64,000 nucleotides of DNA, taken from the NCBI GenBank assembly GCA_035934015.1, contig DASYYH010000003.1, forward strand, positions 124,001 to 188,000, read 5' to 3'. Both the position numbers and the translations under genes were made by a program. Positions 1-64,000 of this stretch are shown here, one piece after another; position 1 is the first letter of the stretch; the number at the start of each line of letters is the position of its first letter. The stretch is from Candidatus Acidiferrales bacterium (GTDB lineage: Bacteria; Acidobacteriota; Terriglobia; Acidiferrales; UBA7541). A model generated the notes under the pieces. That model was not told where the DNA came from. It searched no databases and saw only the letters and a program-made list of their open reading frames with translations.

Positions 1-145
1 ATGCACCCCGCAGCGTTATTCTGGCATCTAATTGATTGGTACTTTTGGACTTCACACATTTATTCTTTGCGTTTGCAACCGCCGGCTGAATTTGTCGCCC
101 CAGCAGGATTGTGGCTTCGAGCCAGCAACCCAATGAGGAGGGTTC

Positions 146-388
146 ATGCAAGTACTTGACGCGGGACAGACCGTCCGCCATTCGCAATACGGCGTGGGAA
201 CCGTGACGGAATCGGATGTGGAACGCACCACGGTGGAATTCGACGATCACGGAATGAAAAAGTTCGTTACGAGCATTTGGTCCGCGGAAGTTGTCGGTGA
301 AATCGCCGGACGCCCGACGCGGCCGAAGCGCCGTCGCCGCAGCACGAAAGCGACAAAAGCCGCCGCTGCAAAAGCAGCGAAAAACTAA
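146..388 (+). CDS. Small SH3-like (UvrD-tail/CarD-like) protein with Lys/Arg-rich tail
   Basis: 80 residues. Residues 9-40 carry the pattern VRHSQYGVGTV...VEFDDHGMKKF, which resembles the small beta-barrel at the C-terminus of UvrD/PcrA helicases and in CarD-like proteins that bind RNA polymerase or nucleic acid. From residue 57 the protein is almost entirely Lys, Arg and Ala, as expected for a nucleic-acid-binding tail. The ATG follows an AGGAGG ribosome site with a 5-nt gap. It appears monocistronic and is followed by a strong hairpin terminator. The fold assignment is by motif resemblance only; the role is inferred as DNA- or polymerase-associated. Confidence 0.7.
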   Translation: MQVLDAGQTVRHSQYGVGTVTESDVERTTVEFDDHGMKKFVTSIWSAEVVGEIAGRPTRPKRRRRSTKATKAAAAKAAKN

Positions 389-484
389 GTCCGCAGAAAA
401 TCAGCATTCGCAAGACGGAAGTTTCGCTGCGGTGCAAGCAAAGCGCGCCGTGGTTTTCGTACATCAGCGCGAAGCAAATTAAAA

Positions 485-539
485 AAAACGCCTCGCTTTG
501 GCACCTCTCGATGAAGAGAAGGCCGCCGCGAGGCGTTTT
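485..539. terminator. Bidirectional intrinsic terminator
   Basis: Perfect 11-bp inverted repeat, AAAACGCCTCG at 485-495 and CGAGGCGTTTT at 529-539, with A and T tracts outside the arms. It lies between two convergent genes (the small SH3-like gene and the PEP-CTERM gene), so it can serve both strands. The loop is long (33 nt). Confidence 0.75.
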
Positions 540-603
540 TTTCGCGCGAGCCACAGTCAGTCCCCGCTGACGCCAGGCCTGCGCGCAAAGGCCGCGTTAT
601 CGT

Positions 604-1353
604 TCAGGATTGAGCAAAGCGCCGACGAACGAACGGCGCGAGACCCAGCAAGCCGGTGCCAAGAAGCAGCAACGAAGACGGCTCAGGCGTGGCGCCATTC
701 GGCGGGATGGTTGCACCGAACGAGCCCGAGCCCACAGAGCTGAACGCGCCCGGCGGATCGCCAGGCTCGCCGGAAATGTTGGCGAGCGTGCACGGGCCAG
801 TGACGGATGAATTGCATGACAGCGGCGCGAGCAAAATGCTAAAGCCCGCCGTTCCCGAGCCTATGTAAGAAGAGAGGGCGCCGGAACTGGTATACGCCGC
901 GTTCCCGACCAGCGAAACCCCTGAAGCGCCTTCAACGACGTCGAGCCAACTAATCGTGCCGGAGACGCTGCCAGTGAACCCGGTTATGCCCCCACTGAAG
1001 CCATCGGCGGCTCCAGAGAGGCTCCAGGTATCCACCATGCTCGGAGACTCGCTCAAAAAAGACGCGGTCAATGAATCGGCGCTGAGAGAATAGCTGCCAC
1101 CAAAACCCAAAGCGCTCACTGAGCCGGTAACGGCACCCGGGGCTGTGCAAGTCACGCTGGTGCTAAACGGGCATCCGCCGATGTCCACGGAAAGACCGCC
1201 CGTGCCACCGGTGCTGGTGAAGACAATGCCATTCGGGCTGGTGCTTGCACCCAAGCTTACCGATGTGATCAGGCCCTGCGCGTTTGCCGAAAGAGCGAAC
1301 AAAGCCACCGCTGCAATAAGTGTCGCAAAAAATGTGCCTGTTTTGTGTGCCAT
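604..1353 (-). CDS. PEP-CTERM sorting domain protein
   Basis: 249 residues. There is an N-terminal signal peptide (about residues 1-26, ending SANAQG). The middle is Gly/Ser/Thr-rich and low in charge, and the C-terminus is a textbook PEP-CTERM signal: PEPSS at about residue 223, a hydrophobic helix, then RRR. Proteins of this type are exported and processed by an exosortase at the cell envelope, usually in bacteria making extracellular polysaccharide. No exosortase gene is present in the window. The central region matches no enzyme I recognise. The gene is transcribed towards the terminator at 485-539. Confidence 0.85.
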   Translation of the reverse strand: MAHKTGTFFATLIAAVALFALSANAQGLITSVSLGASTSPNGIVFTSTGGTGGLSVDIGGCPFSTSVTCTAPGAVTGSVSALGFGGSYSLSADSLTASFLSESPSMVDTWSLSGAADGFSGGITGFTGSVSGTISWLDVVEGASGVSLVGNAAYTSSGALSSYIGSGTAGFSILLAPLSCNSSVTGPCTLANISGEPGDPPGAFSSVGSGSFGATIPPNGATPEPSSLLLLGTGLLGLAPFVRRRFAQS

Positions 1354-2281
1354 CTCGAGCCCCTTTGCCTTTTTTGGCTACGTCTTTTTTCTTCCGCGGA
1401 AACTTAGGCACACCGCAATGCGCCTGTTTCCGAGCGGAGAGCGGAACTTGCCTCTCCTCAAAATCCCGTGTTTTGAGCTTCAGGCAGGAGGAATCCCCAC
1501 CGCTGCCCCTAGTCCAGCAAACCCAAGGAAGATCGCACAATGCATGTCAGCAATAGGGCGATCTCAAAAACTTAAGCAATATTCGGGAAGAAGTGTCTCG
1601 AAAGAAGCGTCCCACACACCCCCAACTGCACGACGCGCGCAACGCCTCTTTCGGCACAACTCTCAATATGCCGACGCCGGAAGTACACGGCGATGCACCT
1701 TTTTTGAGCATGCGCCGTGCCGGGAATGGCCTAATTGACGAGCATAAAGCCGAACTATTGCTCAATTATCACCGGACTGCCGCTGAACAATTAAATGGTT
1801 ATGCGTTAGTACAATACGGAGATATATGGACGTGCTGGATGCATTGCTGGAGATGGTAAACATTGCAAATGCACGACAATCTCGCGTGGCGCACTAGCAC
1901 AAACCAGACTGCCTCATGACATATGCAAATACATTCACATCCAGACAATAGAGTTGCGCATTGGCCTCGCAGACGCCCTCTACGCGCTTTGCGCGTAGGC
2001 CTGGATGGTACTTTTGGCGTCAATCCGGCTGGCAACTCCACGACCTAACGTGCAGAAGGCAAAGAAAATGATGGCTATCGGGGCAAAGTCCCGGAGGTCA
2101 AGCAGGTACCTCGGTACTAAAGAAAATGAGCCCGTTAGCCCAGTGCCTACCCCGGGGCGGCGGCCTATGCTTACGGGCGTGCGAAGTTGCCTCTGGGCAG
2201 AGTGTAACCCGCAGGCAACTGGGCATTTGAGTCGGCGCTGGCGACCGACGCTTGAACAAAAATGCAATTAAGGAACGATCC
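1354..2281. other. 928-bp intergenic region, no convincing gene
   Basis: Open frames in both strands have no Shine-Dalgarno site and unlikely composition. The stretch around 1740-1870 is clearly more AT-rich than its surroundings. From 1938 on it contains several inverted repeats and may be a long leader for the PilZ gene at 2282. The left part is upstream of the PEP-CTERM gene and should hold its promoter, which I could not pinpoint. Confidence 0.5.
1938..2007 (+). other. Predicted structured RNA element
   Basis: A nested pair of stems: outer CATCCAG (1938-1944) with CTGGATG (2001-2007), and an inner perfect 8-bp stem CTACGCGC (1980-1987) / GCGCGTAG (1991-1998) closed by a TTT loop. GGCC segments between them could pair as well. 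It does not match a riboswitch consensus I know. It could be a small RNA or part of the leader of the PilZ gene 270 nt downstream. Confidence 0.35.
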
Positions 2282-3322
2282 ATGAACACGCGGATGGTGC
2301 GGCTCTTCCAATTTACTAGCGCGCAGGCTGAAACGGCGAGGCCCAAGGTGAACGCTGCGCACACGCCGGCGTCCAAAAAGGTGGAAGCGAAAGCGGCCAG
2401 CGATTTTCACGCGAAGTCGGGGGTGGCAACGCTGGTTGAGGAAATGCCTCCCCAGCAACCCACGCGGGTGCGCACTGCGGAACAAACATCGAATTCGAGC
2501 GGCACGATTTCCAGAACGCCAGCCGCAAAAACGGAACGGCGGCACCGCAGGCGCGTTAAAATTTCGGCGCCCGTGCGCGTGCGGCAAGTGAACTGCGCGC
2601 ACGGATCGGATTGCGACGTGACGATGACGATTGACGTCTCGCGCGAGGGCGTGCTCTTTGAAAGCGCGCGCGCTTCGTACACGCGCGGACAGGAAGTCGC
2701 GGTGGTCTTCCCCTACCGCCCGGTGCCGGGGGAAAAGCCTGTCGAGCAGCGCGGGCAGGTGGTGCGTGTGGCGCGGGCAAGCGAAAAACGCTATAGCGTG
2801 GCCGTGGCGTTTATTGAGGGCGAGCCAACGTATGAGCTTGTGGATTCACTCGGAAGGCCCTTCGCAAACGAGGCGGTGCGGCTGAAAACGCCGCAGGCAC
2901 ATGCGAACACGCAGCACGAAAAACAACTGATCGTGCTGGTGGACGCGGACGAACGCCAGCGGCGAATGCTGCGCGCGGAATTGGAAATGCAGGAGTATGC
3001 GGTGGCGGATATGGAAGAGCCAAATTCGGCAATGTCCGTTTTGCGGCACCGCACACCGGCAGCGATTATCTGCGAGTCGGAAAATTTTCCGGGAACGCAC
3101 CACGTCCACGGAGAGATGTCCGGCTACGATTTCTGCGTGGTGGTACGGCGCAACGCGCGATTCGTGCGCGTGCCCATTATTCTGACGACGCGGACTGGGC
3201 AACCCAGCGATTTTTCGACGGCGCACGCGCTGGGCGCGACGGTGTGCGTGGCGAAACCCTATGAAATGGAGCGTTTTGTAAATCTCCTGCGCATGCTAGC
3301 GCCGGCGCATGCGGTCAGCTAA
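2282..3322 (+). CDS. PilZ domain plus degenerate receiver domain protein
   Basis: 346 residues from the ATG preceded by AAGGA; an upstream in-frame ATG at 2252 has no ribosome site. Residues 1-83 are a low-complexity linker. Residues 84-185 form a PilZ domain with the c-di-GMP-binding RRHRRR motif (86-91) and DVSREG (118-123). Residues 214-340 form a CheY-like receiver: acidic D221/D223, switch Thr302 and Lys325 are kept, but the phospho-acceptor position is Glu265 (sequence IICESENFPG). That suggests a receiver that is not phosphorylated or is permanently 'on'. It probably joins c-di-GMP sensing to protein-protein interaction. A second PilZ gene follows 47 nt downstream. Confidence 0.85.
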   Translation: MNTRMVRLFQFTSAQAETARPKVNAAHTPASKKVEAKAASDFHAKSGVATLVEEMPPQQPTRVRTAEQTSNSSGTISRTPAAKTERRHRRRVKISAPVRVRQVNCAHGSDCDVTMTIDVSREGVLFESARASYTRGQEVAVVFPYRPVPGEKPVEQRGQVVRVARASEKRYSVAVAFIEGEPTYELVDSLGRPFANEAVRLKTPQAHANTQHEKQLIVLVDADERQRRMLRAELEMQEYAVADMEEPNSAMSVLRHRTPAAIICESENFPGTHHVHGEMSGYDFCVVVRRNARFVRVPIILTTRTGQPSDFSTAHALGATVCVAKPYEMERFVNLLRMLAPAHAVS

Positions 3323-3369
3323 ACGATCTTGAGCAGCCTGGGGATTTATTTTACTTGGGAGAAATGAAC

Positions 3370-3729
3370 ATGGCTCTCTCATTCGTAAGGAAAAGGAAAA
3401 AACGGCGGCATCCCCGCGCCTTGTTCCGGCAGTCGCTTCTGGTGGCGTGGCAAGGCGCCGGGCGGCGGGACGCTAACCGCGTGCGCAATATTTGCCTCGG
3501 CGGAATTTATATCTCGACGCGCGATCCGGCGGAAGTGGGAACGAGTCTGCAATTGTTTTTCGATACGCCGGAGGGCGAAGTGCAGGCGCGGGCTGTGGTG
3601 CGCAGCATGCATCTGGGCCGCGGAATGGGAGTCGAATTTCTCGGCATGAATTTGCACGCGCGACGGCGGCTTTATCAACTGATGAAAAGGCTCTTGGAAA
3701 CGGACCATCAAGAGGCCCTGGCCAGCTAG
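3370..3729 (+). CDS. Single-domain PilZ protein
   Basis: 119 residues, essentially one PilZ domain. The N-terminus is very basic (RKRKKRRHPR), supplying the RxxxR part of the c-di-GMP site at residues 12-16. The second motif is NICLGG (40-45) where the consensus has D/NxSxxG, so the Ser is Cys. The ATG at 3370 lies 8 nt after GGGAG; the ATG at 3364 is too close to that site. It sits 47 nt after the PilZ-receiver gene on the same strand and is likely co-transcribed with it. Binding of c-di-GMP is plausible but weakened by the Ser-to-Cys change. Confidence 0.8.
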   Translation: MALSFVRKRKKRRHPRALFRQSLLVAWQGAGRRDANRVRNICLGGIYISTRDPAEVGTSLQLFFDTPEGEVQARAVVRSMHLGRGMGVEFLGMNLHARRRLYQLMKRLLETDHQEALAS

Positions 3730-4067
3730 CGCGGAAAAAGAAAACAGGGCCGCAATGGAGACTCACGAGCGGCGCAAGGCTCTATCGGGCCGAGCGCCGC
3801 CTTTTTGGGCCTGAACGCTTCAGGTCGCGACTCCGCCGTGCAACCCGCGGCGCAAAACGCAGCATCGCAGCCCACATTTAGCACGGGATGGGATTTTCGC
3901 GGATCTCAGGGCGCTGCAATTTGCGTGTTTCGCTCCTTGCCGCCGCGCCGCGCATACGTATAATGCTAAAGCCAATTCAGTGCGAGCCGTTTCCGTCTGA
4001 ATCGGGGCAGAAGCGAATCCGAAAGAGCCGCAGCGATCGCGCGGCGCAGGACCCGGAGGAACACGGA
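3730..4067 (+). other. 338-bp intergenic region with one promoter
   Basis: No gene seen. The only clear signal is the sigma-70-like promoter at 3937-3964 serving the lipoprotein gene at 4068, leaving a leader of about 95 nt. Confidence 0.5.
3937..3964 (+). promoter_or_regulatory. Sigma-70-type promoter of the beta-propeller lipoprotein gene
   Basis: TTGCCG at 3937-3942 and a perfect TATAAT at 3959-3964, separated by 16 nt. The predicted start of transcription is near 3971. Confidence 0.55.
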
Positions 4068-6161
4068 ATGGGGGAAAGCGTGGTCAAAAAAGGCATCGTG
4101 CGCGGAGCGATTCTGGCGCTGTGCCTGGTCCTATGGGGCTGCGGCGGGAACCCCAATCCGGTGCCGACGATTGTGCAGATGTCTCCGGCGTCCGTGCCGG
4201 CCGGATACGGGCAATTCACGCTTTCGATTTCCGGCACAAATGTGAACGGCGGAACGAACGTTGATTTCGGCGCGGACGTGCTGACGCCGACCGGCGTGCT
4301 GGTGGAACCATGCCCATCCGGCACGAATTGCCTGGTGACGCTGCTGGTTACGGTCCCCCCTGGGGACGTGAACACGGCAGGCCCGGTGCAGGTGAACGTT
4401 TCGACGAATTCCGTGAATTCGCAGAACGCGACGTTCGGTGTGACCTCGCCGCAAATCCTGACGGCGGCGCCGCTGGCGGTGACAGCGGGCGCGGCGAGCT
4501 TTCCACTGACGCTGACGGTGATGAACGTGGCGCCCAGCGTCGTTGTGCAAATGGGCGCGGCGAGCAAGACGAATCCGCCGATCGTGCCCAACGGACCTGT
4601 GACGTGCAACATCGTGACCGCCTGCTCGATTACGGTGAGCATTCCGGCGTCCATGGTGGCGACGGCGGGAACGGTTCCCGTGACGGTGGAGAATCCGCTG
4701 GCACTCGGCGGAGGAACGGCGACAACGAGTTTGCTCGTTACTCCGGCGGGAAGCTCAGGACAATATCCCATTGCGCAATCGGCGAGCGGCGGCACGCCGG
4801 GAAATGCGCCGAGCACGCATTCATCCGTGTCGGACGGCGGCGTGTTTGTGGCGTTTGATTCGACGGCAACGAATCTGGTGAGCGGCGCGACGAATGGGCT
4901 TTCGCAAGTTTATTTGCAGCAGAATTGTGCGGGGGCTGGCGCCGGATGCAAGCCGCAACTGACGCTGATTTCGGCGGGGGCGGGCGGGCCGGGAGCCGGA
5001 GGACTTGTTGGCAGCGACCGGCCGGCGATTTCGCCGGATGGGCGGTTTGTCGTTTTCGAAAGCGACGATACGAACCTGGTCTCCGGCGCGACGCAGCCGG
5101 TGGAACAAATCTATCTCTACGACACGTGCAACAACATTTTCGGCGCGGTACAGGGCTGCAAGCCGGTGCTGACGCTGGTCAGCGCGGCGAGCGGCGGCGC
5201 GGCGGGAAATGCGCCGAGCACGAATCCTTCGATCAGCTCGTTTGGATTTTTTATCGCGTTTCAATCGTCGGCGACGAATCTGATTTCGAGTTCCGTGCCG
5301 GGCACGCCGCAGATTTATCTCTACCAGAGCTGCAATGGAGCAAATGGTGCGGTGAGCGGCTGCACGGCGGGGCTGCAATTATTTTCGACGGATGCAACAG
5401 GCGCGGCGGGCGACAACAATTCGACGGCGCCTTCGATTGATCCGCTGGGAATCGCCGTGGCGTTCGATTCGCTGGCCGACCACATCACGCCGGGAGTTCT
5501 GGCGAATGGCGCGCAGCAGGTGTATGTGCGCTCGACGTGCATCGAAGGCGAACCGTTTATGCAAGCGCCGTGCGTTCCGATGACCGTTCTTGTCTCGGGC
5601 GACGCAGGCAATAAGCCGGGCACGAGCGACAGCGTGACGCCCGCGGCCACGGACGAAACAGGAATCTTCGTAGCGTATGCGACAAGCGCGGGGAATTTGC
5701 TGCCGAAGCCCTCGGCGAATCAGCAGATTCTCGGCGTGAATGTGTGCCTGAATCTGCCAGCGACGATTGGGTGCGCGCCTTCGGGGAATTTTCTGCTTTC
5801 CGTGGACGCGAATGGAAATCCGGGGAACGGCAACAGCTCGAATCCGGCGGTGTCGGAAACGGAGACGGTGTTTACGTCGCTCGCGCCGCTGCTCACGGGC
5901 GTCGCGGGACAGCAAGTTTACGCCTTGAATATTTGCCTGCCGCCAGCATCGTGCCCAGCGACGACCACGCTGATTTCCGCGGATGCGAATGGCAATGCCC
6001 TCACGGGCGATTTCGGCGTGGCGGGCGGCGGAGGGTATGCGACATTTTCGACGACGGGAAGCGCCTCTGCGCCGGGCACGGGCGAAATTTTCCTGGCTGC
6101 GCCGCCGTCATTCAATCTGGCCGGAGGCGTAGCGGCGAAAGGCAACCTGCCGCACTACTAG
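4068..6161 (+). CDS. Beta-propeller (PD40/TolB-like) lipoprotein with N-terminal IPT/Ig-like domains
   Basis: 697 residues from the ATG 7 nt after GGAGGA. A lipoprotein signal peptide ends in LWGC, with Cys25 as the lipidated residue. Two Ig/IPT-like beta domains follow (about 30-220; PTIVQMSPASVPAG opens the first). The rest is made of at least five imperfect repeats of about 70-80 residues with the pattern GNAPST..S...G.FVAF.S.ATNLV.G....QIYLY..C, typical of WD40-like PD40 propellers. Each blade ends in a segment with paired cysteines. Expected at the cell surface or in the periplasm as a binding scaffold; the ligand cannot be read from the sequence. Confidence 0.8.
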   Translation: MGESVVKKGIVRGAILALCLVLWGCGGNPNPVPTIVQMSPASVPAGYGQFTLSISGTNVNGGTNVDFGADVLTPTGVLVEPCPSGTNCLVTLLVTVPPGDVNTAGPVQVNVSTNSVNSQNATFGVTSPQILTAAPLAVTAGAASFPLTLTVMNVAPSVVVQMGAASKTNPPIVPNGPVTCNIVTACSITVSIPASMVATAGTVPVTVENPLALGGGTATTSLLVTPAGSSGQYPIAQSASGGTPGNAPSTHSSVSDGGVFVAFDSTATNLVSGATNGLSQVYLQQNCAGAGAGCKPQLTLISAGAGGPGAGGLVGSDRPAISPDGRFVVFESDDTNLVSGATQPVEQIYLYDTCNNIFGAVQGCKPVLTLVSAASGGAAGNAPSTNPSISSFGFFIAFQSSATNLISSSVPGTPQIYLYQSCNGANGAVSGCTAGLQLFSTDATGAAGDNNSTAPSIDPLGIAVAFDSLADHITPGVLANGAQQVYVRSTCIEGEPFMQAPCVPMTVLVSGDAGNKPGTSDSVTPAATDETGIFVAYATSAGNLLPKPSANQQILGVNVCLNLPATIGCAPSGNFLLSVDANGNPGNGNSSNPAVSETETVFTSLAPLLTGVAGQQVYALNICLPPASCPATTTLISADANGNALTGDFGVAGGGGYATFSTTGSASAPGTGEIFLAAPPSFNLAGGVAAKGNLPHY

Positions 6162-6285
6162 CGCCGCAATGTGACGCCGCGCAGAAAGCCTCGCGCGGCG
6201 AGCAATTCCCTGCCCTTGGCTGCGCACGTTGGTGTGCGGACCAAGCTCCTGTGACAGGCTTCGCGATGTGGCGGATCGCCCGCCC

Positions 6286-6305
6286 GGGCGGGGCAAGCCC
6301 CGCCC
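6286..6305. terminator. GC-rich hairpin after the lipoprotein gene
   Basis: Perfect 9-bp stem GGGCGGGGC / GCCCCGCCC with an AA loop, 125 nt after the lipoprotein stop. There is no T tract, so it may be a dispersed GC-rich palindromic repeat and not a true terminator. Confidence 0.35.
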
Positions 6306-6455
6306 CTACGAGAAAAGCGATATACGCAAGGAGCAAAGGATGGGCCGTGCGCGGAACGCAAAAAACGCGCGAAATGTGGCGATTAGAAATGGCGCGAGGG
6401 TTTGTTTTCTATGAGTTACGGGCGATTCTAATTTCATGCCTCTGGCGATTAGAGT

Positions 6456-7748
6456 TCACAAAGTTTGCGCGGGCGCGGATTTGGGGACGCGCAGAATCAG
6501 CAGGACGCAAAGGACTGCGGCGGCAGCGATGCAAACCATTCCGGAGGCGAACGAGCCAGTGCGCGTGCTCAGATAGCCGAGCAAATACGGAGCGGCGAAG
6601 CCGGCGACGGACGCGACGGCGTTGATGAGTCCGACGGAAGCGGCCGCGGCGGAACGGCTGAGCAGAGACGTCGGCAAGGCCCAGAACGTGGGAAGAAACG
6701 CGTTGCTGCAAGCGATGAGAGTGAAGAAGAAAACGATCACGGGCAGCGGGCGAAAATTGGCGACGATGCCCAGCGCTCCCACCGCAGCGATGAGCATCGG
6801 AATGGCGCAGTGCCAGCGGCGCTCCATGCGCCTGTCGGAATGCCCGCCATTCAGGACCATGGCCGCGAACATCGCGAGATACGGAATCATGCCGACGAGG
6901 CCGACGCCGACGTCGGAGAGCGACGATTGGCGCTTCAGCATGGTGGGAAACCAGAAATAAAATCCGTAGGCGACAAAATAGTTGAGAAACGCGCCGGCCG
7001 CCAAAAGCAAAACGACGGAAGAGCGCAGCGCTTGCATGACGGGCATGGCGTGGTGAGTCTCGAGGCGCTCAGTTTCGAGTTTTTGTTCGATCCACTGCCG
7101 GCCGACGGGAGCGAGCCAGTGGGCTTCGTGCGGGCGGTCGTGGAGATAAAAATATGCGACGGCGCCGAGAATGACCGCGGGCGCTCCTTCGAGAATGAAA
7201 AGCCAGCGCCATCCCTGCAAACCGAAAAATGAATGGCCGACAATCCAGCCCGCGAGCGGCGAAGCCAGCGCCTGAGAGATCGGAATCGCGGACATGAAAT
7301 AGCCGGTGGCTTTGCCACGGTCTTCGCGGCTGAACCAATGGCTGAAGTAGACAATGACGCCGGGGAAAAAGGCGGCTTCGGCGGCGCCGAGCAGCAGACG
7401 CGCGGCGTAAAGCTGCGGCGCGTTGTGCACCAGTCCCGTGAGCGCAGTGAGCGAACCCCAGGAGATCATCACCGCGGCGATGAGGCGACGGGCGCTCCAA
7501 TGTTCGACGAGCATGGCGCCGGGGATTTGCAGCGCGACGTAGCTAAGGAAGAAAATGCCGGCGCCGAGGCCGAAGACGCGGTCGCTGAAGCCGAGGTCGC
7601 TGGTCATGCCGAGGGCGGCGTAGGCGACGCTGGTGCGGTCCACGTAATTGACGATGTAGAGAGCGAATAGGAATGGCAGCAGATGCGCGGCAATCTGGCG
7701 GCGAGTGCGGCTGGCGATGCCTGCGGAAGATGAGTTGGCTATGTGCAA
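6456..7748 (-). CDS. MFS transporter, anion:cation symporter (ACS)-like
   Basis: 430 residues with twelve predicted membrane helices. The first helix region reads LFALYIVNYVDRTSVAYA, the hallmark of the ACS branch of the major facilitator superfamily, which moves organic anions such as hexuronates, tartrate or phthalate. The loop FSREDRGKATGYF after helix 4 also fits. The start is a TTG; no ATG occurs before the first helix. It stands alone, so the substrate cannot be inferred from neighbours. Confidence 0.85.
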   Translation of the reverse strand: MHIANSSSAGIASRTRRQIAAHLLPFLFALYIVNYVDRTSVAYAALGMTSDLGFSDRVFGLGAGIFFLSYVALQIPGAMLVEHWSARRLIAAVMISWGSLTALTGLVHNAPQLYAARLLLGAAEAAFFPGVIVYFSHWFSREDRGKATGYFMSAIPISQALASPLAGWIVGHSFFGLQGWRWLFILEGAPAVILGAVAYFYLHDRPHEAHWLAPVGRQWIEQKLETERLETHHAMPVMQALRSSVVLLLAAGAFLNYFVAYGFYFWFPTMLKRQSSLSDVGVGLVGMIPYLAMFAAMVLNGGHSDRRMERRWHCAIPMLIAAVGALGIVANFRPLPVIVFFFTLIACSNAFLPTFWALPTSLLSRSAAAASVGLINAVASVAGFAAPYLLGYLSTRTGSFASGMVCIAAAAVLCVLLILRVPKSAPAQTL

Positions 7749-8337
7749 AGAAAAAGTCCCTCGCGAAGCCAGTTAACAGCCAAAGCAAAAGCAGGTCCCC
7801 GCCGCGGCGGGCAAGCTCGCCCAGGCGAGCAGGCCTCACCACCATTCGCGCCTTTTTCACGTTTGCCGCTTGCCGCGGCCACGCGACCGGGTTCGGGATG
7901 ACAACCAAACGGCACTGGAGCGCGCGGCGGAGTGTAGCGGAAGGCGCTGACGTGTGACAAGTGATGAGTGGTGAGGAGGCGAAAACAGCGGTCAATGGCA
8001 GCCGCTAAACGGAGAAAGGCAACGCTTTGACTGCCCTCAGGGCAAGGCGGGACGAACACGAAATTCCTGAAGCAGAACGCACGGCGAAACGAACGTTTCG
8101 CGAACTCTTCTGTCGTTTGACAGTCGCGCTTGCTACCAGTACACTGCGACAATCCTGGGAGCGCTTTCTCACAGACCATTCCAAGTTGTGGATCGGGGTT
8201 AGCCGGTTTTTTTCAAAACAAAATGGCAACTCGGCGGCGAATTGCAGCGCCAAGAGATGCGACAACGCTGCCTCGCGGCCTGCCCAGGGGATGAAACAAG
8301 ATTTTCACGGGGACAAATCTTTATGACGGAGGGGCGC
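7749..8337. other. 589-bp intergenic region carrying dispersed repeats
   Basis: Divergent space between the MFS and methyltransferase genes. It holds a copy of the AAAAGCAGGTCC...GGGATGACA repeat (7787-7903) and a degenerate GTGACAAGTGATGAGTG stretch near 7953. No coding sequence with a ribosome site was seen. Confidence 0.5.
7787..7903. repeat. Dispersed intergenic repeat, family 1, copy A
   Basis: Begins AAAAGCAGGTCCCC and ends GGGTTCGGGATGACAA. Related copies with the same ends occur at 10831, 43247 and 47494, and a fragment at 19489. Confidence 0.6.
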
Positions 8338-9390
8338 ATGAATCCGAAGAAAGCAGAAGAAATGGCGTTTCGCGTTGTGGGCGACATGGGCGGCGCGTTC
8401 ACAATGGCGATGGGATATGTGGGCGACCGACTGGGGCTGTTCAAGGCCATGGCGGGCGCCGGCCCGATGCGCAGCGCGAACCTCGCGGCGCGGACGCAAC
8501 TGAACGAACGCTATGTCCGCGAATGGCTGCGAGCCATGGTGGCGTCGGAATATATCGAATACGACGACACGACGGACATGTACCGAATGAGCGAAGAGCA
8601 AGCCTTCGTGCTGGCCAACGAAGACAGCCCGCTTTTCGTCGGCGGCGCATTTCATTTCACGACACCTTCGATTTGCAACATTGCGAAGATCGTCGAGGCG
8701 TTTCAAAAAGGCGGGGGAATTCCCTACTCGGAAATCGGCGAAGAAATTCCGCACGCCATCGAGCGCTTTTTCCGTCCGGGGTACGTCAATTTTCTGACTT
8801 CGATGTGGCTGCCGACGGTGCCCGGGCTGGTGGCGAAGCTCGAACGCGGCGCGACGATTGCAGATGTGGGCTGCGGCGCGGGGCAATCCACGATTGCCAT
8901 GGCCAAGGCGTATCCAAAATCGCGCGTGCTGGGAATTGATTATCATGCGCCGAGCATCGAGCGCGCCAAAACGCTGGCCAAAAACGCGAAGCTTGAAAAT
9001 GCCGAGTTTCTGCGCGCGGGAGCGCATGAAATTCCGGCAGGAAAGAAATTCGATTTGATCTGCAGCTTCGATTGCATTCACGACATGGTGGACCCCAAGG
9101 CCACTCTGAAAGCGATCTATGGGGCGCTTGCCGACGACGGCGTGTATGTGTGGTCGGAACCGAATGCCTCGGCAAACGCGCATGAGAATCGCAATCCGGT
9201 GGGCAAGGTGTTCCACTCGATCAGCCCGATGCACTGCATGACCGTCTCACTGGCGTATAATGGCGCCGGATTGGGCACGGTGATCGGAGAACAAGGCGCG
9301 CGGGCGCTGGCGCGCGAAGCCGGCTTCCGGCAGTTCGATCGGCTGGAGATTCAGAATCCGTTCAATCAGTTTTTCGCGTTGAGAAAATAG
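8338..9390 (+). CDS. SAM-dependent methyltransferase with N-terminal winged helix
   Basis: 350 residues. Residues 1-100 look like the dimerisation/winged-helix region found before the catalytic domain in Rv2258c-like methyltransferases. The class I methyltransferase core begins with motif I ADVGCGAGQS at about residue 180, followed by the acidic end of strand 2 (VLGIDYHAPSIE) and DLICSFDCIHDM at motif IV. The chosen ATG follows GGAGGGG by a few bases; an in-frame ATG at 8323 is possible. It is probably a cytosolic small-molecule methyltransferase; the substrate is unknown. Confidence 0.85.
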   Translation: MNPKKAEEMAFRVVGDMGGAFTMAMGYVGDRLGLFKAMAGAGPMRSANLAARTQLNERYVREWLRAMVASEYIEYDDTTDMYRMSEEQAFVLANEDSPLFVGGAFHFTTPSICNIAKIVEAFQKGGGIPYSEIGEEIPHAIERFFRPGYVNFLTSMWLPTVPGLVAKLERGATIADVGCGAGQSTIAMAKAYPKSRVLGIDYHAPSIERAKTLAKNAKLENAEFLRAGAHEIPAGKKFDLICSFDCIHDMVDPKATLKAIYGALADDGVYVWSEPNASANAHENRNPVGKVFHSISPMHCMTVSLAYNGAGLGTVIGEQGARALAREAGFRQFDRLEIQNPFNQFFALRK

Positions 9391-9450
9391 CTTCCGCGCA
9401 AGAGCGATGAGAGCCAGCGGCGCAAGCGGGAATCTGCCAAAGGAGAGCAC

Positions 9451-9738
9451 GTGAGCGACTGGCACTATGCACAGGAAAACCGCGCGGAGGAATTGAGCGA
9501 GCAGCGCGTCTTCACCATGAAAAAACGGCAAGGCAGCGCAGAGGTCCTTTTTCGCATTACGCTGCGCGAATTTGCTGTGCCTCCTCCGGGACAGGCGGCG
9601 CGTTTTTTTGCGCAGGCGGATAAGGCGGTCAATCAAAAGACCGCCGCGGTGATTCCTTCCGGTTGGGGCGATACGGTTCTCGCAGCGCTGGGCGATTGCC
9701 TGCGAATGATCCGCCAATTCCCATACGAGGGCGACTGA
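9451..9738 (+). CDS. Small hypothetical protein coupled to a STAS gene
   Basis: 95 residues, unrecognised. A GTG start lies 5 nt after AGGAG. The middle (RQGSAEVLFRITLREFAVPPPGQAARFFAQADKAVNQKTAAVIPSG is the general region) is mixed beta/alpha and soluble. Its TGA overlaps the ATG of the STAS gene by one base, so the two are translationally coupled and probably work together. A role in partner-switching signalling is inferred only from that neighbour. Confidence 0.65.
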   Translation: MSDWHYAQENRAEELSEQRVFTMKKRQGSAEVLFRITLREFAVPPPGQAARFFAQADKAVNQKTAAVIPSGWGDTVLAALGDCLRMIRQFPYEGD

Positions 9739-10091
9739 TGGAAAGCGTGCGCATTATTTGCAAGAACAGACAGATTGCACCGGGCGTAGTGGCCATCGAA
9801 ATCTCCGGACGGCTGCTGATGGGCGCGGACTGCGTGCTGATTGACAGGCATGTTGAGGCGCTGATCGCGCAAGGACAAAAGCGCGTCATTCTGGACCTCA
9901 GCGAAGTTCGCTTAATTGACAGCGCCGGAGTGGGACAGGTGGTGAAGTCCTTTACAAGGCTCAAGAAATCCGGCGGCGATTTGCGCGTTGCGGGCGCGAG
10001 CGGCATGCTCGATGGCGTGTTCAAGCTGACGCAGGTGCATAAGGTCATCGGGATGTACCCCAATGTGCAGGAAGCTTCGCAGGATTTTTGA
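9738..10091 (+). CDS. STAS-domain anti-sigma factor antagonist
   Basis: 117 residues forming a single STAS domain (SpoIIAA/RsbV-like). The signature VILDLSEVRLIDSAGVGQVV spans residues 50-69, and Ser62 in DSAG is the position phosphorylated by anti-sigma kinases in this family. The start ATG overlaps the upstream stop (TGATG). No anti-sigma kinase or phosphatase is adjacent, so the partner must be elsewhere or be the small upstream protein. Acts in the cytoplasm as a phosphorylation-switched binding protein. Confidence 0.9.
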   Translation: MESVRIICKNRQIAPGVVAIEISGRLLMGADCVLIDRHVEALIAQGQKRVILDLSEVRLIDSAGVGQVVKSFTRLKKSGGDLRVAGASGMLDGVFKLTQVHKVIGMYPNVQEASQDF

Positions 10092-10202
10092 GCGGACGCC
10101 GCAGAAGTGAAAGACAGGGGCCGGTGTTCAGTGATCAGCAAACCACTGCGCCGAGAAGCTAAGGCTTCGAGGGGCTGTGCCCGCGCGATCTAAGGAGAGA
10201 CA

Positions 10203-10718
10203 ATGGAGCAAATTATTTCGCGAATGGTCGAGGATTATACGTGCGGGAAAACATCGCGGCGCGAACTGATTCGCGGCCTCGCTGTGCTGTGCGCTGCAGC
10301 TACGACGAGCACGACGATTGGCGCGACAAGCGTTGGCGCGGCACCAGCGGCCGCGAGTGGCACCGGCTTCAAGGCCGCCTCCGTGAATCATATTTCGTAC
10401 CAATGCGACGATTATGCGAAGACGCGCGACTTCTACGCCGATTTGCTCGGAATGGAGCCCCACAACGATGATGGGACGCAGTGCTACATGCGCTTTGGAG
10501 AATCGGTGCTGATTCCGCGAAACATGAAGGATCGCGTGTCGCATACGGCGGGGATCGATCACATCGCATACACGATCGAGAACTGGAATCGCGAGGCTGT
10601 CGAAGCCGAGCTGAAACGCCGCGGGCTGAATCCGCGTCCGGACACGCAGGATAGTTTTCACGTGCGCGACATCAACGATTACGATCTGCAGATCTGCGGC
10701 CCGGGAATGAAGTTGTAG
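10203..10718 (+). CDS. Exported VOC/glyoxalase-fold protein
   Basis: 171 residues. The N-terminus TSRRELIRGLAVLCAAATT (from residue 17) is a Tat-type signal with twin arginines and a hydrophobic run. The mature part (about 55-170) is one VOC half: VNHISYQCDDYAKTRDFYADLLGM, then IDHIAYTIENW, ending YDLQICGPGMKL. His and Glu positions suitable for metal binding are present. ATG follows AAGGAGA. Function is unknown beyond the fold; a periplasmic dioxygenase or lyase is possible. Confidence 0.8.
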   Translation: MEQIISRMVEDYTCGKTSRRELIRGLAVLCAAATTSTTIGATSVGAAPAAASGTGFKAASVNHISYQCDDYAKTRDFYADLLGMEPHNDDGTQCYMRFGESVLIPRNMKDRVSHTAGIDHIAYTIENWNREAVEAELKRRGLNPRPDTQDSFHVRDINDYDLQICGPGMKL

Positions 10719-10830
10719 ACAAGCGCAGTGGCCGGTTGTCCGTGACCGGTGGTCAGCGAGCCGACGCCGAGTGAACGGAAGGCTCGCGAAGGGCCCCAGG
10801 TCAGCTCTCGCAAACTCGCCACCGCACGAA

Positions 10831-10886
10831 ACTGCAGATTCCTCACCGACGTTCGCCAACAGTGGGCGACCAGGTTCGGAATGACA
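10831..10886. repeat. Dispersed intergenic repeat, family 1, short copy B
   Basis: Starts CTGCAGATTCCTCAC and ends AGGTTCGGAATGACAAC, a shortened relative of the copy at 7787. It lies in the gap between the VOC gene and the convergent membrane-protein gene. Confidence 0.45.
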
Positions 10887-10949
10887 ACGAAAATCAAAGG
10901 CCGCGCAACTCCGCGAGACGGCCGCGCGCGGAAAAGTTCGCGCCACTCC

Positions 10950-11675
10950 TTAAGCGGCCTCGCGCTGAGCATTGCCGCGCAAAAACGGCAGAACTCCGAC
11001 GAGCAGCGCAAGCCCCGGAATGACCACCCAGCTCAAGATCACGCCAGCGCCGTCGGGAATGAGCGTCTTGCCCAACGGGACTCCGCCGTTCATGCCACCG
11101 AGCACGTTTGCGAACTGTAAGACGATCATGAAAACAGCGAGAAAAACGAAAGTCGAGAAGAACCGTCCGGCGGCTTGTACTGCGCTGCTGCCTCCCACGC
11201 GGCGCGACCAATAGCCGCCCGCTGCGCCCAGAAATGGAAGAATGCAGAGCCACGGATAATAGAAGATCAACGGCCAATAGACGGCGCGAGCATCGGTTGG
11301 GCCTCCGTAAATTGAGATCGTGGTGAGGTGCGGACGAAGGCCGGCGATTTGAAACATGCCCAGCAGGGCGGCGCTGGCAAAGAGCATGGCCATTCCGGGG
11401 AGCCAAAAACGTTTCGTGTCGTCATTGAGGTTCATGGGGTTCTCCTTGCGGGCGCGGCGGAGATGCAAGCCGAGCCTCGCGTCTTCGTGCAGTTCAGCCA
11501 AAGCGCGATCGCCCGCGGCGGAGTCATCGAAACCGTCGCGGCGTGAAGATTCGTACAAATCCTCGAGATGGTCGCCGAGCTCGCGGGAAATTTCCTCGCG
11601 CTCGGCGGCGGAGAATCTCGTGTCCGAGAGCAAGCGCGTTGTTTCTTCGTGCCAATCGCAGCGCGAATCAGGCAT
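10950..11675 (-). CDS. Membrane protein with acidobacterial permease-prefix N-terminus
   Basis: 241 residues. Residues 1-80 (WHEETTRLLSD...REEISRELGDHLEDLYE...GDRALAELHEDARLG) match the 'permease prefix' seen before large ABC permeases in Acidobacteriota. Instead of a permease, about four membrane helices follow (100-235). The start ATG at 11675 overlaps the stop region of the PadR gene by 8 nt (ATGCCTGA), so the two are co-translated. Such pairs are normally controlled by the PadR partner, whose operator is visible at 12009-12027. The transported or sensed molecule is unknown. Confidence 0.75.
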   Translation of the reverse strand: MPDSRCDWHEETTRLLSDTRFSAAEREEISRELGDHLEDLYESSRRDGFDDSAAGDRALAELHEDARLGLHLRRARKENPMNLNDDTKRFWLPGMAMLFASAALLGMFQIAGLRPHLTTISIYGGPTDARAVYWPLIFYYPWLCILPFLGAAGGYWSRRVGGSSAVQAAGRFFSTFVFLAVFMIVLQFANVLGGMNGGVPLGKTLIPDGAGVILSWVVIPGLALLVGVLPFLRGNAQREAA

Positions 11676-12000
11676 GGTGAGCCTCCGCGAGACGGCCGAG
11701 AGCACGGAAAAGTTCGCGCCATTCTTTGCGCAGCGGCGCGAGTTTCCGGCGTCCACTGGCCGCGAGACGGTAATAACGGCGCGCGCGTCCCGCGGGCGTT
11801 TCTTCCCAGGCAGCCTTGAGCCAGCCGCGCGATTCCATGCGATAGAGCAGCGGATAGAGCGAAGCCAAAGTGAAACGCAATGCGCCATGCGTCTGGCGCT
11901 CGATGCGGCGCGCGATTTCGTAGCCGTGCAGCGGGCGCTCGGCGAGAACGGAAAGAATCGCCAGCTCGGCGCTGCCGCGTTTGATGTTTGCGCTGATCAT
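11668..12000 (-). CDS. PadR-family transcriptional regulator
   Basis: 110 residues from MISANIKRGSAEL, the standard PadR opening. The winged helix includes AILSVLAERPLHGYEIARRI (helix region) and the wing LYPLLYRMESRGWLKA...GRARRYYRLAASGRRKL. PadR proteins are small repressors, often of drug- or cell-envelope-responsive transporters, and usually repress themselves. An AT-rich palindrome lies 9 nt upstream of this start. The gene overlaps the downstream membrane-protein gene by 8 nt. Confidence 0.92.
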   Translation of the reverse strand: MISANIKRGSAELAILSVLAERPLHGYEIARRIERQTHGALRFTLASLYPLLYRMESRGWLKAAWEETPAGRARRYYRLAASGRRKLAPLRKEWRELFRALGRLAEAHHA

Positions 12001-12008
12001 GAGGCGAG

Positions 12009-12027
12009 TATATAGGAACACTATATA
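12009..12027 (-). promoter_or_regulatory. Probable PadR operator
   Basis: Perfect inverted repeat TATATAG-GAACA-CTATATA (7-bp arms, 5-bp spacer) immediately upstream of the PadR start. AT-rich dyads of this form are the usual PadR binding sites, so autoregulation of the PadR/membrane-protein operon is expected. Confidence 0.65.
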
Positions 12028-12175
12028 GAGACGTCCTGCTATTTCAGGCGCGATGCTCTATCGGTAACGCCGGCGGGCGTCGATGGAACGCCTGACCGGA
12101 AGGACAGTTCGCGCAAGCGGCACACGGCGCGATGGGAAGAGCAAAGCGGCGCGGCGGGCGCGGTAGAATCGGAAC

Positions 12176-12481
12176 ATGGAATGCCCCAAATGCAAGGCGC
12201 AGAATCCGGATACGGAGCAGTTCTGCCGCCGCTGCCACATGACGCTGCGCTATAAATGCCCGGCCTGCGGCGTTTCGCAACGGCACGGCGGGACATGCGA
12301 CGCCTGCGGCGTGGACTTCGCCAAGTACGCCCTGATGATGGTGGCCAACGAAAAATCGCGCTCGGAGCGCGTGCACGAACAAAGCCGCGAGCGCGGGTCG
12401 CTCTGGAGACAGGTGTTTCTTTTGCCGGTCACCGGCGGATTTTCGCTGATCCGGTATTTCCTTGGCCGCGGACGCGCGTAG
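12176..12481 (+). CDS. Double zinc-ribbon protein
   Basis: 101 residues. Four CxxC knuckles at C3/C6, C17/C20, C28/C31 and C41/C44 make two zinc ribbons in the first 45 residues. Residues 55-80 are charged and probably helical, and the end (LPVTGGFSLIRYFLGRGRA) is amphipathic or membrane-associating. The gene runs divergently from the PadR operon. Proteins like this mediate protein or nucleic-acid contacts; no specific partner is evident. Confidence 0.75.
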   Translation: MECPKCKAQNPDTEQFCRRCHMTLRYKCPACGVSQRHGGTCDACGVDFAKYALMMVANEKSRSERVHEQSRERGSLWRQVFLLPVTGGFSLIRYFLGRGRA

Positions 12482-12589
12482 GTGCCGCGCAGCGCGTTGC
12501 AAAATCCTCAGAAACGATACGCCAAGCCAACTGACGGGACGGAATTGTGCGTCAGGCCGCCGGGCGTAGCGCGAGAAGCAGCGCGGCGA

Positions 12590-15052
12590 TTATTCGGAGC
12601 GCAAGGCTTGCACGGGATCCACGGCGGCGGCGCGCATGGCCGGAACCGCGCAGGCCAGCGCCGCAGCGGCCAGAATCACGGCGGAGGAAAGAATGAGAGG
12701 CACGGCGCCAGGCGATTCCAATTGGGCGACGGCATTGCCGAGGATGCGCTCGAGGCCGAAGCCCAGCAGAAACCCCGCCGCAACACCGAGGCAGGCGATG
12801 ACCACGCCTTCCCACAGGACGTTCGTCAAAATCCTGCGCGGATGCGCGCCCAAGGCGATGCGGATGCCGAATTCGCGCGTGCGTCCGCTGACCGAGAAAG
12901 CCAGAACGCCGGCGACGCCAACGATGGAAATCAAAAGCGCGAGACCGGCGAAGCCTCCGAAGACAAGGGCGTTCAAGCGATCCGGCGACATCACCTGGGT
13001 GCGAATATCCTGCAGCGTGCTGGCCTGCTCGACGGGCTGGTTGTAGGACATCTGATGAATCATCTGCGTGAGCGTGGGAACGAGGGCGTAAGGATCGCCC
13101 TTGGTGCGCACGAAGAGGCGGCCCGCCCAGCCTTCCTGATCGGCGGGCTGATAGACGGTCATCGAAGGCATGGGAATGATGTTTTCATCGTCGAAATCCG
13201 GAACGACGCCGATGATGCGGCGCGGCGCGTAGGCGATGCCGATGAATTTCATCACGCCGTCAGTCCAGCGCAGTTGATGATTGAGCGCGTCTTCGCCGGG
13301 AAATAACTGATCGGCGATGCTTTTGCTGACGATGACCACAGGCTCGGCGCCTTCGCGATCGCTGGCATTGAAATCGCGGCCTTCGATGATGGGCACGCCG
13401 AGAGTCTGAAAATAGCCGGGCGCGATGGAGCGGAAGTTCGCGCGCAAATCTTCCTGGCCGTTTTCGCGCGTGGCGCCTTCGACGGCAAATTGAAATTTGA
13501 TTTGCAGGGCGTTGGTGTCACGCCACGGAACGCCGAAGCCCTGGGAGGCGCTGACGACGCCGGGAAGCTCGCTGACCTGAGTCTGCACGCGGCGATAAAA
13601 ATCGCGCACCTGATCCGGCGTGCGGCCCTCGGTCATCACCGGCAAATCCACGGCGAGGACGTGCGCGGTCTCGAAGGGAGGCTGCGTTTTTTCGAGTTTC
13701 AGGAGAGTGCGCAGCAGCGCGCCGGCTCCGGCGAGCAAGAGAAACGAGGCGGCGATCTGCGTCACAGCAAAAATGCGCAGGCGGCGCTTGCTTCCGCCGG
13801 TGACGCGCGTGCCATTCGTCGAGAGGCTGAAGCCGCGCGAGGAATCGCCAGACGGAAGGCGCGGAACAAATGCGAGAAAAACGGCAGCAATCAGCGCGAG
13901 GCCGACTCCCATCCACACGAGGCTGAAATCAATGGGCATGTCGATCGCCCGCACGGAAAAACGCGCCGCATAGCGCGCGAGGATCCTGGCCATCGGCGCG
14001 GCGATAATCACACCCAGAAGCGCTCCGCTGCCGCACAGGAGCAGGCTTTCCGCCAGCAGCGAACGGCGCAGCGCAGCTGTGGACGCGCCGAGCGCGGAGC
14101 GGATGGCGATTTCGGATTCGCGGCGCACGGTGCGCGCGAGAATCAGATTGGCGACGTTGGAGCCAGCGATGATAAAGAGCAGACCGGAAGCCGCGAACAA
14201 AATCCACAGGATGGTCTCCGCGCGCGAGTTGATCTGGTCGTGCATGAGCGTGGCGCCGATTTGCCACTGGTCTTGCGACTTGTACACCTCAGGATGCGCG
14301 GACAGCATGGCGCCATAGACGACGCGAAGTTCGACGCGCGCGGCATCGAGCGTGGAGCCCGGGGCGAGGCGGCCAAAGACTTCCGTCATGCGATGCTCGC
14401 GGCCCTGAACCATGGTGGCCGAAAGATGATGCGGGCTGGTGACGATGTTGGCGATGAGCTGCGTTTCCACCGGGTACGGCACGGAAGGCTGGAGGACGCC
14501 GATGATGGTCGCCGAGCGCGTTCCCTGGATGCTGCCGAGGCGGACGGTCTTGCCGAGCACGGAAGGATCGGAATGCAGATCCGTGGTCCAGAAACGATAC
14601 GTCAGCACAACGGCGCCGGCGGCGTTGGGGCCATCATCGCCGGGACCAAGCAGGCGACCGAGAACAGGATGCAGGCCCATGACGTCGAAATAATTGCCGT
14701 CGACGACGCCGGCGTGAACCTCGCGCGCTTCGCCAAGACCGAGGACGGTGAAGTCGATCTCAGAGAAAGTACCAAACTCCTTGATGGTCTTGAGGCGCGC
14801 ACCGATATCCTGAATTTCGGGAATGGAGAAGGTGGCGTTCTCGACGCCCATGCCGGGAGCGCTCTGGCGAATGTAGAGCAGATGGTCTTCGTCGCGATTG
14901 GCCAGCGGCCGGAGGAGGACGCCGCGAACCACCGTGAAGATGGCGGAGTTCGCGCCGATGCCGAGGGCCAGAGTGACGGCTACGGTGAGCCATAACGCGC
15001 GAGCGCGAGACAGCGACCGCGTCGCGACTTTCAGATCGTAGAGAATTGACAT
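12590..15052 (-). CDS. MacB/FtsX-type ABC transporter permease (large acidobacterial type)
   Basis: 820 residues. Helix 1 is at about 20-42, followed by a periplasmic MacB core domain, a first FtsX block near 280-400 (RRESEIAIRSALGASTAALR), a second periplasmic domain, and a C-terminal FtsX block (GRTREFGIRIALGAHPRRIL, last ~120 residues). This duplicated architecture is the large permease form abundant in Acidobacteriota. It lacks the N-terminal prefix domain and no ATPase gene is adjacent, so the ATPase must be supplied from elsewhere. A role in export or mechanotransmission of small molecules across the envelope is inferred. Confidence 0.9.
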   Translation of the reverse strand: MSILYDLKVATRSLSRARALWLTVAVTLALGIGANSAIFTVVRGVLLRPLANRDEDHLLYIRQSAPGMGVENATFSIPEIQDIGARLKTIKEFGTFSEIDFTVLGLGEAREVHAGVVDGNYFDVMGLHPVLGRLLGPGDDGPNAAGAVVLTYRFWTTDLHSDPSVLGKTVRLGSIQGTRSATIIGVLQPSVPYPVETQLIANIVTSPHHLSATMVQGREHRMTEVFGRLAPGSTLDAARVELRVVYGAMLSAHPEVYKSQDQWQIGATLMHDQINSRAETILWILFAASGLLFIIAGSNVANLILARTVRRESEIAIRSALGASTAALRRSLLAESLLLCGSGALLGVIIAAPMARILARYAARFSVRAIDMPIDFSLVWMGVGLALIAAVFLAFVPRLPSGDSSRGFSLSTNGTRVTGGSKRRLRIFAVTQIAASFLLLAGAGALLRTLLKLEKTQPPFETAHVLAVDLPVMTEGRTPDQVRDFYRRVQTQVSELPGVVSASQGFGVPWRDTNALQIKFQFAVEGATRENGQEDLRANFRSIAPGYFQTLGVPIIEGRDFNASDREGAEPVVIVSKSIADQLFPGEDALNHQLRWTDGVMKFIGIAYAPRRIIGVVPDFDDENIIPMPSMTVYQPADQEGWAGRLFVRTKGDPYALVPTLTQMIHQMSYNQPVEQASTLQDIRTQVMSPDRLNALVFGGFAGLALLISIVGVAGVLAFSVSGRTREFGIRIALGAHPRRILTNVLWEGVVIACLGVAAGFLLGFGLERILGNAVAQLESPGAVPLILSSAVILAAAALACAVPAMRAAAVDPVQALRSE

Positions 15053-15079
15053 GCCCTTACTCCTATCTGCACTATCCTG

Positions 15080-15409
15080 CTAGCCGCCGGCGATGGCGCC
15101 GATGACAAGAAACGGTTCCGCGCCAGATGCGACGGCTTCTGGCAGCGGCGTATCCTGAGACACGTGCGAATAATCCTGGGCGCAAGCGAAAAAGCGGACG
15201 TAGGCACGGCGCTCGTGCGTGGCGTGGTCGCGAATCGTGCCTTGCAGCATGGGATAGCGCGCCTCGATGGCGTCGAGGACAGAGCGCAGCGTGACCGGGC
15301 CTTGAACTTCGAGCTTCAGATCGCCATTGACGTGCGCGAGCGTGCGCAGATGCGCGGGAAGCGCGACGGTGACCGTCGAACGAGCCGTTGCGTGCGGCTG
15401 CGAACTCAT
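15080..15409 (-). CDS. ThiS/MoaD-like ubiquitin-fold sulfur carrier protein
   Basis: 109 residues with beta-grasp features ([13 protein letters not shown]..., [15 protein letters not shown]) and the C-terminal Gly-Gly of the sulfur-carrier family (GAIAGG). In ThiS and MoaD this terminal Gly is adenylated and thiocarboxylated. The adenylating enzyme is not in the window, nor are thiamin or molybdopterin genes, so a specialised carrier role is likely. It begins 4 nt after the stop of the PhnB-like gene, in the same operon. Confidence 0.8.
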
Positions 15410-15413
15410 CGCA

Positions 15414-15836
15414 TCACGCGGATTGCTGCGCGACCTGCCGGCAATTCACCATCCAGGGAATGCCGAAGCGATCCGTGAACATGCCGAAGCGCGGGGACCA
15501 GAACGTCTCCTGCAGCGGCATGCTGATCTTCGCGCCTTCGGTGAGGGCATTGTAGATGCGCTCGGTGGCGGCAATGTCGTTGAGTTGAATCGTGACAATA
15601 ATTCCGGCGGGCGTGTGGTAATGCGACGGAGGCGCGTCGCAGCCCATAAGCGTCTGATCGCCGGCGACGAGCATGACGTGCATGACCTTGCTCCCCCACT
15701 CCGGCGGGACATCCTGCCGGCCGGGCGCGTCGGAATAGCGACTGATGGACTGGATTTTGCCGCCGAGGGCCTGCGCGTAGAGATTGAATGCCTCTTCGCA
15801 ATTACCGTTGAAATTCACGTGCGCGATGAGTTGCAT
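15414..15836 (-). CDS. PhnB-like VOC family protein
   Basis: 140 residues. It opens [26 protein letters not shown], the usual PhnB/3-demethylubiquinone-methyltransferase-like VOC start, and ends with [25 protein letters not shown]. The ATG at 15836 follows AAGGAG. Members of this group are small dimeric proteins of unclear activity despite the 'PhnB' label, and no phosphonate genes are nearby. It is the first gene of a two-gene unit with the ThiS/MoaD-like protein. Confidence 0.88.
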
Positions 15837-15873
15837 CGTTTGCTCCTTCTCTGCTTCGATTCTGTTGCCCCAA

Positions 15874-16632
15874 TTATCCCTTAGGAATTGCGAATGTTCC
15901 GTCCGACCACCTTCGCGTGCTGATAGGGAAAACATTAATCACGGGCAGCTCCTTGAGCCGAGGATACGCGTGATCGGATAAATCCCAGAAGGAAATGCTT
16001 CCAATCGGGGAGCCGGCCGCATTTGCGCCCCAAGAAGCGTCGTCTGACGCGGTGTAAAACATCAGATGGGGAGCGTTGTGTTTCCCCTTATCCGTAAGGT
16101 ACGAGCCTTTGCCCATCATGTAGCTCAGCGCGCCTGGCTCCAAGGCGGGAAATTCCTTCTTGGCGAAGGAGGCGCTGAGCGCGGCGACGACTTCTGCTCT
16201 TGATTTGCCGGCCATGAGCAATTCGGTTTTTTCGCGGATGATGGGCAGAACAGAACGCACCGCAGGCGGATTGATGCAGTTGGCGCCGTGAACTTTCGGA
16301 CTCCAAAATTCCGGCAAATCGAACGGCGCTCCAAAACCACGTTCGACGAAACAGACGAAGCCATTCGTGCCTGTGATGGCGGTTTCGTAGCCGTGGCGGC
16401 CGAGAACGAGGATCGTCGCATCGCGCGAAATCGATTCCGGCGCGCCGCTGCGCGCCAAAGCAATCTCCGCGTCACGGTTCATCAAATATTCGGAAACGGG
16501 AGCCATGCGGGGATATTGCGGCTGGGAATTTTGCGCTTGCGCCGCCCGCGGAGCCAGCGCGAAAAGCAAACCCGTGATTCCACAAATGGCGATTGCGAAT
16601 ATCCTGCTGCACTTCGATTTGCATTGCACCAT
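15874..16632 (-). CDS. Secreted protein of an unrecognised paralogous family (copy A)
   Basis: 252 residues with a signal peptide (about 1-33, ending RAAQAQ). The mature protein shares with the copies at 18024 and 18734 a core: YPRMAPVSEY, NRDAEIALARSGAPESISR, ILVLGRHGYETA, GTNGFVCFVER, a conserved NCINPPAVRS with a second Cys, EPGALSYMM and a WSDGT end. Two cysteines conserved in all three could form a disulfide. I recognise no domain. It is more diverged than the two adjacent copies and separated from them by the BNR propeller gene. The ribosome site is weak. Confidence 0.7.
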   Translation of the reverse strand: MVQCKSKCSRIFAIAICGITGLLFALAPRAAQAQNSQPQYPRMAPVSEYLMNRDAEIALARSGAPESISRDATILVLGRHGYETAITGTNGFVCFVERGFGAPFDLPEFWSPKVHGANCINPPAVRSVLPIIREKTELLMAGKSRAEVVAALSASFAKKEFPALEPGALSYMMGKGSYLTDKGKHNAPHLMFYTASDDASWGANAAGSPIGSISFWDLSDHAYPRLKELPVINVFPISTRRWSDGTFAIPKG

Positions 16633-16726
16633 TTTACTTTTTCTCTTTCTCTACCCCATTTCCCTACTGAATCCCTGTTCTGCTTTGCATACCGCCCCAG
16701 CCGAAGTGTGCGCTGCTTCCGGCGCG

Positions 16727-17914
16727 CTACGCCAGAGTTTGCACCTCCACTGAAAGCACGGCGGGAAGATCGTGGGCGATGGCGCTCCAGTTATCGCCGC
16801 CATCGGGAGAAACGTACACCTGCCCGCCGGTGGTGCCGAAGTAGATGCCGCATTTATCGAGCGTGTCCACGGCCATGGCGTCGCGGAGCACGTTGACGTA
16901 GCAATCGCGCTGCGGGAGACCCTTCGTCAACTCTTCCCATTCGTTTCCGCCAGTCCGGCTGCGGTAAACGCGCAGCTTGCCATCAAGCGGGAAATGCTCG
17001 CCATCGCTCTTGATGGGCACGACATAAATCGTCTCCGGTTCGTGCGCGTGGACGTCAATGACGAAGCCGAAATCCGTGGGCAAATTGCCGCTGACTTCGG
17101 TCCAGTTGTCGCCGGCGTCGTTTGAGCGCATCACGTCCCAGTGTTTCTGCATGAACAGCATTCCCGGGCGCTTGGGATGCATAGCGATATGATGAACGCA
17201 GTGGCCGATCTCCGCGCCGGGATCGGGAAGATAATTCGAGCGCAAGCCCTTGTTGATCGGCTTCCAGGTTTTGCCGCCATCATCGGTCCGAAACGCGCCC
17301 GCAGCGGAAATGGCGATAACAATGCGCTTGGGATTGCTGGGATCGAGAATCACCGTGTGCAGGCACATGCCGCCAGCGCCGGGCTGCCATTTCGGGCCTG
17401 TACCGTGGCCGCGCAAGCCGGAAAGTTCCTGCCAAGATTTTCCCGCATCGCCGGACCGGAATAGCGCGGCGTCTTCGATGCCGGCGTAAACCACGTCGCG
17501 CTCGGTGAGCGAAGGCTCGAGATGCCAGACGCGCTTGAATTCCCAGGGATGCTGCGTGCCGTCGTACCACTGATGCGTGGTGAGCGGCTTGCCGGTTTCG
17601 GCGGAAGTGTCGTAGACGAATTTGTTGCTCTCGCCTTTCGCGAAGCCGTGCTCGTCGACATTCTTCTGGCCGGGAGGAGTGCCGGGCTGAATCCAGGTCT
17701 TGCCGCCATCATCGGAGCGCTCAATGATCTGGCCGAACCAATCGCTGACCTGCGACGCGAAGATACGATTCGGGTCCACGGGCGAACCTTTCATGTGAAA
17801 GACCGGCCAGCCGGCAAAGAACGGGCCGCTGATTTCCCACTTGTCGCGTTTGCCATCCGCCAAGCAGACGAATGCGCCCTTGCGCGTCCCCACCAGAACT
17901 CGAACTTTGCTCAT
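16727..17914 (-). CDS. BNR/Asp-box beta-propeller protein (sialidase/sortilin-like fold)
   Basis: 395 residues, no signal peptide. At least six Asp-box motifs: [40 protein letters not shown] and SPDGGDNW. These mark the blades of a BNR-type propeller as in sialidases, sortilin and photosystem assembly factor Ycf48. The catalytic Arg triad of true sialidases cannot be assigned, so enzymatic activity is doubtful. ATG at 17914 follows AAGGAG by 7 nt. It sits between paralogues A and B of the secreted family, with the ThiS/MoaD-like gene downstream. Confidence 0.82.
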
Positions 17915-18023
17915 CACTCGCTCCTTCGCAATTTTTTGACTGCGCTCTTGCAGCTACACTAATCACTTCGGCCGTTACTTCCAAATTCCGTCACGGAGAA
18001 AAGCTATTCCAGCACTTCCAGCG

Positions 18024-18737
18024 TTACTCTGAGACTGCCGACGTTCCGTCCGACCACACTGGCGTAGCAATGATGTATAAGCTTACGGGGATGGGAGCGC
18101 CCGGAACATCTGGTCGAAGCATCTGAACCGGCGATCCAGCCAGACTTTCGCCCCAAGCGGTGCCTTTCGGAACGAAAAACATCAAGTGGGCCAGGTTGTG
18201 GTTGCCCTGATCGGTCAGATACGCTTCCTTAGACATCATGTAGCACATGGCTCCCGGCTCGAGAGCGGGCACTCCTTTGGTGCCGAAGGCCTTTTCTCCC
18301 GCCATGATTTGTTCTTTTGAATCGCCAGCCAAAACCAGCTCGGTCCTCTTCAGAAGCAGCGGAAGCATGGACCGCGCGGCCGGCGGATTGTAGCAGTCTG
18401 GGCTGCGATTCTTGGGATTCCAAAACTCGGCGCTGGCATAGCCGGCCCCCCAAGATCGTTCCACCAGGCATACGAAACCATTCGTGCCTTTAACGGCAGT
18501 TTCATAGCCATGCGCACCGAGAACCAAAATCTCGGCGTCGCGGGAGATGGACTCCGGCGCGGCGGTGCGCGCCAGAGCGATTTCGGCGTCGCGATCCGCC
18601 ATCATGTACTGGCTGATCGGCGCCATCTTTGGATACGGACCATTGTTGTCTTGTCCCTGCGTTCCCTGAGGTGTCGCGAACGCAAGGACCAAAGCCAAAA
18701 TCAGGAGAACCGTTGCGGTAAATTGCTTTCGACTCAT
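18024..18737 (-). CDS. Secreted protein of an unrecognised paralogous family (copy B)
   Basis: 237 residues. The signal peptide is MSRKQF plus a hydrophobic run, ending near TQGQDN. Mature core: YPKMAPISQYMMADRDAEIA, APESISRDAEILVLGAHGYE, GTNGFVCLVERSW, DCYNPPAARS, LEPGAMCYMMSKEAYLTDQG and WSDGTSA. It is nearly identical to copy C in the first 90 mature residues. The ATG overlaps the TGA of copy C (ATGA), and GGAGGG precedes it, so the pair is translationally coupled. Function unknown. Confidence 0.72.
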   Translation of the reverse strand: MSRKQFTATVLLILALVLAFATPQGTQGQDNNGPYPKMAPISQYMMADRDAEIALARTAAPESISRDAEILVLGAHGYETAVKGTNGFVCLVERSWGAGYASAEFWNPKNRSPDCYNPPAARSMLPLLLKRTELVLAGDSKEQIMAGEKAFGTKGVPALEPGAMCYMMSKEAYLTDQGNHNLAHLMFFVPKGTAWGESLAGSPVQMLRPDVPGAPIPVSLYIIATPVWSDGTSAVSE

Positions 18738-19453
18738 TGGTTGCCCTCCGCAGGTGTTCCGTCCGACCACTTAGCCACGGGAACGATAAACTCCGTCATC
18801 GGCTCGGGGGCACCTTGAGATACATCTTGCCACCCTTGTATGACCGGGGAGTCAGGTAGACCGGCGCCCCAGGTCGCGCCGTCCATGGGCGGAACTTCAA
18901 ACATCAGATGGGATAGCGGGCGCTTGTGATCGCCGTCGTACGCTTCTTTCGACATCATATAGCACATCGAAGCAGTTTCCGGAGTGGACAGTTCTTTCTT
19001 GTCGAACGCGGCTTCGATGCGCCGGATCACCTGGTTCTTGGACAGCCCAGCCAAGAGCATCTCTTGCCTCTTCTCCATGGCAGGTAGAATGGATCGCGCG
19101 GCGGGCGGGTTGTAGCAGATCGGAGCGCGAATTTTTGGATTCCAGAACTCCGGGTCGCCAAACGGTCCCCTCCATGATCGCTCTACCACACACACGAAAC
19201 CATTCGTGCCTTTGACGGCAGTCTCGTAACCATGCGCACCGAGGACCAAAATCTCTGCGTCGCGGGAGATGGACTCCGGCGCGGCGGTGCGCGCCAGAGC
19301 GATTTCGGCGTTGCGGTCCGCCATCATGTACTGGCTGATCGGAGCCATGTTCGGATACGGCGTTTTGGAATTCTGGGCGCGAACCGGCATCGCCGCGCCC
19401 AGACCCGCCAATAACGAAAAACATGCAATCGCCCTGATTATACTGGGGGTCAA
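18734..19453 (-). CDS. Secreted protein of an unrecognised paralogous family (copy C)
   Basis: 239 residues from a TTG start 7 nt after AAGGAG; the upstream extension in frame has no ribosome site. A signal peptide ends near MPVRAQN. The same core as copies A and B follows, including YPNMAPISQYMMADRNAEIA, GTNGFVCVVERSW, ICYNPPAARS and a WSDGTPA end. The copy overlaps copy B by 4 nt. Strong identity between B and C at the DNA level (the stretch covering DAEILVLGAHGYE) points to recent tandem duplication. Confidence 0.72.
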   Translation of the reverse strand: MTPSIIRAIACFSLLAGLGAAMPVRAQNSKTPYPNMAPISQYMMADRNAEIALARTAAPESISRDAEILVLGAHGYETAVKGTNGFVCVVERSWRGPFGDPEFWNPKIRAPICYNPPAARSILPAMEKRQEMLLAGLSKNQVIRRIEAAFDKKELSTPETASMCYMMSKEAYDGDHKRPLSHLMFEVPPMDGATWGAGLPDSPVIQGWQDVSQGAPEPMTEFIVPVAKWSDGTPAEGNQ

Positions 19454-19488
19454 TGTGTTTCTCCTTTGAGATGTGGTTTTGGGCCCCA

Positions 19489-19515
19489 CAAAAAGCAGAC
19501 CCTTCTCGCATCCCT
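19489..19515. repeat. Fragment of dispersed repeat family 1
   Basis: ACAAAAAGCAGACCCTTCTCGCATCCC resembles only the left end of the copies at 7787 and 47494. The right end (GGGATGACA) is missing. Confidence 0.35.
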
Positions 19516-19567
19516 GCCCCCAGCAAGGCGCGCAGACTTCAGTTGCAGCTTACGTTGATGCGCAAAG

Positions 19568-20035
19568 CTAAGCTTTCGCTGCTCCAGCTTGCTGCGGTTG
19601 CATCATCTTCATCATCTGACGCATCGCAGCCATCTGCCCCGGCGTGCGCTTCTCGCTCCAAGCTTCGAAGCGTTCCGCCGCTTTCTCCAAATGCGCGACA
19701 AACTGCTTGTTCGCAAAACGCTGACGCGCCTCCGGAATGGTGGGCTTGATGCGTTCCCACACGCCGACAAATTCGCCGGTGGTTTCAAAAAACAGATCTT
19801 CGTTGAGCAGACCGTGGTTCAGCATCGCGCAGGCCTGGTCCCAATAGCTGACCACCATCATGAAAAACGCGCCCTGTTCAGAACCCATCGGGGCGATTTT
19901 CATGGCATCGTCAAGCGTCTCTGCGAAGAAATTCTTGAAGAACCAGTCGCGCGCCTTGCGCAACCGCTCTTCGCGGCGCAAATCGTAAAGTTTCAATTGA
20001 AGTTGCGCCTGCTCGTGCGTCGGTTTCGTTTCCAT
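19568..20035 (-). CDS. Hypothetical helical protein (haemerythrin-like size, no motif)
   Basis: 155 residues, probably all-helical and cytosolic. Notable stretches: KARDWFFKNFFAETLDDAMKI, FFMMVVSYWDQACAMLNHG, and a Met/Gln-rich end (MAAMRQMMKMMQPQQAG). ATG follows AAGGAG. Similar short proteins annotated only as hypothetical occur in soil bacteria, and I cannot name the family. It lies upstream of copy C on the same strand but is separated by about 115 nt containing a repeat fragment. Confidence 0.65.
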   Translation of the reverse strand: METKPTHEQAQLQLKLYDLRREERLRKARDWFFKNFFAETLDDAMKIAPMGSEQGAFFMMVVSYWDQACAMLNHGLLNEDLFFETTGEFVGVWERIKPTIPEARQRFANKQFVAHLEKAAERFEAWSEKRTPGQMAAMRQMMKMMQPQQAGAAKA

Positions 20036-20259
20036 GGTCTCTTCTCCTTATTCGTTTTTTTTCTCAAGATCTTCCGGAATGCCCGGCGATCAGCTTCACT
20101 TCGAAAGCCGGAGCCGCCAGTCCTCCATACGGGAATCTCGCGGTTACGCGCGGGAGCGTGCGCTGGATTCTATCACCGCAGTTCCCTTCGGAAAACTTCA
20201 ACCTAGATTCCCTTCTCGTGTTGCATTTCGATTACAGAATTCTTTCGATTCCGTAAAAA

Positions 20260-20916
20260 TCATGCGTGTCCGTATTGCGGGGTCGCCGCGCCTCCCTCGT
20301 ATGGATTTCGCACGAGCCACAGAGGAAAACCCTGCTGGGAACGATCGGCTTGCACATTCAATCCCCATGGCCACCGGATGGTGCGGGGCTTCGCATCGCG
20401 GCTCTCAAACTGCAAGGTCCCGGCGGCGGCAGCCACGAAGCTCGGCAAAAATCCTACGGGATCGCGCGCGCGCCAGCGGCGGCGAACTTCGGCGATGACC
20501 GCGCTGCGATTTTCGGCCATTTTCGTCACCAATTCCGAGGCCGCGCCGGTATGTTCGTGATTTGTGGCCCAAACGAGGAGATCCAGGATGACGGGCGCGA
20601 GGTCGATTCCCTTCTCCGTGAGGTAATAACCGACGCGGCGGCCATCGGCCGGATCAGGCTCGGCAACGAGGATGCCACCCGCCTGAAGCTTGCGGAGGCG
20701 ATCGGTCAAAATATTCGTGGCGATGCCTTCGCCGGATTGCTGGAATTGCTTGAAGCTGTGATAGGCGCGAACCATGACGTCACGAACGATGAGCAGCGAC
20801 CAGCGGTCGCCGACAAGTTCGAGGGAGATGTTCACCGGGCAGCCCGAACGATGCTCCGAATAAGAATACGCTGAAGCCGGAGGCTTGGATTTCGGGCTGG
20901 ATTGGTTCGTTGGCAC
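20260..20916 (-). CDS. HxlR-family transcriptional regulator with C-terminal extension
   Basis: About 218 residues. The HxlR winged helix is clear: CPVNISLELVGDRWSLLIVRDVM, FQQSGEGIATNILTDRLRKL, and the wing DPADGRRVGYYLTEKGIDL. An extra ~90 residues follow, longer than the usual 110-140-residue HxlR protein. A TTG at 20952 in frame lies inside a perfect palindrome, so I place the start at the GTG at 20916; neither has a good ribosome site. HxlR regulators respond to electrophiles or redox signals; autoregulation via the palindrome at 20936-20956 is likely. Confidence 0.8.
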   Translation of the reverse strand: MPTNQSSPKSKPPASAYSYSEHRSGCPVNISLELVGDRWSLLIVRDVMVRAYHSFKQFQQSGEGIATNILTDRLRKLQAGGILVAEPDPADGRRVGYYLTEKGIDLAPVILDLLVWATNHEHTGAASELVTKMAENRSAVIAEVRRRWRARDPVGFLPSFVAAAAGTLQFESRDAKPRTIRWPWGLNVQADRSQQGFPLWLVRNPYEGGAATPQYGHA

Positions 20917-20935
20917 GGGCGAGACTCTAGCAATG

Positions 20936-20956
20936 TCACTTGCATAATGCAAGTGA
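20936..20956 (-). promoter_or_regulatory. Palindromic operator upstream of the HxlR gene
   Basis: Perfect inverted repeat TCACTTGCA-TAA-TGCAAGTGA, 9-bp arms with a 3-bp spacer. It lies just upstream of the proposed start of the HxlR gene, the expected place for an autoregulatory site. Confidence 0.65.
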
Positions 20957-21088
20957 TATTTTCGGGTATTTTAGAACGCCATTTTTCGCACATTGGGGCA
21001 TGGCGAAGCGGGTGGGTGTCCGGGCCGGCTGACTGCGCCGGCCCGAATTCCCTGCCCTAAGTTTTGCTATGAACTGAAGCGGAAGGTC

Positions 21089-21637
21089 TTACTTCTGGCC
21101 GAGGTTGAAAACGATGCTAATGGTGACGCGTTCGGTCTTGGTTTGGGAGCCGCTCGTATTGACACCAACATAATCAAACTGCGGTCGTAGCGCGATTTTG
21201 CCGTCTTTGGCGATGCCTATGTCTGTACCGCCACCAAAGCTATAGGCAAAGTTGCTGCTTCCCGGGACGGTGACGCCTCCGGAAGTGATGGAGTTTTGAT
21301 GGGCGCCGCCGAACAACGCCTGAACGAACGGCACGAACCTATCACTCGAGCGGAACGAAACGCGAGGTCCAAACATATACGACTCGAACGTCAGGCCGAC
21401 TCCGCTTTCCGTCCCGTGATAGACGCCGAAATCGCCAACGACGCCGAACATGCTGGTAATGTTGTAGGCTGCCGAACCGCTAAACCCGTTTGTGTTCAGG
21501 CCAGACGCGCCGTTTGAGCCATTGACGTGCAGGTACGAATAACCGAAGGCTACGTCCGCCTTGGGCACATCCTGCGCATGCGAAGTCATGGCCACCAGGC
21601 AGAAGGCAAGGGCTATCCAAATGAGCTTCTTCATCAT
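21089..21637 (-). CDS. Outer membrane beta-barrel protein
   Basis: 182 residues. The signal peptide MMKKLIWIALAFCLVAMTSHAQ precedes a mature part built of alternating beta strands (ADVAFGYSYLHV, FSGSAAYNITSMFGVVGDFG, FVPFVQALFGGAH, FAYSFGGGTDIGI, and the end RVTISIVFNLGQK). The size fits an eight-stranded OmpW/OmpA-like barrel. GGGGAGA precedes the start. Function as a porin or adhesin cannot be decided. Confidence 0.82.
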   Translation of the reverse strand: MMKKLIWIALAFCLVAMTSHAQDVPKADVAFGYSYLHVNGSNGASGLNTNGFSGSAAYNITSMFGVVGDFGVYHGTESGVGLTFESYMFGPRVSFRSSDRFVPFVQALFGGAHQNSITSGGVTVPGSSNFAYSFGGGTDIGIAKDGKIALRPQFDYVGVNTSGSQTKTERVTISIVFNLGQK

Positions 21638-21962
21638 GTATCTCCCCTATATTCTTTGAGTTGCACCTATGCTTAAGGTGCTGGCCGGTCAGGCTCACCC
21701 CAGGTTCCGGCCACATCGTCCTGGCATGGACTTCGCCAGGAAATTCGCCTGCCAATAGCGTAAGACAAGAAAGGGGACATTCAAACGCGGTTTCGAGTCC
21801 TGGTATCCAAAAGCAAACTGTCCTTGCGTACAATAGACCATCCCTTAACCGCTCGGGACGTCTGCTGTTTTGTCTTGATGTATGATGGGCGGGGATTTGC
21901 GCAAGCAACGGAATCAAATCGCAGGGAAAAGCCGTCCCAGCAGACATTGATCGGAGGGTGCG
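21638..21962. other. 325-bp intergenic region, divergent promoters expected
   Basis: Separates the divergent beta-barrel and cytochrome c genes, so it must hold both promoters. I see no strong -35/-10 pair and no gene. Confidence 0.4.
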
Positions 21963-22502
21963 ATGAAGGGTTTTATGCTCGGAGTGCTGGTGACACTTTT
22001 CGTCGCAATTGGCGCGGGACTTTACGTTGCCGAGACGGGGCGTATGGACATGCGCGCGGATCAGCAACCTTCCGCTACGGAGACGCGGCTGGCGATGCAT
22101 GCACTGGATGAAAGCGTGGATCGCAGCGCGCCGCACTTGACGAATCCCCGCCCGCCGACAGAAGCGAATCTGGTGCACGGCGCCACGATTTATCTGGAGC
22201 ATTGCGCGATGTGCCATGGCGATCCGGTGCATACGCGCTCGCCGCTGGCGGATACGCTCAATCCCCCGGCGCCGCAGTTCGCCGAGGATGCGCCGGACAT
22301 GCCGGCTTATCAGAACTACTACATCACGGCGCATGGAATCCGCTGGACAGGCATGCCGGGATGGAAAAATGTGCTGCGCGACGACGAGATTTGGGACGCA
22401 GTGACATTTCTTTCGCACATGGGAAACCTGCCTCCGGCAGCGAAATCCATTTTCGCGCTGAATGGACAAACGACGGCTGCTCCGGGAAAGCGCACAAAGT
22501 GA
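21963..22502 (+). CDS. Membrane-anchored mono-haem cytochrome c
   Basis: 179 residues. An N-terminal helix (residues 4-23) anchors or exports the protein. A single haem-attachment site, CAMCH, is at about residue 80, followed by a cytochrome c class I-like domain with MPGW as candidate distal Met. Strong GGAGGGTG ribosome site. It acts in the periplasm in electron transfer and depends on the Ccm system encoded at 57.6-64 kb. Its stop overlaps the GTG of the next small membrane-protein gene. Confidence 0.88.
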   Translation: MKGFMLGVLVTLFVAIGAGLYVAETGRMDMRADQQPSATETRLAMHALDESVDRSAPHLTNPRPPTEANLVHGATIYLEHCAMCHGDPVHTRSPLADTLNPPAPQFAEDAPDMPAYQNYYITAHGIRWTGMPGWKNVLRDDEIWDAVTFLSHMGNLPPAAKSIFALNGQTTAAPGKRTK

Positions 22503-22756
22503 AAGGCTGGCGCAGAGAACCGGTGAAGCGAATTCGCACGGGTAAATCGTTTTCGCTGCTCGTATATTTATTTTTGTTTGTCGTTGGCGGCGGCTGCGCG
22601 GGCGGTGCGCTCAGCCTGCTGCTTCTGAAGCTGAAATTGCTCGGCGACCCCGGCGGACAGAAAGTGATGTTTCTGCTCGTCTCCGTAATCGGCCCCCTTG
22701 CCGGGCTGATTGCGTTCGTTCTGCGCTATGGCAAGCGGCTCAAAGAAGGAAGCTGA
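22499..22756 (+). CDS. Small two-helix membrane protein coupled to cytochrome c
   Basis: 85 residues from a GTG that overlaps the cytochrome c stop (GTGA); a second in-frame GTG at 22523 is possible. Two membrane helices: about FSLLVYLFLFVVGGGCAGG and VMFLLVSVIGPLAGLIAF, with basic ends. The overlap shows translational coupling with the cytochrome, so it may be a membrane partner or assembly subunit. No family recognised. Confidence 0.65.
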   Translation: MKGWRREPVKRIRTGKSFSLLVYLFLFVVGGGCAGGALSLLLLKLKLLGDPGGQKVMFLLVSVIGPLAGLIAFVLRYGKRLKEGS

Positions 22757-22770
22757 AATGAGGAGGAATT

Positions 22771-22893
22771 GTGGCAAAAGAGGCGAGCCGGAAGCGCGTG
22801 GGAGCGAGCGGCGTTGGCGAGTACATCGGAAAAACGCCGAAAGAGGCCACGATCCACAAAACAGATAATCAGCTCCATCACAACTGCCTGTGA
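22771..22893 (+). CDS. Putative 40-residue small protein
   Basis: A short frame from GTG at 22771 with AGGAGG four bases upstream, ending in TGA at 22891-22893. The peptide is basic at the start (VAKEASRKR) and contains GVGEYIGKTPKEATIHKTDN. It follows the two-helix protein by 14 nt in what looks like the same operon. A competing frame from ATG 22758 is less likely. Evidence is limited to the ribosome site and position. Confidence 0.4.
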   Translation: MAKEASRKRVGASGVGEYIGKTPKEATIHKTDNQLHHNCL

Positions 22894-22961
22894 TATGAGT
22901 CACTGATGTGCGTACGCACAGAAGAATAGACTTTCGAAAGCCGACTGGGGGGAGGCATGCG

Positions 22962-24461
22962 ATGAATCGCGCGAATGGCTGGGCGAGAAAATCCCTCGTA
23001 TCGATTCTTTCCGGGCTGCTGATTCTAATGCCGGCACTTTCACAGGCTGCGTATTGCAAGCAGCAAGCGCCAAGCACGGCTCCGGCAAAACTTCCGCTGC
23101 GAAGCTACCTCGACAAATCGTATCTCGACATTTTCACTGTCGCGCCGGAGCTGCATTTCACGGCAGCGGAGATCAAAAACCAGCGCATGGCGCTCACCAA
23201 CGGCAAAGCGGCGTGCGTGAAGCGCTTCAAAAGCCACGCCAAGAATTACGACAACCAGATCAACGATGCACAGAAGCAATTGAAGCAGACCACGGCGAAG
23301 ATCAGCGAAGCCGAGCGAAAAGATATGCATTGCCGGATTCAGAATCTCGATTTATTGAAGAGCGAAGCGCAGGTTCTCTCGCAACAGGCCATCCCCACTG
23401 CGTATGACAATCTCGCCGCGAAACTGGACATCATCGAAAACTGGCCCGCGGCACACGCGCTCATCGAGCAGCAGCTTGCGAGCGGCGCCTATAACGAGCG
23501 GCGCTGGGGAGACATCAAAGACATCGGTTTCCGCACAATCGCTGTCAATCCGCAGGACGATATCCGCGTCGGCGAGGATGCTGTACGCGAACTGCATCAA
23601 AAGGGACTCCTGCCACCGGAGCTGCCCGACAAAGCGATACAAGATTATGTGAATGGAGTTGCGCAGGATATCGCGCGCCATTCCGACTGGAAGCTGCCGC
23701 TGCACGTGACCGTGCTGCAATCGCGCGAAGTGAATGCCTTCGCACTGCCGGGCGGATACCTTTTCGTCGAGCGCGGCCTGCTGGAAGAAGCCGACGACGA
23801 GTCGGAACTGGCGGGCGTGCTGGCGCATGAAGTCTCACATGATGTGGCGCGGCACAGCAATAAATTGATGAAGCGCGCCACGGTTGCCGGCATTTTTTAT
23901 CAGGTTGCGCAAATCGGAGCGATTGTACTGACGGGCGGCGCCGCGGGAATCGGCCTGGCGTATGCATTGCAGTATGGATTTTACGGACTCGGAATGATGA
24001 TCGACCTGAAGCTGCTGGGCGTCAGCCGGGATTACGAACTCGAAGCGGATCAGCTCGGCGTGCAGTACGCGTGGAATGCCGGATACGATCCCACAGGGTT
24101 TACGCGCTTTTTTGACAAAATGGCCACGCACGCGGGCTACGTGAATAGCGCCAGCTGGTTCCGCACTCATCCTCCGTTTTATCGCCGGATGGTGGATGCG
24201 CAGCGAGAGATTCTGTTTCTGCCGAAGAAGGAAAACCTCGTCGTTCAGACGGCTGCGTTTGAAAAAATGAAAACGGAATTGGCGCCTATCGCCGCGCAAG
24301 CGGACATTGAAGAAGTCGGCAAACCCAGTCTGCTGACGCGCGAAAAAGGCTGCGCGCCGCCAAAAAAGTTGGAATACAAGCCCGGCCAGCCCATCGAGGA
24401 TCTCTGTGCGACCGGACTGGTGATTTCTCCGGCGCCCAAGGCTGCGCCCAAAAAACAATAA
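22962..24461 (+). CDS. M48-family zinc metallopeptidase (BepA-like), exported
   Basis: 499 residues; ATG follows GGGGGGAGG. The signal peptide ends near SQA. Residues about 60-190 are helical and Lys/Gln-rich. The M48 domain carries the zinc motif HEVSH at about residue 290 and the third ligand in SRDYELEADQLG at about 360, with a hydrophobic hairpin in between (GAIVLTGGAAGIGLAYAL). Family members degrade or chaperone misfolded outer membrane proteins in the periplasm. Unlike BepA there is no clear TPR region at the C-terminus. Confidence 0.9.
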   Translation: MNRANGWARKSLVSILSGLLILMPALSQAAYCKQQAPSTAPAKLPLRSYLDKSYLDIFTVAPELHFTAAEIKNQRMALTNGKAACVKRFKSHAKNYDNQINDAQKQLKQTTAKISEAERKDMHCRIQNLDLLKSEAQVLSQQAIPTAYDNLAAKLDIIENWPAAHALIEQQLASGAYNERRWGDIKDIGFRTIAVNPQDDIRVGEDAVRELHQKGLLPPELPDKAIQDYVNGVAQDIARHSDWKLPLHVTVLQSREVNAFALPGGYLFVERGLLEEADDESELAGVLAHEVSHDVARHSNKLMKRATVAGIFYQVAQIGAIVLTGGAAGIGLAYALQYGFYGLGMMIDLKLLGVSRDYELEADQLGVQYAWNAGYDPTGFTRFFDKMATHAGYVNSASWFRTHPPFYRRMVDAQREILFLPKKENLVVQTAAFEKMKTELAPIAAQADIEEVGKPSLLTREKGCAPPKKLEYKPGQPIEDLCATGLVISPAPKAAPKKQ

Positions 24462-24489
24462 ACTCTGCCGTGCAAGGCATCGGCGAGAT

Positions 24490-25902
24490 TCATATCTTTT
24501 CGCTTTCGACCTTTGTCTCGGCGTCGAGGGGTGCGGACTTTGCGCGCGGGCGGGCGAGGAAATAGAGCGCCGGGCCGAGAGCGATGAGGACGAGAGCGAC
24601 GGTGAGCGAGCTCGAACGGCCGATGGCTTCGGTGCGATTGCGCACGAACGCGGCGACCATCAGCGCGAGCGGCGGAATGCCGATGACAATCGTGCCGAGC
24701 AGACCGCCGGGGACGCGATAAGGCCGCGGCAAATCCGGTTCGCGAAGGCGAAGACCCGCGAGCGCCCAAAATTCGAGCAGAATGCTCAGGCCGGTCAAAA
24801 GCACGTCAATGATGACGAGGCGCTCGAAATTCAGAAACAAACACGCGGCCCAGCCGACGGAGCAAACCACGATCGCCACCCACGGCAAACCGGATTTCGC
24901 GGACGTGCGCGCGAAGATGCGCGGCAAGTAACCATCCTGCGCCATCACGAGCGGCAGACGCGAAAAAGAAAGCGTCAGCGCGTTAAACGTTCCGATGGCG
25001 CCAATAGCGCCGCCAACAGCGATGGCGATGGAAAGCGATTCGCCGCCGAGGATACGGCCAATGTCCACCCAGCCGCCGGTGGTCCAGCCCGTGGCGGCGA
25101 TGCCGGAGCGCGCGACGGCGCTGACGGGGATGATGTAGCTCGCAGTGATGAAAATCACAGTGATGAGCATGACGAGAGGATACGTGCGCTGGGGCTGCGT
25201 GACTTCTTCCGCGATGGTCGAAGTATTATCCCAGCCCATGTAATTCCACATGGCGATGAGGATGCCGCCGAGGATGTCGCGCTGCATGACGCCCGGCGAT
25301 GCGTCGGCCGAAGCGTGCGCGGGAGAAAATGTGCCGGCGTGCGCGAAAGCAATGGCCGCCAGAATGGCGAACGGGCCAAGGAGCAGCGCGGCCATCCAGA
25401 TCGAACCATCGCCGACGGCGCGCGCACCGAGCAGGTTCCACGCCGTGCACACAACGATGAGTGCGAGTTCGATGACGATGGCGCGATGCCCCGAGACGAG
25501 CGCGGGCGCGAAATGGCCCATGTAGTCGACGAAGAGCGTCGGATACAGCGCCATTTCGAAGATGCTTCCGGCGAGCGTGAGCCACACTTCCTGAAATCCC
25601 CAGAAGCGTCCCATGCCGCGCTGCACCCAGATGTAGAAGCCGCCTTCTTCGGGAATGGCGCTGGAAAGCTCGCTGACCATCATCGCTGTGGGAACGCTCC
25701 AGAGCAGCGGCGTGAGCAGCAGAATCGCGATCGCGCCGGCGTAGCCCGCCATGCGCACGACGTCTTCGAGGCCGTACGGCCCGCCGGAGACCATAAAAAA
25801 AGTGGCGGCGGCAAGCGGAAGCACGCTGAGTTTGCTGCGAGAGAAAAGGCGACCGCTACGGCGATTCGAGGGCGCCGCAGCCGCGGGGATGGAAGCGCTC
25901 AT
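24490..25902 (-). CDS. APC-superfamily amino acid permease
   Basis: 470 residues with about twelve membrane helices. The first helix contains the APC signature ATFFMVSGGPYGLEDVV, and the glutamate-rich segment ELSSAIPEEGGFYIWVQRGMG after helix 2 is typical of amino acid/polyamine permeases. Substrate not inferable. It converges with the M48 gene, leaving 28 nt between stops. Confidence 0.9.
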   Translation of the reverse strand: MSASIPAAAAPSNRRSGRLFSRSKLSVLPLAAATFFMVSGGPYGLEDVVRMAGYAGAIAILLLTPLLWSVPTAMMVSELSSAIPEEGGFYIWVQRGMGRFWGFQEVWLTLAGSIFEMALYPTLFVDYMGHFAPALVSGHRAIVIELALIVVCTAWNLLGARAVGDGSIWMAALLLGPFAILAAIAFAHAGTFSPAHASADASPGVMQRDILGGILIAMWNYMGWDNTSTIAEEVTQPQRTYPLVMLITVIFITASYIIPVSAVARSGIAATGWTTGGWVDIGRILGGESLSIAIAVGGAIGAIGTFNALTLSFSRLPLVMAQDGYLPRIFARTSAKSGLPWVAIVVCSVGWAACLFLNFERLVIIDVLLTGLSILLEFWALAGLRLREPDLPRPYRVPGGLLGTIVIGIPPLALMVAAFVRNRTEAIGRSSSLTVALVLIALGPALYFLARPRAKSAPLDAETKVESEKI

Positions 25903-26079
25903 TCGATTGAGTTCGTTTTCTCCTGAACGCAGCGTTATATCACTCGCGTGCGGGAATGCAATGGCGGAACAGCAACGAAGGGCAAAATTTCAATGCACTT
26001 AATTTGTGCAGCGCGCAGAATTGGCAAAGCACACGTTCCCGGTGCGCTCGTGGCGAGAACCGCGGCGACGCCAGAGACG

Positions 26080-26271
26080 TCACGCGGCGCTGGCTTTTTC
26101 GTCGTACACGGACGCGCGCATCTGCTTCAAGATTTCCGGCGTGATGGCGCGGAGGCGATGCTTCGTGCGGACGTGCTCGGCAATGCGCGCAACGACTTCG
26201 TCTTCGGATTCGCCGCGCGCGACGAAATCACAGCCGGGAATGAGATCCGTGCAGCGGAGGGTCTTCGGCAT
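26080..26271 (-). CDS. DUF1059 domain protein
   Basis: 63 residues covering the whole DUF1059 domain: MPKTLRCTDLIPGCDFVARG and the alpha-helical HVRTKHRLRAITPEIL. These small proteins are widespread and uncharacterised; the two N-terminal cysteines (C7, C14) and the His in HVRTKH suggest a possible metal site. It stands alone between two transporter-type genes. Confidence 0.88.
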   Translation of the reverse strand: MPKTLRCTDLIPGCDFVARGESEDEVVARIAEHVRTKHRLRAITPEILKQMRASVYDEKASAA

Positions 26272-26363
26272 GTCAGGCTCCTTTGCGGCGATGCGCCAGT
26301 GTTTGGAGGACTCAAACGGCTGAGGAGCAAAGCAATTCTACGTCCGCGGAGCGGAGACGTCAA

Positions 26364-27656
26364 TCACGCAGCGGAAACGCTGGACGACGAGGAATTGCGG
26401 GTGCGGCGAGCGCGCCAGGAGGCGATGGCTCCCGCCGTGAGAGCGACCATGAGGCTATCGAGCGGGCGGCGGTAATAATCTTCCGGATGGGTGAGGTAAT
26501 AGACGAGAGGGAAAAAAATGAAAGCGATAGTGTACGGCATAGCAGCCGCAGCGCCAGCTGAACGCCAGAGAACGCGCAGACCCCAAAACGCGAAAATCGA
26601 AAACAGGGTGCAGAAGAAAATGTTCGGCGGATCGAATGGTTCCTCGGCGAGATAGCGCGCGCTGAAACTCCAGAAGCCGGTCCAGATGTAGACAACGCGG
26701 CGCAAGGTTTGCATCGCGTAGAGCGCTTTGTGGTTCGCAATGAACGCGCGGGCCTCGCGTCCCTTGAGCGCCATGTAATTTACTTCGCCGAGTTGCTGAT
26801 ACTCCTGCCAGTCCGTTTGGTTATCGGAAGGATGATAGCCGGGCGGATCCCAGTGCCAACTGTCTTTGTTATTGCCGCAATAAAATTCAAAGGCCAGGCC
26901 GGAGCGCAGCGGAATGAATTTATGGAATGTGCGGTAGTTGCGCACGAACCACGGCGAAACAGCGATGAGCACGGCAAGGAGCGCCGCGGCGCCGGGCACG
27001 AACCAGCTTTGATTTTTGCGATACAGGCGCCAGAGAATCCACAGCGCGAGGAACGGCATGGGCGCAAGCGTGACGGGATTCGTGAGCGCCGTGACTCCAG
27101 CGAGCAAGCCAAAGCCGAACCACGGCCACCAGCGCGGCACGGATTCGAGCTTCAAAACGACAAGAAACAAAATGGCCATCAGCAGAACGGAAAGCGTCGT
27201 ATCCCAGATAAAATCGGCGGAAAAGCGGATCGAGTAGGGAAAGAAAACCCAAATCCAGCCGGCCCACGGAGCGGCGCGTTCGCCGAACGTGTGCAGAGCG
27301 ATGAAAAACACGGGAATGCACGTCAGCGCCGCGAACAGGCAATCGAGCGAAAGGATGACCAGCGCCGAAGCCTTCGTATAGATGCCGAAAATCTTGAAAA
27401 CGCCGGCGAGCAGATAAGGAAAAACGGGCGTGAGCCACGCGGTCGGGCCAGTGTCGGCGAAATACGGACTGGCGTAGCCCTTCCCTTCCGCGATGGAGCG
27501 CGCGATGCGGCCGGTTTCGCCCGCGAATTTCCAGTGGTCGCGCGCGGGATTCAAGTGTCCGGGGTAAAGGAAGGACATCACGACGAGGCGAATTGCCAGC
27601 GCGGCAACGACCATCAGCAGTAGTTTCCGGTGACGGCGCGCTGGTTGGTTCAGCAT
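26364..27656 (-). CDS. GT39/ArnT-like membrane glycosyltransferase
   Basis: 430 residues from ATG 27656 (an upstream TTG at 27689 is also open). About ten membrane helices. The first periplasmic loop carries the family pattern RDHWKFAGETGRIARSIAEG and TAWLTPVFPYLLAG, as in dolichyl-phosphate-mannose mannosyltransferases and ArnT-type enzymes that use polyprenyl-phosphate sugars. A WDPPGY loop near residue 275 is periplasmic. The acceptor (protein, lipid A or other) is unknown. Confidence 0.8.
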   Translation of the reverse strand: MLNQPARRHRKLLLMVVAALAIRLVVMSFLYPGHLNPARDHWKFAGETGRIARSIAEGKGYASPYFADTGPTAWLTPVFPYLLAGVFKIFGIYTKASALVILSLDCLFAALTCIPVFFIALHTFGERAAPWAGWIWVFFPYSIRFSADFIWDTTLSVLLMAILFLVVLKLESVPRWWPWFGFGLLAGVTALTNPVTLAPMPFLALWILWRLYRKNQSWFVPGAAALLAVLIAVSPWFVRNYRTFHKFIPLRSGLAFEFYCGNNKDSWHWDPPGYHPSDNQTDWQEYQQLGEVNYMALKGREARAFIANHKALYAMQTLRRVVYIWTGFWSFSARYLAEEPFDPPNIFFCTLFSIFAFWGLRVLWRSAGAAAAMPYTIAFIFFPLVYYLTHPEDYYRRPLDSLMVALTAGAIASWRARRTRNSSSSSVSAA

Positions 27657-27927
27657 CGAGGTGCCAGCAAATGCGAAGCGGCGGTCCAATCGAAGATGGA
27701 AATCACCGATATGCCGATGCTGTGGCCTTTCGTGGCGTTGCCAAGATTACGAAAGCGTGCCTTGCAGTTTCGCAGCGTGATGCGAACTCCCTCTGCGGAT
27801 TGTGACATTTCTCCGCGATGGGCCGTACAAATGCCGCGCATTGTAAACCCAACGTCAAGGGAATCGAAGTCTTATGTGGGTTAGGTTATTCCGAGATACG
27901 TAGCGATTGTGCTATCAGGCGGACACG

Positions 27928-28395
27928 TCAGGAAAGCAGCCAGCCAACGGCGGCGCCGGAGATCACCAGACGCGCGAGCCAGCCGAGGGAATGCGCGACG
28001 ACGGTGAGCGGATGCATCTTGATGAAAAGCGCGTTGGTGATGAGCAGCGGCAAGGGGACGGCGAGCCAAATCAGCGCGGCGAACTCGAGAGCGTGCGCAT
28101 AACCGGAGATGGCAAAGGCGAGGCAGGCGCAGACGAAGGCGGCGGACGTCAGCAGGCCGAGAATCATCGCCCACGCGACGGCGGCGTTTTCGGCGGCGCG
28201 GTCGCCGGGCTTCTGGCGCCAAATTTCCGGATAGGCCATGTATTTGCTATGAAAAAGCGTGCCGCCGAAAAACCAATCCGTGAAGGAAGCAACAAATGCG
28301 GAAAGAACAATCGCGAGCGCGATGCGGCCGGTGCTGAAGGCGACGAGCGCCAAGCTACCGCTTACGGCGGGAACGGGGTACGCGAGGAAGGTCAT
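27928..28395 (-). CDS. DUF1761-like four-helix membrane protein
   Basis: 155 residues with four hydrophobic segments. FVASFTDWFFGGTLF in helix 1 and the loop WRQKPGDRA are reminiscent of DUF1761. Ribosome site GGAG lies upstream of the ATG. No function is known for the family and neighbours give no clue. Confidence 0.7.
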   Translation of the reverse strand: MTFLAYPVPAVSGSLALVAFSTGRIALAIVLSAFVASFTDWFFGGTLFHSKYMAYPEIWRQKPGDRAAENAAVAWAMILGLLTSAAFVCACLAFAISGYAHALEFAALIWLAVPLPLLITNALFIKMHPLTVVAHSLGWLARLVISGAAVGWLLS

Positions 28396-28691
28396 GTCCT
28401 GACTCCTTTGCGCGCAAGCAAGCGGTTCAACTGGCGCGCGTTATGTGCGACCCTGGCCTAGGGAGTTCCGTGGCGCGAATCTTAGCGCAGTTGGTCAAGC
28501 GAATTCCAGTCAGCGCATGACCGGGATCAGAGCTATCGAAAACCGAACGCAATTGCTTCGTGGTTTCGCGCTGGCTCGCAGGAGTTTTCCACGCGGGCGT
28601 TTTTTTCAACGCAAGCGAGCGCGGCTGGACATCGCGACGGAACGAGCGTATTCTCCGCGAAATATTTTACCTATCACCTAAGGAGAAAATC

Positions 28692-29141
28692 ATGTTCCGA
28701 CGACGCTTCCTGTCACAGTTGCTTGCTCTACCCTTTCTGGCCGCAGGCGCCGCAGCGGCGCAGACGACGGAAAAGAAGAAACTGAAAATTATGATGAAAA
28801 GCGCGTGGGGCTCGGACGATCCCACGAAGGCTGCGTTTCCGTTCCTTCACGGGCTGGCGCTTTCCGAAGCGGGACACGACGTACAGATTTTTCTGCTGGG
28901 CGAGGCGGTCGGATTGATGAGGAAATCCGAAGTCTCGGCCGTGGTGCCGGTGGGCTGGCCGCCGCTGAGCGAAACGCTCGAAAAAGTAGTGGCACAACAT
29001 ATTCAGATTTACGCGTGCGGCGCCTGCTCACGCGCGCGAAGCGTGATGCAGTCGGATCTGGACCAGTGGGGAGCGAAGTTCGGCAGCCCAGCGATTCTTG
29101 TGAGACTCGTAGAATGGGCGGACCATGTGATCACGGAATAG
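28692..29141 (+). CDS. Exported DsrE/DsrF-like protein
   Basis: 149 residues; ATG preceded by AAGGAGA. The N-terminus MFRRRFLSQLLALPFLAAGAAAAQ is an export signal (possibly Tat). The mature DsrE-like fold includes KIMMKSAWGSDDPTKAAFPF, a helix with HDVQIFLLGEAV, and a CGACSRAR Cys pair near residue 118-121. In the family, conserved Cys residues take part in sulfur relay, but a periplasmic location with a CxxC pair suggests a redox or sulfur-binding role. Monocistronic. Confidence 0.82.
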   Translation: MFRRRFLSQLLALPFLAAGAAAAQTTEKKKLKIMMKSAWGSDDPTKAAFPFLHGLALSEAGHDVQIFLLGEAVGLMRKSEVSAVVPVGWPPLSETLEKVVAQHIQIYACGACSRARSVMQSDLDQWGAKFGSPAILVRLVEWADHVITE

Positions 29142-29182
29142 AGGCGGACCCTCTCCTCGCGAACGTGAAGTTGAAAGGCGCG

Positions 29183-30373
29183 CTAGAAATGCTCTTCTTC
29201 GTCGGGGTCGAGCGAGGCGGCGCGATGCGCGGAATGCGCGGCGTGAGGACGCGAGGAAGCCGCAGCGTCGGCGGAGATGCGCGCCCAGGCGGAAGTTCGC
29301 CAGTTGTCGCGAATGGCTTTTTCCGGCGCCCAGCCGCCCACGGGCATGAGCAGGCGGTCGGAGAGCGCGAGGATGTAAGGCTCGTACATCTGACGCAACT
29401 GATTCAGGCGCGCGTCCTCTTCGTGGCTGCACTTTGAAAGTCCTGCGGCGATGAGCAGTTCGCGCAATTTCTGCAATTCTTCTGCGGGGAGGCGTTCGTG
29501 CGCGCCGGGCCGCGGCGGCGCATTGAGCACCTGCGAAAGATCCACGATGGCGTGGCGCGAAATGGCAAATGTCAGCTTGGCCTGCCAGCGCACGGGGCCC
29601 TGTCCGTAGGCGACCAGCAGCGCGGACGTGTCGAGAATCGTCGCCAGCGCGGCGAGCCAGGATTGATTATTGTGCTGCGAACGGAAATAGCAGAGCACAG
29701 GGTACGAGAGATGGCTTTCCATCAGCTCGGCGGCCCAGATTTCCCAGTCGTGCAAATACTCTTGGAGTGCCGCCACGCTGTGCGGTTCGGAATGGCGGCG
29801 AAGAAGTTCGGAAGCGGCGGGCGGCGAACCAGCGCGCGCATCGAGGAGCGAGATATTCACTTCGCGGCTGGAAAACGCGCCGTAGAGCACAGGCAGATAA
29901 GAAATCACGATGGCCAGAAATCCGAAGCCGAGGCCCGCTTCGAGAACCGTGATGAGGCGCGAGAGTTCCGTGCGCGGCGTGACGTCGCCGAGGCCGAGAG
30001 TGAAAAACGTCGTGCCGCTCAGATACAGATCGGCGCGGAAACCGCTGTGTTCATTGGGAGCGAGATTGATCGCCGAGCCGGCAGAATAGTGAATCAGCGC
30101 AAAACCGAGAATCAGCGCCACGGCCCAAACGACAAAAAGTCCGAGGAGCGAAAGCGGTCCGAAGTAACTGAGAAACGTCTCGCGGCGGCTGCCGGGAGCC
30201 ATCCAGCGCACGATTTGCCGCCAGGCGAGCCAGCTTCCGCGATAGTAGTAGCGCGCGAAACGAATCATGCGCGTCACGCGCCGCGGGAGAATAATCGTCT
30301 CGAAGACTTCCCACAAAACGAAGATCAGGATCAGCGCGCCGACGACAAGCGCGGCCAGGCGAGCGGCAGTCAT
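29183..30373 (-). CDS. Potassium-channel-like membrane protein
   Basis: 396 residues. Helices at about 5-28 and 70-97, a pore loop with filter TLGLGD at 125-130, then a helix at 135-165. Canonical potassium filters read TVGYGD, so the Tyr is Leu. The C-terminal ~230 residues are cytosolic and mostly helical (HDWEIWAAELMESHLSYPVLCYFR) with no recognised ligand-binding domain. It converges with the DsrE gene. Ion selectivity is uncertain because of the altered filter. Confidence 0.78.
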   Translation of the reverse strand: MTAARLAALVVGALILIFVLWEVFETIILPRRVTRMIRFARYYYRGSWLAWRQIVRWMAPGSRRETFLSYFGPLSLLGLFVVWAVALILGFALIHYSAGSAINLAPNEHSGFRADLYLSGTTFFTLGLGDVTPRTELSRLITVLEAGLGFGFLAIVISYLPVLYGAFSSREVNISLLDARAGSPPAASELLRRHSEPHSVAALQEYLHDWEIWAAELMESHLSYPVLCYFRSQHNNQSWLAALATILDTSALLVAYGQGPVRWQAKLTFAISRHAIVDLSQVLNAPPRPGAHERLPAEELQKLRELLIAAGLSKCSHEEDARLNQLRQMYEPYILALSDRLLMPVGGWAPEKAIRDNWRTSAWARISADAAASSRPHAAHSAHRAASLDPDEEEHF

Positions 30374-30566
30374 GCGCGGCGCTCCGCGCGCGAGGATGCA
30401 CTACGGACGATTTGTATCCGGGCGACCCGTGGCATGCCGATATTCTAACGTGAATTTGGCATTTCTCCTTGCGCGGAAGTGAGGCGAGCGCGATAATGGC
30501 GGCGCCTGCCGACAGGCAGCAAGCTTGCGGCGCCGGGACCCACTGACGAAAGTTGGGAGAGCCTCC

Positions 30567-31283
30567 ATGCGCAAGTCAGCCACGATTTTGCAGCGCCCGC
30601 TTTTTTTGCCGGCGTTTGCCGCACTTCTGCTGCTTTTGGCCGCCGCGCCCTCTGCGCGCGCGCAAAATTTCGCCGACAACTCCAAATGGGAACTGGGCGC
30701 GCACTATGCGACGCTCAATCTGCCTACGCTCTGCAGCAGCGGCGCGACCTGCATGACCACCAACAACGGCCTGGGCGCGAATCTGACCTACAATTTTTCG
30801 AGCTGGGTGAGTTTTGATTCCACGATGGATTTTTTCGGCGACAACGGCAGCGCGCCGACGGCGATTTCCGGCGGGCGCGTCACGGAAGGACTCTTCGGCC
30901 TGCGCTTTGGGCCGACGACGCGCAAATGGGGATTTTACAGCGTGGTCCGGCCGGGCTTCGTCAATTTCAGCCGCGTGCTGGACAATTCGGGCAGCGTGAT
31001 TCCGTCTTCCCTGCCGGCATTTTCGCCTGCGGTCGCGCCATTTTTCTCCACGAGGCTGGCGTATCAGACCAGTTCGAATAACCCCGTCGGCCTGCTTGGT
31101 TTTTCGAACGCCACGGATTTCGCGTTCAACTACGGCGAAGTCATCGAATATCGCGCGACGAAACACGCCGCACTGCGCTTCGACATTGGCGACACCATCG
31201 TCACGTATCCCGGCGCGACGCTCGGCACGCCCTTCCATCAGCACAATTTCCAGATCTCCGAAGCGCTGATTATTCGATTTTAG
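30567..31283 (+). CDS. Outer membrane beta-barrel protein
   Basis: 238 residues; ATG after GGGAGA. The signal peptide is MRKSATILQ plus a long hydrophobic run ending SARAQN. The mature part alternates beta strands (WELGAHYATLNL, GLGANLTYNFSSWVSFDSTM, FGLRFGPTTRKWGFYSVVRPG) and ends with aromatic ISEALIIRF, the C-terminal Phe signature for outer membrane insertion. It resembles small OmpA-like barrels. Confidence 0.8.
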   Translation: MRKSATILQRPLFLPAFAALLLLLAAAPSARAQNFADNSKWELGAHYATLNLPTLCSSGATCMTTNNGLGANLTYNFSSWVSFDSTMDFFGDNGSAPTAISGGRVTEGLFGLRFGPTTRKWGFYSVVRPGFVNFSRVLDNSGSVIPSSLPAFSPAVAPFFSTRLAYQTSSNNPVGLLGFSNATDFAFNYGEVIEYRATKHAALRFDIGDTIVTYPGATLGTPFHQHNFQISEALIIRF

Positions 31284-31511
31284 CTCTCTTTTTGCATCCG
31301 CACCGCCCGGCAGCGCGTTTGCGGCAAGCAGACTTTCTGCGATAAAGCCGCGTGGCGGCGAAACTTTTCCCCGCGCGCGGTGTTTGCAAGAATGCAGGCA
31401 GCGTGACGGGGCATCCTCCCAGCGCGTGCGTTTCTCCCCGAAACACATCCTGCGAATTTTCCCGGCAGCCACGGGACAGTGGATGACAAACTCATGAGGA
31501 GGATGAAGCAC

Positions 31512-31793
31512 ATGCGCAAAATCTACAGCAACGTTTCCCGATGGCTTAGTTCCCTGCTGCTGATCGGCGGCTTTGCGGCGCTCGTGGCCATGGGCGGATG
31601 CGCGGCGCACGGATATTACCGCGTCTACGATCCCGACTATCACGATTACCACGTTTGGGATCATGACGAAGCGGTCTATTACGAGCAATGGGAACACGAA
31701 ACCCACCGCCGACACGAAAATTTCAAGTACCGCAGCCGCGAAGACCAGGACGAATACTGGCAGTGGCGCCACCATCACGGCGATCGGCACTAA
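31512..31793 (+). CDS. Small Tyr/His/Asp-rich lipoprotein
   Basis: 93 residues from ATG 31512, 9 nt after GAGGAGG (two upstream ATGs are too close to that site). A lipoprotein signal ends in AMGGC. The mature part is dominated by Tyr, His, Asp, Glu and Arg (YDPDYHDYHVWDHDEAVYYE). Its density of His and acidic residues suggests metal binding, but this is inference. No family recognised. Confidence 0.7.
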   Translation: MRKIYSNVSRWLSSLLLIGGFAALVAMGGCAAHGYYRVYDPDYHDYHVWDHDEAVYYEQWEHETHRRHENFKYRSREDQDEYWQWRHHHGDRH

Positions 31794-31918
31794 TTTACGC
31801 AAAGGAGCAAACGCAGGCCGCGCGTTCGCATTTTGTCAGTGCCGCGATTGGGATGTGGTCAATCCGTGAACTGTGCGACTTTTTACTTTCAGCGTAGCAG
31901 ACACGTTCGCGCATGGAT

Positions 31919-32308
31919 TTACTCTCCGTGCATCTGAAAATACCGGCGCGGAGGATAGAGGCCGGCGCGGCTGAATTCGCGGCCGCAGGCTTTTTTCACT
32001 TCTTTTGTCCAATAATCGAAAGTGTTTGGCGAAACGCCGACGAGCGTGATGGCGCGGCCGTAGTCGGCGTCGCGCAGGAAATAAATGCGAAAGAGCTTCA
32101 AACGGCCTTTCCATTCCGGACGCCGCAGCGCACGTTCCGCGATCATCTCGAAATCGGCGACGTATTCTTCCGCGCGCGCTCGCTCGGGCCGCCACAGATA
32201 GCCCGAGGAAGGCGTATCCAGATCTATCGCGGACATCTGGCCTTTCAAATACGCGCGAAGCCCGCGATAGCGTGCGTGGCACGAGTCGAAAATTTCCTGT
32301 GGCTTCAT
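31919..32308 (-). CDS. Hypothetical HTH-like protein in a mobile-type region
   Basis: 129 residues. The C-terminal half has a helix-turn-helix-like pattern (FRIYFLRDADYGRAITLVGV then SPNTFDYWTKEVKKACG), resembling phage or sigma-like DNA-binding segments. An AGGGGGG ribosome site precedes tandem ATGs. It is the last gene of a four-gene minus-strand set of unrecognised proteins (31.9-34.0 kb). Confidence 0.55.
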   Translation of the reverse strand: MKPQEIFDSCHARYRGLRAYLKGQMSAIDLDTPSSGYLWRPERARAEEYVADFEMIAERALRRPEWKGRLKLFRIYFLRDADYGRAITLVGVSPNTFDYWTKEVKKACGREFSRAGLYPPRRYFQMHGE

Positions 32309-32374
32309 CATCCCCCCCTTGCACGAGCGGCTGAGCTGGCGACTTCTCCGCTGCGCCCGCTGCTGGTGGCCGGT

Positions 32375-32653
32375 TCAATTGCTCCACGGATCTTCGTCTG
32401 CGGACTCGAGCGTCTCGATGCACTCGGCGAGGCATTCGTGCCATCCCTGGAGGTAGCCGCGCGCGTATTCCGCTGCGAGTTTCTGGCGTTCGTGCTGCAC
32501 GCGATGCAGATCGAAAACGTCTTGCTGCTCACGTGTCGGCGCACGCCGCGCCAGGCCTATGCGCCAAACGAATTCGCGGATTGCGCGCGCCAGCCAGTGG
32601 AGCGGCACGGGGAAAAATACGCCGATGCGCCGGCGCGGTTCATACCACGCCAT
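32375..32653 (-). CDS. Hypothetical protein in a mobile-type region
   Basis: 92 residues from MAWYEPRRRIG (a longer start at 32713 is possible; neither has a good ribosome site). Basic and aromatic at the front, ending acidic (ECIETLESADEDPWSN). An internal helix QHERQKLAAEYARGYLQGWHE. Not recognised. Confidence 0.45.
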   Translation of the reverse strand: MAWYEPRRRIGVFFPVPLHWLARAIREFVWRIGLARRAPTREQQDVFDLHRVQHERQKLAAEYARGYLQGWHECLAECIETLESADEDPWSN

Positions 32654-32750
32654 CCGCCACCCGCGACGCGGCGTCGCTCCGTGTCCTAGCTCGCAGCGCA
32701 GCAAGCCTCTCATCGTATGCTCGTTCTTATGCCGACATTTCGCTTCATGC

Positions 32751-33512
32751 TCATTCCCGATCCAGCTGCGGCCCTGCCCCGGCGCGCAATTCGCGCCGCA
32801 GAGCTTCCTCGCGCTGGTCGCGCCGGAAACGCCACTCGCGCCGTTGCATTTCGGCTTTCAGCACGCCGATCGTCGTGTCGCTGCCGATGCGCTCAAATCC
32901 GTGCGCTTCTTCGCGTTTTTCCGAACAGGGATTTTTGTTTTGCGTTTTCTTTTCCTGTGGGCTGTGGAAATAGGAGCTGGTCGTACAGATCCTATTGGTT
33001 TTTTCCGTTATTTCTCCACTACCTATCCTCGGCGCATGTGCACGCGCATCAGTCTGTTGCGCTCCACACCTCCCTCGATTTTGCGGTGGCTCTTCGCAAG
33101 TTTGAGGAGCGCAGGCGTCGAAATTGCGGCTCTCCGTCCTCAAATTTGAGGATTGTGCAAATCGGTTTTCCACAGGGCTGTGGAAAACTTTGCCGCTTGC
33201 CGCTCTGAAGAATTTCTTCGCTTTTGTGATTCGGACCACAACGCCAGCAGACGCAGCGGACGTCTCGATATAGCCGGCGCGGCGCAGCGTATGCATCCAG
33301 CGTTCAAGCGTCTTGCGACAGAAGCCCGTCTCGGATTCGATCTCACGATAGCTGACCGGGTGTCCACCGAGCACCAACCCTACGCCGTCGCACTCCCGCG
33401 TCTGCCGCAGAACGAACCACCCGTAGAGCCAGATCGCGGGACCCATTCGCGCATAGTGCTTGGCGTCAAAAAGCCCGCCGCGCAAACCCGTGTTGAAGTT
33501 TGCTTGCCGCAA
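32751..33512 (-). CDS. Winged-helix, replication-initiator-like protein
   Basis: 253 residues from a TTG with overlapping AGGAG sites. Residues 20-100 form a helix-turn-helix: AIWLYGWFVLRQTRECDG, HPVSYREIESETGFCRKTLERWMHTLRRAGYIET, then a beta wing. This pattern resembles DnaD/phage O-type replication proteins and plasmid regulators. The rest is charged low-complexity sequence. A repeat array (33577-33665) lies just upstream. It is the best clue that this region derives from a mobile element. Confidence 0.6.
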   Translation of the reverse strand: MRQANFNTGLRGGLFDAKHYARMGPAIWLYGWFVLRQTRECDGVGLVLGGHPVSYREIESETGFCRKTLERWMHTLRRAGYIETSAASAGVVVRITKAKKFFRAASGKVFHSPVENRFAQSSNLRTESRNFDACAPQTCEEPPQNRGRCGAQQTDARAHAPRIGSGEITEKTNRICTTSSYFHSPQEKKTQNKNPCSEKREEAHGFERIGSDTTIGVLKAEMQRREWRFRRDQREEALRRELRAGAGPQLDRE

Positions 33513-33576
33513 CTCCTCTCCTCATTTGGCGAAATTCGCGGTCAAGGACCGCCAAATACGACAAATTGTGCTTTTC

Positions 33577-33665
33577 TGTCGCGTTCTGCCGCGACATGCC
33601 GTTCGTTGTCGCTTATTGCCGCGTTCTACGGCATATCGGAACAGCTCCTGTCGCTTGTCGCGACA
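33577..33665. repeat. TGTCGC repeat array upstream of the HTH gene
   Basis: TGTCGC occurs at 33577, 33607, 33649 and 33656. Two of the units form dyads: TGTCGCG-N6-CGCGACA (33577-33596) and the perfect palindrome TGTCGCGACA (33656-33665). Located between two minus-strand genes, 65 nt upstream of the replication-initiator-like start, as for iterons or a multi-site operator. Confidence 0.5.
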
Positions 33666-33677
33666 CGCCTCACAGCT

Positions 33678-33968
33678 CTAACACTGACCGCAATACGGCA
33701 CCACCACTACGCGGAACGCGTTGCCTTTGACAACCAGGCGCTCTACATGCTCTATGGCCAGCCGCGCATGGCAAAAGGCACAGACCTTGCGCAAGGAAAA
33801 CTCCCGCCGTTGCTGCCGCCGAAAAGCGTTATTTCGCATGCGCCTCTCGATCTCCTTAAGCCGGTTTTCGGGATTCGCCCGCCATCGCTGCATGTATTCC
33901 CGGTTGCGTTGCCGTTGGGCTTTGCGCAGGAATGCTTCGCGCGATACAATTTCACCGGCACTGGTCAT
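33678..33968 (-). CDS. Small basic protein with a CxxC...CxxC zinc-type motif
   Basis: 96 residues; ATG follows GGAGGG by 5 nt. Residues 15-60 are a strongly basic helix (RKAQRQRNREYMQRWRANPENRLKEI is the general area), followed by KVCAFCHARLAIEHVERL and an end at PYCGQC. The Cys pairs plus His are suitable for one zinc. HNH-like or recombination-associated small proteins look similar, but the HNH catalytic residues are not clear. Confidence 0.6.
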   Translation of the reverse strand: MTSAGEIVSREAFLRKAQRQRNREYMQRWRANPENRLKEIERRMRNNAFRRQQRREFSLRKVCAFCHARLAIEHVERLVVKGNAFRVVVVPYCGQC

Positions 33969-34134
33969 AATTCCCTCCCTGACCCTTCTGCCCCTTGAAT
34001 ATGGCTGCGGCATCATAAGAGGCCGCCGCCGAGCCCCACGTAATAGACTATTGACACAGCAGTACTGTTAATGCATTGTGTATACTCTTTTGCTCGCTGA
34101 ACCATTTGTTTCATTACTTACCGGGGGATAAGGA

Positions 34135-34581
34135 ATGAAAACAACCAAGCCTATGCTGGAATACCTGGCCACTTGCTCGAATAGAACGCTCGAGGCATTT
34201 GAACTGGCGCGCCTAAACGAACGGGCCAATTTGCGAAAACAAATGATCGAGATTCTCGACGAATGGGTCGAGCTCCACGTACAGACCCGCATCGCCAATT
34301 GGATTCTTGCGCGGCAGCGAGAGCGTGCTTCTGGCCGGACGTCTTTGCGTTGGAAGGATTCTCTGCTGCTTGGGATGTCGGCGCTTGTTCCCGACTCTCG
34401 CGCGATAGAGAACGCCCTTGCCATTGCCCAAAGCACGGCTCCACCGCTACTCAAAGAGAGCTCTGTATGCGAACGCTCGACTGGGGCTCGCCGCGCATTT
34501 CCTCCGAAATCCATGCCAAAGGCTCGCGGGAAGGCGGCCGCCAAATCGGAGCTGGTCGAGACGGTCGTTCGAGTGGCGTGA
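34135..34581 (+). CDS. Hypothetical helical protein
   Basis: 148 residues; GGGGGATAAGGA precedes the ATG. Residues 10-60 are helical (EYLATCSNRTLEAFELARLN; QMIEILDEWVELHVQTRIAN), the end is Lys/Ala-rich (PKARGKAAAKSEL). It is divergent from the minus-strand mobile-type genes and has similar base composition. No family recognised. Confidence 0.5.
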   Translation: MKTTKPMLEYLATCSNRTLEAFELARLNERANLRKQMIEILDEWVELHVQTRIANWILARQRERASGRTSLRWKDSLLLGMSALVPDSRAIENALAIAQSTAPPLLKESSVCERSTGARRAFPPKSMPKARGKAAAKSELVETVVRVA

Positions 34582-35030
34582 ACTCTCGCGTTGTCAGTTG
34601 TGCGTCTCACTGAATTTGAATCCTTTCGCGCGTCTGCATCGCGCTCGCAAGCATGGGAACCGATGCCTTTCCTGCCATGAGTTCCTGTCCTTTGGTTTTT
34701 TTTGCGTTTTTTGCGTTCATTGCCTTTGTGCTTACCTTTTCAAATTGCCTAATGCGGTTGTTGCGCGCCCCCGCTATGTTGGCCTGCCCTTTCGCGTTTC
34801 ACCGCCTGGCCTTTCCGCACCCTTCGCTGCCCGCTCATTTCGCGACGTCGCACATTTAGGTCGCGGCTTCCTCCACCAGTCATTTTCATTCCAGTCTACG
34901 GATTAGATGAAATATGGCCTGTGGGACATGCTGCAAAGCCGCATGAGAGCGATAAAGAAGTGGAGAGATACAATGGAGGCAAAATACTGCTAAAGTAGCT
35001 CGTCATTATCCTGGGATTGGAGCGAAAAGA
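34582..35030. other. 449-bp intergenic region, no gene
   Basis: Pyrimidine-rich on this strand, with two poly-T runs near 34699-34716. The open frame at 34653-34859 lacks a ribosome site and has biased hydrophobic composition, so I do not call it. The right end is AT-richer and must contain the aspartase promoter. Confidence 0.4.
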
Positions 35031-36449
35031 ATGGAATCGCGAATCGAAAAGGACTCGCTGGGAGAAAAACAGGTTCCGGCGGATGCTTACTATGGCAGCC
35101 AGACGCAGCGCGCCGTGGAGAATTATCCGATCAGCGGATATCGCGCGCACCCAAAACTAATTCAAGCGATCGCATACGTAAAAAAAGCTGCGGCGCTGGC
35201 AAACCGCAAATTGAAGCTCGTCCCCGGCAAGATTGCCGACGCGATCCTTCGCGCTGCCGATGAAGTGATCGCCGGAAAACTCAATGACCAATTTGTCGTC
35301 GATGTTTATCAGGCTGGCGCAGGCGTTTCGTTTCACATGAACGCAAACGAAGTCATCGCCAATCTCGCGATCGAATTTCTGGGCGGCGCGCGCGGCGACT
35401 ATTCCGTCGTAAACCCCAATGATCACGTGAATTTCGGGCAATCCACGAATGACGTCTTCCCGACTTCCATGCGCCTCGCTTCCCTGCTTTTGTTCGACGA
35501 AGTCGTCGCATCCTGCGAAAAACTCGAAGCGTCGCTCGCGCGCAAAGGAAAACAGTTCGATCACATTCTGAAATCCGGCCGCACGCACATGATGGACGCG
35601 GTGCCGGTGCGGCTCGGCCAGGAATTTCGCGGCTATTCGACGGCAATCAACCGCGCCATTCGTGCGCTGCGCAGCGCACAGGATTTTCTACGCGAAGTCG
35701 GCCTCGGCGGCAGCGCCGTCGGCACGGGCGTCAACACGCATCCGAAATTCCAAAAGCTCGTCGTCGCCGAACTGAGCAAAGTTTCCGGCCAAAAACTCAT
35801 CGCCACCGACGACCTGCGCTACGCGATGCAATCGAATCTCGCGATGTCCATGGCGTCCTCGGCGCTGCGCAATCTCGCGCTGGAGCTGATCCGCATCGCC
35901 AACGATTTGCGCTTGCTCTCGAGCGGGCCTAACACCGGTCTCGCCGAGATTATGTTGCCTACGCTCCAGCCCGGCTCGTCCATCATGCCGGGAAAGGTGA
36001 ACCCGGTGATGGCCGAGCTGACCGCCATGGTCGGCTTCCAGGCCATCGGCGCGGACGCCGCCACGGCCATTGCCGTGCAGGCCGGCCAGCTCGAATTGAA
36101 CGTCATGATGCCGGCGATGGCCTGGAACGTCCTGCACGCCGCCGAAATCCTCAAGAACACCATGCGCCAACTGGCCGAGAGATGCATCGACGGCATTCAG
36201 GCCAACGAGGCGCGCTGCCGCTTCTACGCCAACGCCACGATTTCCGTCGCCGCCGCGCTCAATCCATATATCGGCTATCTGGCCGCGGCAGAGATCGCCA
36301 AGGAAAGCGTCAAGACCGGCCGCACGGTCACGGAAATCGCCCTCGAACGCAAGCTCCTCGACGACAAGCTCATGAAAGAAATCCTCGACCCCATCCGCAT
36401 GACCGAACCAGAAGCCCCCATCGAAGCCGCCCGCCGGAAAAAAAAGTGA
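35031..36449 (+). CDS. aspA: Aspartate ammonia-lyase (aspartase/fumarase superfamily)
   Basis: 472 residues, normal length. The N-terminus EKDSLGEKQVPADAYYGSQT resembles aspartase more than fumarase C. The superfamily signature GSSIMPGKVNP is at about residue 318-328, and GQSTNDVFPTS and the HMMDAVPV loop provide substrate contacts. The enzyme interconverts aspartate and fumarate plus ammonia in the cytoplasm. Fumarase activity cannot be fully excluded by eye. The stop codon is shared with a GTGACGAGTGACTA tandem repeat. Confidence 0.85.
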   Translation: MESRIEKDSLGEKQVPADAYYGSQTQRAVENYPISGYRAHPKLIQAIAYVKKAAALANRKLKLVPGKIADAILRAADEVIAGKLNDQFVVDVYQAGAGVSFHMNANEVIANLAIEFLGGARGDYSVVNPNDHVNFGQSTNDVFPTSMRLASLLLFDEVVASCEKLEASLARKGKQFDHILKSGRTHMMDAVPVRLGQEFRGYSTAINRAIRALRSAQDFLREVGLGGSAVGTGVNTHPKFQKLVVAELSKVSGQKLIATDDLRYAMQSNLAMSMASSALRNLALELIRIANDLRLLSSGPNTGLAEIMLPTLQPGSSIMPGKVNPVMAELTAMVGFQAIGADAATAIAVQAGQLELNVMMPAMAWNVLHAAEILKNTMRQLAERCIDGIQANEARCRFYANATISVAAALNPYIGYLAAAEIAKESVKTGRTVTEIALERKLLDDKLMKEILDPIRMTEPEAPIEAARRKKK

Positions 36450-36473
36450 CGAGTGACTAGTGACGAGTGACTG
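36446..36473. repeat. Tandem 14-mer repeat overlapping the aspA stop
   Basis: Two copies of GTGACGAGTGACTA/G in tandem. The first TGA is the stop codon of aspA. Related stretches are at 36731-36760, 43141-43232 and, degenerate, near 7953. Confidence 0.6.
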
Positions 36474-36645
36474 GCAAAGACGAGCCTTGCCCGCGTCGTC
36501 GCGTTGAGCCGAATGCCGGTGGCTGGTCGAGTTGAGCCGCGGGCGATTCCCTTCTTCATGTTTACCTCGTTGCCCGCGTTTGGCTTCCATTTCATGGATT
36601 CGGCAAGTGTCCGAAATCGCAAAGTTTTTCAAAAAGTCGAAAGAA

Positions 36646-37587
36646 TCAGCGATTAGAACGACCTCCCCCCTTTTGTTTTGTGTGAGTTAGGTCAACTTCT
36701 AATTCTTCATAGGACAAGCGATTAGAATTCAGTGGCGAGTGATTAGCGACGAGTGACGAGCCTTCTTTTCCCCGCCCCTCAGACGGCAGAGGATTGGGAG
36801 GAGGCGCCGATTCGGGTGTTGAGGCCGGCGAGGCGGTAGAACTGATCACTGATTGCTGTGGGCCTGAATTCGCCGAGGGAGCGGCGGGCTGAGTCACAGA
36901 TGGGGCGATGAGGGCGTCGGCAGGCTTTAGGGTGAGCGGAGGGCCGGTGATGGAGGCGACGCCCTGGCAGGACAGGTCCTTGGCCCTCAGAATGATGTGC
37001 TTCGCGGGAGGGTCGGTCCAGCGGCCTTTGCCGTCGATGAGAGAAAGAGCGCGGACGGCGCGAATGACGGTTGAGCCGGTGACGGTGACATGGTCAACGT
37101 CCTCGATGAGCTTTTCGATGGCGAAACGAGAGTTTTCGCGGCGCTGGACATCGAGGCCAACGGTGCGGGCATGGCGGTAGATGGTGTCCTGACATGCGAT
37201 ATCGAACTGCTCGAGGATGAAGGCGGCGCTGGTCCAGTTAAAGTACGCCTCTTCAATGTCTTCCATGTAGTCGTGATTGCATATCTGGCATTTGCGGCGG
37301 TGACGGTCGAAGCCGGGGATGGTCTCGCGGCGATGCTTGAGGATGGGGCGGGCGCTGCTGCGAGCGGCGCGGGCGTTTCTCTCCTCTTCGACCTCTTCTT
37401 CGGCGGCGCGGCGGCGGAGCTCGTCGAGAGCCTTTTGTTCGCGCTCGTCGGCATCGTCCGCGGGGGCTGAAGCGAAGGGCGAACTATCGCCGAGCGGCGG
37501 AAGGCCCTGAGATGTACGGCGAGCAGAGATGGTCTTATAGAATTTGGGATCGAGAAGGATTTTGTGAGGAGGGTCGTTCGGGGACAT
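36646..37587 (-). CDS. Hypothetical protein with CxxC/HTH-like core and repeat-derived tail
   Basis: 313 residues; AAGGAG precedes the ATG by 10 nt. Residues 45-75 are a highly charged helix (DELRRRAAEEEVEEERN), then HRRKCQICNHDYMEDIEEAY with a CxxC, and a helix-turn-helix-like region around 120-160 (FILEQFDIACQDTIYRHART). From about residue 255 the sequence is Pro/Ser-rich and contains the translated GTGACGAGTGACTA-type repeat (SSLVANHSPLNSN), so the original stop was probably earlier. Not recognised; possibly phage- or mobile-derived. Confidence 0.55.
   Translation of the reverse strand: MSPNDPPHKILLDPKFYKTISARRTSQGLPPLGDSSPFASAPADDADEREQKALDELRRRAAEEEVEEERNARAARSSARPILKHRRETIPGFDRHRRKCQICNHDYMEDIEEAYFNWTSAAFILEQFDIACQDTIYRHARTVGLDVQRRENSRFAIEKLIEDVDHVTVTGSTVIRAVRALSLIDGKGRWTDPPAKHIILRAKDLSCQGVASITGPPLTLKPADALIAPSVTQPAAPSANSGPQQSVISSTASPASTPESAPPPNPLPSEGRGKEGSSLVANHSPLNSNRLSYEELEVDLTHTKQKGGGRSNR
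36731..36760. repeat. GTGACGAGTGA-type repeat inside a coding region
   Basis: AGTGGCGAGTGATTAGCGACGAGTGACGAG; related to the tandem at 36446 and read through by the minus-strand hypothetical gene as its C-terminus. Confidence 0.5.
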
Positions 37588-37915
37588 TTCCGGTTTTCTC
37601 CTTTAGATTGAATAGATTTGAGGCGACTTGCGAGGATTGGTGCGTCGAATTGTGGTTTGACAGCTCCATAAACGAAAAACGCCACCGACAGGTGGCGTTG
37701 CACTTCTCCTGCGCGAATTGTCTGGCTGGCTCTCCAGCCTAGGGCAATTTATATACTAGATCGTTAGATTAGAGTCAAGGAAAAAGATAGGTATAGTACG
37801 AAGAAATCGGTGATTTCATGGCTCATTGCACGGGCGGGCTGTGATACTTTCGACGGCGAGGCGATGGCGGTGCGATTGGTTTGCGCCGAGACGATCACAA
37901 AACTGAGGTGATGAC
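37588..37915. other. 328-bp divergent intergenic region
   Basis: Lies between divergent genes. Contains a strong hairpin at 37678-37699, an AT-rich tract at 37750-37800 (likely promoter area) and no gene. Confidence 0.45.
37678..37699 (-). terminator. Hairpin with T-rich tail in the leader of a hypothetical gene
   Basis: Perfect 9-bp stem AACGCCACC/GGTGGCGTT with a GACA loop. On the minus strand it is followed by TTTCGTTTAT, which looks like an intrinsic terminator, yet the next gene on that strand starts about 90 nt downstream. It may be an attenuator or insulate the gene from upstream transcription. Confidence 0.5.
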
Positions 37916-38389
37916 GTGCGACGAATTCTGCTAACTGTAGTTTTTCTTATTTCTGTTCTGCTGAGTGCGACGGCGGGCTTTGGGCAATCGAAATCGATCG
38001 GCGCGGCGGCGCGGAAAGACATTGACGCGGGAAATCAGGCGTGGATTGACGCAATGAAGGGCGGAGACATGGCGCCCGTCGCGGATGCCTTTGCGGAAGA
38101 TGCGCTTTCGTGCGGGCCGAGCGGCGCATGCGAAAAAGGACGCGCGGCGATCGAAGCGTCGCTCAAGGCGCGCGTGGCGAAGACGGGCAAGGCGGTGTCG
38201 GCGACGGTGACGAGCGTGGGATCGGTGCAGCGCGGGAATTTTGTGTATGAATGGGGCGAATCGTGGGCGACGTATCCGGACGGGCACAAAGCCGGCGGGA
38301 ATTATCTGACGGTGTGGGAGCGCGAAGCCGATGGCCGATGGAGGATTTATCGGAATTTGGGAATGCCGGCCACGAGCGGGAAGAAATAA
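37916..38389 (+). CDS. Exported SnoaL-like/DUF4440 protein
   Basis: 157 residues from a GTG with GAGGTGA upstream. Signal peptide ends near AGFGQS. The mature part fits the NTF2-like cone fold of the DUF4440/SnoaL group: AGNQAWIDAMKGGDMAPVAD, FVYEWGESWATYPDG, NYLTVWEREADGRWRIYRN. Function unknown; members bind small hydrophobic ligands. Confidence 0.82.
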   Translation: MRRILLTVVFLISVLLSATAGFGQSKSIGAAARKDIDAGNQAWIDAMKGGDMAPVADAFAEDALSCGPSGACEKGRAAIEASLKARVAKTGKAVSATVTSVGSVQRGNFVYEWGESWATYPDGHKAGGNYLTVWEREADGRWRIYRNLGMPATSGKK

Positions 38390-38443
38390 ACCGATACGTG
38401 TTTCTCCATCAATTTAGCGCGACGCCTTTGCCGATTGCCGGGG

Positions 38444-39898
38444 CTACTGCGCCAGGCGGATGATGCCGACGTCGTGATCGATTTGGATTTCGGTGTGGAA
38501 CGGCTGCGAGAGTTTTTGCAGCCTTGCGAGGATGGCCTGCGCCGCCGCCGGCGAGGCGATGCGCGGGACACCGCGATCCGCACCGCGCATCGTGAATCCG
38601 AGTTCCACCGGATACAAGCGGATTTCAGAGACTTCTCCGTGCTCATACTTGCTCACAGCGATTACGCTCTGATACCAGATTTCGCTGTTGAAATACTTTT
38701 TGAGATCGATCTGGTTCAGCTCGTAGTCGGTGACCTTTGACGGATCCATTTCGAATGCTTCGTACTGATCGCGGCCTGCCGGGGTTTGCTGATCCAGCTC
38801 AAAAAAATAATTGCCCAGACTGTAGAAGATCGGCTTGCCTTTGTAGATTTCGATGCCACGCAGTTGATGCGGCCCGTGGCCGATGAATTCGTCGGCGCCG
38901 GCATCGATGGCGTCATGCGCGAGCGTCACGAGAAAATCGGGAGGCGTGTCGCTCCAGTTGTCGGGCTCATGCGTGTGAGTGGTCGCGATCATGAAGTCGG
39001 AATCTTCCTTGCCCTGGCGGATGCTGGCAAGAATTTCGGAAAGATCGAGCGGATTCATGTCGTATGAAAATCCAACACTGGGAGCGGAGCGGTAAGAAAC
39101 GCCGAACAGTTGCAATTCGTTTGGCTTTAGCGGCTTGATCGGCGCATTAAATTCACGGAAGGCTTGCGGCTCGGCATCGAAGATCTTGCGAAGGTTTTCG
39201 AGCATCTCCGGCGTCACAAGCTCCCATTCTGTGGTCCGCAGGGCATTGAGGCCGGGACGCCCGGGCGCTTCGCCGAGGGGCATCGTCGAGACCGACATCG
39301 GCGTGAAGGTTGAAGCCATGGATACGATGCCGACGCGGCCTTTCGGCGTGTCGAGGAAGTGTGGCGCGCGAGCAAGGTCGCGATTCTCTCCCGTTCCCGC
39401 ATGAACGATGCCCGCTTCATCGAGCGCTTTGTCCGTCTCGCGCATGCCTTCAAGGCCCCAGTCGGTGGTGTGATTATTCGCCCGCGAAACCAGCCGTATC
39501 CCCATGGCGCGCAAATCCTGCGCGACCTCTGGGACGTCGATCAGCGGCCCGCCGCCGTTTTCAGCTCCTGGGTAGCCTTTGAAGTGACGAATATCAACGA
39601 GTGTGCCTTCCATGTTGCCGAAGGCCACGTCGGCGTCGCGCAGAATTTGCGAAGTTGCGAGGAAACCCTCGTCCTGAATCCCCGAGATCGGGCGCGCAAC
39701 GATCATGTCGCCAACGGCTGCCAGAGTGAATCCGTCCGTTACATTGCAGCGGAGGACATTTTGCGAATTCGCGGGCGCGGCTTTTGAGGCCGTCTGGCCG
39801 CACACGCGCATCGAAAAAAGCCCCAGCGCGAGCAAAACAAAAAGTGCAGCGCGCGCAGGCTTTCTCCATACGGACAAGTTCACGCTCCGAATCTGCAT
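38444..39898 (-). CDS. CapA-family (PGA_cap metallophosphatase-like) protein, exported
   Basis: 484 residues with an N-terminal signal (about 15-35). The CapA fold begins with FTLAAVGDMIVARPI, continues with DVAFGNMEGTLVD and VSRANNHTTDWGLEGM, and has HGPHQLRGIEIYKGKPIFYSLGN near residue 340, the metal-site His/Asn set of calcineurin-like members. CapA proteins act in poly-gamma-glutamate or capsule synthesis, but no capBC genes are nearby, so a different envelope role is likely. Confidence 0.85.
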   Translation of the reverse strand: MQIRSVNLSVWRKPARAALFVLLALGLFSMRVCGQTASKAAPANSQNVLRCNVTDGFTLAAVGDMIVARPISGIQDEGFLATSQILRDADVAFGNMEGTLVDIRHFKGYPGAENGGGPLIDVPEVAQDLRAMGIRLVSRANNHTTDWGLEGMRETDKALDEAGIVHAGTGENRDLARAPHFLDTPKGRVGIVSMASTFTPMSVSTMPLGEAPGRPGLNALRTTEWELVTPEMLENLRKIFDAEPQAFREFNAPIKPLKPNELQLFGVSYRSAPSVGFSYDMNPLDLSEILASIRQGKEDSDFMIATTHTHEPDNWSDTPPDFLVTLAHDAIDAGADEFIGHGPHQLRGIEIYKGKPIFYSLGNYFFELDQQTPAGRDQYEAFEMDPSKVTDYELNQIDLKKYFNSEIWYQSVIAVSKYEHGEVSEIRLYPVELGFTMRGADRGVPRIASPAAAQAILARLQKLSQPFHTEIQIDHDVGIIRLAQ

Positions 39899-39995
39899 GG
39901 TGAAACTCCCTCCTCAATTCTTCTCGCGGAAAAATACCGCTCGCGCAACCTGCTTTCGATACGGCCAGAGCATATCACTTACTGGAGGGGGCTTT

Positions 39996-40050
39996 CCCAC
40001 CCTTTGCTGTGCGCGAGTGCGGCGCACATAAGGCAAAGGATGGGGCACCC
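39996..40050. repeat. Dispersed palindromic repeat, family 2
   Basis: CCCACCCTTTGC ... GCAAAGGATGGGGCACCC with an inner GTGCGC/GCGCAC stem. The same pattern recurs at 49546-49582. It lies in the gap between two minus-strand genes. Confidence 0.55.
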
Positions 40051-40057
40051 GCGCGGC

Positions 40058-40879
40058 TCAGGCGCTGAAGATGGCGGTCATGTCGCGGGGATTCACAGCG
40101 TCCTTTGCAAAAGTGAACGTGCCCTGCTCACGCATTTCGCGTGCGGCGCGAAAGAAAGCACCGAGAGCGGTGCGCATGAGCGCACTGCCGACGCTAATGC
40201 GGCGAACACCGAGCGCGGAGAGCTCGGCGAGGCTAAGCTGAACGCCGCGCAGACCCATGACGACATTGAGAGGGCGATCGACGGATTTGACGACGGCGGC
40301 GATGTCTTCCTTTGTGGCAAGCCCCGGGGCGTAAAGGACGTCGGCGCCAGCTTCCTGATATGCCTGAAGGCGAGCGATTGTGTCTTTCAGATCGGGACGG
40401 CCGTGCAGATAGTTTTCGGCGCGGCCGGTGAGAGTGAAAGTAAACGGCAGAGAGCGCGCAGCTTCCACGGCAGCACGGACGCGTTCGGCGGCGAATTCCT
40501 TTTCGTAGATCGGATTCGCGGGATCGTTGGTCGTATCTTCGATGGAGCCACCGACAACGCCGGCATCGGCCGCGAGCTTGATGGTTGCGGCGGCGATTTC
40601 CGGAGCGTCTCCGTAACCGTTTTCGAGGTCGGCATTCACAGGGAGATTTGTGGCGGCGACGAGCGCGGAAATGTGCTCAAGCATGCGGTCGCGTCCGATG
40701 GTGCTGTCGGGCTGGCCACTGGAAAATGCGTATCCCATGCTCGTGGTGGCGAGGGCTTCGAAACCAAGATGCGCAAGCAAGCGCGCGGTACCGGCATCCC
40801 AGGGATTGGGGATGATGAAAGTTTGATTGCGTTCGTGAAGCGAACGAAAGATGCGGCCTTTCACGGCTTGCTCCGGCAT
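40058..40879 (-). CDS. Isocitrate lyase/PEP mutase-family protein
   Basis: 273 residues, the common size for the PEP mutase/oxaloacetate hydrolase branch. Barrel motifs: FIIPNPWDAGTARLLAHLGF at the front, ATTSMGYAFSSG, VNADLENGYGD (metal-binding acidic loop) and GSIEDTT. The KKCGH loop of true isocitrate lyases is absent. It probably cleaves a C-C or rearranges a P-C bond in a 2-oxo or 2-hydroxy acid; the substrate is undetermined. Confidence 0.85.
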   Translation of the reverse strand: MPEQAVKGRIFRSLHERNQTFIIPNPWDAGTARLLAHLGFEALATTSMGYAFSSGQPDSTIGRDRMLEHISALVAATNLPVNADLENGYGDAPEIAAATIKLAADAGVVGGSIEDTTNDPANPIYEKEFAAERVRAAVEAARSLPFTFTLTGRAENYLHGRPDLKDTIARLQAYQEAGADVLYAPGLATKEDIAAVVKSVDRPLNVVMGLRGVQLSLAELSALGVRRISVGSALMRTALGAFFRAAREMREQGTFTFAKDAVNPRDMTAIFSA

Positions 40880-41008
40880 GAAGCGTCTCCTGAGATGAAT
40901 ATAGATTCTAGCGAATGTGGCAGCGTAGGAGTATGAATTCCTGAGGACGAAAAAAGTTGTACCGTTGCGAGGATGGGGCAGCGGATGTTGGGAGGCGCTG
41001 GGCCTGAG

Positions 41009-41410
41009 CTAGCCGTGTTCGACGCGGGATTTTATGTCCGAGTAGGCGGCGTCGATGAGCTTGGATAACGCTGCGGCGTTTGTCGGCGTTCGCGGCGTCA
41101 GCTTCACGTGGCGCATGGCCTTGCCGGCGCCCTGCAACAGGCGGGCTGGATCGGGCAGGGCCGCGCCGTGGAAGAAGCCCACGTTTACGTGCGAAGTGAA
41201 GACGTTGACGTAAGCGAAGGGCGCGTCGCCTAGACATGCAACCGGACAGCCGTCATGCAAAAGCTCGCGGACTTCGTCGCCGCATTTGCGCATGACGTGG
41301 AACCAGCGCTGCGCGATAGCTCCCAATTCACCTGGATGCTTTTTCATCCAGGCAGCGATGGCGGGACTGCGCTCGACAGCGCCGTCAAATCGCAGCAATT
41401 CGTCTTTCAT
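41009..41410 (-). CDS. DUF1801 domain protein
   Basis: 133 residues from ATG 41410. Typical DUF1801 features: an N-terminal region with the sequence AAWMKKHPGELGAIAQRWF and the middle AYVNVFTSHVNVGFFHGAALPDP, followed by MRHVKLTP. These small cytosolic proteins have a YdhG-like fold and no known activity. It lies downstream of nadE on the other side of its stop, same strand. Confidence 0.85.
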   Translation of the reverse strand: MKDELLRFDGAVERSPAIAAWMKKHPGELGAIAQRWFHVMRKCGDEVRELLHDGCPVACLGDAPFAYVNVFTSHVNVGFFHGAALPDPARLLQGAGKAMRHVKLTPRTPTNAAALSKLIDAAYSDIKSRVEHG

Positions 41411-41475
41411 TGTTGTTTCACTTTCTGTTTTCGGGATCCGACGTCGGAGAATTCGCGCGCGCATTGGGTAGCTCG

Positions 41476-43113
41476 CTATGGGATGAATTTGTTGGCGAGG
41501 GGGAAGCGACGGCCGACGGAAAAGGCCTTCGATGTGATTTTGAGGCCCGGCGGGGCTTGTTTGCGCTTGTATTCGCTGCGGTCCACCATGAGCGCGACGC
41601 TGCGAACGAGTTCGATCGGAAAGCCGTGAAGGCTGGAGATTTCCTCGGGGCTGCGCATGTCTTCGACGTAGGCCTTCAAGATGCGGTCGAGGACGTCGTA
41701 GGGCGGAAGAGAATCCTGATCGGTCTGGCCCGGGCGAAGCTCGGCAGAGGGAGGCTTGGTGAGAGTCGCCTGCGGAATGATTTCTCGGCTGCGATTCACG
41801 AGGCGCGCGAGTTCGTAGACCATGACTTTGGGCACATCGGAGATGACGGCGAGGCCGCCGGCCATGTCGCCATAAAGCGTGGAATAGCCGACGGCGTATT
41901 CGGATTTGTTGCCGGTGCTCAAGACGAGAGAGCCGAATTTATTCGAGAGAGCCATGAGGAAATTGCCGCGAATGCGGGCCTGGATGTTCTCTTCCGTAGA
42001 GTCTTCCGGACGGTCGGCAAACGCTTCTGTAAAAGCGCGGCGATAGCTTTCGAATGTCTCCGTGATCGGCAGCACAATGTATTGAATGTCGAGGTTTTGC
42101 GCGAGCTGCGCGGAGTCGACGACACTGCCCTTGGAGGAATACGGCCCGGGCATGGTGACACCGAGAACGTTTGCTGCGCCGAGAGCATCGACGGCAATCG
42201 CGGCGACAAGAGCGGAATCCACTCCGCCGCTGAGGCCGATGACAGCCTTCGAGAATCCGCATTTGCGGACGTAGTCGCGCGTGCCGCAGACGAGCGCTTG
42301 ATACGCGGCGGCGAGTTCGTCATCCGGCTGCGGACGAATGTCGCCGGTGCCCGAGGAAACGTCGAAGAAAACCAGATCTTCCTGAAATGAGTGAGCCAGC
42401 GCGGTGAGTTTGCCATCGGCGGTGACGGCGAGGCTCGAACCATCGAAGACGAGACTGTCATTGCCGCCGACCTGATTGACATAAACGACGGGGACTTTGT
42501 GATGGCGAGCGATGGCTTGCACCATGTCGATGCGCAAGCTGCGCTTATCGAGATTGTAAGGAGAAGAGGAGATGTTCAGAAGAACCGTAGTTCCCTTCCC
42601 GACGAGTTCGGCGACGGGATCGCGTTCGTAGAGACGTTGAATCCAGAATTGCTTGTCGTTCCAGCAATCTTCGCAAATGGTGATGCCGAGCTGCTCGCCT
42701 TGAAAGACGAAATTGGATTGGGAACGCGCGGGCTGAAAATAACGGGACTCGTCGAAGACATCGTAGGTCGGGAGCAACATTTTGCGCTGCTTGAATTGAA
42801 TTTCACCATTGGCAAGAAGCGCAGCGCAGTTTGCGGCGGGCTTGCCGGTGTTGTCCTGCGCCTTGCCCACGTAGCCGACGACGGCAGGCATGGGCATTTT
42901 TTCGGCGAGGCAGGCGAGCTCCTTTTGATTGCGTTTGAGGAATTCAGGGCGTTCGACGAGATCCTGCGGAGGATAGCCGCAGAGGCAGAGTTCGGAGAAG
43001 ACGACGAGATCGGCGGCGCGATGTTTGGCGTCGGCGGCCATTTTGAGCATGCGCGCGGAATTACCGGCGAAATCGCCGACGGTGGGATTGAATTGGGCGA
43101 GGGCTATTTTCAT
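41476..43113 (-). CDS. nadE: Glutamine-dependent NAD+ synthetase
   Basis: 545 residues, a full two-domain enzyme. The nitrilase-like glutaminase domain has the Glu41/Lys111/Cys147 triad (FSELCLCGYPP, FKQRKMLLPTYDVFDE, TICEDCW). The synthetase domain has the ATP-pyrophosphatase loop SGGVDS at 295-300 and STGNKSEYAVGYSTLYGD. It makes NAD from deamido-NAD, ATP and glutamine in the cytoplasm. Single gene with a repeat-rich upstream region. Confidence 0.95.
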   Translation of the reverse strand: MKIALAQFNPTVGDFAGNSARMLKMAADAKHRAADLVVFSELCLCGYPPQDLVERPEFLKRNQKELACLAEKMPMPAVVGYVGKAQDNTGKPAANCAALLANGEIQFKQRKMLLPTYDVFDESRYFQPARSQSNFVFQGEQLGITICEDCWNDKQFWIQRLYERDPVAELVGKGTTVLLNISSSPYNLDKRSLRIDMVQAIARHHKVPVVYVNQVGGNDSLVFDGSSLAVTADGKLTALAHSFQEDLVFFDVSSGTGDIRPQPDDELAAAYQALVCGTRDYVRKCGFSKAVIGLSGGVDSALVAAIAVDALGAANVLGVTMPGPYSSKGSVVDSAQLAQNLDIQYIVLPITETFESYRRAFTEAFADRPEDSTEENIQARIRGNFLMALSNKFGSLVLSTGNKSEYAVGYSTLYGDMAGGLAVISDVPKVMVYELARLVNRSREIIPQATLTKPPSAELRPGQTDQDSLPPYDVLDRILKAYVEDMRSPEEISSLHGFPIELVRSVALMVDRSEYKRKQAPPGLKITSKAFSVGRRFPLANKFIP

Positions 43114-43140
43114 CGAGAAGAATCAGCATACATAAAAGCA

Positions 43141-43232
43141 GTGGCGAGTGGCTAGTGGCGAGTGGCTAGAAAAGGCAGTGACGAGTGGCCCTTCGCTGCG
43201 CTCAGGGCAAGCGAGTGGCTAGTGGCGAGTGG
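43141..43232. repeat. GTGGCGAGTGGCTA tandem repeat cluster
   Basis: Repeats of GTGGCGAGTGGCTA at 43141-43170 and 43211-43232 with a GTGACGAGTGG between. Related to the repeats at 36446 and 36731. Immediately upstream of nadE. Confidence 0.6.
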
Positions 43233-43246
43233 AAGGCGAGAACGAA

Positions 43247-43330
43247 CAGCAGGTCCCTCACCGCCATCCCGCGACATTTTTCAGGTGGGCCTCTTATCGC
43301 AGCCACGCGGGCTGGGTTCGGGATGACAGG
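43247..43330. repeat. Dispersed intergenic repeat, family 1, copy C
   Basis: Begins CAGCAGGTCCCTCACCGCC and ends GGGTTCGGGATGACAGG, with the same ends as the copy at 7787. Confidence 0.6.
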
Positions 43331-43356
43331 CTATTCGCCGCAAGTTGGGAAACGGC

Positions 43357-43656
43357 TCACTTCACGCGCGTTTTCCCCTTGCGTTCTAGCTGTTTAATAA
43401 GTCTGTCGACCCTTTTCTCTAGCGCGGCACTTGTTTTGCAATGCCGATTGGTTTCCTTCGAGAGATATCGTTTTGCCGCGGCCCGCAAATGGATATTGCT
43501 GTTAAGCAACGCGTTCAAGTCCCGCTGGAATCGTTTGCGCCGGCGTGGGGTGGAATCCGGATCGAGACGCTTCCTGAATGCCTTCAGGCTGACCAGCAAC
43601 TTAACTGACGCAGTTGGGCGGAGCTCCTTATCGACTCCGTTCAGGAGTTTTTTCAT
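43357..43656 (-). CDS. Small highly basic hypothetical protein
   Basis: 99 residues from ATG 43656 (GGAAG upstream; a TTG at 43740 is an alternative). Predicted helical and rich in Lys and Arg (LVSLKAFRKRLDPDSTPRRRKRFQRD; LIKQLERKGKTRVK). Follows the IscA-like gene closely on the same strand. No family recognised; nucleic-acid binding is only a guess from its charge. Confidence 0.45.
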   Translation of the reverse strand: MKKLLNGVDKELRPTASVKLLVSLKAFRKRLDPDSTPRRRKRFQRDLNALLNSNIHLRAAAKRYLSKETNRHCKTSAALEKRVDRLIKQLERKGKTRVK

Positions 43657-43744
43657 AGCGCTCTTCCAAATGTTCTGTGGACGAGCGCGCTGAAGCAGAA
43701 GATGAACAGCACGTACTCGCGCATTCGAGATCCCTGACAAGCGG

Positions 43745-44071
43745 TTAGACGCTGAAGGAGGAGCCGCAGCCGCAGGTGCTTTTGACGTTGGGATTATTGA
43801 ACTTGAAGCCGGAGCCCTCGAGGGATTCGATGTAGTCGATGGAGACGCCGTCGAGGTACATCTCGCTCATCTGGTCGACCATGACCTTGAGACCATCGAA
43901 TTCGTAAATGTTGTCGCTCGACTCGTTGGGTTGATTTTCGAAGGCCATGTGATAGCTAAAGCCGGAGCAGCCTCCACCGACGACGGCGACGCGCAGACCG
44001 GCCGGCACAGGAGTTTGCTGTGCGATGATCTCCTTAACTTTGGTAACCGCAACCGGCGTAAGAGCAATCAT
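43745..44071 (-). CDS. IscA/ErpA-type iron-sulfur cluster carrier
   Basis: 108 residues, one A-type carrier domain. The three conserved cysteines are C35 (GGGCSGFSY), C100 and C102 (STCGCGSSFSV), which bind the iron or Fe-S cluster delivered to client proteins such as the Rieske subunit. No other isc or suf gene is next to it. Specific assignment to IscA, ErpA or SufA is not possible from sequence alone. Confidence 0.93.
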   Translation of the reverse strand: MIALTPVAVTKVKEIIAQQTPVPAGLRVAVVGGGCSGFSYHMAFENQPNESSDNIYEFDGLKVMVDQMSEMYLDGVSIDYIESLEGSGFKFNNPNVKSTCGCGSSFSV

Positions 44072-44380
44072 TTCGAATGTCCTCCCGAAAATGGGAAAGG
44101 GTAAATTGTCAATTCACAAGCACAGCCATTATATCAGATTCCGCAAGGATGATGCTGGATGCAAGGTGTTTGAGACGCAAACTGCAATTATTCCAGCAAC
44201 ATGGCCAGAAGTTGTCTGGCACCGCGAGTGCACAAGCAGCGCAGGAGCGGAAAGCAAACGGGAGGGTCTGAAGGCAAACCCTACGACTGGAACCGCTTAC
44301 GAGATCGCTTCTATTGTGGCGATGGAGCGGTTGCGGAGGAAGAGGCCGCGGATTCGCCGCCGGGTACGCGACCATCAATT
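44072..44380. other. 309-bp intergenic region with a decayed gene-end copy
   Basis: No intact gene. Bases 44306-44351 resemble 45795-45838, the 3' end of the HEAT-repeat gene; both encode on the minus strand an Ala/Ser-rich end finishing APSPQ-stop or PSPSPQ-stop. This suggests a degraded duplicate. Confidence 0.4.
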
Positions 44381-45640
44381 TCACTTGGCCGCCGGGAGGC
44401 CGAAAACGGCACCGTGCGGGATCGCGGGGCCGTGCCAGCCGTCGGGCCAAGCGCGGTCGAAGCTGAATCCGGGCTTATCCGAGCCCTCCTCACGGAAGTT
44501 GTCGTCAAGGCTCAATTTGCCGCTGGCCAAATCGATTCTCGCGAGGAGGAGACGGTAGAAGAGGTCTCCATAGCCGGTGATGACAATGCGATTGCCTTGA
44601 GGCTCACGGGCGAGCCAGTGGGGCAGATCGTTGTCTCCGAGAACAATTCGCCCCACTTCTCTCGGATGTGAAGGATCGGAGACGTCCAGGCTGACGATGC
44701 AATGGGTGCTTTCGAGGGCTTCAACCCAATAATGGCCAGCGACAACCGGGACGGAGCATTTTCTGCCACCGAAATCGTAAACCGGCGCTGCAGAAGGATT
44801 CGCGCCTTCCAGCCCGTCGAGACGATAAAGACCACAGGTGAAGGTCGGAACGAAGACGGTGCGCCTGTCGGCAAGGACGCGGGGCTCCGATGAATTCTCG
44901 GCAATCATGGGAGACAAGACACCATGCGGGAGCGCGATGGTCTTCAGCAACTTGAGGTCGGAAAGGCGCCAAACTTGGATGACGTGGCTGTCGTCTTTCT
45001 TGTACATGTCTGCGCTGCTGGAGATGACGCGATCGAGCGACGGAACGACTTCCAGGCTATAGGGACGAATGAAACTGTCGACTTGCGGATCGGCCGCGGA
45101 AGCGGAGCGAATGGCGCGACCCTGCGGGTCGAGCTCGACAAGCCCACCGGCCGCGGTATTGTCGTTTCCCTGCTGCTGAAAAGTCGAGAGAGTGTTGCCA
45201 TTTTCCAATAGCACAAAGCTATGGGGATGGGTGAAGCTGCCGGCAGCGCCGAATGAGGATTTCAGCTTCGGATGGACGGCGTCCGCCAAGTCGAAAATGA
45301 ATGTGTTGGCCGCATCGAAGTCGTTGGCGAAAAGGACATTGTCGGCAGGCATCGCGTAGTTAGTGTGGTGCGGCATATCGGCGGAATTTCCGACGGGCAA
45401 AGTCACGACCAGGCGACCGTAGCGGCCCGCCTTCGGCGTCACGTCGAATACGGCAAGGAAATCGCGGCCGCGACGAGCGTCTTCTGCTTGGTGCATCATG
45501 GCAGCGACATTCATTTCCCCGGCCCATACAAAGAGATAGGAGCTGGAAGATGGGGCGGCGCGATCCGCGAGAACAATTGCTCCGCTAGCAAGCACTGCGA
45601 GAAGCGCGAGAATTAGCGCAACCGAGAATTTGTCTTTCAT
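44381..45640 (-). CDS. Exported beta-propeller protein, distantly SBP56-like
   Basis: 419 residues with a signal peptide (1-25, ending VLADRA). The mature protein has repeated beta blades and the motif MPHHTNYAMPADNVLFANDFDA, reminiscent of selenium-binding protein 1 (SBP56/methanethiol oxidase) propellers, and several conserved His (HPHSFVLLENG, LPHWLAREP). SBP56 proper is a cytosolic or periplasmic copper enzyme; whether the copper ligands are all here is unsure. Treat as a propeller of unknown activity. Confidence 0.6.
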   Translation of the reverse strand: MKDKFSVALILALLAVLASGAIVLADRAAPSSSSYLFVWAGEMNVAAMMHQAEDARRGRDFLAVFDVTPKAGRYGRLVVTLPVGNSADMPHHTNYAMPADNVLFANDFDAANTFIFDLADAVHPKLKSSFGAAGSFTHPHSFVLLENGNTLSTFQQQGNDNTAAGGLVELDPQGRAIRSASAADPQVDSFIRPYSLEVVPSLDRVISSSADMYKKDDSHVIQVWRLSDLKLLKTIALPHGVLSPMIAENSSEPRVLADRRTVFVPTFTCGLYRLDGLEGANPSAAPVYDFGGRKCSVPVVAGHYWVEALESTHCIVSLDVSDPSHPREVGRIVLGDNDLPHWLAREPQGNRIVITGYGDLFYRLLLARIDLASGKLSLDDNFREEGSDKPGFSFDRAWPDGWHGPAIPHGAVFGLPAAK

Positions 45641-45799
45641 GCGCTATGTCCTCCAAAAAATGTGAGCAAGCAAGGGCACTGCCTGCAATTTCTGAAGAAT
45701 CTATATAGTGATGGGCCCTGCTCCCGACCGAGATGGACGAACTATAGCCTTGCGTTCCTTCGAATGCAACGACCTAGGTGCCTGGATAAAAAATGGCTT

Positions 45800-46711
45800 C
45801 TATTGCGGCGACGGAGACGGGGCGGAAGATGCCGCGCGCGTGCGGATTTGCTGCATGGTGAGGCGCGCTTGCTCGGCGACTTGCGGCGGCGCGCCGGTTC
45901 CGCCGCGGGCGTAAGGCGAGATGGCGTCAAGATCGGCGGGCTGGCCAATGAGGTAAAGAGCGCGAAGAGACTCCCACACCGCGTCGTCGCTGGGCCAAAC
46001 GACGGCGATATCCTGACCCGCGGTGACACTCGAACCATCCGACAAAAGCCAGCGATCGAGAGTGCCGGATATTTGCGACCGCACTTCCCTTTCGCTGCCG
46101 GACGTCTGGATGCGGGCGAGGAGCGTTCCGGGATTCATGGTCTGGCCGGGCTTGAGGCGCGTCTGGAGCGTGCCGGCTGCCGGAGAGGCGACGGGCGCGG
46201 CTTTGAGCATGGAGACGATGATGTCGTGGCCGCTCGTATCGTCGAAGCGGACAAGCGCCAGCGCGGCGTTGCGCGCGACGGTGAGATCGGGATCTTTCAA
46301 CATGGGGAGAAGCGCGGCGTGAAAATCGGGCGAAGTGTTGTCCTGACCCATGGTCCATGCCGCCATTGCGCGAATGGGAGCATCGGAATCAGAAGAGAGG
46401 GCGATGACCTGCGGATAAAACTTCCTGACGGTCGGGTCGCTCCGGACGATGCGATCGGCGACCTGGGAAAGGCCGTGCTGGATATCGTGAGGATTGGATT
46501 TGGGATTGAGATAGTCGGCAAGCTGCACATCGGTGAGCGGCCGGCCGAACCACGTGGCGCGCCAGAAAAGAAACGGCATGAGGACGAAAGCCAGAGTGAG
46601 TACGACGATGGCGAGAGTCCAGCGCTTGCTGAGAGACTGGCGGGGCGGAGCGGCTGGACTCGGACTGCCAGCGGAGCCAGGGACAGAATTGGGTTCTGCG
46701 GCCGAGTGCAT
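45800..46711 (-). CDS. HEAT-repeat membrane protein with a biotinyl-lipoyl-like domain
   Basis: 303 residues. One membrane helix (about 30-52) follows a Pro/Ser-rich cytosolic stretch. HEAT repeats cover about 105-170 (IRAMAAWTMGQDNTSPDFHA; LTVARNAALALVRFDD). Residues about 180-250 then look like a barrel-sandwich hybrid: PVASPAAGTLQTRLKPGQTMNPGTLLARI and QISGTLDRWLLSDGSSVTAGQDIAVV, as in HlyD and lipoyl domains, without a Lys for lipoylation. Last gene of the haem/respiratory cluster; the combination is unusual. Confidence 0.65.
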   Translation of the reverse strand: MHSAAEPNSVPGSAGSPSPAAPPRQSLSKRWTLAIVVLTLAFVLMPFLFWRATWFGRPLTDVQLADYLNPKSNPHDIQHGLSQVADRIVRSDPTVRKFYPQVIALSSDSDAPIRAMAAWTMGQDNTSPDFHAALLPMLKDPDLTVARNAALALVRFDDTSGHDIIVSMLKAAPVASPAAGTLQTRLKPGQTMNPGTLLARIQTSGSEREVRSQISGTLDRWLLSDGSSVTAGQDIAVVWPSDDAVWESLRALYLIGQPADLDAISPYARGGTGAPPQVAEQARLTMQQIRTRAASSAPSPSPQ

Positions 46712-46720
46712 AGTTCGATG

Positions 46721-47164
46721 CTAAGACGGCGACGCCGGCGCGTACAACACAAATAAAAGCCAGTAGACGATGACGCCGGTGAGGGAGACATAGAGCCAGA
46801 GCGGGAGCGTCCAACGGGCGATTTTTTTGTGGCGCTGGAACTGCGCGCGGAGAGCGAAGGTGAGCGTGGTCAAGACCAGAGGCACGATGACGATGGCGAG
46901 AATCGTGTGCGTGGTCAAAATTGTGAAATAGACGGGACGGATGATTCCGTGACCTGTGAAACGGACAATTCCGGCGCGCAAATGGAAATAGACGTAAAAG
47001 AAGAGGAACGCGGCGGAGCAAACCACGGCGGACAACATGCAGGCTTTATGCGCGAGGATTTTGCCGCGGCGAACCATGAGATAGCCCGTGGTAGCGAGGA
47101 TGGCACTCAAGCCATTGAGGCAGGCGTTTAGAGCGGGAAGAAACGAAAGCGCGGCAGAAGACAT
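46721..47164 (-). CDS. DUF420 membrane protein (cytochrome oxidase assembly-type)
   Basis: 147 residues with four membrane helices and conserved His (LAHKACMLSAVV, VYFHLRAGI, FTILTTHTILAIVI, RHKKIARWTLPLWLYVSLTG). This is the DUF420/YozB/CtaM pattern, linked to assembly of haem-copper oxidases in Firmicutes and others. It fits its place next to ctaA and ctaB. Confidence 0.88.
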   Translation of the reverse strand: MSSAALSFLPALNACLNGLSAILATTGYLMVRRGKILAHKACMLSAVVCSAAFLFFYVYFHLRAGIVRFTGHGIIRPVYFTILTTHTILAIVIVPLVLTTLTFALRAQFQRHKKIARWTLPLWLYVSLTGVIVYWLLFVLYAPASPS

Positions 47165-47179
47165 GCGGGCGGAGGCGAG

Positions 47180-47389
47180 CTACTTCCCGCCGCCTGCGGC
47201 GGAGTCCTTGCGATGGCACCAGAGCGTATAGAGAATCTGGAGCGAGAAAATTCCGCCCATCATCAGGCAGACGAGCGCGAGGAGAATGCCGTCAACGCCG
47301 GAAGTGATGAGACCACTGGCGACGTCCCAAACCAAGCCGAGCAAGGAGAGAAGCACGAGGATCACGGAGAATGCAAGAACTTCCATCAT
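47180..47389 (-). CDS. Small two-helix membrane protein
   Basis: 69 residues. Two hydrophobic segments (VLAFSVILVLLSLLGLVW; GILLALVCLMMGGIFSLQILYTLW) and a basic tail HRKDSAAGGGK. It begins 210 nt downstream of the ctaB stop and lies 15 nt upstream of the DUF420 gene. It is probably a small accessory subunit of the respiratory chain; no family recognised. Confidence 0.7.
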   Translation of the reverse strand: MMEVLAFSVILVLLSLLGLVWDVASGLITSGVDGILLALVCLMMGGIFSLQILYTLWCHRKDSAAGGGK

Positions 47390-47493
47390 AATTCGCCTCG
47401 AATACCTTTCTTTTCGAATCTAACGATGTGCTGCAAAACTCGAAGGATGACAGCGCGCAACACACCTCGCTAAAGCAATCATTCTGGAAAGCC

Positions 47494-47553
47494 CAAAAAG
47501 CAGATCCTTCGCTCCGCTCGCCATCCACCACGGCGGGCAGGCTCAGGATGACA
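47494..47553. repeat. Dispersed intergenic repeat, family 1, copy D
   Basis: CAAAAAGCAGATCCTTCGCTCCGC ... GCAGGCTCAGGATGACAG. Same ends as the copies at 7787 and 43247 and close to the CATCCTGAGC/GAAGGATCTGC type repeat of acidobacterial genomes. Confidence 0.6.
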
Positions 47554-47602
47554 GCTCATCACAAACGATTCCTCAAGACAAATGGTCCGAGAAGATGAGC
47601 TG

Positions 47603-48517
47603 TCACTTCACCACTTTATCGAACATTAGCAAGCCCAGCAGCAACGGAATGTGCGCGACGGTGGCGTGCATAAGCCATTTGGCGCGAACGTTGGTGCGAT
47701 TGCGCGAAGCCCAAAGGCAGGCCTCGACAAGCAACATGCCGATGACCAGAGCGCCAAAGAAATAACGAATCCCCGCGAGGCCGATTACCGAAGGCAGTAG
47801 ACTAACGGGAACCAAGACCGCGGCGGTGAAAATGATCTGGCCGAACGTGGCCGAACCAGTCGCATCAACGACAGGCAGCATTTGAATTCCGGCGCGCGAA
47901 TAATCTTCGCGGTACATCCAGGCGATGGAATAGAAATGCGGGAACTGCCACAGGAAAAGTATGCCGAAGAGCAGCCACGCGCCTTCGTTCAACCCGCCAC
48001 GCGCAGCAGCCCAGCCGACGAGCGGCGGAATGGCGCCGGGAAATGCGCCAACGGCAGTGGCCCACGTGGTGCGCTTCTTCAACGGCGTATAGGCGCCGAG
48101 ATAGAGCAGCGTGGTCAAAAGAGCGAGCGCGCAGGCCAGCCAATTCGCGAGCAAAGCAAGATAGAGACCGCCAGCGAAGATCAAACCAGCGCCGAAGGCG
48201 AAAGCTTCGGCGGGACGCAGGGCTCCGATGGGCAAAGGACGCGCACAGGTGCGGCGCATTTTGGCATCGCTCGCGCGCTCGGTCCAGTGATTGAGCGCAG
48301 CGGTGCCGGCAGCGACCAGCGACGTGCCAAAGACGACGTTGAACATGCCAATGGAGCTGAACGAGCCGGTGGAACCGAGATAGTAGCCGGCCATGGTGGT
48401 GAGGACGACGAGAAAAGTGACATCGGGCTTCGTCAAGAGCAAATACGCATAGGAGCGCGCCATGGCGGGCGCGGCGGCTGCACGAGCGCTGGTTGCTGGA
48501 GTCGCGGGAGTCATCAT
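47603..48517 (-). CDS. ctaB: Protohaem IX farnesyltransferase (haem O synthase)
   Basis: 304 residues, normal length, nine membrane helices. The UbiA-family motif 1 is NHWTERASDAKMRRTCARPLP (Asn/Asp/Met/Arg pattern for farnesyl diphosphate and haem) and motif 2 is FLWQFPHFYSIAWMYREDYSRAG. It converts haem B to haem O in the membrane, the step before CtaA. Starts 7 nt after the stop of ctaA. Confidence 0.95.
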   Translation of the reverse strand: MMTPATPATSARAAAAPAMARSYAYLLLTKPDVTFLVVLTTMAGYYLGSTGSFSSIGMFNVVFGTSLVAAGTAALNHWTERASDAKMRRTCARPLPIGALRPAEAFAFGAGLIFAGGLYLALLANWLACALALLTTLLYLGAYTPLKKRTTWATAVGAFPGAIPPLVGWAAARGGLNEGAWLLFGILFLWQFPHFYSIAWMYREDYSRAGIQMLPVVDATGSATFGQIIFTAAVLVPVSLLPSVIGLAGIRYFFGALVIGMLLVEACLWASRNRTNVRAKWLMHATVAHIPLLLGLLMFDKVVK

Positions 48518-48524
48518 GCGAGCC

Positions 48525-49439
48525 TCATGAAGGCACCCGCTGGGTGGAAGCTTCCGCGTGCGCTTCGTGCGAAGGCTTCAGAATGCGATAGCAACGAAGA
48601 GTGAGAAAGACACTCGCAGCGAACGTCAGCGCGCCCACGGCGACATGCGCGACGGTGATGATGACGTACAGCGGAGTGGGCTGGACGGCGTCGCGCGCGG
48701 CGAGCACAGCCCAATAGGCTGCGCCGCCGAGGAGAATCTGAAGGCCGAGAAGGATTTCGAGATAGCGGGCGGCCGCGCGCAGGTCGCGCACCTTGCGGAA
48801 ACGCGTGGCCGCAGCAAGGACGGTCCAAAAAACCATTCCCGTGACGACGACGGCGCCAATGAGATGCGGAATAATGCCGAAAGCATTGTGGCGAAACGCA
48901 GCACCGAGAACAATCTGCACAAGAATGGCGCAGGAGGTGGCCAAGGCGAGCGCGAACAGCCGGGGAGATTCTTCGTCGTGGAGCTGCGGGACATCACTGA
49001 CCCACCACTTGCCGGTGAACACGGCGAGGCTGACGGTGACGATGAAAAACAGCTCAGCGAGAGTGGCGTGAGCGGCGGAAACGGGAGGGTCGAGGAAAGT
49101 CTTTACGGTGAAGCGGCCAAGGAGAGCCTGAGCCACGACAAGCAGAAACGCAGCAACACCCAAAATCCTGACCCAGTGGCGCGATTCGCGCAGCCAGATG
49201 AAAACGGCGAGAATGGAGGTGAGTATGGCGACCGTGGCGGCAGCGAGGCGATGGCTCCATTCCCAGCGAATGCCCCCGACCATGGGCGGAAAAACGGTGC
49301 CATAGGCGAACGGCCAGGTGGGAATGGACAAGCCGGCTTGGTTGCTAGTGACCAGCGCGCCGGCAATGATCAAAAGAAACGTGCAGAAGGCCGTCAGCAC
49401 GGCGAAGCGATGCAGCGCGGGATTTCCTGCTTCTCTCAA
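48525..49439 (-). CDS. ctaA: Haem A synthase
   Basis: 304 residues with eight membrane helices in two similar halves. Starts with HRFAVLTAFCTFLLIIAGALVTSNQAGLSIPTWPFAYG and has the conserved His in EWSHRLAAA, HATLAELF and AHVAVGALTFA. It oxidises the haem O methyl group to make haem A. TTG start. Together with ctaB it points to an aa3-type oxidase, though no cox genes are in the window. Confidence 0.92.
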   Translation of the reverse strand: MREAGNPALHRFAVLTAFCTFLLIIAGALVTSNQAGLSIPTWPFAYGTVFPPMVGGIRWEWSHRLAAATVAILTSILAVFIWLRESRHWVRILGVAAFLLVVAQALLGRFTVKTFLDPPVSAAHATLAELFFIVTVSLAVFTGKWWVSDVPQLHDEESPRLFALALATSCAILVQIVLGAAFRHNAFGIIPHLIGAVVVTGMVFWTVLAAATRFRKVRDLRAAARYLEILLGLQILLGGAAYWAVLAARDAVQPTPLYVIITVAHVAVGALTFAASVFLTLRCYRILKPSHEAHAEASTQRVPS

Positions 49440-49545
49440 AACTCGATCGTCCCTACACTATGAAGCAAAACTCGAAACAAATATTTCCGCGAGCCGCGAG
49501 GCGTTCACAAGGAAAAACAGCTGCACTGCATGGGCTCTTGAGCAA

Positions 49546-49582
49546 CCCACCCTTCGCGACAGCAGCGAAGGATGGGCCACCC
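49546..49582. repeat. Dispersed palindromic repeat, family 2, second copy
   Basis: CCCACCCTTCGC-GACAGCA-GCGAAGGATGGGCCACCC forms a strong hairpin. The equivalent element lies at 39996-40050. It sits between ctaA and the cupredoxin-like gene. Confidence 0.55.
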
Positions 49583-49634
49583 ACGAAACCTGGTTAAAGC
49601 GCACAGGCTAAGAGTCTGTGCCACTCAAATACAA

Positions 49635-50414
49635 TTACTGCGCCTTGAACGTAAAGTCCGACGTGGCGGCCTGGCTGGCGGCAACGGTTACCGTCTGATC
49701 GAGAACGCCGTACTTTTCCTGCCAGGCTTCGACTGTGTACGTGCCCGGAGGAACGCCCTTAATTTCGAACTTGCCGTCCTTGGCGGTGACAGAAAACAGC
49801 GGATTGGCCATCACGGCAAAATAACCCTTCATCCACGGGTGGACATTGCACTTGACGGGAATGGCGACTTCGGGCCGCGCAAAAGTATCCGTAATGGCCG
49901 GAGCATTAGGCGGCTGAGATTTGTTCCATTCGCGATTGTCGGCAGGCGTCGGATGAATATTGTGAGTGGTTGCGTCGCTATTGAGAACCTGAAGCTGCTG
50001 GCCGACCATGAGCGCGACGACGTGCGGCGTATACATGCAACCCTTCTGGTCGAAGGTGACGGGATCCGTGGGCGTGGGGAAAGAATAGCCCTCGGCACCG
50101 GACTTCACATAGACGACAACATTGGCGAGCGTGCCGCCATCGCCGGTGACAACTTCATCCGGGAAGACCGGCTTGGGATTCGCCTTGACGCAATAGGGAT
50201 CCGCGCTCATGTTGATGGGCTTATATTTCGGTGGCGCGCCATCGAGCTTTACGACACCGCTGATGGAGCCGACAGTAGCCATATCCACGGTCTTCGTAGC
50301 GGCAGGCGCGGCGGACTGCTCCTGGCTTGACGATTCATTCGAACTCTTGCTGCATCCCACGACGGCGATGGCAAAAACAAATGCAGCCATCCCACACAAC
50401 CATTTGCGATTCAT
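49635..50414 (-). CDS. Cupredoxin-like lipoprotein with C-terminal carboxypeptidase-regulatory domain
   Basis: 259 residues. Lipoprotein signal ending VVGC (Cys21). The cupredoxin part (about 120-205) has a possible type 1 copper set: His151/His154 (TTHNIHP), Cys189, His192 and Met195 (KCNVHPWMKG). Residues 205-259 are a small beta-sandwich like the carboxypeptidase-regulatory domain (FEIKGVPPGTYTVEAWQEKY). It lies directly downstream of the octahaem cytochrome, so it may carry electrons to or from that protein. Confidence 0.8.
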   Translation of the reverse strand: MNRKWLCGMAAFVFAIAVVGCSKSSNESSSQEQSAAPAATKTVDMATVGSISGVVKLDGAPPKYKPINMSADPYCVKANPKPVFPDEVVTGDGGTLANVVVYVKSGAEGYSFPTPTDPVTFDQKGCMYTPHVVALMVGQQLQVLNSDATTHNIHPTPADNREWNKSQPPNAPAITDTFARPEVAIPVKCNVHPWMKGYFAVMANPLFSVTAKDGKFEIKGVPPGTYTVEAWQEKYGVLDQTVTVAASQAATSDFTFKAQ

Positions 50415-50497
50415 AATGCGATGATTCCTCCTCGTTTAAACTTGGTCCGGCTATGGAATTGAAAACGACCCAACGAAAATCTCGCCTTTATAGGATA

Positions 50498-53400
50498 TTA
50501 CTTTTTGGCCGAGGATGAACCGGAATTCGGCGCAGACGGGGTGCGCCCGGTCACCATCGCCTGTTCCTGCGGCGTCATTTCAAAGAGATAGCGCGTGAGC
50601 AAATCGGCTTCGTCGCCCTTGTATTGCTTTGCGGCGGCGGGAAGCGGGCCATTGAAAACCCAGCGATCGTCCTGACGGACAAACAAACCGGACGGCATAG
50701 CTGTGCCGGGGATGATCGTGGCCGGCTCCGTAATCCAGCGCTGGGTCCACGGAGCGCGAAGACGCTGGCCAGCCAGCAACAAATTGGGTGCAGTGGCGTT
50801 TTTGTCGTGCGCCAGATTGCCGGTCATATGGCACTTCAAGCAGGGAGCGGCCGGACTCGTGAAGATGCTGCGAGCGAGAGAGCGCTCCTGATCGGTGAGC
50901 GGCGCAAGATTTTGCGGAATGAACGGCTCCTGCTGCGACGACAAAGCCTCAAAAAAGAGCACGAGCTTGCGGATCTCGTCATCGGAGAGGAAGAACGTGG
51001 GCATGCGGACTTTCAAATACTGCCGCACGCCGTCGCGATCGACGTCCGTGGCACTGAGCGCAGGGTTGGCGAGAAAGCCCTTGAGCCATTCCGGATTGAC
51101 GCGTGCGCCCTCACTGGTGAGCACCGGCGGAAGGTTGATGGCGTTATCGCCCTGATACATCGGCAGGCCCATCAGAACGGTTTTCTGGCCTATATCGACC
51201 TGATGGCAGCCGATGCAGTTGTATTTCGTGACGATCCACCAGCCTTGCTGAATGTACTTGCGCTGGTCGCTGGGCAAATACTGATAGCTTGGCGGAAGCG
51301 TGGATTCCGTGCTGCCGAGCAGGAAGGAAACCAGAGCGTCGCGCTGCTGCCCATCGATATTCGGCTTGGGCATGTGCAGCCGATCCATCGGGTCGGGCTT
51401 GTACTTGCCTTCGTCGAAAATCTCGGGGTTCGAAAGCTTCTCGTCAAAGAAACCCTTCAGGTCATACCAAGAACTCGGCTCGCCGTCGCGCATCAGGCGC
51501 TTGCCGTCAGGCAGAATGCCATCCTGAGCTTTGGTGTAAAGCAAAGCGAAATCGAAGCGCTCGATGGGTTTGCTGCCTTCCTGAGTGAGATCCGTTCCGA
51601 CGCGCGCAGCGTCTTCGAGACCGGAAATTTCGTGACAGCCAGCGCAGCCATAGTGCTCGACAAGAGTGCGGCCTTTGTCGAAGAGCTTCGGATCGTTGAT
51701 ATACGAGGCCTGATCGTAATGCGCGCTGGGATCTTTTTGCGTCATCAGATAGCTGGCGATATCGCGCGCTTCCTCCCAGCTGAGGCGGAAGTCCGGCATG
51801 ATGGTCTGCTGTTCGACGACCAATTCGTGACCATCGACAGGACTCGTGGAATGCTGAAGATCGAAAACGAATGGGAGGCCCTTCTTGGCGTAATCCGCAG
51901 GCGTGAGATCCCGGTGAAGATAGGGATCATAAGGCGCGGTGCGCGCGCGCGGATCGTGAATCCAGCGAACCAAATAATCGTAGTTGGCCTTTTCGCCGAC
52001 GCGGCTGAGATTGGCAGCCACATCGCCGCCTATTTGCTGCGAGCCGCTGCCCATGGAATGGCAGGCGAGGCATCCGAGGGAATTGAACAGATCCTTGCCC
52101 TTGGCGGCGTCACCGGCGGGCTGCTTATCGAGCGCTGGGCCCTTCAACCCTTGCTGCCAGATGAACGCAGAGATAGCCTGGACTTCGTCGGGCTGCAACT
52201 GGAATTGCGGCATTTTGGTCGTGGGATCGAAATTCCACGTGCGGCTCAGCCAGTACGGAATCCAATTCGGATTGAGCTTCATGCGGACTTCTTTGAGGTC
52301 CGGACCGACGCGCTTCACTTCCTGCTGCAAGCTGTGGCTCAATTCGTCGAGCTGTTCAACGCGCGCGTCAATTTTACTGACGCTGACCGTGAGGTCGGTT
52401 GCCTCGGCATAGAGTTTCTGCGCCGTGGCGTTGTCCGGGGCCTGGTCGCCTTGCTTATTCAACTGGGGAATTTCCTGATTGTCCGCGTCCTTTTCTTTTT
52501 CGAGACTGGCGATTTCGCGAATGGTGTCCTGCAACTGATCGGTCTGGCTGTCAAATCCGGAATAATTGTGGCAGCCGATACAGCCCTTTTCACGGAAGAG
52601 CATCTTCGCTTCGTTCAAGACAGGAGCGTGTTCGGTCCAGGCGTCAGCGGAATGGCATTGCTGGCAGCCAGCTTCGTAATTTTCCGGATAGTAAAGAGGC
52701 CAGAGCCAGTGTTCATAGCGCCCGTGGGCTGTTTCTACAGTGTCGAGAGCGCGGCCATTGCCGCCATGGCAGGGCGAGCAGCCGAATGTATCTAGCGGAT
52801 GCCACTTGAAAAGATCTTGATCGGGATGGCTAGAGAACGGAGCGTCTTTGCTTTTCGCCATGCCGAGATCGGTTTTCGTGAGAGTGAAGCCAGGCGGCAC
52901 GTATTTCGGGTTCATGCCGACGTGGCAGGACTGGCAACGATCCGTGAGGCCAACGCCGCCGACATCGTTGATTTCGTGACCCGGCGGATTGACATTGATC
53001 TGGACCAGCGTGACGTCCATGGAATGAACCGTGTTCAGCAGACCCTCTAACTGAGAAGAGTTCAGACCCGCGAGCTTTCCGCCCAAGTACGCATCCAGAG
53101 CGTCCTGCGCATCCTTCACGGGCTTATTGGCGTCGCCTTCGCTGGCGGTGAGCTGAGCTTTCTTATTGAGCAGATCGTTAAAACCGTCGTTGAGCTGCTG
53201 ATAATTCATCTCGCGCGGCGTGGTTTTGCCGCCGGCTTCGGGCCAGTCCACCGAATAGGTTCTGGCTTCGGCGTCGAGGACATCTTTCAAACGGCTCTGT
53301 TTTTCGCTCTTGTATTCGGCAGTATTCGGAACAATCTCGTAATCGTAGATGAGCGAGCCGACCAAGCTGCGGTCGGTTTGAAAAGCGTGGAGGATGGCGG

Positions 53401-53734
53401 CGCGCTGGAGATCCACGATGGCGATTCGCTGTTCGATTTCGGCATCTTTGGGCTTGGCCGCATCCTGAGCCTGCTTCAGACTGGCTTCCAGCTTCTGGTA
53501 ATCAGCGGAGGAGGAGACAGCCTTTTCCGCCGCCTTGCGAGTGCGAATTTCCTTCTGCAAATAGGTGGAATAAGCGGAAGCGAATTCGCGTTGATAGCTG
53601 CGCCACGGGCGCAGGCCGATGAACTCCTGATACATGGACCAGCTCACGCAGAGGAGCAAGACGAAGAATGCAATCAGAATAACGTTGGCAAACGACCGGC
53701 TCTTAATCGGATCGTCTGGCGGAAGTTCAGGCAA
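50498..53734 (-). CDS. Octahaem cytochrome c linked to the Rieske/cytochrome b complex
   Basis: 1,078 residues. A membrane anchor at 17-36 is followed by coiled-coil-rich regions (60-230 and 400-480). Eight CxxCH sites: CQSCH 267, CSPCH 319, CQQCH 357, CIGCH 385, CLACH 555, CAGCH 697, CIGCH 840, CLKCH 965. The C-terminal half looks like several cytochrome c domains in a row. It starts 33 nt after the stop of cytochrome b subunit IV, so it probably replaces cytochrome c1/f as electron acceptor of the complex in the periplasm. Confidence 0.85.
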   Translation of the reverse strand: MPELPPDDPIKSRSFANVILIAFFVLLLCVSWSMYQEFIGLRPWRSYQREFASAYSTYLQKEIRTRKAAEKAVSSSADYQKLEASLKQAQDAAKPKDAEIEQRIAIVDLQRAAILHAFQTDRSLVGSLIYDYEIVPNTAEYKSEKQSRLKDVLDAEARTYSVDWPEAGGKTTPREMNYQQLNDGFNDLLNKKAQLTASEGDANKPVKDAQDALDAYLGGKLAGLNSSQLEGLLNTVHSMDVTLVQINVNPPGHEINDVGGVGLTDRCQSCHVGMNPKYVPPGFTLTKTDLGMAKSKDAPFSSHPDQDLFKWHPLDTFGCSPCHGGNGRALDTVETAHGRYEHWLWPLYYPENYEAGCQQCHSADAWTEHAPVLNEAKMLFREKGCIGCHNYSGFDSQTDQLQDTIREIASLEKEKDADNQEIPQLNKQGDQAPDNATAQKLYAEATDLTVSVSKIDARVEQLDELSHSLQQEVKRVGPDLKEVRMKLNPNWIPYWLSRTWNFDPTTKMPQFQLQPDEVQAISAFIWQQGLKGPALDKQPAGDAAKGKDLFNSLGCLACHSMGSGSQQIGGDVAANLSRVGEKANYDYLVRWIHDPRARTAPYDPYLHRDLTPADYAKKGLPFVFDLQHSTSPVDGHELVVEQQTIMPDFRLSWEEARDIASYLMTQKDPSAHYDQASYINDPKLFDKGRTLVEHYGCAGCHEISGLEDAARVGTDLTQEGSKPIERFDFALLYTKAQDGILPDGKRLMRDGEPSSWYDLKGFFDEKLSNPEIFDEGKYKPDPMDRLHMPKPNIDGQQRDALVSFLLGSTESTLPPSYQYLPSDQRKYIQQGWWIVTKYNCIGCHQVDIGQKTVLMGLPMYQGDNAINLPPVLTSEGARVNPEWLKGFLANPALSATDVDRDGVRQYLKVRMPTFFLSDDEIRKLVLFFEALSSQQEPFIPQNLAPLTDQERSLARSIFTSPAAPCLKCHMTGNLAHDKNATAPNLLLAGQRLRAPWTQRWITEPATIIPGTAMPSGLFVRQDDRWVFNGPLPAAAKQYKGDEADLLTRYLFEMTPQEQAMVTGRTPSAPNSGSSSAKK

Positions 53735-53767
53735 ACGGAATCTCCTCTAAGCGGGCGCCGACAGCAG

Positions 53768-54757
53768 CTAGATGCTGAACCATGGCGTCTCCCAGATGTA
53801 CTTGATGCGGAACACGAGCCGGAGAAAAATCGTCACCGGCAGAAAAAGCATGGTGATCAAGAAAACGTACATGGTCACGGTTTGAAGCAGACTCATCTTA
53901 CGATAAATTTTGCGGCTGTACTCCGTACGCATGCAAATCCAGTGAATGAACAGAACCGCGAGGACGCCGTAGACGACCATGGGAATAATTCCGAAGAGGC
54001 CCTTGGCAATCAGAGGAGCGCTGGCCTGCCAGCTCGACGGCAAAATATGCGCGAGCCATGTGCCATCTACGTGAAAGACCTGATCGAGGTTCTGGTTCAC
54101 GTTGAACTCAATACGATCCGGGTCCCAAGTTTGCGTGGGCCAATACCACATGAAGCCAGGGCCGCGGATGAACGTGCCGATGGAGACGAGCACGAGCCAG
54201 ATAGCTTCGAAACCGATCAAATACGTCCAGACGGCGTGGCGGCGCTGCTTATAGGTGTAATAGCCGTTGCCGAGCGGATTGGCGTCAATGAACGGAATGG
54301 CCATGAGGCCAACGATGATCAACGTGGGAATGATGACGCCGGCGATCCAGGGATCGAAATATTCGAGCATTTCCTGCAGGCCCAAAAAATACCACGGCGC
54401 TTTCGCAGGATTCATGGTGACACTGGCGTTGGCAGGCTCTTCGAGCGGCGCGTTCAACGTCATTGCCCAGATCATCAGAATGATTGTAACGATAACCGCG
54501 GCGAGCAATTCCTTGCGCATCAGGAAGGGATTGGTGTGCAGCTCGCGCTCCCAGCGGGAGTTATAGGGATACGTGGTGCGATGGTGGGTGCGGGCCAATT
54601 GCGGATCGGCCTCAAGCTGCGCGATCAGGCGATCATTGGCCGATGCGTTGTGGAACGCGTACCACGTGAAAAATGGCACGAGGATCAGCATGGCCACGAT
54701 CGGAATGTTATCCGGCGCGGATATGATCACCCAGAGCTGGTGCCAATCACCCCACAT
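53768..54757 (-). CDS. Cytochrome b, C-terminal part (subunit IV-like)
   Basis: 329 residues with about seven hydrophobic segments. The Qo-site region reads NPAKAPWYFLGLQEMLEYFD; the Glu of the usual PEWY motif is Ala. The front end (NDRLIAQLEADPQLA and TTYPYNSRWERELHTNPFL) matches subunit IV-type proteins. It is longer than subunit IV of b6f (~160 residues), with extra helices at the C-terminus (VVYGVLAVLFIHWICM; LLQTVTMYVFLITMLFLPV). Works with the b6-like gene upstream in the operon. Confidence 0.85.
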   Translation of the reverse strand: MWGDWHQLWVIISAPDNIPIVAMLILVPFFTWYAFHNASANDRLIAQLEADPQLARTHHRTTYPYNSRWERELHTNPFLMRKELLAAVIVTIILMIWAMTLNAPLEEPANASVTMNPAKAPWYFLGLQEMLEYFDPWIAGVIIPTLIIVGLMAIPFIDANPLGNGYYTYKQRRHAVWTYLIGFEAIWLVLVSIGTFIRGPGFMWYWPTQTWDPDRIEFNVNQNLDQVFHVDGTWLAHILPSSWQASAPLIAKGLFGIIPMVVYGVLAVLFIHWICMRTEYSRKIYRKMSLLQTVTMYVFLITMLFLPVTIFLRLVFRIKYIWETPWFSI

Positions 54758-54796
54758 CTTCTGCGTTTAGTTCCCTTCTCTAAATTTTAGGCACTT

Positions 54797-54850
54797 GGTC
54801 AGTTTGAATTTTAACTTCTTGTGTCACGATCAAGAAAATTCAAACTGACC
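54797..54850 (-). repeat. Perfect 16-bp inverted repeat inside the bc operon
   Basis: GGTCAGTTTGAATTTT (54797-54812) and AAAATTCAAACTGACC (54835-54850) flank a 22-nt loop that itself contains CTTG/CAAG. It lies in the 162-nt gap between the two cytochrome b genes, downstream of the b6-like stop. It could be a processing or attenuation site, or a small mobile repeat. Confidence 0.6.
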
Positions 54851-54919
54851 TGCCAAATTTTCCTTGCCACTCACGCATCTCGCGGCGCGGCCAGGGGCGA
54901 GGATACCGCCCGGCTACCC

Positions 54920-55816
54920 CTAAACTTTGGCTTCCGACTCCAACATCACCGGAGACGGCCCGGAGATGCCGCCGTCTTTGCGGACGCGCCAGAAATGCAC
55001 ACCCATGAAAATCGAAGCAATCAATGGAATCGCGATGCAATGCCAAATATAAGCACGAAGCAGCGCGTTGGCGTCAACAATCGAGCCGCCCAACAATCCG
55101 AAGCGGACGTCGTTATAGGACGTCATGCCTAATTGCGGACCGAACGGCCCCTGCGAACCAAGCAGCGGCGTTGCGCGCGCCATGTTCGTTCCGACCGTGA
55201 CAGCCCAAAAGCCGAGCTGATCGTCCGGCAGCAAATAGCCGGTGAACGAAAGGAGTAAAGTCAAAACCATCAGGAGGACGCCGATGCACCAATTGAATTC
55301 GCGCGGGCGCTTATAAGAACCCGACATATAGACGCGAAACATGTGCAGCCAAACGGCCATGACCATCAAGTGTGCAGCCCAGCGATGCATATTGCGCAGC
55401 AGGCGGCCGAAGGGGACGTCGTTTTCGAGGTACAGAATGTCGCGAAAGGCCTGAATCTTTGTGGGGTGGTAATAAAACATCAAACACACGCCGGTGAAAA
55501 CCAGCACGATGAAAAGATAAAACGTGATGCCGCCCATACCCCAGGTGTAGCTGTAGCGCGTCGCATCGCGATTTACTTTTGCGGGATGAATGTGAAAGAA
55601 AAGGTTATTGAGAGTGGAGAGCGCGCGATTGCGCGGCTCGTCATTATGCTTAATACGGAAAATCGCGCGATAGAGCTGAGTTTCCTGGGGCTTCTTCAGC
55701 TCTTCGGCCTGCTCGCGAGCTTTACTTTTTACCGTCTCGCCAAGCTCTTGCGTTTTTTCCTTCAGGGTGTCGAGAACGCCGGTTTTCCGCCCGTTCTCCC
55801 CGCTCTCATCGGCCAT
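54920..55816 (-). CDS. Cytochrome b, N-terminal part (b6-like), with charged extension
   Basis: 298 residues with four helices from about residue 90. Haem ligands are H144/H158 on helix B and H259/H274 on helix D; the 15-residue step on helix D is the b6 type, not the mitochondrial bc1 type (14). The N-terminal 60 residues are an unusual Lys/Glu-rich soluble extension (TLKEKTQELGETVKSKAREQ). It oxidises quinol with the Rieske protein and feeds the octahaem cytochrome. Confidence 0.92.
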   Translation of the reverse strand: MADESGENGRKTGVLDTLKEKTQELGETVKSKAREQAEELKKPQETQLYRAIFRIKHNDEPRNRALSTLNNLFFHIHPAKVNRDATRYSYTWGMGGITFYLFIVLVFTGVCLMFYYHPTKIQAFRDILYLENDVPFGRLLRNMHRWAAHLMVMAVWLHMFRVYMSGSYKRPREFNWCIGVLLMVLTLLLSFTGYLLPDDQLGFWAVTVGTNMARATPLLGSQGPFGPQLGMTSYNDVRFGLLGGSIVDANALLRAYIWHCIAIPLIASIFMGVHFWRVRKDGGISGPSPVMLESEAKV

Positions 55817-55884
55817 TTATAGCTTTTTGTCCTTCCTGACCCTTCTACAGTTCGAAACATTTGGAAACGATGCTTCCTGCGATT

Positions 55885-56463
55885 TCAGACGGCGATATAC
55901 GCACCCGGGTCATTAAACTGGTTTGTGCCCGCGGCCGGATCCATGATGTAACGTCTGCTTGTGTCTACAACGATTTGACCAGACGGATCGATCTGAACAA
56001 AGCAGCGGTCCATCGGGCGCGGCGCGGGGCCCGCGAAGTTGACGCCTTCGCTGTCGTACTCGCTGCCGTGGCAGGGGCAATGAAAAATGTTCTGGGCCGC
56101 TTCCCAGTCGGGAGTGCAGCCAAGATGCGTGCACTGGGCGAAGATCACGAAAAGGCGGCCCGGCTCGCGCACGACCCAGCAGCGCTCCGATTGCAAAAAA
56201 CGCTGATCAATTCCGAGGCTGAAATCCGCCGGATATCCCGCGTTATAGATGGTGGGAGGCTCGAAGAGGGCGCGCGGGAAAAAATACCGAAGGAACATCA
56301 GAAAATTGACGCCGAGATAACCCCAAAGGCAAGTCCAGATAAGACGGCGACGCTGCCGATTGACCACTTCAGGCGAATCCGAGGAATTGGATTTTGCAGC
56401 GGCGGCTGGCGATGGAGAAGCGCCAGGTTTTTCAGCACTCTTCGGCTGTATTTGTTCCGGCAT
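55885..56463 (-). CDS. Rieske iron-sulfur protein of a bc/b6f-type complex
   Basis: 192 residues. A Pro/Ala-rich cytosolic tail, one membrane helix (about 40-60), then the Rieske domain with CTHLGC (111-116) and CPCHGS (129-134), providing Cys111/His113 and Cys129/His132 ligands and the Cys116-Cys131 disulfide. First gene of the quinol-oxidase operon, about 155 nt from hemH. Confidence 0.95.
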   Translation of the reverse strand: MPEQIQPKSAEKPGASPSPAAAAKSNSSDSPEVVNRQRRRLIWTCLWGYLGVNFLMFLRYFFPRALFEPPTIYNAGYPADFSLGIDQRFLQSERCWVVREPGRLFVIFAQCTHLGCTPDWEAAQNIFHCPCHGSEYDSEGVNFAGPAPRPMDRCFVQIDPSGQIVVDTSRRYIMDPAAGTNQFNDPGAYIAV

Positions 56464-56618
56464 CGTGCGATCTAACTGCTTACTCGCGCGTGTGTATCAA
56501 TATGAATTCTATGAGCGCGTAGCAAAGATACTTTTATATTCTGACCGGCAAGCCGTGTCAAGAGCTTATACGGCACTATTTTCTGATGCATCGCGGCACG
56601 ACAGAGCGATGGACCTTG

Positions 56619-57584
56619 CTATTGCATGGCCTTCAGTGTGAGGTCGACGAGGGCACTGATGAAAGTCGGCGAATCGTTGAGCGAGGGCATCATGAGGAAT
56701 TCCCTGACGCCGAGGTGTTCGGCCTCTTCGCGGGCCTCGATATTGATTTCGTGGAGCGTTTCGATGTGCTCAGTGACGAAAGATATGGGGACGATGAGCA
56801 TGCGGCTTACTCCGCTCTTCGCAAGCGATTCGATTGTGCTAGTGAGCGAGGGCTCAAGCCATTTCTGACGGCCGACGCGGCTCTGAAAGCAGAGCGTATG
56901 AGGATTTTTCCAGCCGCCGGCAGATATCACAAGACAAACGGTCTCCTCGATTTGCTTTGGATATGGGTCACCGCGCTCGATCAGGCTCAATGGCAAGCCG
57001 TGAGCGCTGAAGACAATGTGCAACGACGACGGGTCCGAGGCTTTGGCGAATGCTTCGTTCATTTTTTCGACCAAGGCTGCGATATACAAAGGATGCGCAT
57101 GGAAATCTCTGACGGTGCGGACTGGCATGCCATTGTTGCGATAGAGACGCTGCCATTCTTTCAGGCTGCTGCCGGTCGTAGCGAAACTGTAGTGCGGGTA
57201 AAGAGGCAGGAGGACAAGCTGCTCGAATTTCGCGTCCTGCAATTGGGCGACGGCCTCTTCCGTGCGCGGATGCCAGTAACGCATGGCGACAACGACTTTG
57301 GCGTCAACGTGAGGCGCAAGAGCTGCGCCGAGAGCGGCGGCCTGGCGATTTGTGAGATCAATGATCGGAGAGCCGCCGCCGATGGCCGCGTAATGCTCCT
57401 TGACGATTTGCGAGCGGCGCGAAGCGATCCATTTGGCGAGCGGCCGACGCGCGAGACTGGCACCCATGAAATTGATGATTTCGGGATCGCAAAAAAGATT
57501 GTAGAGAAATGGCTCGACGGCCTCGAGCGTATCGGGACCGCCAAGTTGAAATAAAACAACGGCGATTTTTTTGCGCGATTCCAT
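56619..57584 (-). CDS. hemH: Ferrochelatase
   Basis: 321 residues, typical length. It starts AVVLFQLGGPDTLEAVEPFL, has the metal-site His195 in FSAHGLP and the ERGDPYPKQIEETV segment, and FVTEHIETLHEINIE with the catalytic Glu. It inserts Fe2+ into protoporphyrin IX to make haem B in the cytosol, feeding both ccm and ctaA/ctaB encoded around it. Confidence 0.94.
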   Translation of the reverse strand: MESRKKIAVVLFQLGGPDTLEAVEPFLYNLFCDPEIINFMGASLARRPLAKWIASRRSQIVKEHYAAIGGGSPIIDLTNRQAAALGAALAPHVDAKVVVAMRYWHPRTEEAVAQLQDAKFEQLVLLPLYPHYSFATTGSSLKEWQRLYRNNGMPVRTVRDFHAHPLYIAALVEKMNEAFAKASDPSSLHIVFSAHGLPLSLIERGDPYPKQIEETVCLVISAGGWKNPHTLCFQSRVGRQKWLEPSLTSTIESLAKSGVSRMLIVPISFVTEHIETLHEINIEAREEAEHLGVREFLMMPSLNDSPTFISALVDLTLKAMQ

Positions 57585-57621
57585 TTGCAGCTTGCGGAAG
57601 CCTTTTCCGGCGAGACTCTCC

Positions 57622-57768
57622 TTACTTGCCGGGCAACCGGCGCTTCAATTCGCTAAGGTCCTTTTCGACGCGCGCGATGCGGCGAGCGACGGTAAAATCG
57701 TAGATAAAAAAAATGGCCCAGACCGCGATATATGCGGCAAACAAACTGCCAAAATTCTGGATGTGCAT
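57622..57768 (-). CDS. ccmD: CcmD-like small membrane protein
   Basis: 48 residues: MHIQNFGSLFAAYIAVWAIF, one membrane helix, then a basic coiled tail (VARRIARVEKDLSELKRRL). This is the size and layout of CcmD, which tethers the CcmABC haem exporter to CcmE. GGAGG is upstream of the ATG and the gene lies 8 nt after ccmC. Too short for routine gene calling, hence easily missed. Confidence 0.85.
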   Translation of the reverse strand: MHIQNFGSLFAAYIAVWAIFFIYDFTVARRIARVEKDLSELKRRLPGK

Positions 57769-57776
57769 TCTGCCTC

Positions 57777-58484
57777 CTAAGAATTTCGGATCGCAGCCGC
57801 CGATTCGGAAGCCTCTTCGACGGAAAGTCTCAGTTCCTCGGCTTCATGGCGCAGGCGCTCCAAACGATAGCGCTTGATCACGAGGAGAATCATGAGCAGA
57901 GTCATCACACCACTGCAATAAAAAAATACTTTGGCCATCGTGGGATCGAGGCCGGAATTTTGTCCGCCGAAAATCACAGGCTGCGGGTGCTGCGTGCGCC
58001 AGATGCGGATGGAGAGATAGTCGAGCGGGACACCGAGAAAGACGAAAATGCCGAAGACGGCGGAAAACACGGCGCGGCGTTCCGGATCGGAAAGGAGAGT
58101 ACGAAAAATCATGTAGCACAGGTAGAGAATCCAAATGACGAGAGTGAGCGTCAGGCGCCAATCCCAGGTCCACCAGACACCCCAGACGGGATGCGCCCAG
58201 ATCGGTCCGGTGACCAGCATGACGGTCCAAAACGCCACGCTGACCTCGACGGCTGAGATAGCGAGCCAGTCCCATTTCAAATCGCGCTTGGCCAAATAGG
58301 CGATGTTCGCGAAGAAAACAATCATTGACGCTTCCATGGCAGCCCAACCGGAAGAGGCGTGAAAATAAAAAATGCGCTGAATGGCGTGCATAGTGGCTTC
58401 GTCGGGAGCGATGAAGAGCGCGGCATAGCCCGCGAAAACCATCAGCCCTGCGAGAATCAGCGCGAAGATGCCGTAGCGTTTCAT
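57777..58484 (-). CDS. ccmC: Haem exporter CcmC
   Basis: 235 residues, six helices, with the tryptophan-rich haem-handling motif WGVWWTWD at 101-108 and flanking His42 (FHASSGW) and a periplasmic His after helix 4 (RTQHPQPV). CcmC loads haem on CcmE. The C-terminal extension after the last helix is Glu/Arg-rich (RLERLRHEAEELRLSVEEAS). Stop is 8 nt before ccmD. Confidence 0.94.
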   Translation of the reverse strand: MKRYGIFALILAGLMVFAGYAALFIAPDEATMHAIQRIFYFHASSGWAAMEASMIVFFANIAYLAKRDLKWDWLAISAVEVSVAFWTVMLVTGPIWAHPVWGVWWTWDWRLTLTLVIWILYLCYMIFRTLLSDPERRAVFSAVFGIFVFLGVPLDYLSIRIWRTQHPQPVIFGGQNSGLDPTMAKVFFYCSGVMTLLMILLVIKRYRLERLRHEAEELRLSVEEASESAAAIRNS

Positions 58485-58490
58485 GGCCCG

Positions 58491-59165
58491 TCATTCCTCC
58501 AACAAATAATCGCACAGCAGCCACGACGCGGTGAAAAAAACAACGTCGAAGGCGATCAGCATGGAAAGCCAGGTCCGATCGAGCGCCGCGGGTTTTTCGA
58601 AAAGCCCTGCCGTTGCTTCGACGGCGGCGCTCAGGAGCGGAATCATCACCGGCAACAACAGCAGAGGCAGGAGCAACTCGCGAAGCCGCGCCTGCGTGGC
58701 CAGCGCCGAGAAAACCGTGCCGACAACGACCAAGCCAAATGTGCCGAGTAAAAGCACCAGCGCAAGGCGGCCCAGCACGGGAAGCACGGGCACGTTATAT
58801 AGCACGGAGAAAACGGGAACGAGAATTATTTCGGTGATGGAAAGAAACAACAGATTCGCGAGCGTCTTGCCGAGGACGATGGCGAACGACGTAGCGGGCG
58901 CCATCCGCAAAGCATAGATGGTGTCGTTATTTTGCTCTTTGGCGAAAGACGGATTCAACATCAACGACCCCGCGAAAAGCAGCGTGATCCAGATCAGGCC
59001 CGGGCCGATGCGGCGCGCTTCGGCGACGTCAGGCTCGAAAGCGAAATTGAAGAGCGTGACGACGATGATTACAAAAACGATGGTGGTTTGCAGGAGCTCG
59101 CGCGTGCGCATTTCAGCGCGGACTTCCCTGCCGAAGACAATCGCGGCGGCGCGAGCTGTGGTCAT
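58491..59165 (-). CDS. ccmB: Haem exporter permease CcmB
   Basis: 224 residues, six helices. The N-terminus AIVFGREVRAEMRTRELLQTTIVFVIIVVTL and the motif NPSFAKEQNNDTIYALRMAPATS are characteristic of CcmB. It forms the exporter with CcmA and CcmC. It starts immediately after the ccmA stop. Confidence 0.92.
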   Translation of the reverse strand: MTTARAAAIVFGREVRAEMRTRELLQTTIVFVIIVVTLFNFAFEPDVAEARRIGPGLIWITLLFAGSLMLNPSFAKEQNNDTIYALRMAPATSFAIVLGKTLANLLFLSITEIILVPVFSVLYNVPVLPVLGRLALVLLLGTFGLVVVGTVFSALATQARLRELLLPLLLLPVMIPLLSAAVEATAGLFEKPAALDRTWLSMLIAFDVVFFTASWLLCDYLLEE

Positions 59166-59882
59166 TCAGGCGCTCGCTTGCATTTGCGCGAAGAGCGGGC
59201 GAGGATCGCCGCCCGTGCCGGTGTCGCGCTCGACGCGGCCACTGGCGATGAGGATCGCGCGCGTGAAGATGTCGAGAGCTTCATTGCGCGCGTGAGTGCT
59301 CATGAGGATGGTGCGGCCTTCGGCCCGGAGACGGCGAAGAGTCTCTGCAAACCAGACCGAGCCCTGATGATCGAGGCCGGCAGCAGGCTCGTCCAAAAGC
59401 AAGAGTGACGGAGAAGATAGCAGCGCGCGAGCGATAGCCAGGCGCTGGCGCATGCCGCGAGAAAATGTGCGCACGAGACTCATGGCACGAGTTGCGAGAC
59501 CGACGGCGTCAAGAGCTTCGGCGGCGGATCTTTTGGGCGAATCGAGATCGTAGAGACGCGCGAAGAACTCGAGATTTTCTTTCGCGCTCAATTCGTCATA
59601 CGCGAGGATGTTGTGGCCAACCATGCCGATGTAACGCTGAACGGCGATGCGATCCTGCGATTTCGCTCCGGGAAAGGAGACGCGGCCGGAAGAAGGGCGA
59701 ACGAGAAGCGCGGCGGTTTTCAGAAGGGTCGTTTTACCGGACCCATTGTGGCCGAGCAAAGCCACACATTCGCCGGGCAGAATTTCCAGAGAAATTTGAC
59801 GGAGAGCGAAGAACGCGCCGTAGCGTTTTTCGACTTGCACGAAGGAAACACCGATGGAGTTGTTCGGTTGCAAAGTCGGCAA
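59166..59882 (-). CDS. ccmA: Haem exporter ATPase CcmA
   Basis: 238 residues. Walker [10 protein letters not shown] (about 44-52), signature FSRGMRQR, Walker B LLLLDEP, and the switch His in STHAR. It powers the CcmABC complex. The start is TTG 59882 with no ribosome site; the GTG at 59840 is an alternative that still keeps the whole domain. It directly abuts ccmB. Confidence 0.9.
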
Positions 59883-59891
59883 GGAGGTAGC

Positions 59892-61256
59892 TCAGCCCTT
59901 CACCAAATCGCGGAGAATGGCTTCGGTTCGCTGGCGCTCGCGGGCGTAATCTTCTTCGCTGATTGTGCCTGCCTGATGGCGCAGCTCGAGACGAAAGAGA
60001 TTTTCCTTCAACTCATCGAGACTATGCGTCACTTCGCGCTGCACTTGAGCGACGGATGCGGCAGAAGCCTTTTCTTCCGCGGCCCGGCGCGGGAAGCGCT
60101 TCCCAGGCGCAGCAGGCGGCGCGCCAATAGCCGCGCCGGACGCAACCGGCACAGCAGCAGGCTTGCGCCACAAAAACAGCACCCCGAGAATGAAAAGCCC
60201 CGAAAATCCGGCAATGAGGATGTACTTCAAATTGTCGTCGAGACGCGGCGGAAGCGTGGTGACAGAAGCCGCAGCGTCACTGGAATCGGCTCGCGAGTTT
60301 ACGGAGGGATCCTGCGTGTCACCGGGCGAAGCTGCCGCGGGCTCGGGGGCCGTCCCAGAGACAGCGATGCTGATCGGCGTATTCGCGGCCACGGAGTCGC
60401 GCGTATAGACGTTGTAACCCTGCTCCGTGCCAGCGGGAGCGAAACCCTCACTCGAAACCTGAAGCCCCGGAGGCGCGACGAGAAGCACGCGCTGGACGTT
60501 GTAACGGGAGGAATTCTGAAGCGTCGCCTGATTTGAGGCATAGGGAAGCTGATAGGTGATGCGGATGCCATTGTCGCCGGGACGGAATGGCCAATCAACA
60601 GCTTCAAGGCCTTTACCCAAATCAATTGTGCCTTGAATGACGGGCATGCCCGTCGCGCCCCAAGCAGACACCTGATTGAGCTGACCACCGGAAGGAACCT
60701 GGAATTTGAACGTGCCATCCTTCAAGAAATAGGCGACAGGAGGGTTCGACTGATTCTGAATGTCGTATTCTTCGCCGACGAGCAGATCGGAACCCTTTGG
60801 CTGAAGAATGATAGCGCGAGAGGTGACCGTAAACGAGTGCGGGTCGCTTGTTGGCTCATAGATCTCGACGTCGGCGGTTGTAGCACCGGGCGAAATCGGC
60901 TGATGGTACAGGACGCCCTTATAGGGAACGCGAAGAAGCATGGGAGAGCCGCCGAGCGCGTCGTTGGTGATCGAAAAGTGGCCGCTGGAATCGGTTTTGG
61001 CCGTGGCAACGGGATCCATGCCCCCCTGCAATTGGAGCAGGATGACTTCGGCGCCGGCGACAGGTTTATTGGTTGTTCCGTTGCGTACCGTGCCGGTGAC
61101 CGTGCCCGCGACGGCGAGCATCGCGCCGCAAAATGCAAAAAACAAAACGACAGACCCGCTCTTTATTGCGCGCCGCCAACCGGGAAACTGATTGCCTGCC
61201 ACGATCTCTCCTGTCCTATATCCCGATGCTAATCTTATAACGCGAACGGCATTCAT
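59892..61256 (-). CDS. Membrane protein with carboxypeptidase-regulatory domain and CcmI-like tail
   Basis: 454 residues. Signal anchor at about 32-50, then a carboxypeptidase-regulatory/CNA-B-like domain (VTGTVRNGTTNKPVAGAEVILLQLQ), further beta-sandwich domains to about 300, a second membrane helix near 340-360 (YILIAGFSGLFILGVLFLW) and a cytosolic tail with LDELKENLFRLELRHQAGTISEEDYARER. The tail matches the helical part of the neighbouring ccmI-like protein. It lies inside the ccm operon, so a role in apocytochrome or haem handling is inferred. Confidence 0.7.
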   Translation of the reverse strand: MNAVRVIRLASGYRTGEIVAGNQFPGWRRAIKSGSVVLFFAFCGAMLAVAGTVTGTVRNGTTNKPVAGAEVILLQLQGGMDPVATAKTDSSGHFSITNDALGGSPMLLRVPYKGVLYHQPISPGATTADVEIYEPTSDPHSFTVTSRAIILQPKGSDLLVGEEYDIQNQSNPPVAYFLKDGTFKFQVPSGGQLNQVSAWGATGMPVIQGTIDLGKGLEAVDWPFRPGDNGIRITYQLPYASNQATLQNSSRYNVQRVLLVAPPGLQVSSEGFAPAGTEQGYNVYTRDSVAANTPISIAVSGTAPEPAAASPGDTQDPSVNSRADSSDAAASVTTLPPRLDDNLKYILIAGFSGLFILGVLFLWRKPAAVPVASGAAIGAPPAAPGKRFPRRAAEEKASAASVAQVQREVTHSLDELKENLFRLELRHQAGTISEEDYARERQRTEAILRDLVKG

Positions 61257-61275
61257 GCTGGATTTTCCGGAAATT

Positions 61276-61611
61276 TCATCGGCGCGATCTCTCCGCCATA
61301 GCCTGCCGGACGGCGGGCGTGGGCGCGCCGCCGGTGAGTTTGTCCATCTCGCCGATGACTTTAGCCGCCTCGATTTCCAGCGCGCGCCTCATTTCTTCGA
61401 AATCTTCTTCGGAAAATTTGCCGGCGCGATGCTCGAAACGAAGATCGCGCAGGTTTTCGTAAATGATGTCGCGCCGCTCGAGCAATTGATCGAGCTTCGA
61501 GCGATGCGGCGCGGTGTCGGAGGCGTCCAAGCGAATGCCGAACACGAACCATAAAGTGCCGATCGCGAGAACAATGCAGCAGACGGCAACGAGAATCCAT
61601 TCGGCGGTCAT
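61276..61611 (-). CDS. Small CcmI-like protein
   Basis: 111 residues. One membrane helix (about 5-27), then LDQLLERRDIIYENLRDLRFEHRAGKFSEEDFEEMRRALEIEAAKV, which matches the N-terminal helical part of CcmI without its TPR domain. CcmI brings apocytochromes to CcmF/H. The reduced form is common where CcmI is minimal. Preceded by the ccmH stop at 61622. Confidence 0.75.
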   Translation of the reverse strand: MTAEWILVAVCCIVLAIGTLWFVFGIRLDASDTAPHRSKLDQLLERRDIIYENLRDLRFEHRAGKFSEEDFEEMRRALEIEAAKVIGEMDKLTGGAPTPAVRQAMAERSRR

Positions 61612-61621
61612 ATAATAATCA

Positions 61622-62122
61622 TTAGTCGTCGAGGCGACGGTCCATTTCGCTTTGCGCGCGCGCCAAGAGCTCGGGCGAAATCTTCGGCGCGCCACTGAGC
61701 GCCACTCTCTTCCTCCAGCGCATAACCACAAAAAACACAAGGGCGATACCGAGCAAAGGCATCACCACGGGCATGGCCCATGCCCAGAAGTCAAAGCCGC
61801 CCGCACCCGGAGAGATTAAGACCGTTGGGCCGTATTCCTGCACGAACGACTGCAAGACCAAATCATCGGATTGGCCGCCAGCAATGCGGTCGGAAATTTC
61901 CTTCATTTCCTTCTGCGCGACATCGCACGGGCCGGCAAACGCGCCACCCATGTGATTGCACTTCCCTGCAGTTTCGTTGCAACCACCGCACATGCACATG
62001 ACGCGATCGTTGAGGGCCTTGGCGCGTGCGTCCGGTGAATTTTGCGCAACGGCAGGGAAAGCCAGAGAACCGGCAAAAAAAAGTCCCGCTGCGAACGCGG
62101 CGAATTTGCGAGGCAGGGACAT
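61622..62122 (-). CDS. ccmH: Cytochrome c biogenesis protein CcmH
   Basis: 166 residues from ATG 62122; the ATG at 62134 would have no spacer to its AGGAG. Signal peptide ends near AVAQN. The thiol motif is CMCGGC (43-48) followed by extra Cys at 55 and 66 (KCNHMGGAFAGPC), richer in Cys than the usual LRCxxC, then a membrane helix (WAMPVVMPLLGIALVFFVV). It reduces the apocytochrome thiols before haem attachment. Starts 4 nt after the ccmF stop. Confidence 0.9.
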   Translation of the reverse strand: MSLPRKFAAFAAGLFFAGSLAFPAVAQNSPDARAKALNDRVMCMCGGCNETAGKCNHMGGAFAGPCDVAQKEMKEISDRIAGGQSDDLVLQSFVQEYGPTVLISPGAGGFDFWAWAMPVVMPLLGIALVFFVVMRWRKRVALSGAPKISPELLARAQSEMDRRLDD

Positions 62123-62126
62123 GGCG

Positions 62127-64000
62127 TCAGTCATCTCCTGGGTGCACAACAGCAACAGGTACGCGGCGCGACTCTGCCGGCGACATTTCCGGCGCCGCGT
62201 GCAAGGCAATCTGGAGCTGGCGGCTGGGAATCAGGGCAAGGACGGTTCCCAAGACCAAGACGAGGCCGCCGAGCCAAATCCATTTGACGAGCGGATTCAA
62301 GTATACGTGGAGAACGGGCGTATTGTCCTGCGGACTCGTGCCCGCGTAAACGACATACAGATCGCGTGCGAGAGTCGAATGCAGAGCGACAACCGTTTGC
62401 GTGATACCGCTTGCCGTGTAAAGGCGGCGCTCTGGGTAAAGCATCATGATGGATTTGCCATTTTCGAGGACTTCGACCGTGGCGCGATCAGCGGTGTAAT
62501 TTGCGTTGGAAGTTTCGTCGAAATTCTGGGCGACGAGTTGATAGGGACCAATCGTCAAAGAGGAACCGACTTTCATTTCCTGCTGAACGTCGCGGTTAAA
62601 AGCCTGGCCGGAAATGCCCACAAAAATCATAACCATCGCGAGATGCACGATATAGCCGCCGTAGCGGCGCGTATTGCGCATGGTCAATTGACCGACGGAG
62701 ACAAAAAGGTTTTCGCCGCTGCGAACGGAAAGGACGCGCGCGCCACGGAAAAACTCCGAGAAAATCGTAAGCGTCACGAAAACGCCGAGGATAAGGCAGA
62801 TGAGGGCGTAGAAATTGTTGTCACCGAACGCAAACGCAACGATGCCTGCGAGAAGGCCGCCAGCGAGGGGCCAGGCGAAATTGCGTTTGAGGCTCGAAAG
62901 CGACGTTCTGCGCCAGGCGAGGAGCGGGCCTACACCAGTCAGGAATAGCAGGAAAAGGGCGATGGGGATGTTCACTTTGTTGAAGAAAGGCGGGCCGACG
63001 GTGATCTTGCTACCCTCAATCCACTCGGAGAGGACCGGGAAAAGCGTGCCCCAGAGTACGGCGAAGCAGGCGGCGAGAAGAATCAGATTATTGAACAGGA
63101 AGCTCGATTCGCGGGAAACCACGGAATCGAGCTGATTGTCGGTCCGCAGATAGTCGCGATTTTTCCAATAAGCAACGAAGCAGACGACGAAAATCAACGC
63201 AAGGAAGCTGAAAAACCAAGAGCCAATCGACGATTGAGCAAAAGCGTGGACCGAACTGACGATGCCGGAGCGCGTCAGCGATGTTCCAAGGATGCTCAGC
63301 ATGAAGGTGATGAAAACGAGCCAGACATTCCAGACGCGCATCATGCCGCGTTTTTCCTGCATCATGACGGAATGCAAGAAGGCGGTTTCCGTGATCCACG
63401 GCAGAAGCGAAGCGTTTTCGACGGGATCCCACGCCCAATAACCGCCCCAGCCGAGCACTTGATAGGCCCAGTGACCACCAAGCAGGATGCCGACGCTCAG
63501 AAAAGCCCAACCGACCATGGTCCAGCGGCGCGTAATGTGAATCCACTTTTCGCCGGGATAGCGGCCGAGCAGAGCGGCCAGCGCGAACGCAAAAGGAACC
63601 GTGCAGCCCGTGTAACCGAGATACAGCATTGGCGGATGGATGACCATCTCGGAGTACTGAAGCAGCGGCGTCAGACCGTGGCCGTCGGCCAGGGTGACAA
63701 CATGCGTGGCCCCGGCAGCGCTGACCGTCCCCACAAGGCTGAAGGGGCTGGCCACGAAATTGTTCAAAATCAGGAAAAACAATTGAATGCCGCCGAGAAT
63801 GACGCCGACGAACGGCATCAGCTCGGGATGCTTTTTGCGGTTGGAGAAAATTGCGATGAAGGCATAGATTGAGAGCAGCCAGCTCCAGAACAGCATGGAG
63901 CCTTCCTGCCCGGCCCATAAGGCCGCAAATTTATAGAAAAGCGGAAGAGCACGATTGCTGTGCTCGGCTACGTAAGCGCTGGAAAAGTCGTTGCGGAAAA
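62127..64000 (-). CDS. ccmF: Haem lyase CcmF (partial, runs off the window)
   Basis: At least 624 residues; the 5' end lies beyond 64000. The sequence upstream of the visible ATG at 63896 stays in frame (FYKFAALWAGQEGSMLF), proving it is internal. Haem-handling motif WGGYWAWDPVENASLLPWI, about ten or more helices, conserved His-containing loops (VIHPPMLYLGY), and a C-terminal soluble domain. It ligates haem to CxxCH sites with CcmH. The ccmE gene is expected just outside the window. Confidence 0.93.
   Translation of the reverse strand, partial: FRNDFSSAYVAEHSNRALPLFYKFAALWAGQEGSMLFWSWLLSIYAFIAIFSNRKKHPELMPFVGVILGGIQLFFLILNNFVASPFSLVGTVSAAGATHVVTLADGHGLTPLLQYSEMVIHPPMLYLGYTGCTVPFAFALAALLGRYPGEKWIHITRRWTMVGWAFLSVGILLGGHWAYQVLGWGGYWAWDPVENASLLPWITETAFLHSVMMQEKRGMMRVWNVWLVFITFMLSILGTSLTRSGIVSSVHAFAQSSIGSWFFSFLALIFVVCFVAYWKNRDYLRTDNQLDSVVSRESSFLFNNLILLAACFAVLWGTLFPVLSEWIEGSKITVGPPFFNKVNIPIALFLLFLTGVGPLLAWRRTSLSSLKRNFAWPLAGGLLAGIVAFAFGDNNFYALICLILGVFVTLTIFSEFFRGARVLSVRSGENLFVSVGQLTMRNTRRYGGYIVHLAMVMIFVGISGQAFNRDVQQEMKVGSSLTIGPYQLVAQNFDETSNANYTADRATVEVLENGKSIMMLYPERRLYTASGITQTVVALHSTLARDLYVVYAGTSPQDNTPVLHVYLNPLVKWIWLGGLVLVLGTVLALIPSRQLQIALHAAPEMSPAESRRVPVAVVHPGDD

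Follow-up and report, generated by a model that had tools for sequence, protein, structure and literature searches.

The window analysed here, a stretch of 64,000 nucleotides on contig C3 of the genome designated G000, which its closest named relatives place in the Terriglobia (Acidobacteriota), contains three genes (P0001, P0002, and P0003) of a large superfamily of apparently exported proteins that is present in none of the catalogues searched. We consider it about an even chance that their products are disulfide-braced ligand-binding proteins made from an operon that is under the control of an HxlR/DUF24 regulator with a thiol sensor. The family and its boundaries, the joint loss of its two cysteines, its HxM motif, the gene order, and the candidate operator palindrome at the HxlR genes were all directly computed. 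Regulation of the family by an HxlR-linked operon is well supported, and the membership of the family genes in such an operon is new here; the identity of the ligand is not well supported.

All three genes are real ORFs on the minus strand (Table 1), and the motifs quoted for them in a previous sequence-only reading were found, aligned, in each. The products can be aligned across their entire mature length, with a core identity of 55–64% (64% between P0002 and P0003, and 55% between P0001 and P0002), and each begins, by inspection, with a signal-like segment. The TTG start favoured for P0003 is preceded, seven bases upstream, by the Shine-Dalgarno sequence AAAGGAG, and it matches the end coordinate of the sequence-only reading. 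The 4-nt overlap that had been reported for two of the genes corresponds to the ATGA shared by the stop codon of P0003 and the start codon of P0002. The paralogues are indeed neighbours, but the array is not cleanly tandem, as had been claimed, because P0002 and P0001 are separated by a BNR-repeat gene. G000 carries six family copies in all, including three beyond the window on contigs C11 and C26. Since the same core is found in relatives from other genera and families, the family does not represent a chance likeness.

Table 1. Features of the predicted operon in the window and related gene arrays at other loci
Feature	Coordinates	Strand	Remarks
P0001	15874..16632	minus	252-aa family member, signal-like N-terminus; from ORF and alignment
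P0002	18024..18737	minus	237-aa family member, ATG start; from ORF and alignment, with AlphaFold2 model of the mature part
P0003	18734..19453	minus	family member; best start TTG 19453, alternative GTG at 19489
HxlR (MarR/DUF24) regulator	20260..20916	minus	N-terminal ..SGCP.. cysteine; probable GTG start near 20916
Candidate HxlR operator	20936..20956	strandless	perfect 21-bp palindrome TCACTTGCATAATGCAAGTGA preceding the HxlR gene
DUF4760 protein	19568..20035	minus	between regulator and P0003; the G002 locus has one too
BNR/Asp-box repeat protein	16727..17917	minus	Sortilin-Vps10 match; signal peptide not obvious
PhnB-like glyoxalase/VOC protein	15414..15836	minus	same operon
MoaD/ThiS-like small protein	15080..15409	minus	by inspection (ends ..AGG); no Pfam match at E<=0.001
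MacB/FtsX-type ABC permease	12590..15052	minus	last of the gene run
Alternating family/tannase-type/epoxide-hydrolase-type arrays	L068 3643-10156; L073 2-7270		order kept in two genomes

On the minus strand, the genes for the HxlR regulator, the DUF4760 protein, P0003, P0002, the BNR protein, P0001, the VOC protein, the MoaD-like protein, and the MacB-like permease follow one another with mostly short gaps. They were assigned to one operon from spacing and strand only, and a 225-bp gap downstream of the HxlR gene leaves room for another promoter. Parts of the same gene order were identified in G001, G002, G004, and G142, the last of which belongs to another family of the class. The BNR protein shares 80–84% identity with its counterparts at the other four family loci that were aligned; its gene was found in 130 of the 201 related genomes and is nearly always single-copy in related Terriglobia. 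The operon is adjoined by a gene for a small protein that begins with a signal-like segment (21092-21637) and by a possible c-type cytochrome gene containing ..CAMCH.. (21963-22499), both of which are kept at the syntenic G001 locus.

The product of the regulator gene matches PF01638 (E 5e-16, 58.8 bits versus a cut-off of 20.8) and thus contains an HxlR winged-helix domain. The N-terminal cysteine is present in all six HxlR homologues read (..RSGCPV.., RRSGCPL, or RRSPCPL). Through this cysteine, DUF24 regulators sense quinones as well as aldehydes, formaldehyde among them (PMC8063818, PMC7835342); in YodB, quinones and further electrophiles react with it (PMC8063818).

A palindrome of the form TCACTTGCA-N3-TGCAAGTGA was found in the intergenic DNA of all six HxlR-linked loci, perfect in the window and imperfect at some of the other loci, most of all in G004. 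Besides its copy in front of the regulator gene, the window has no match at up to three mismatches (0.03 expected), and the exact core has a single match in G000. The looser pattern TCACTTG-N7-CAAGTGA occurs at 19 sites among the 201 related genomes, one per genome, compared with 0 sites for the reversed-pattern control. Of these 19 sites, 16 adjoin an HxlR gene belonging to this subfamily; among the other three, one lies near a contig end and two appear chance-like. The operon is probably switched on by HxlR and this 21-base palindrome in response to a chemical signal, although both the binding of HxlR to the palindrome and the nature of the signal are inferences. The motif has apparently not been named in the literature cited here, and the link between the family and a regulator with a precise candidate operator makes both regulation and ligand directly testable.

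One HxlR gene lies beside a family gene in each of G000, G001, G002, G004, G033, and G142; HxlR is rare in these genomes, which contain nine such genes in total and were picked for this count because HxlR had been seen in them. Sister genomes with common synteny account for four of the six linked loci, so that the independent linkages amount to approximately three lineages. At nine of the palindrome sites, the neighbour is a BNR gene and not a family gene. Together with the wide distribution of the BNR gene, this makes the HxlR–operator–BNR arrangement look like an older module to which the family was added in some lineages. The BNR gene of G033 lies 37 kb away, yet HxlR, the operator, and the family gene are still together, which argues that the family itself is an HxlR target.

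P0001–P0003 had no match at E<=1 in Pfam-A (which includes the copper chaperone family PF04314) or NCBIfam. Twenty farther relatives gave no Pfam match above the family cut-offs, ten of these gave none in NCBIfam, and a PDB sequence search with family proteins yielded nothing significant. The description of an unrecognised secreted family is supported by these searches, its secreted part by the signal-like N-termini seen by inspection. The profile of the three paralogues found matches in 17 of 61 near relatives, and a 35-row profile in 73 of 396 Acidobacteriota genomes. Plasmid searches added Rhizobium, Phyllobacterium, Bradyrhizobium, Sinorhizobium, Loktanella, Maritalea, Rhodobacter, Photobacterium, and Gemmatirosa; in the plasmid records examined, the relatives are labelled 'hypothetical protein' wherever an annotation is given. 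No relative was found in the viral contigs and phages searched. We divided the members into four subfamilies, namely A7 (the near one, to which the window proteins belong), A8, A5, and A6. In hhalign, every one of the six pairs of their profiles scored 98.0–99.9%, as against 0.4% and 0.9% for the unrelated controls, in which family profiles were compared with the HxlR and BNR families of the operon. According to these profile comparisons, the superfamily spans Acidobacteriota, Alphaproteobacteria, Photobacterium, and Gemmatimonadota, giving a name-worthy and testable family to many 'hypothetical' proteins, including those of soil and root-nodule bacteria.

In an alignment of 35 sequences, A56, A59, P61, A68, G77, G84, N86, C90, C115, G138, Y166, M167, H184, and M186 (P0002 numbering) are kept in all or all but one, with H184 present in 35/35 and Y166 and S169 near-invariant. 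The 'two conserved cysteines' of the sequence-only reading are C90 and C115: among 62 aligned members of the four subfamilies, 60 contain both, two contain neither, and none contains a single one. Being kept or lost together is the pattern expected of a disulfide, although the two losses may share an origin, and from this co-loss we infer that C90 and C115 form one disulfide. Apart from one half of a two-domain protein, all members carry HxM. Its place varies: it follows the YM strand in A7 and A8, is found only near the C-terminus (GAHIM) in A6, and occupies both places in several A5 members. YM and the first HxM are together present in A5, A7, and A8 and together absent from A6; therefore, neither is required by the superfamily.

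The features shared superfamily-wide are GxN, from which a few members vary, the Cys pair, and HxM, and these are retained in far relatives. The conserved core quoted earlier is found in all three paralogues, but its NPPA and WSDGT elements are restricted to the near subfamily. Likewise, among the Cys, His, and Asp positions singled out for checking, the Cys pair and H184 are conserved as described, whereas the Asp of WSDGT is not kept beyond the near subfamily. Neither a catalytic signature nor a matching fold turned up to bear out the suggestion of 'an enzyme or binding protein'; the most invariant positions, those of GxN, the Cys pair, and HxM, would suit a ligand-binding domain at least as well as an enzyme.

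AlphaFold2 models were generated from shallow input alignments of nine sequences, drawn from the window and from related loci. The best model of mature P0002 was confident, with a pLDDT of 86.9 and a pTM of 0.87 (the five models scored 86.9, 80.2, 79.6, 62.2, and 57.9 in pLDDT), and P0001, with a pLDDT of 78.9 and a pTM of 0.81, showed a similar secondary structure. The P0002 model is beta-rich with several helices, and its two cysteines lie on successive strands. Searches with both models against PDB, and with the P0002 model also against BFVD, gave best E-values of about 0.5–1.3 and probabilities of about 0.1 at most; the best VIA-align match (PurK; Z 2.1, rmsd 4.5, 95 aligned) is noise. The cupredoxin and MerB/NosL folds were not among the listed Foldseek and VIA-align matches, which does not amount to their exclusion. 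The lack of a credible match, for models from alignments this shallow, suggests that the family fold is uncommon, and it may be new. The family thereby gains a set of invariant residues and a predicted model for which solved structures offered no match.

At other loci, the two copies on contig C26 of G000 and three in G003 (C133) alternate, by inspection, with tannase-type esterase and epoxide-hydrolase-type genes, and these arrays end at a TetR-like gene. Among the other subfamilies, the Rhizobium member adjoins AHSA1 and ArsR, the Phyllobacterium member DUF899 and DJ-1, and the Maritalea member OsmC and GFA. The Loktanella member adjoins genes for an HTH protein, a ring-cleaving dioxygenase, and a dienelactone hydrolase, the last of which is also a neighbour in G033 and G124. 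In four genomes, A6 copies lie behind a molybdopterin oxidoreductase, and in one they lie behind a MauG-type di-haem peroxidase. These neighbours are suggestive of a role in small-molecule or redox stress. In two of the A6 loci, a two-domain gene and a single one lie directly behind a sulfite-oxidase-like molybdopterin oxidoreductase (L120 5705-8627 and L121 3758-6689), and the adjacency is similar in G310 and G174. A molybdo-enzyme partner (Oxidored_molyb) was rejected, because the adjacency was seen in only four of the genomes tested.

The copies also appear to turn over. The tree joins P0002 to its orthologue, the only syntenic copy in G001 (L007/L014, 74%), and P0001 to its own orthologue, the only such copy in G002 (L015, 66%), both groupings being starred, so that sister genomes retain different ancestral paralogues; the placement of P0003 is unresolved. 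Apparent pseudogenes with in-frame stops were identified in G290 (C2 1581478-1582166 and 2212100-2212663) and G385 (C2 106623-107311), which also hold intact copies. Such local multiplication and turnover fit accessory proteins tuned to varying ligands.

Under the explanation that we favour, the N-terminal cysteine of HxlR would sense an electrophile, oxidant, or similar small molecule, HxlR would act on the palindrome so that the operon is made on demand, and P0001–P0003, probably periplasmic or secreted judging from their N-termini, would bind or buffer a ligand rather than catalyse a reaction. Several points count against this explanation: no ligand or fold match was found; the HxM site is not uniform, A6 having only the second, C-terminal one and no YM; the neighbours at other loci are TetR, ArsR, or unrelated genes; the independent linkages to HxlR are few and come from genomes picked for having it; and the operon is read from spacing and strand. 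A His/Met site of the Cu(I) type is a possibility and the most specific testable idea regarding the ligand. A broader and rather improbable formulation is that of a widespread exported superfamily, with a fold unseen in solved structures and a His/Met site for a soft metal or an electrophile-derived ligand, that in some Terriglobia forms the exported branch of a thiol-stress regulon in which HxlR acts through a new operator.

Three other explanations compete with exported ligand-binding proteins. If the family consisted of secreted enzymes with a new fold, an active site could be made up of H184 together with N86, Y166, and S169, one that acts on a small organic molecule alongside the neighbouring hydrolases (dienelactone, epoxide, and tannase-type). 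The conservation of H184, Y166, and S169, the interleaved arrays of G000 and G003, and the dienelactone hydrolase genes adjoining members in Loktanella, G033, and G124 are in keeping with this idea; however, the A6 branch lacks the first HxM and YM, a conserved acidic residue or catalytic triad is absent, and alpha/beta hydrolases are abundant genes, leaving an enzyme unlikely. Similarly doubtful is a periplasmic metal-binding protein with PCuAC-like chemistry, in which M167, H184, and M186 would hold a Cu(I)-type metal that is released or captured under thiol or electrophile stress. It would account for HxM recurring in every subfamily, in one of its two places or in both, for the joint retention or loss of YM and the first HxM, and for the A6 copies behind molybdopterin oxidoreductases or a di-haem peroxidase, and HxM makes up half of the PCuAC motif, HXnMX21/22HXM (PMC13006917). 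Yet the family lacks the spacing of that motif, no Pfam copper family matched, no copper genes were seen adjoining the family genes, and the conservation of Met can reflect core packing.

The least probable alternative, for which we see little chance, is that these are locally duplicated surface or cell-envelope proteins, structural or adhesive, without a small-molecule role, which hitch-hike in the conserved HxlR–BNR module. The nine genomes in which the HxlR–BNR pair has no family gene nearby, and the near-universal distribution of BNR beside the patchy one of the family, would be explained in this way, but the arrangement in G033 and the conserved His/Met/Cys core speak against it.

Among known systems, the top PDB profile match was the alkylmercury lyase MerB/NosL (52 residues around PHxMfy, E 0.24, not significant); unlike in MerB, whose cysteines lie at the place of PHxMfy, none are present there in the family, and there is no Pfam match either. 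The family resembles the periplasmic Cu(I) chaperones of the PCuAC type (PF04314) in its beta-rich domain with a conserved HxM and in its probable export. It differs from them in that 16 residues separate M167 of P0002 from H184 and 19 separate M164 from it, in the several helices of its model, and in a Cys pair not called for by the PCuAC motif. A PCuAC-family copper chaperone was rejected because the MX21/22HXM spacing is absent, and therefore the family was not filed there. In Bacillus subtilis HxlR, the cysteine bridges to Lys13 with formaldehyde (PMC7835342). In contrast, the regulator in the window and its homologues (SGCPV, SGCPL, or SPCPL) have no Lys at this position; therefore, a formaldehyde Cys–Lys bridge is not expected, and formaldehyde sensing by that mechanism is unlikely. 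As in the HxlR/MarR-DUF24 thiol-sensor regulons (YodB and HxlR of B. subtilis), the regulator possesses an HxlR winged-helix domain with a conserved N-terminal cysteine, a candidate palindromic operator lies beside the regulator's own gene, and a VOC-type gene is part of the operon. What sets this system apart from the YodB/HxlR regulons is the operator TCACTTG-N7-CAAGTGA and its putative targets, the exported family and the BNR protein.
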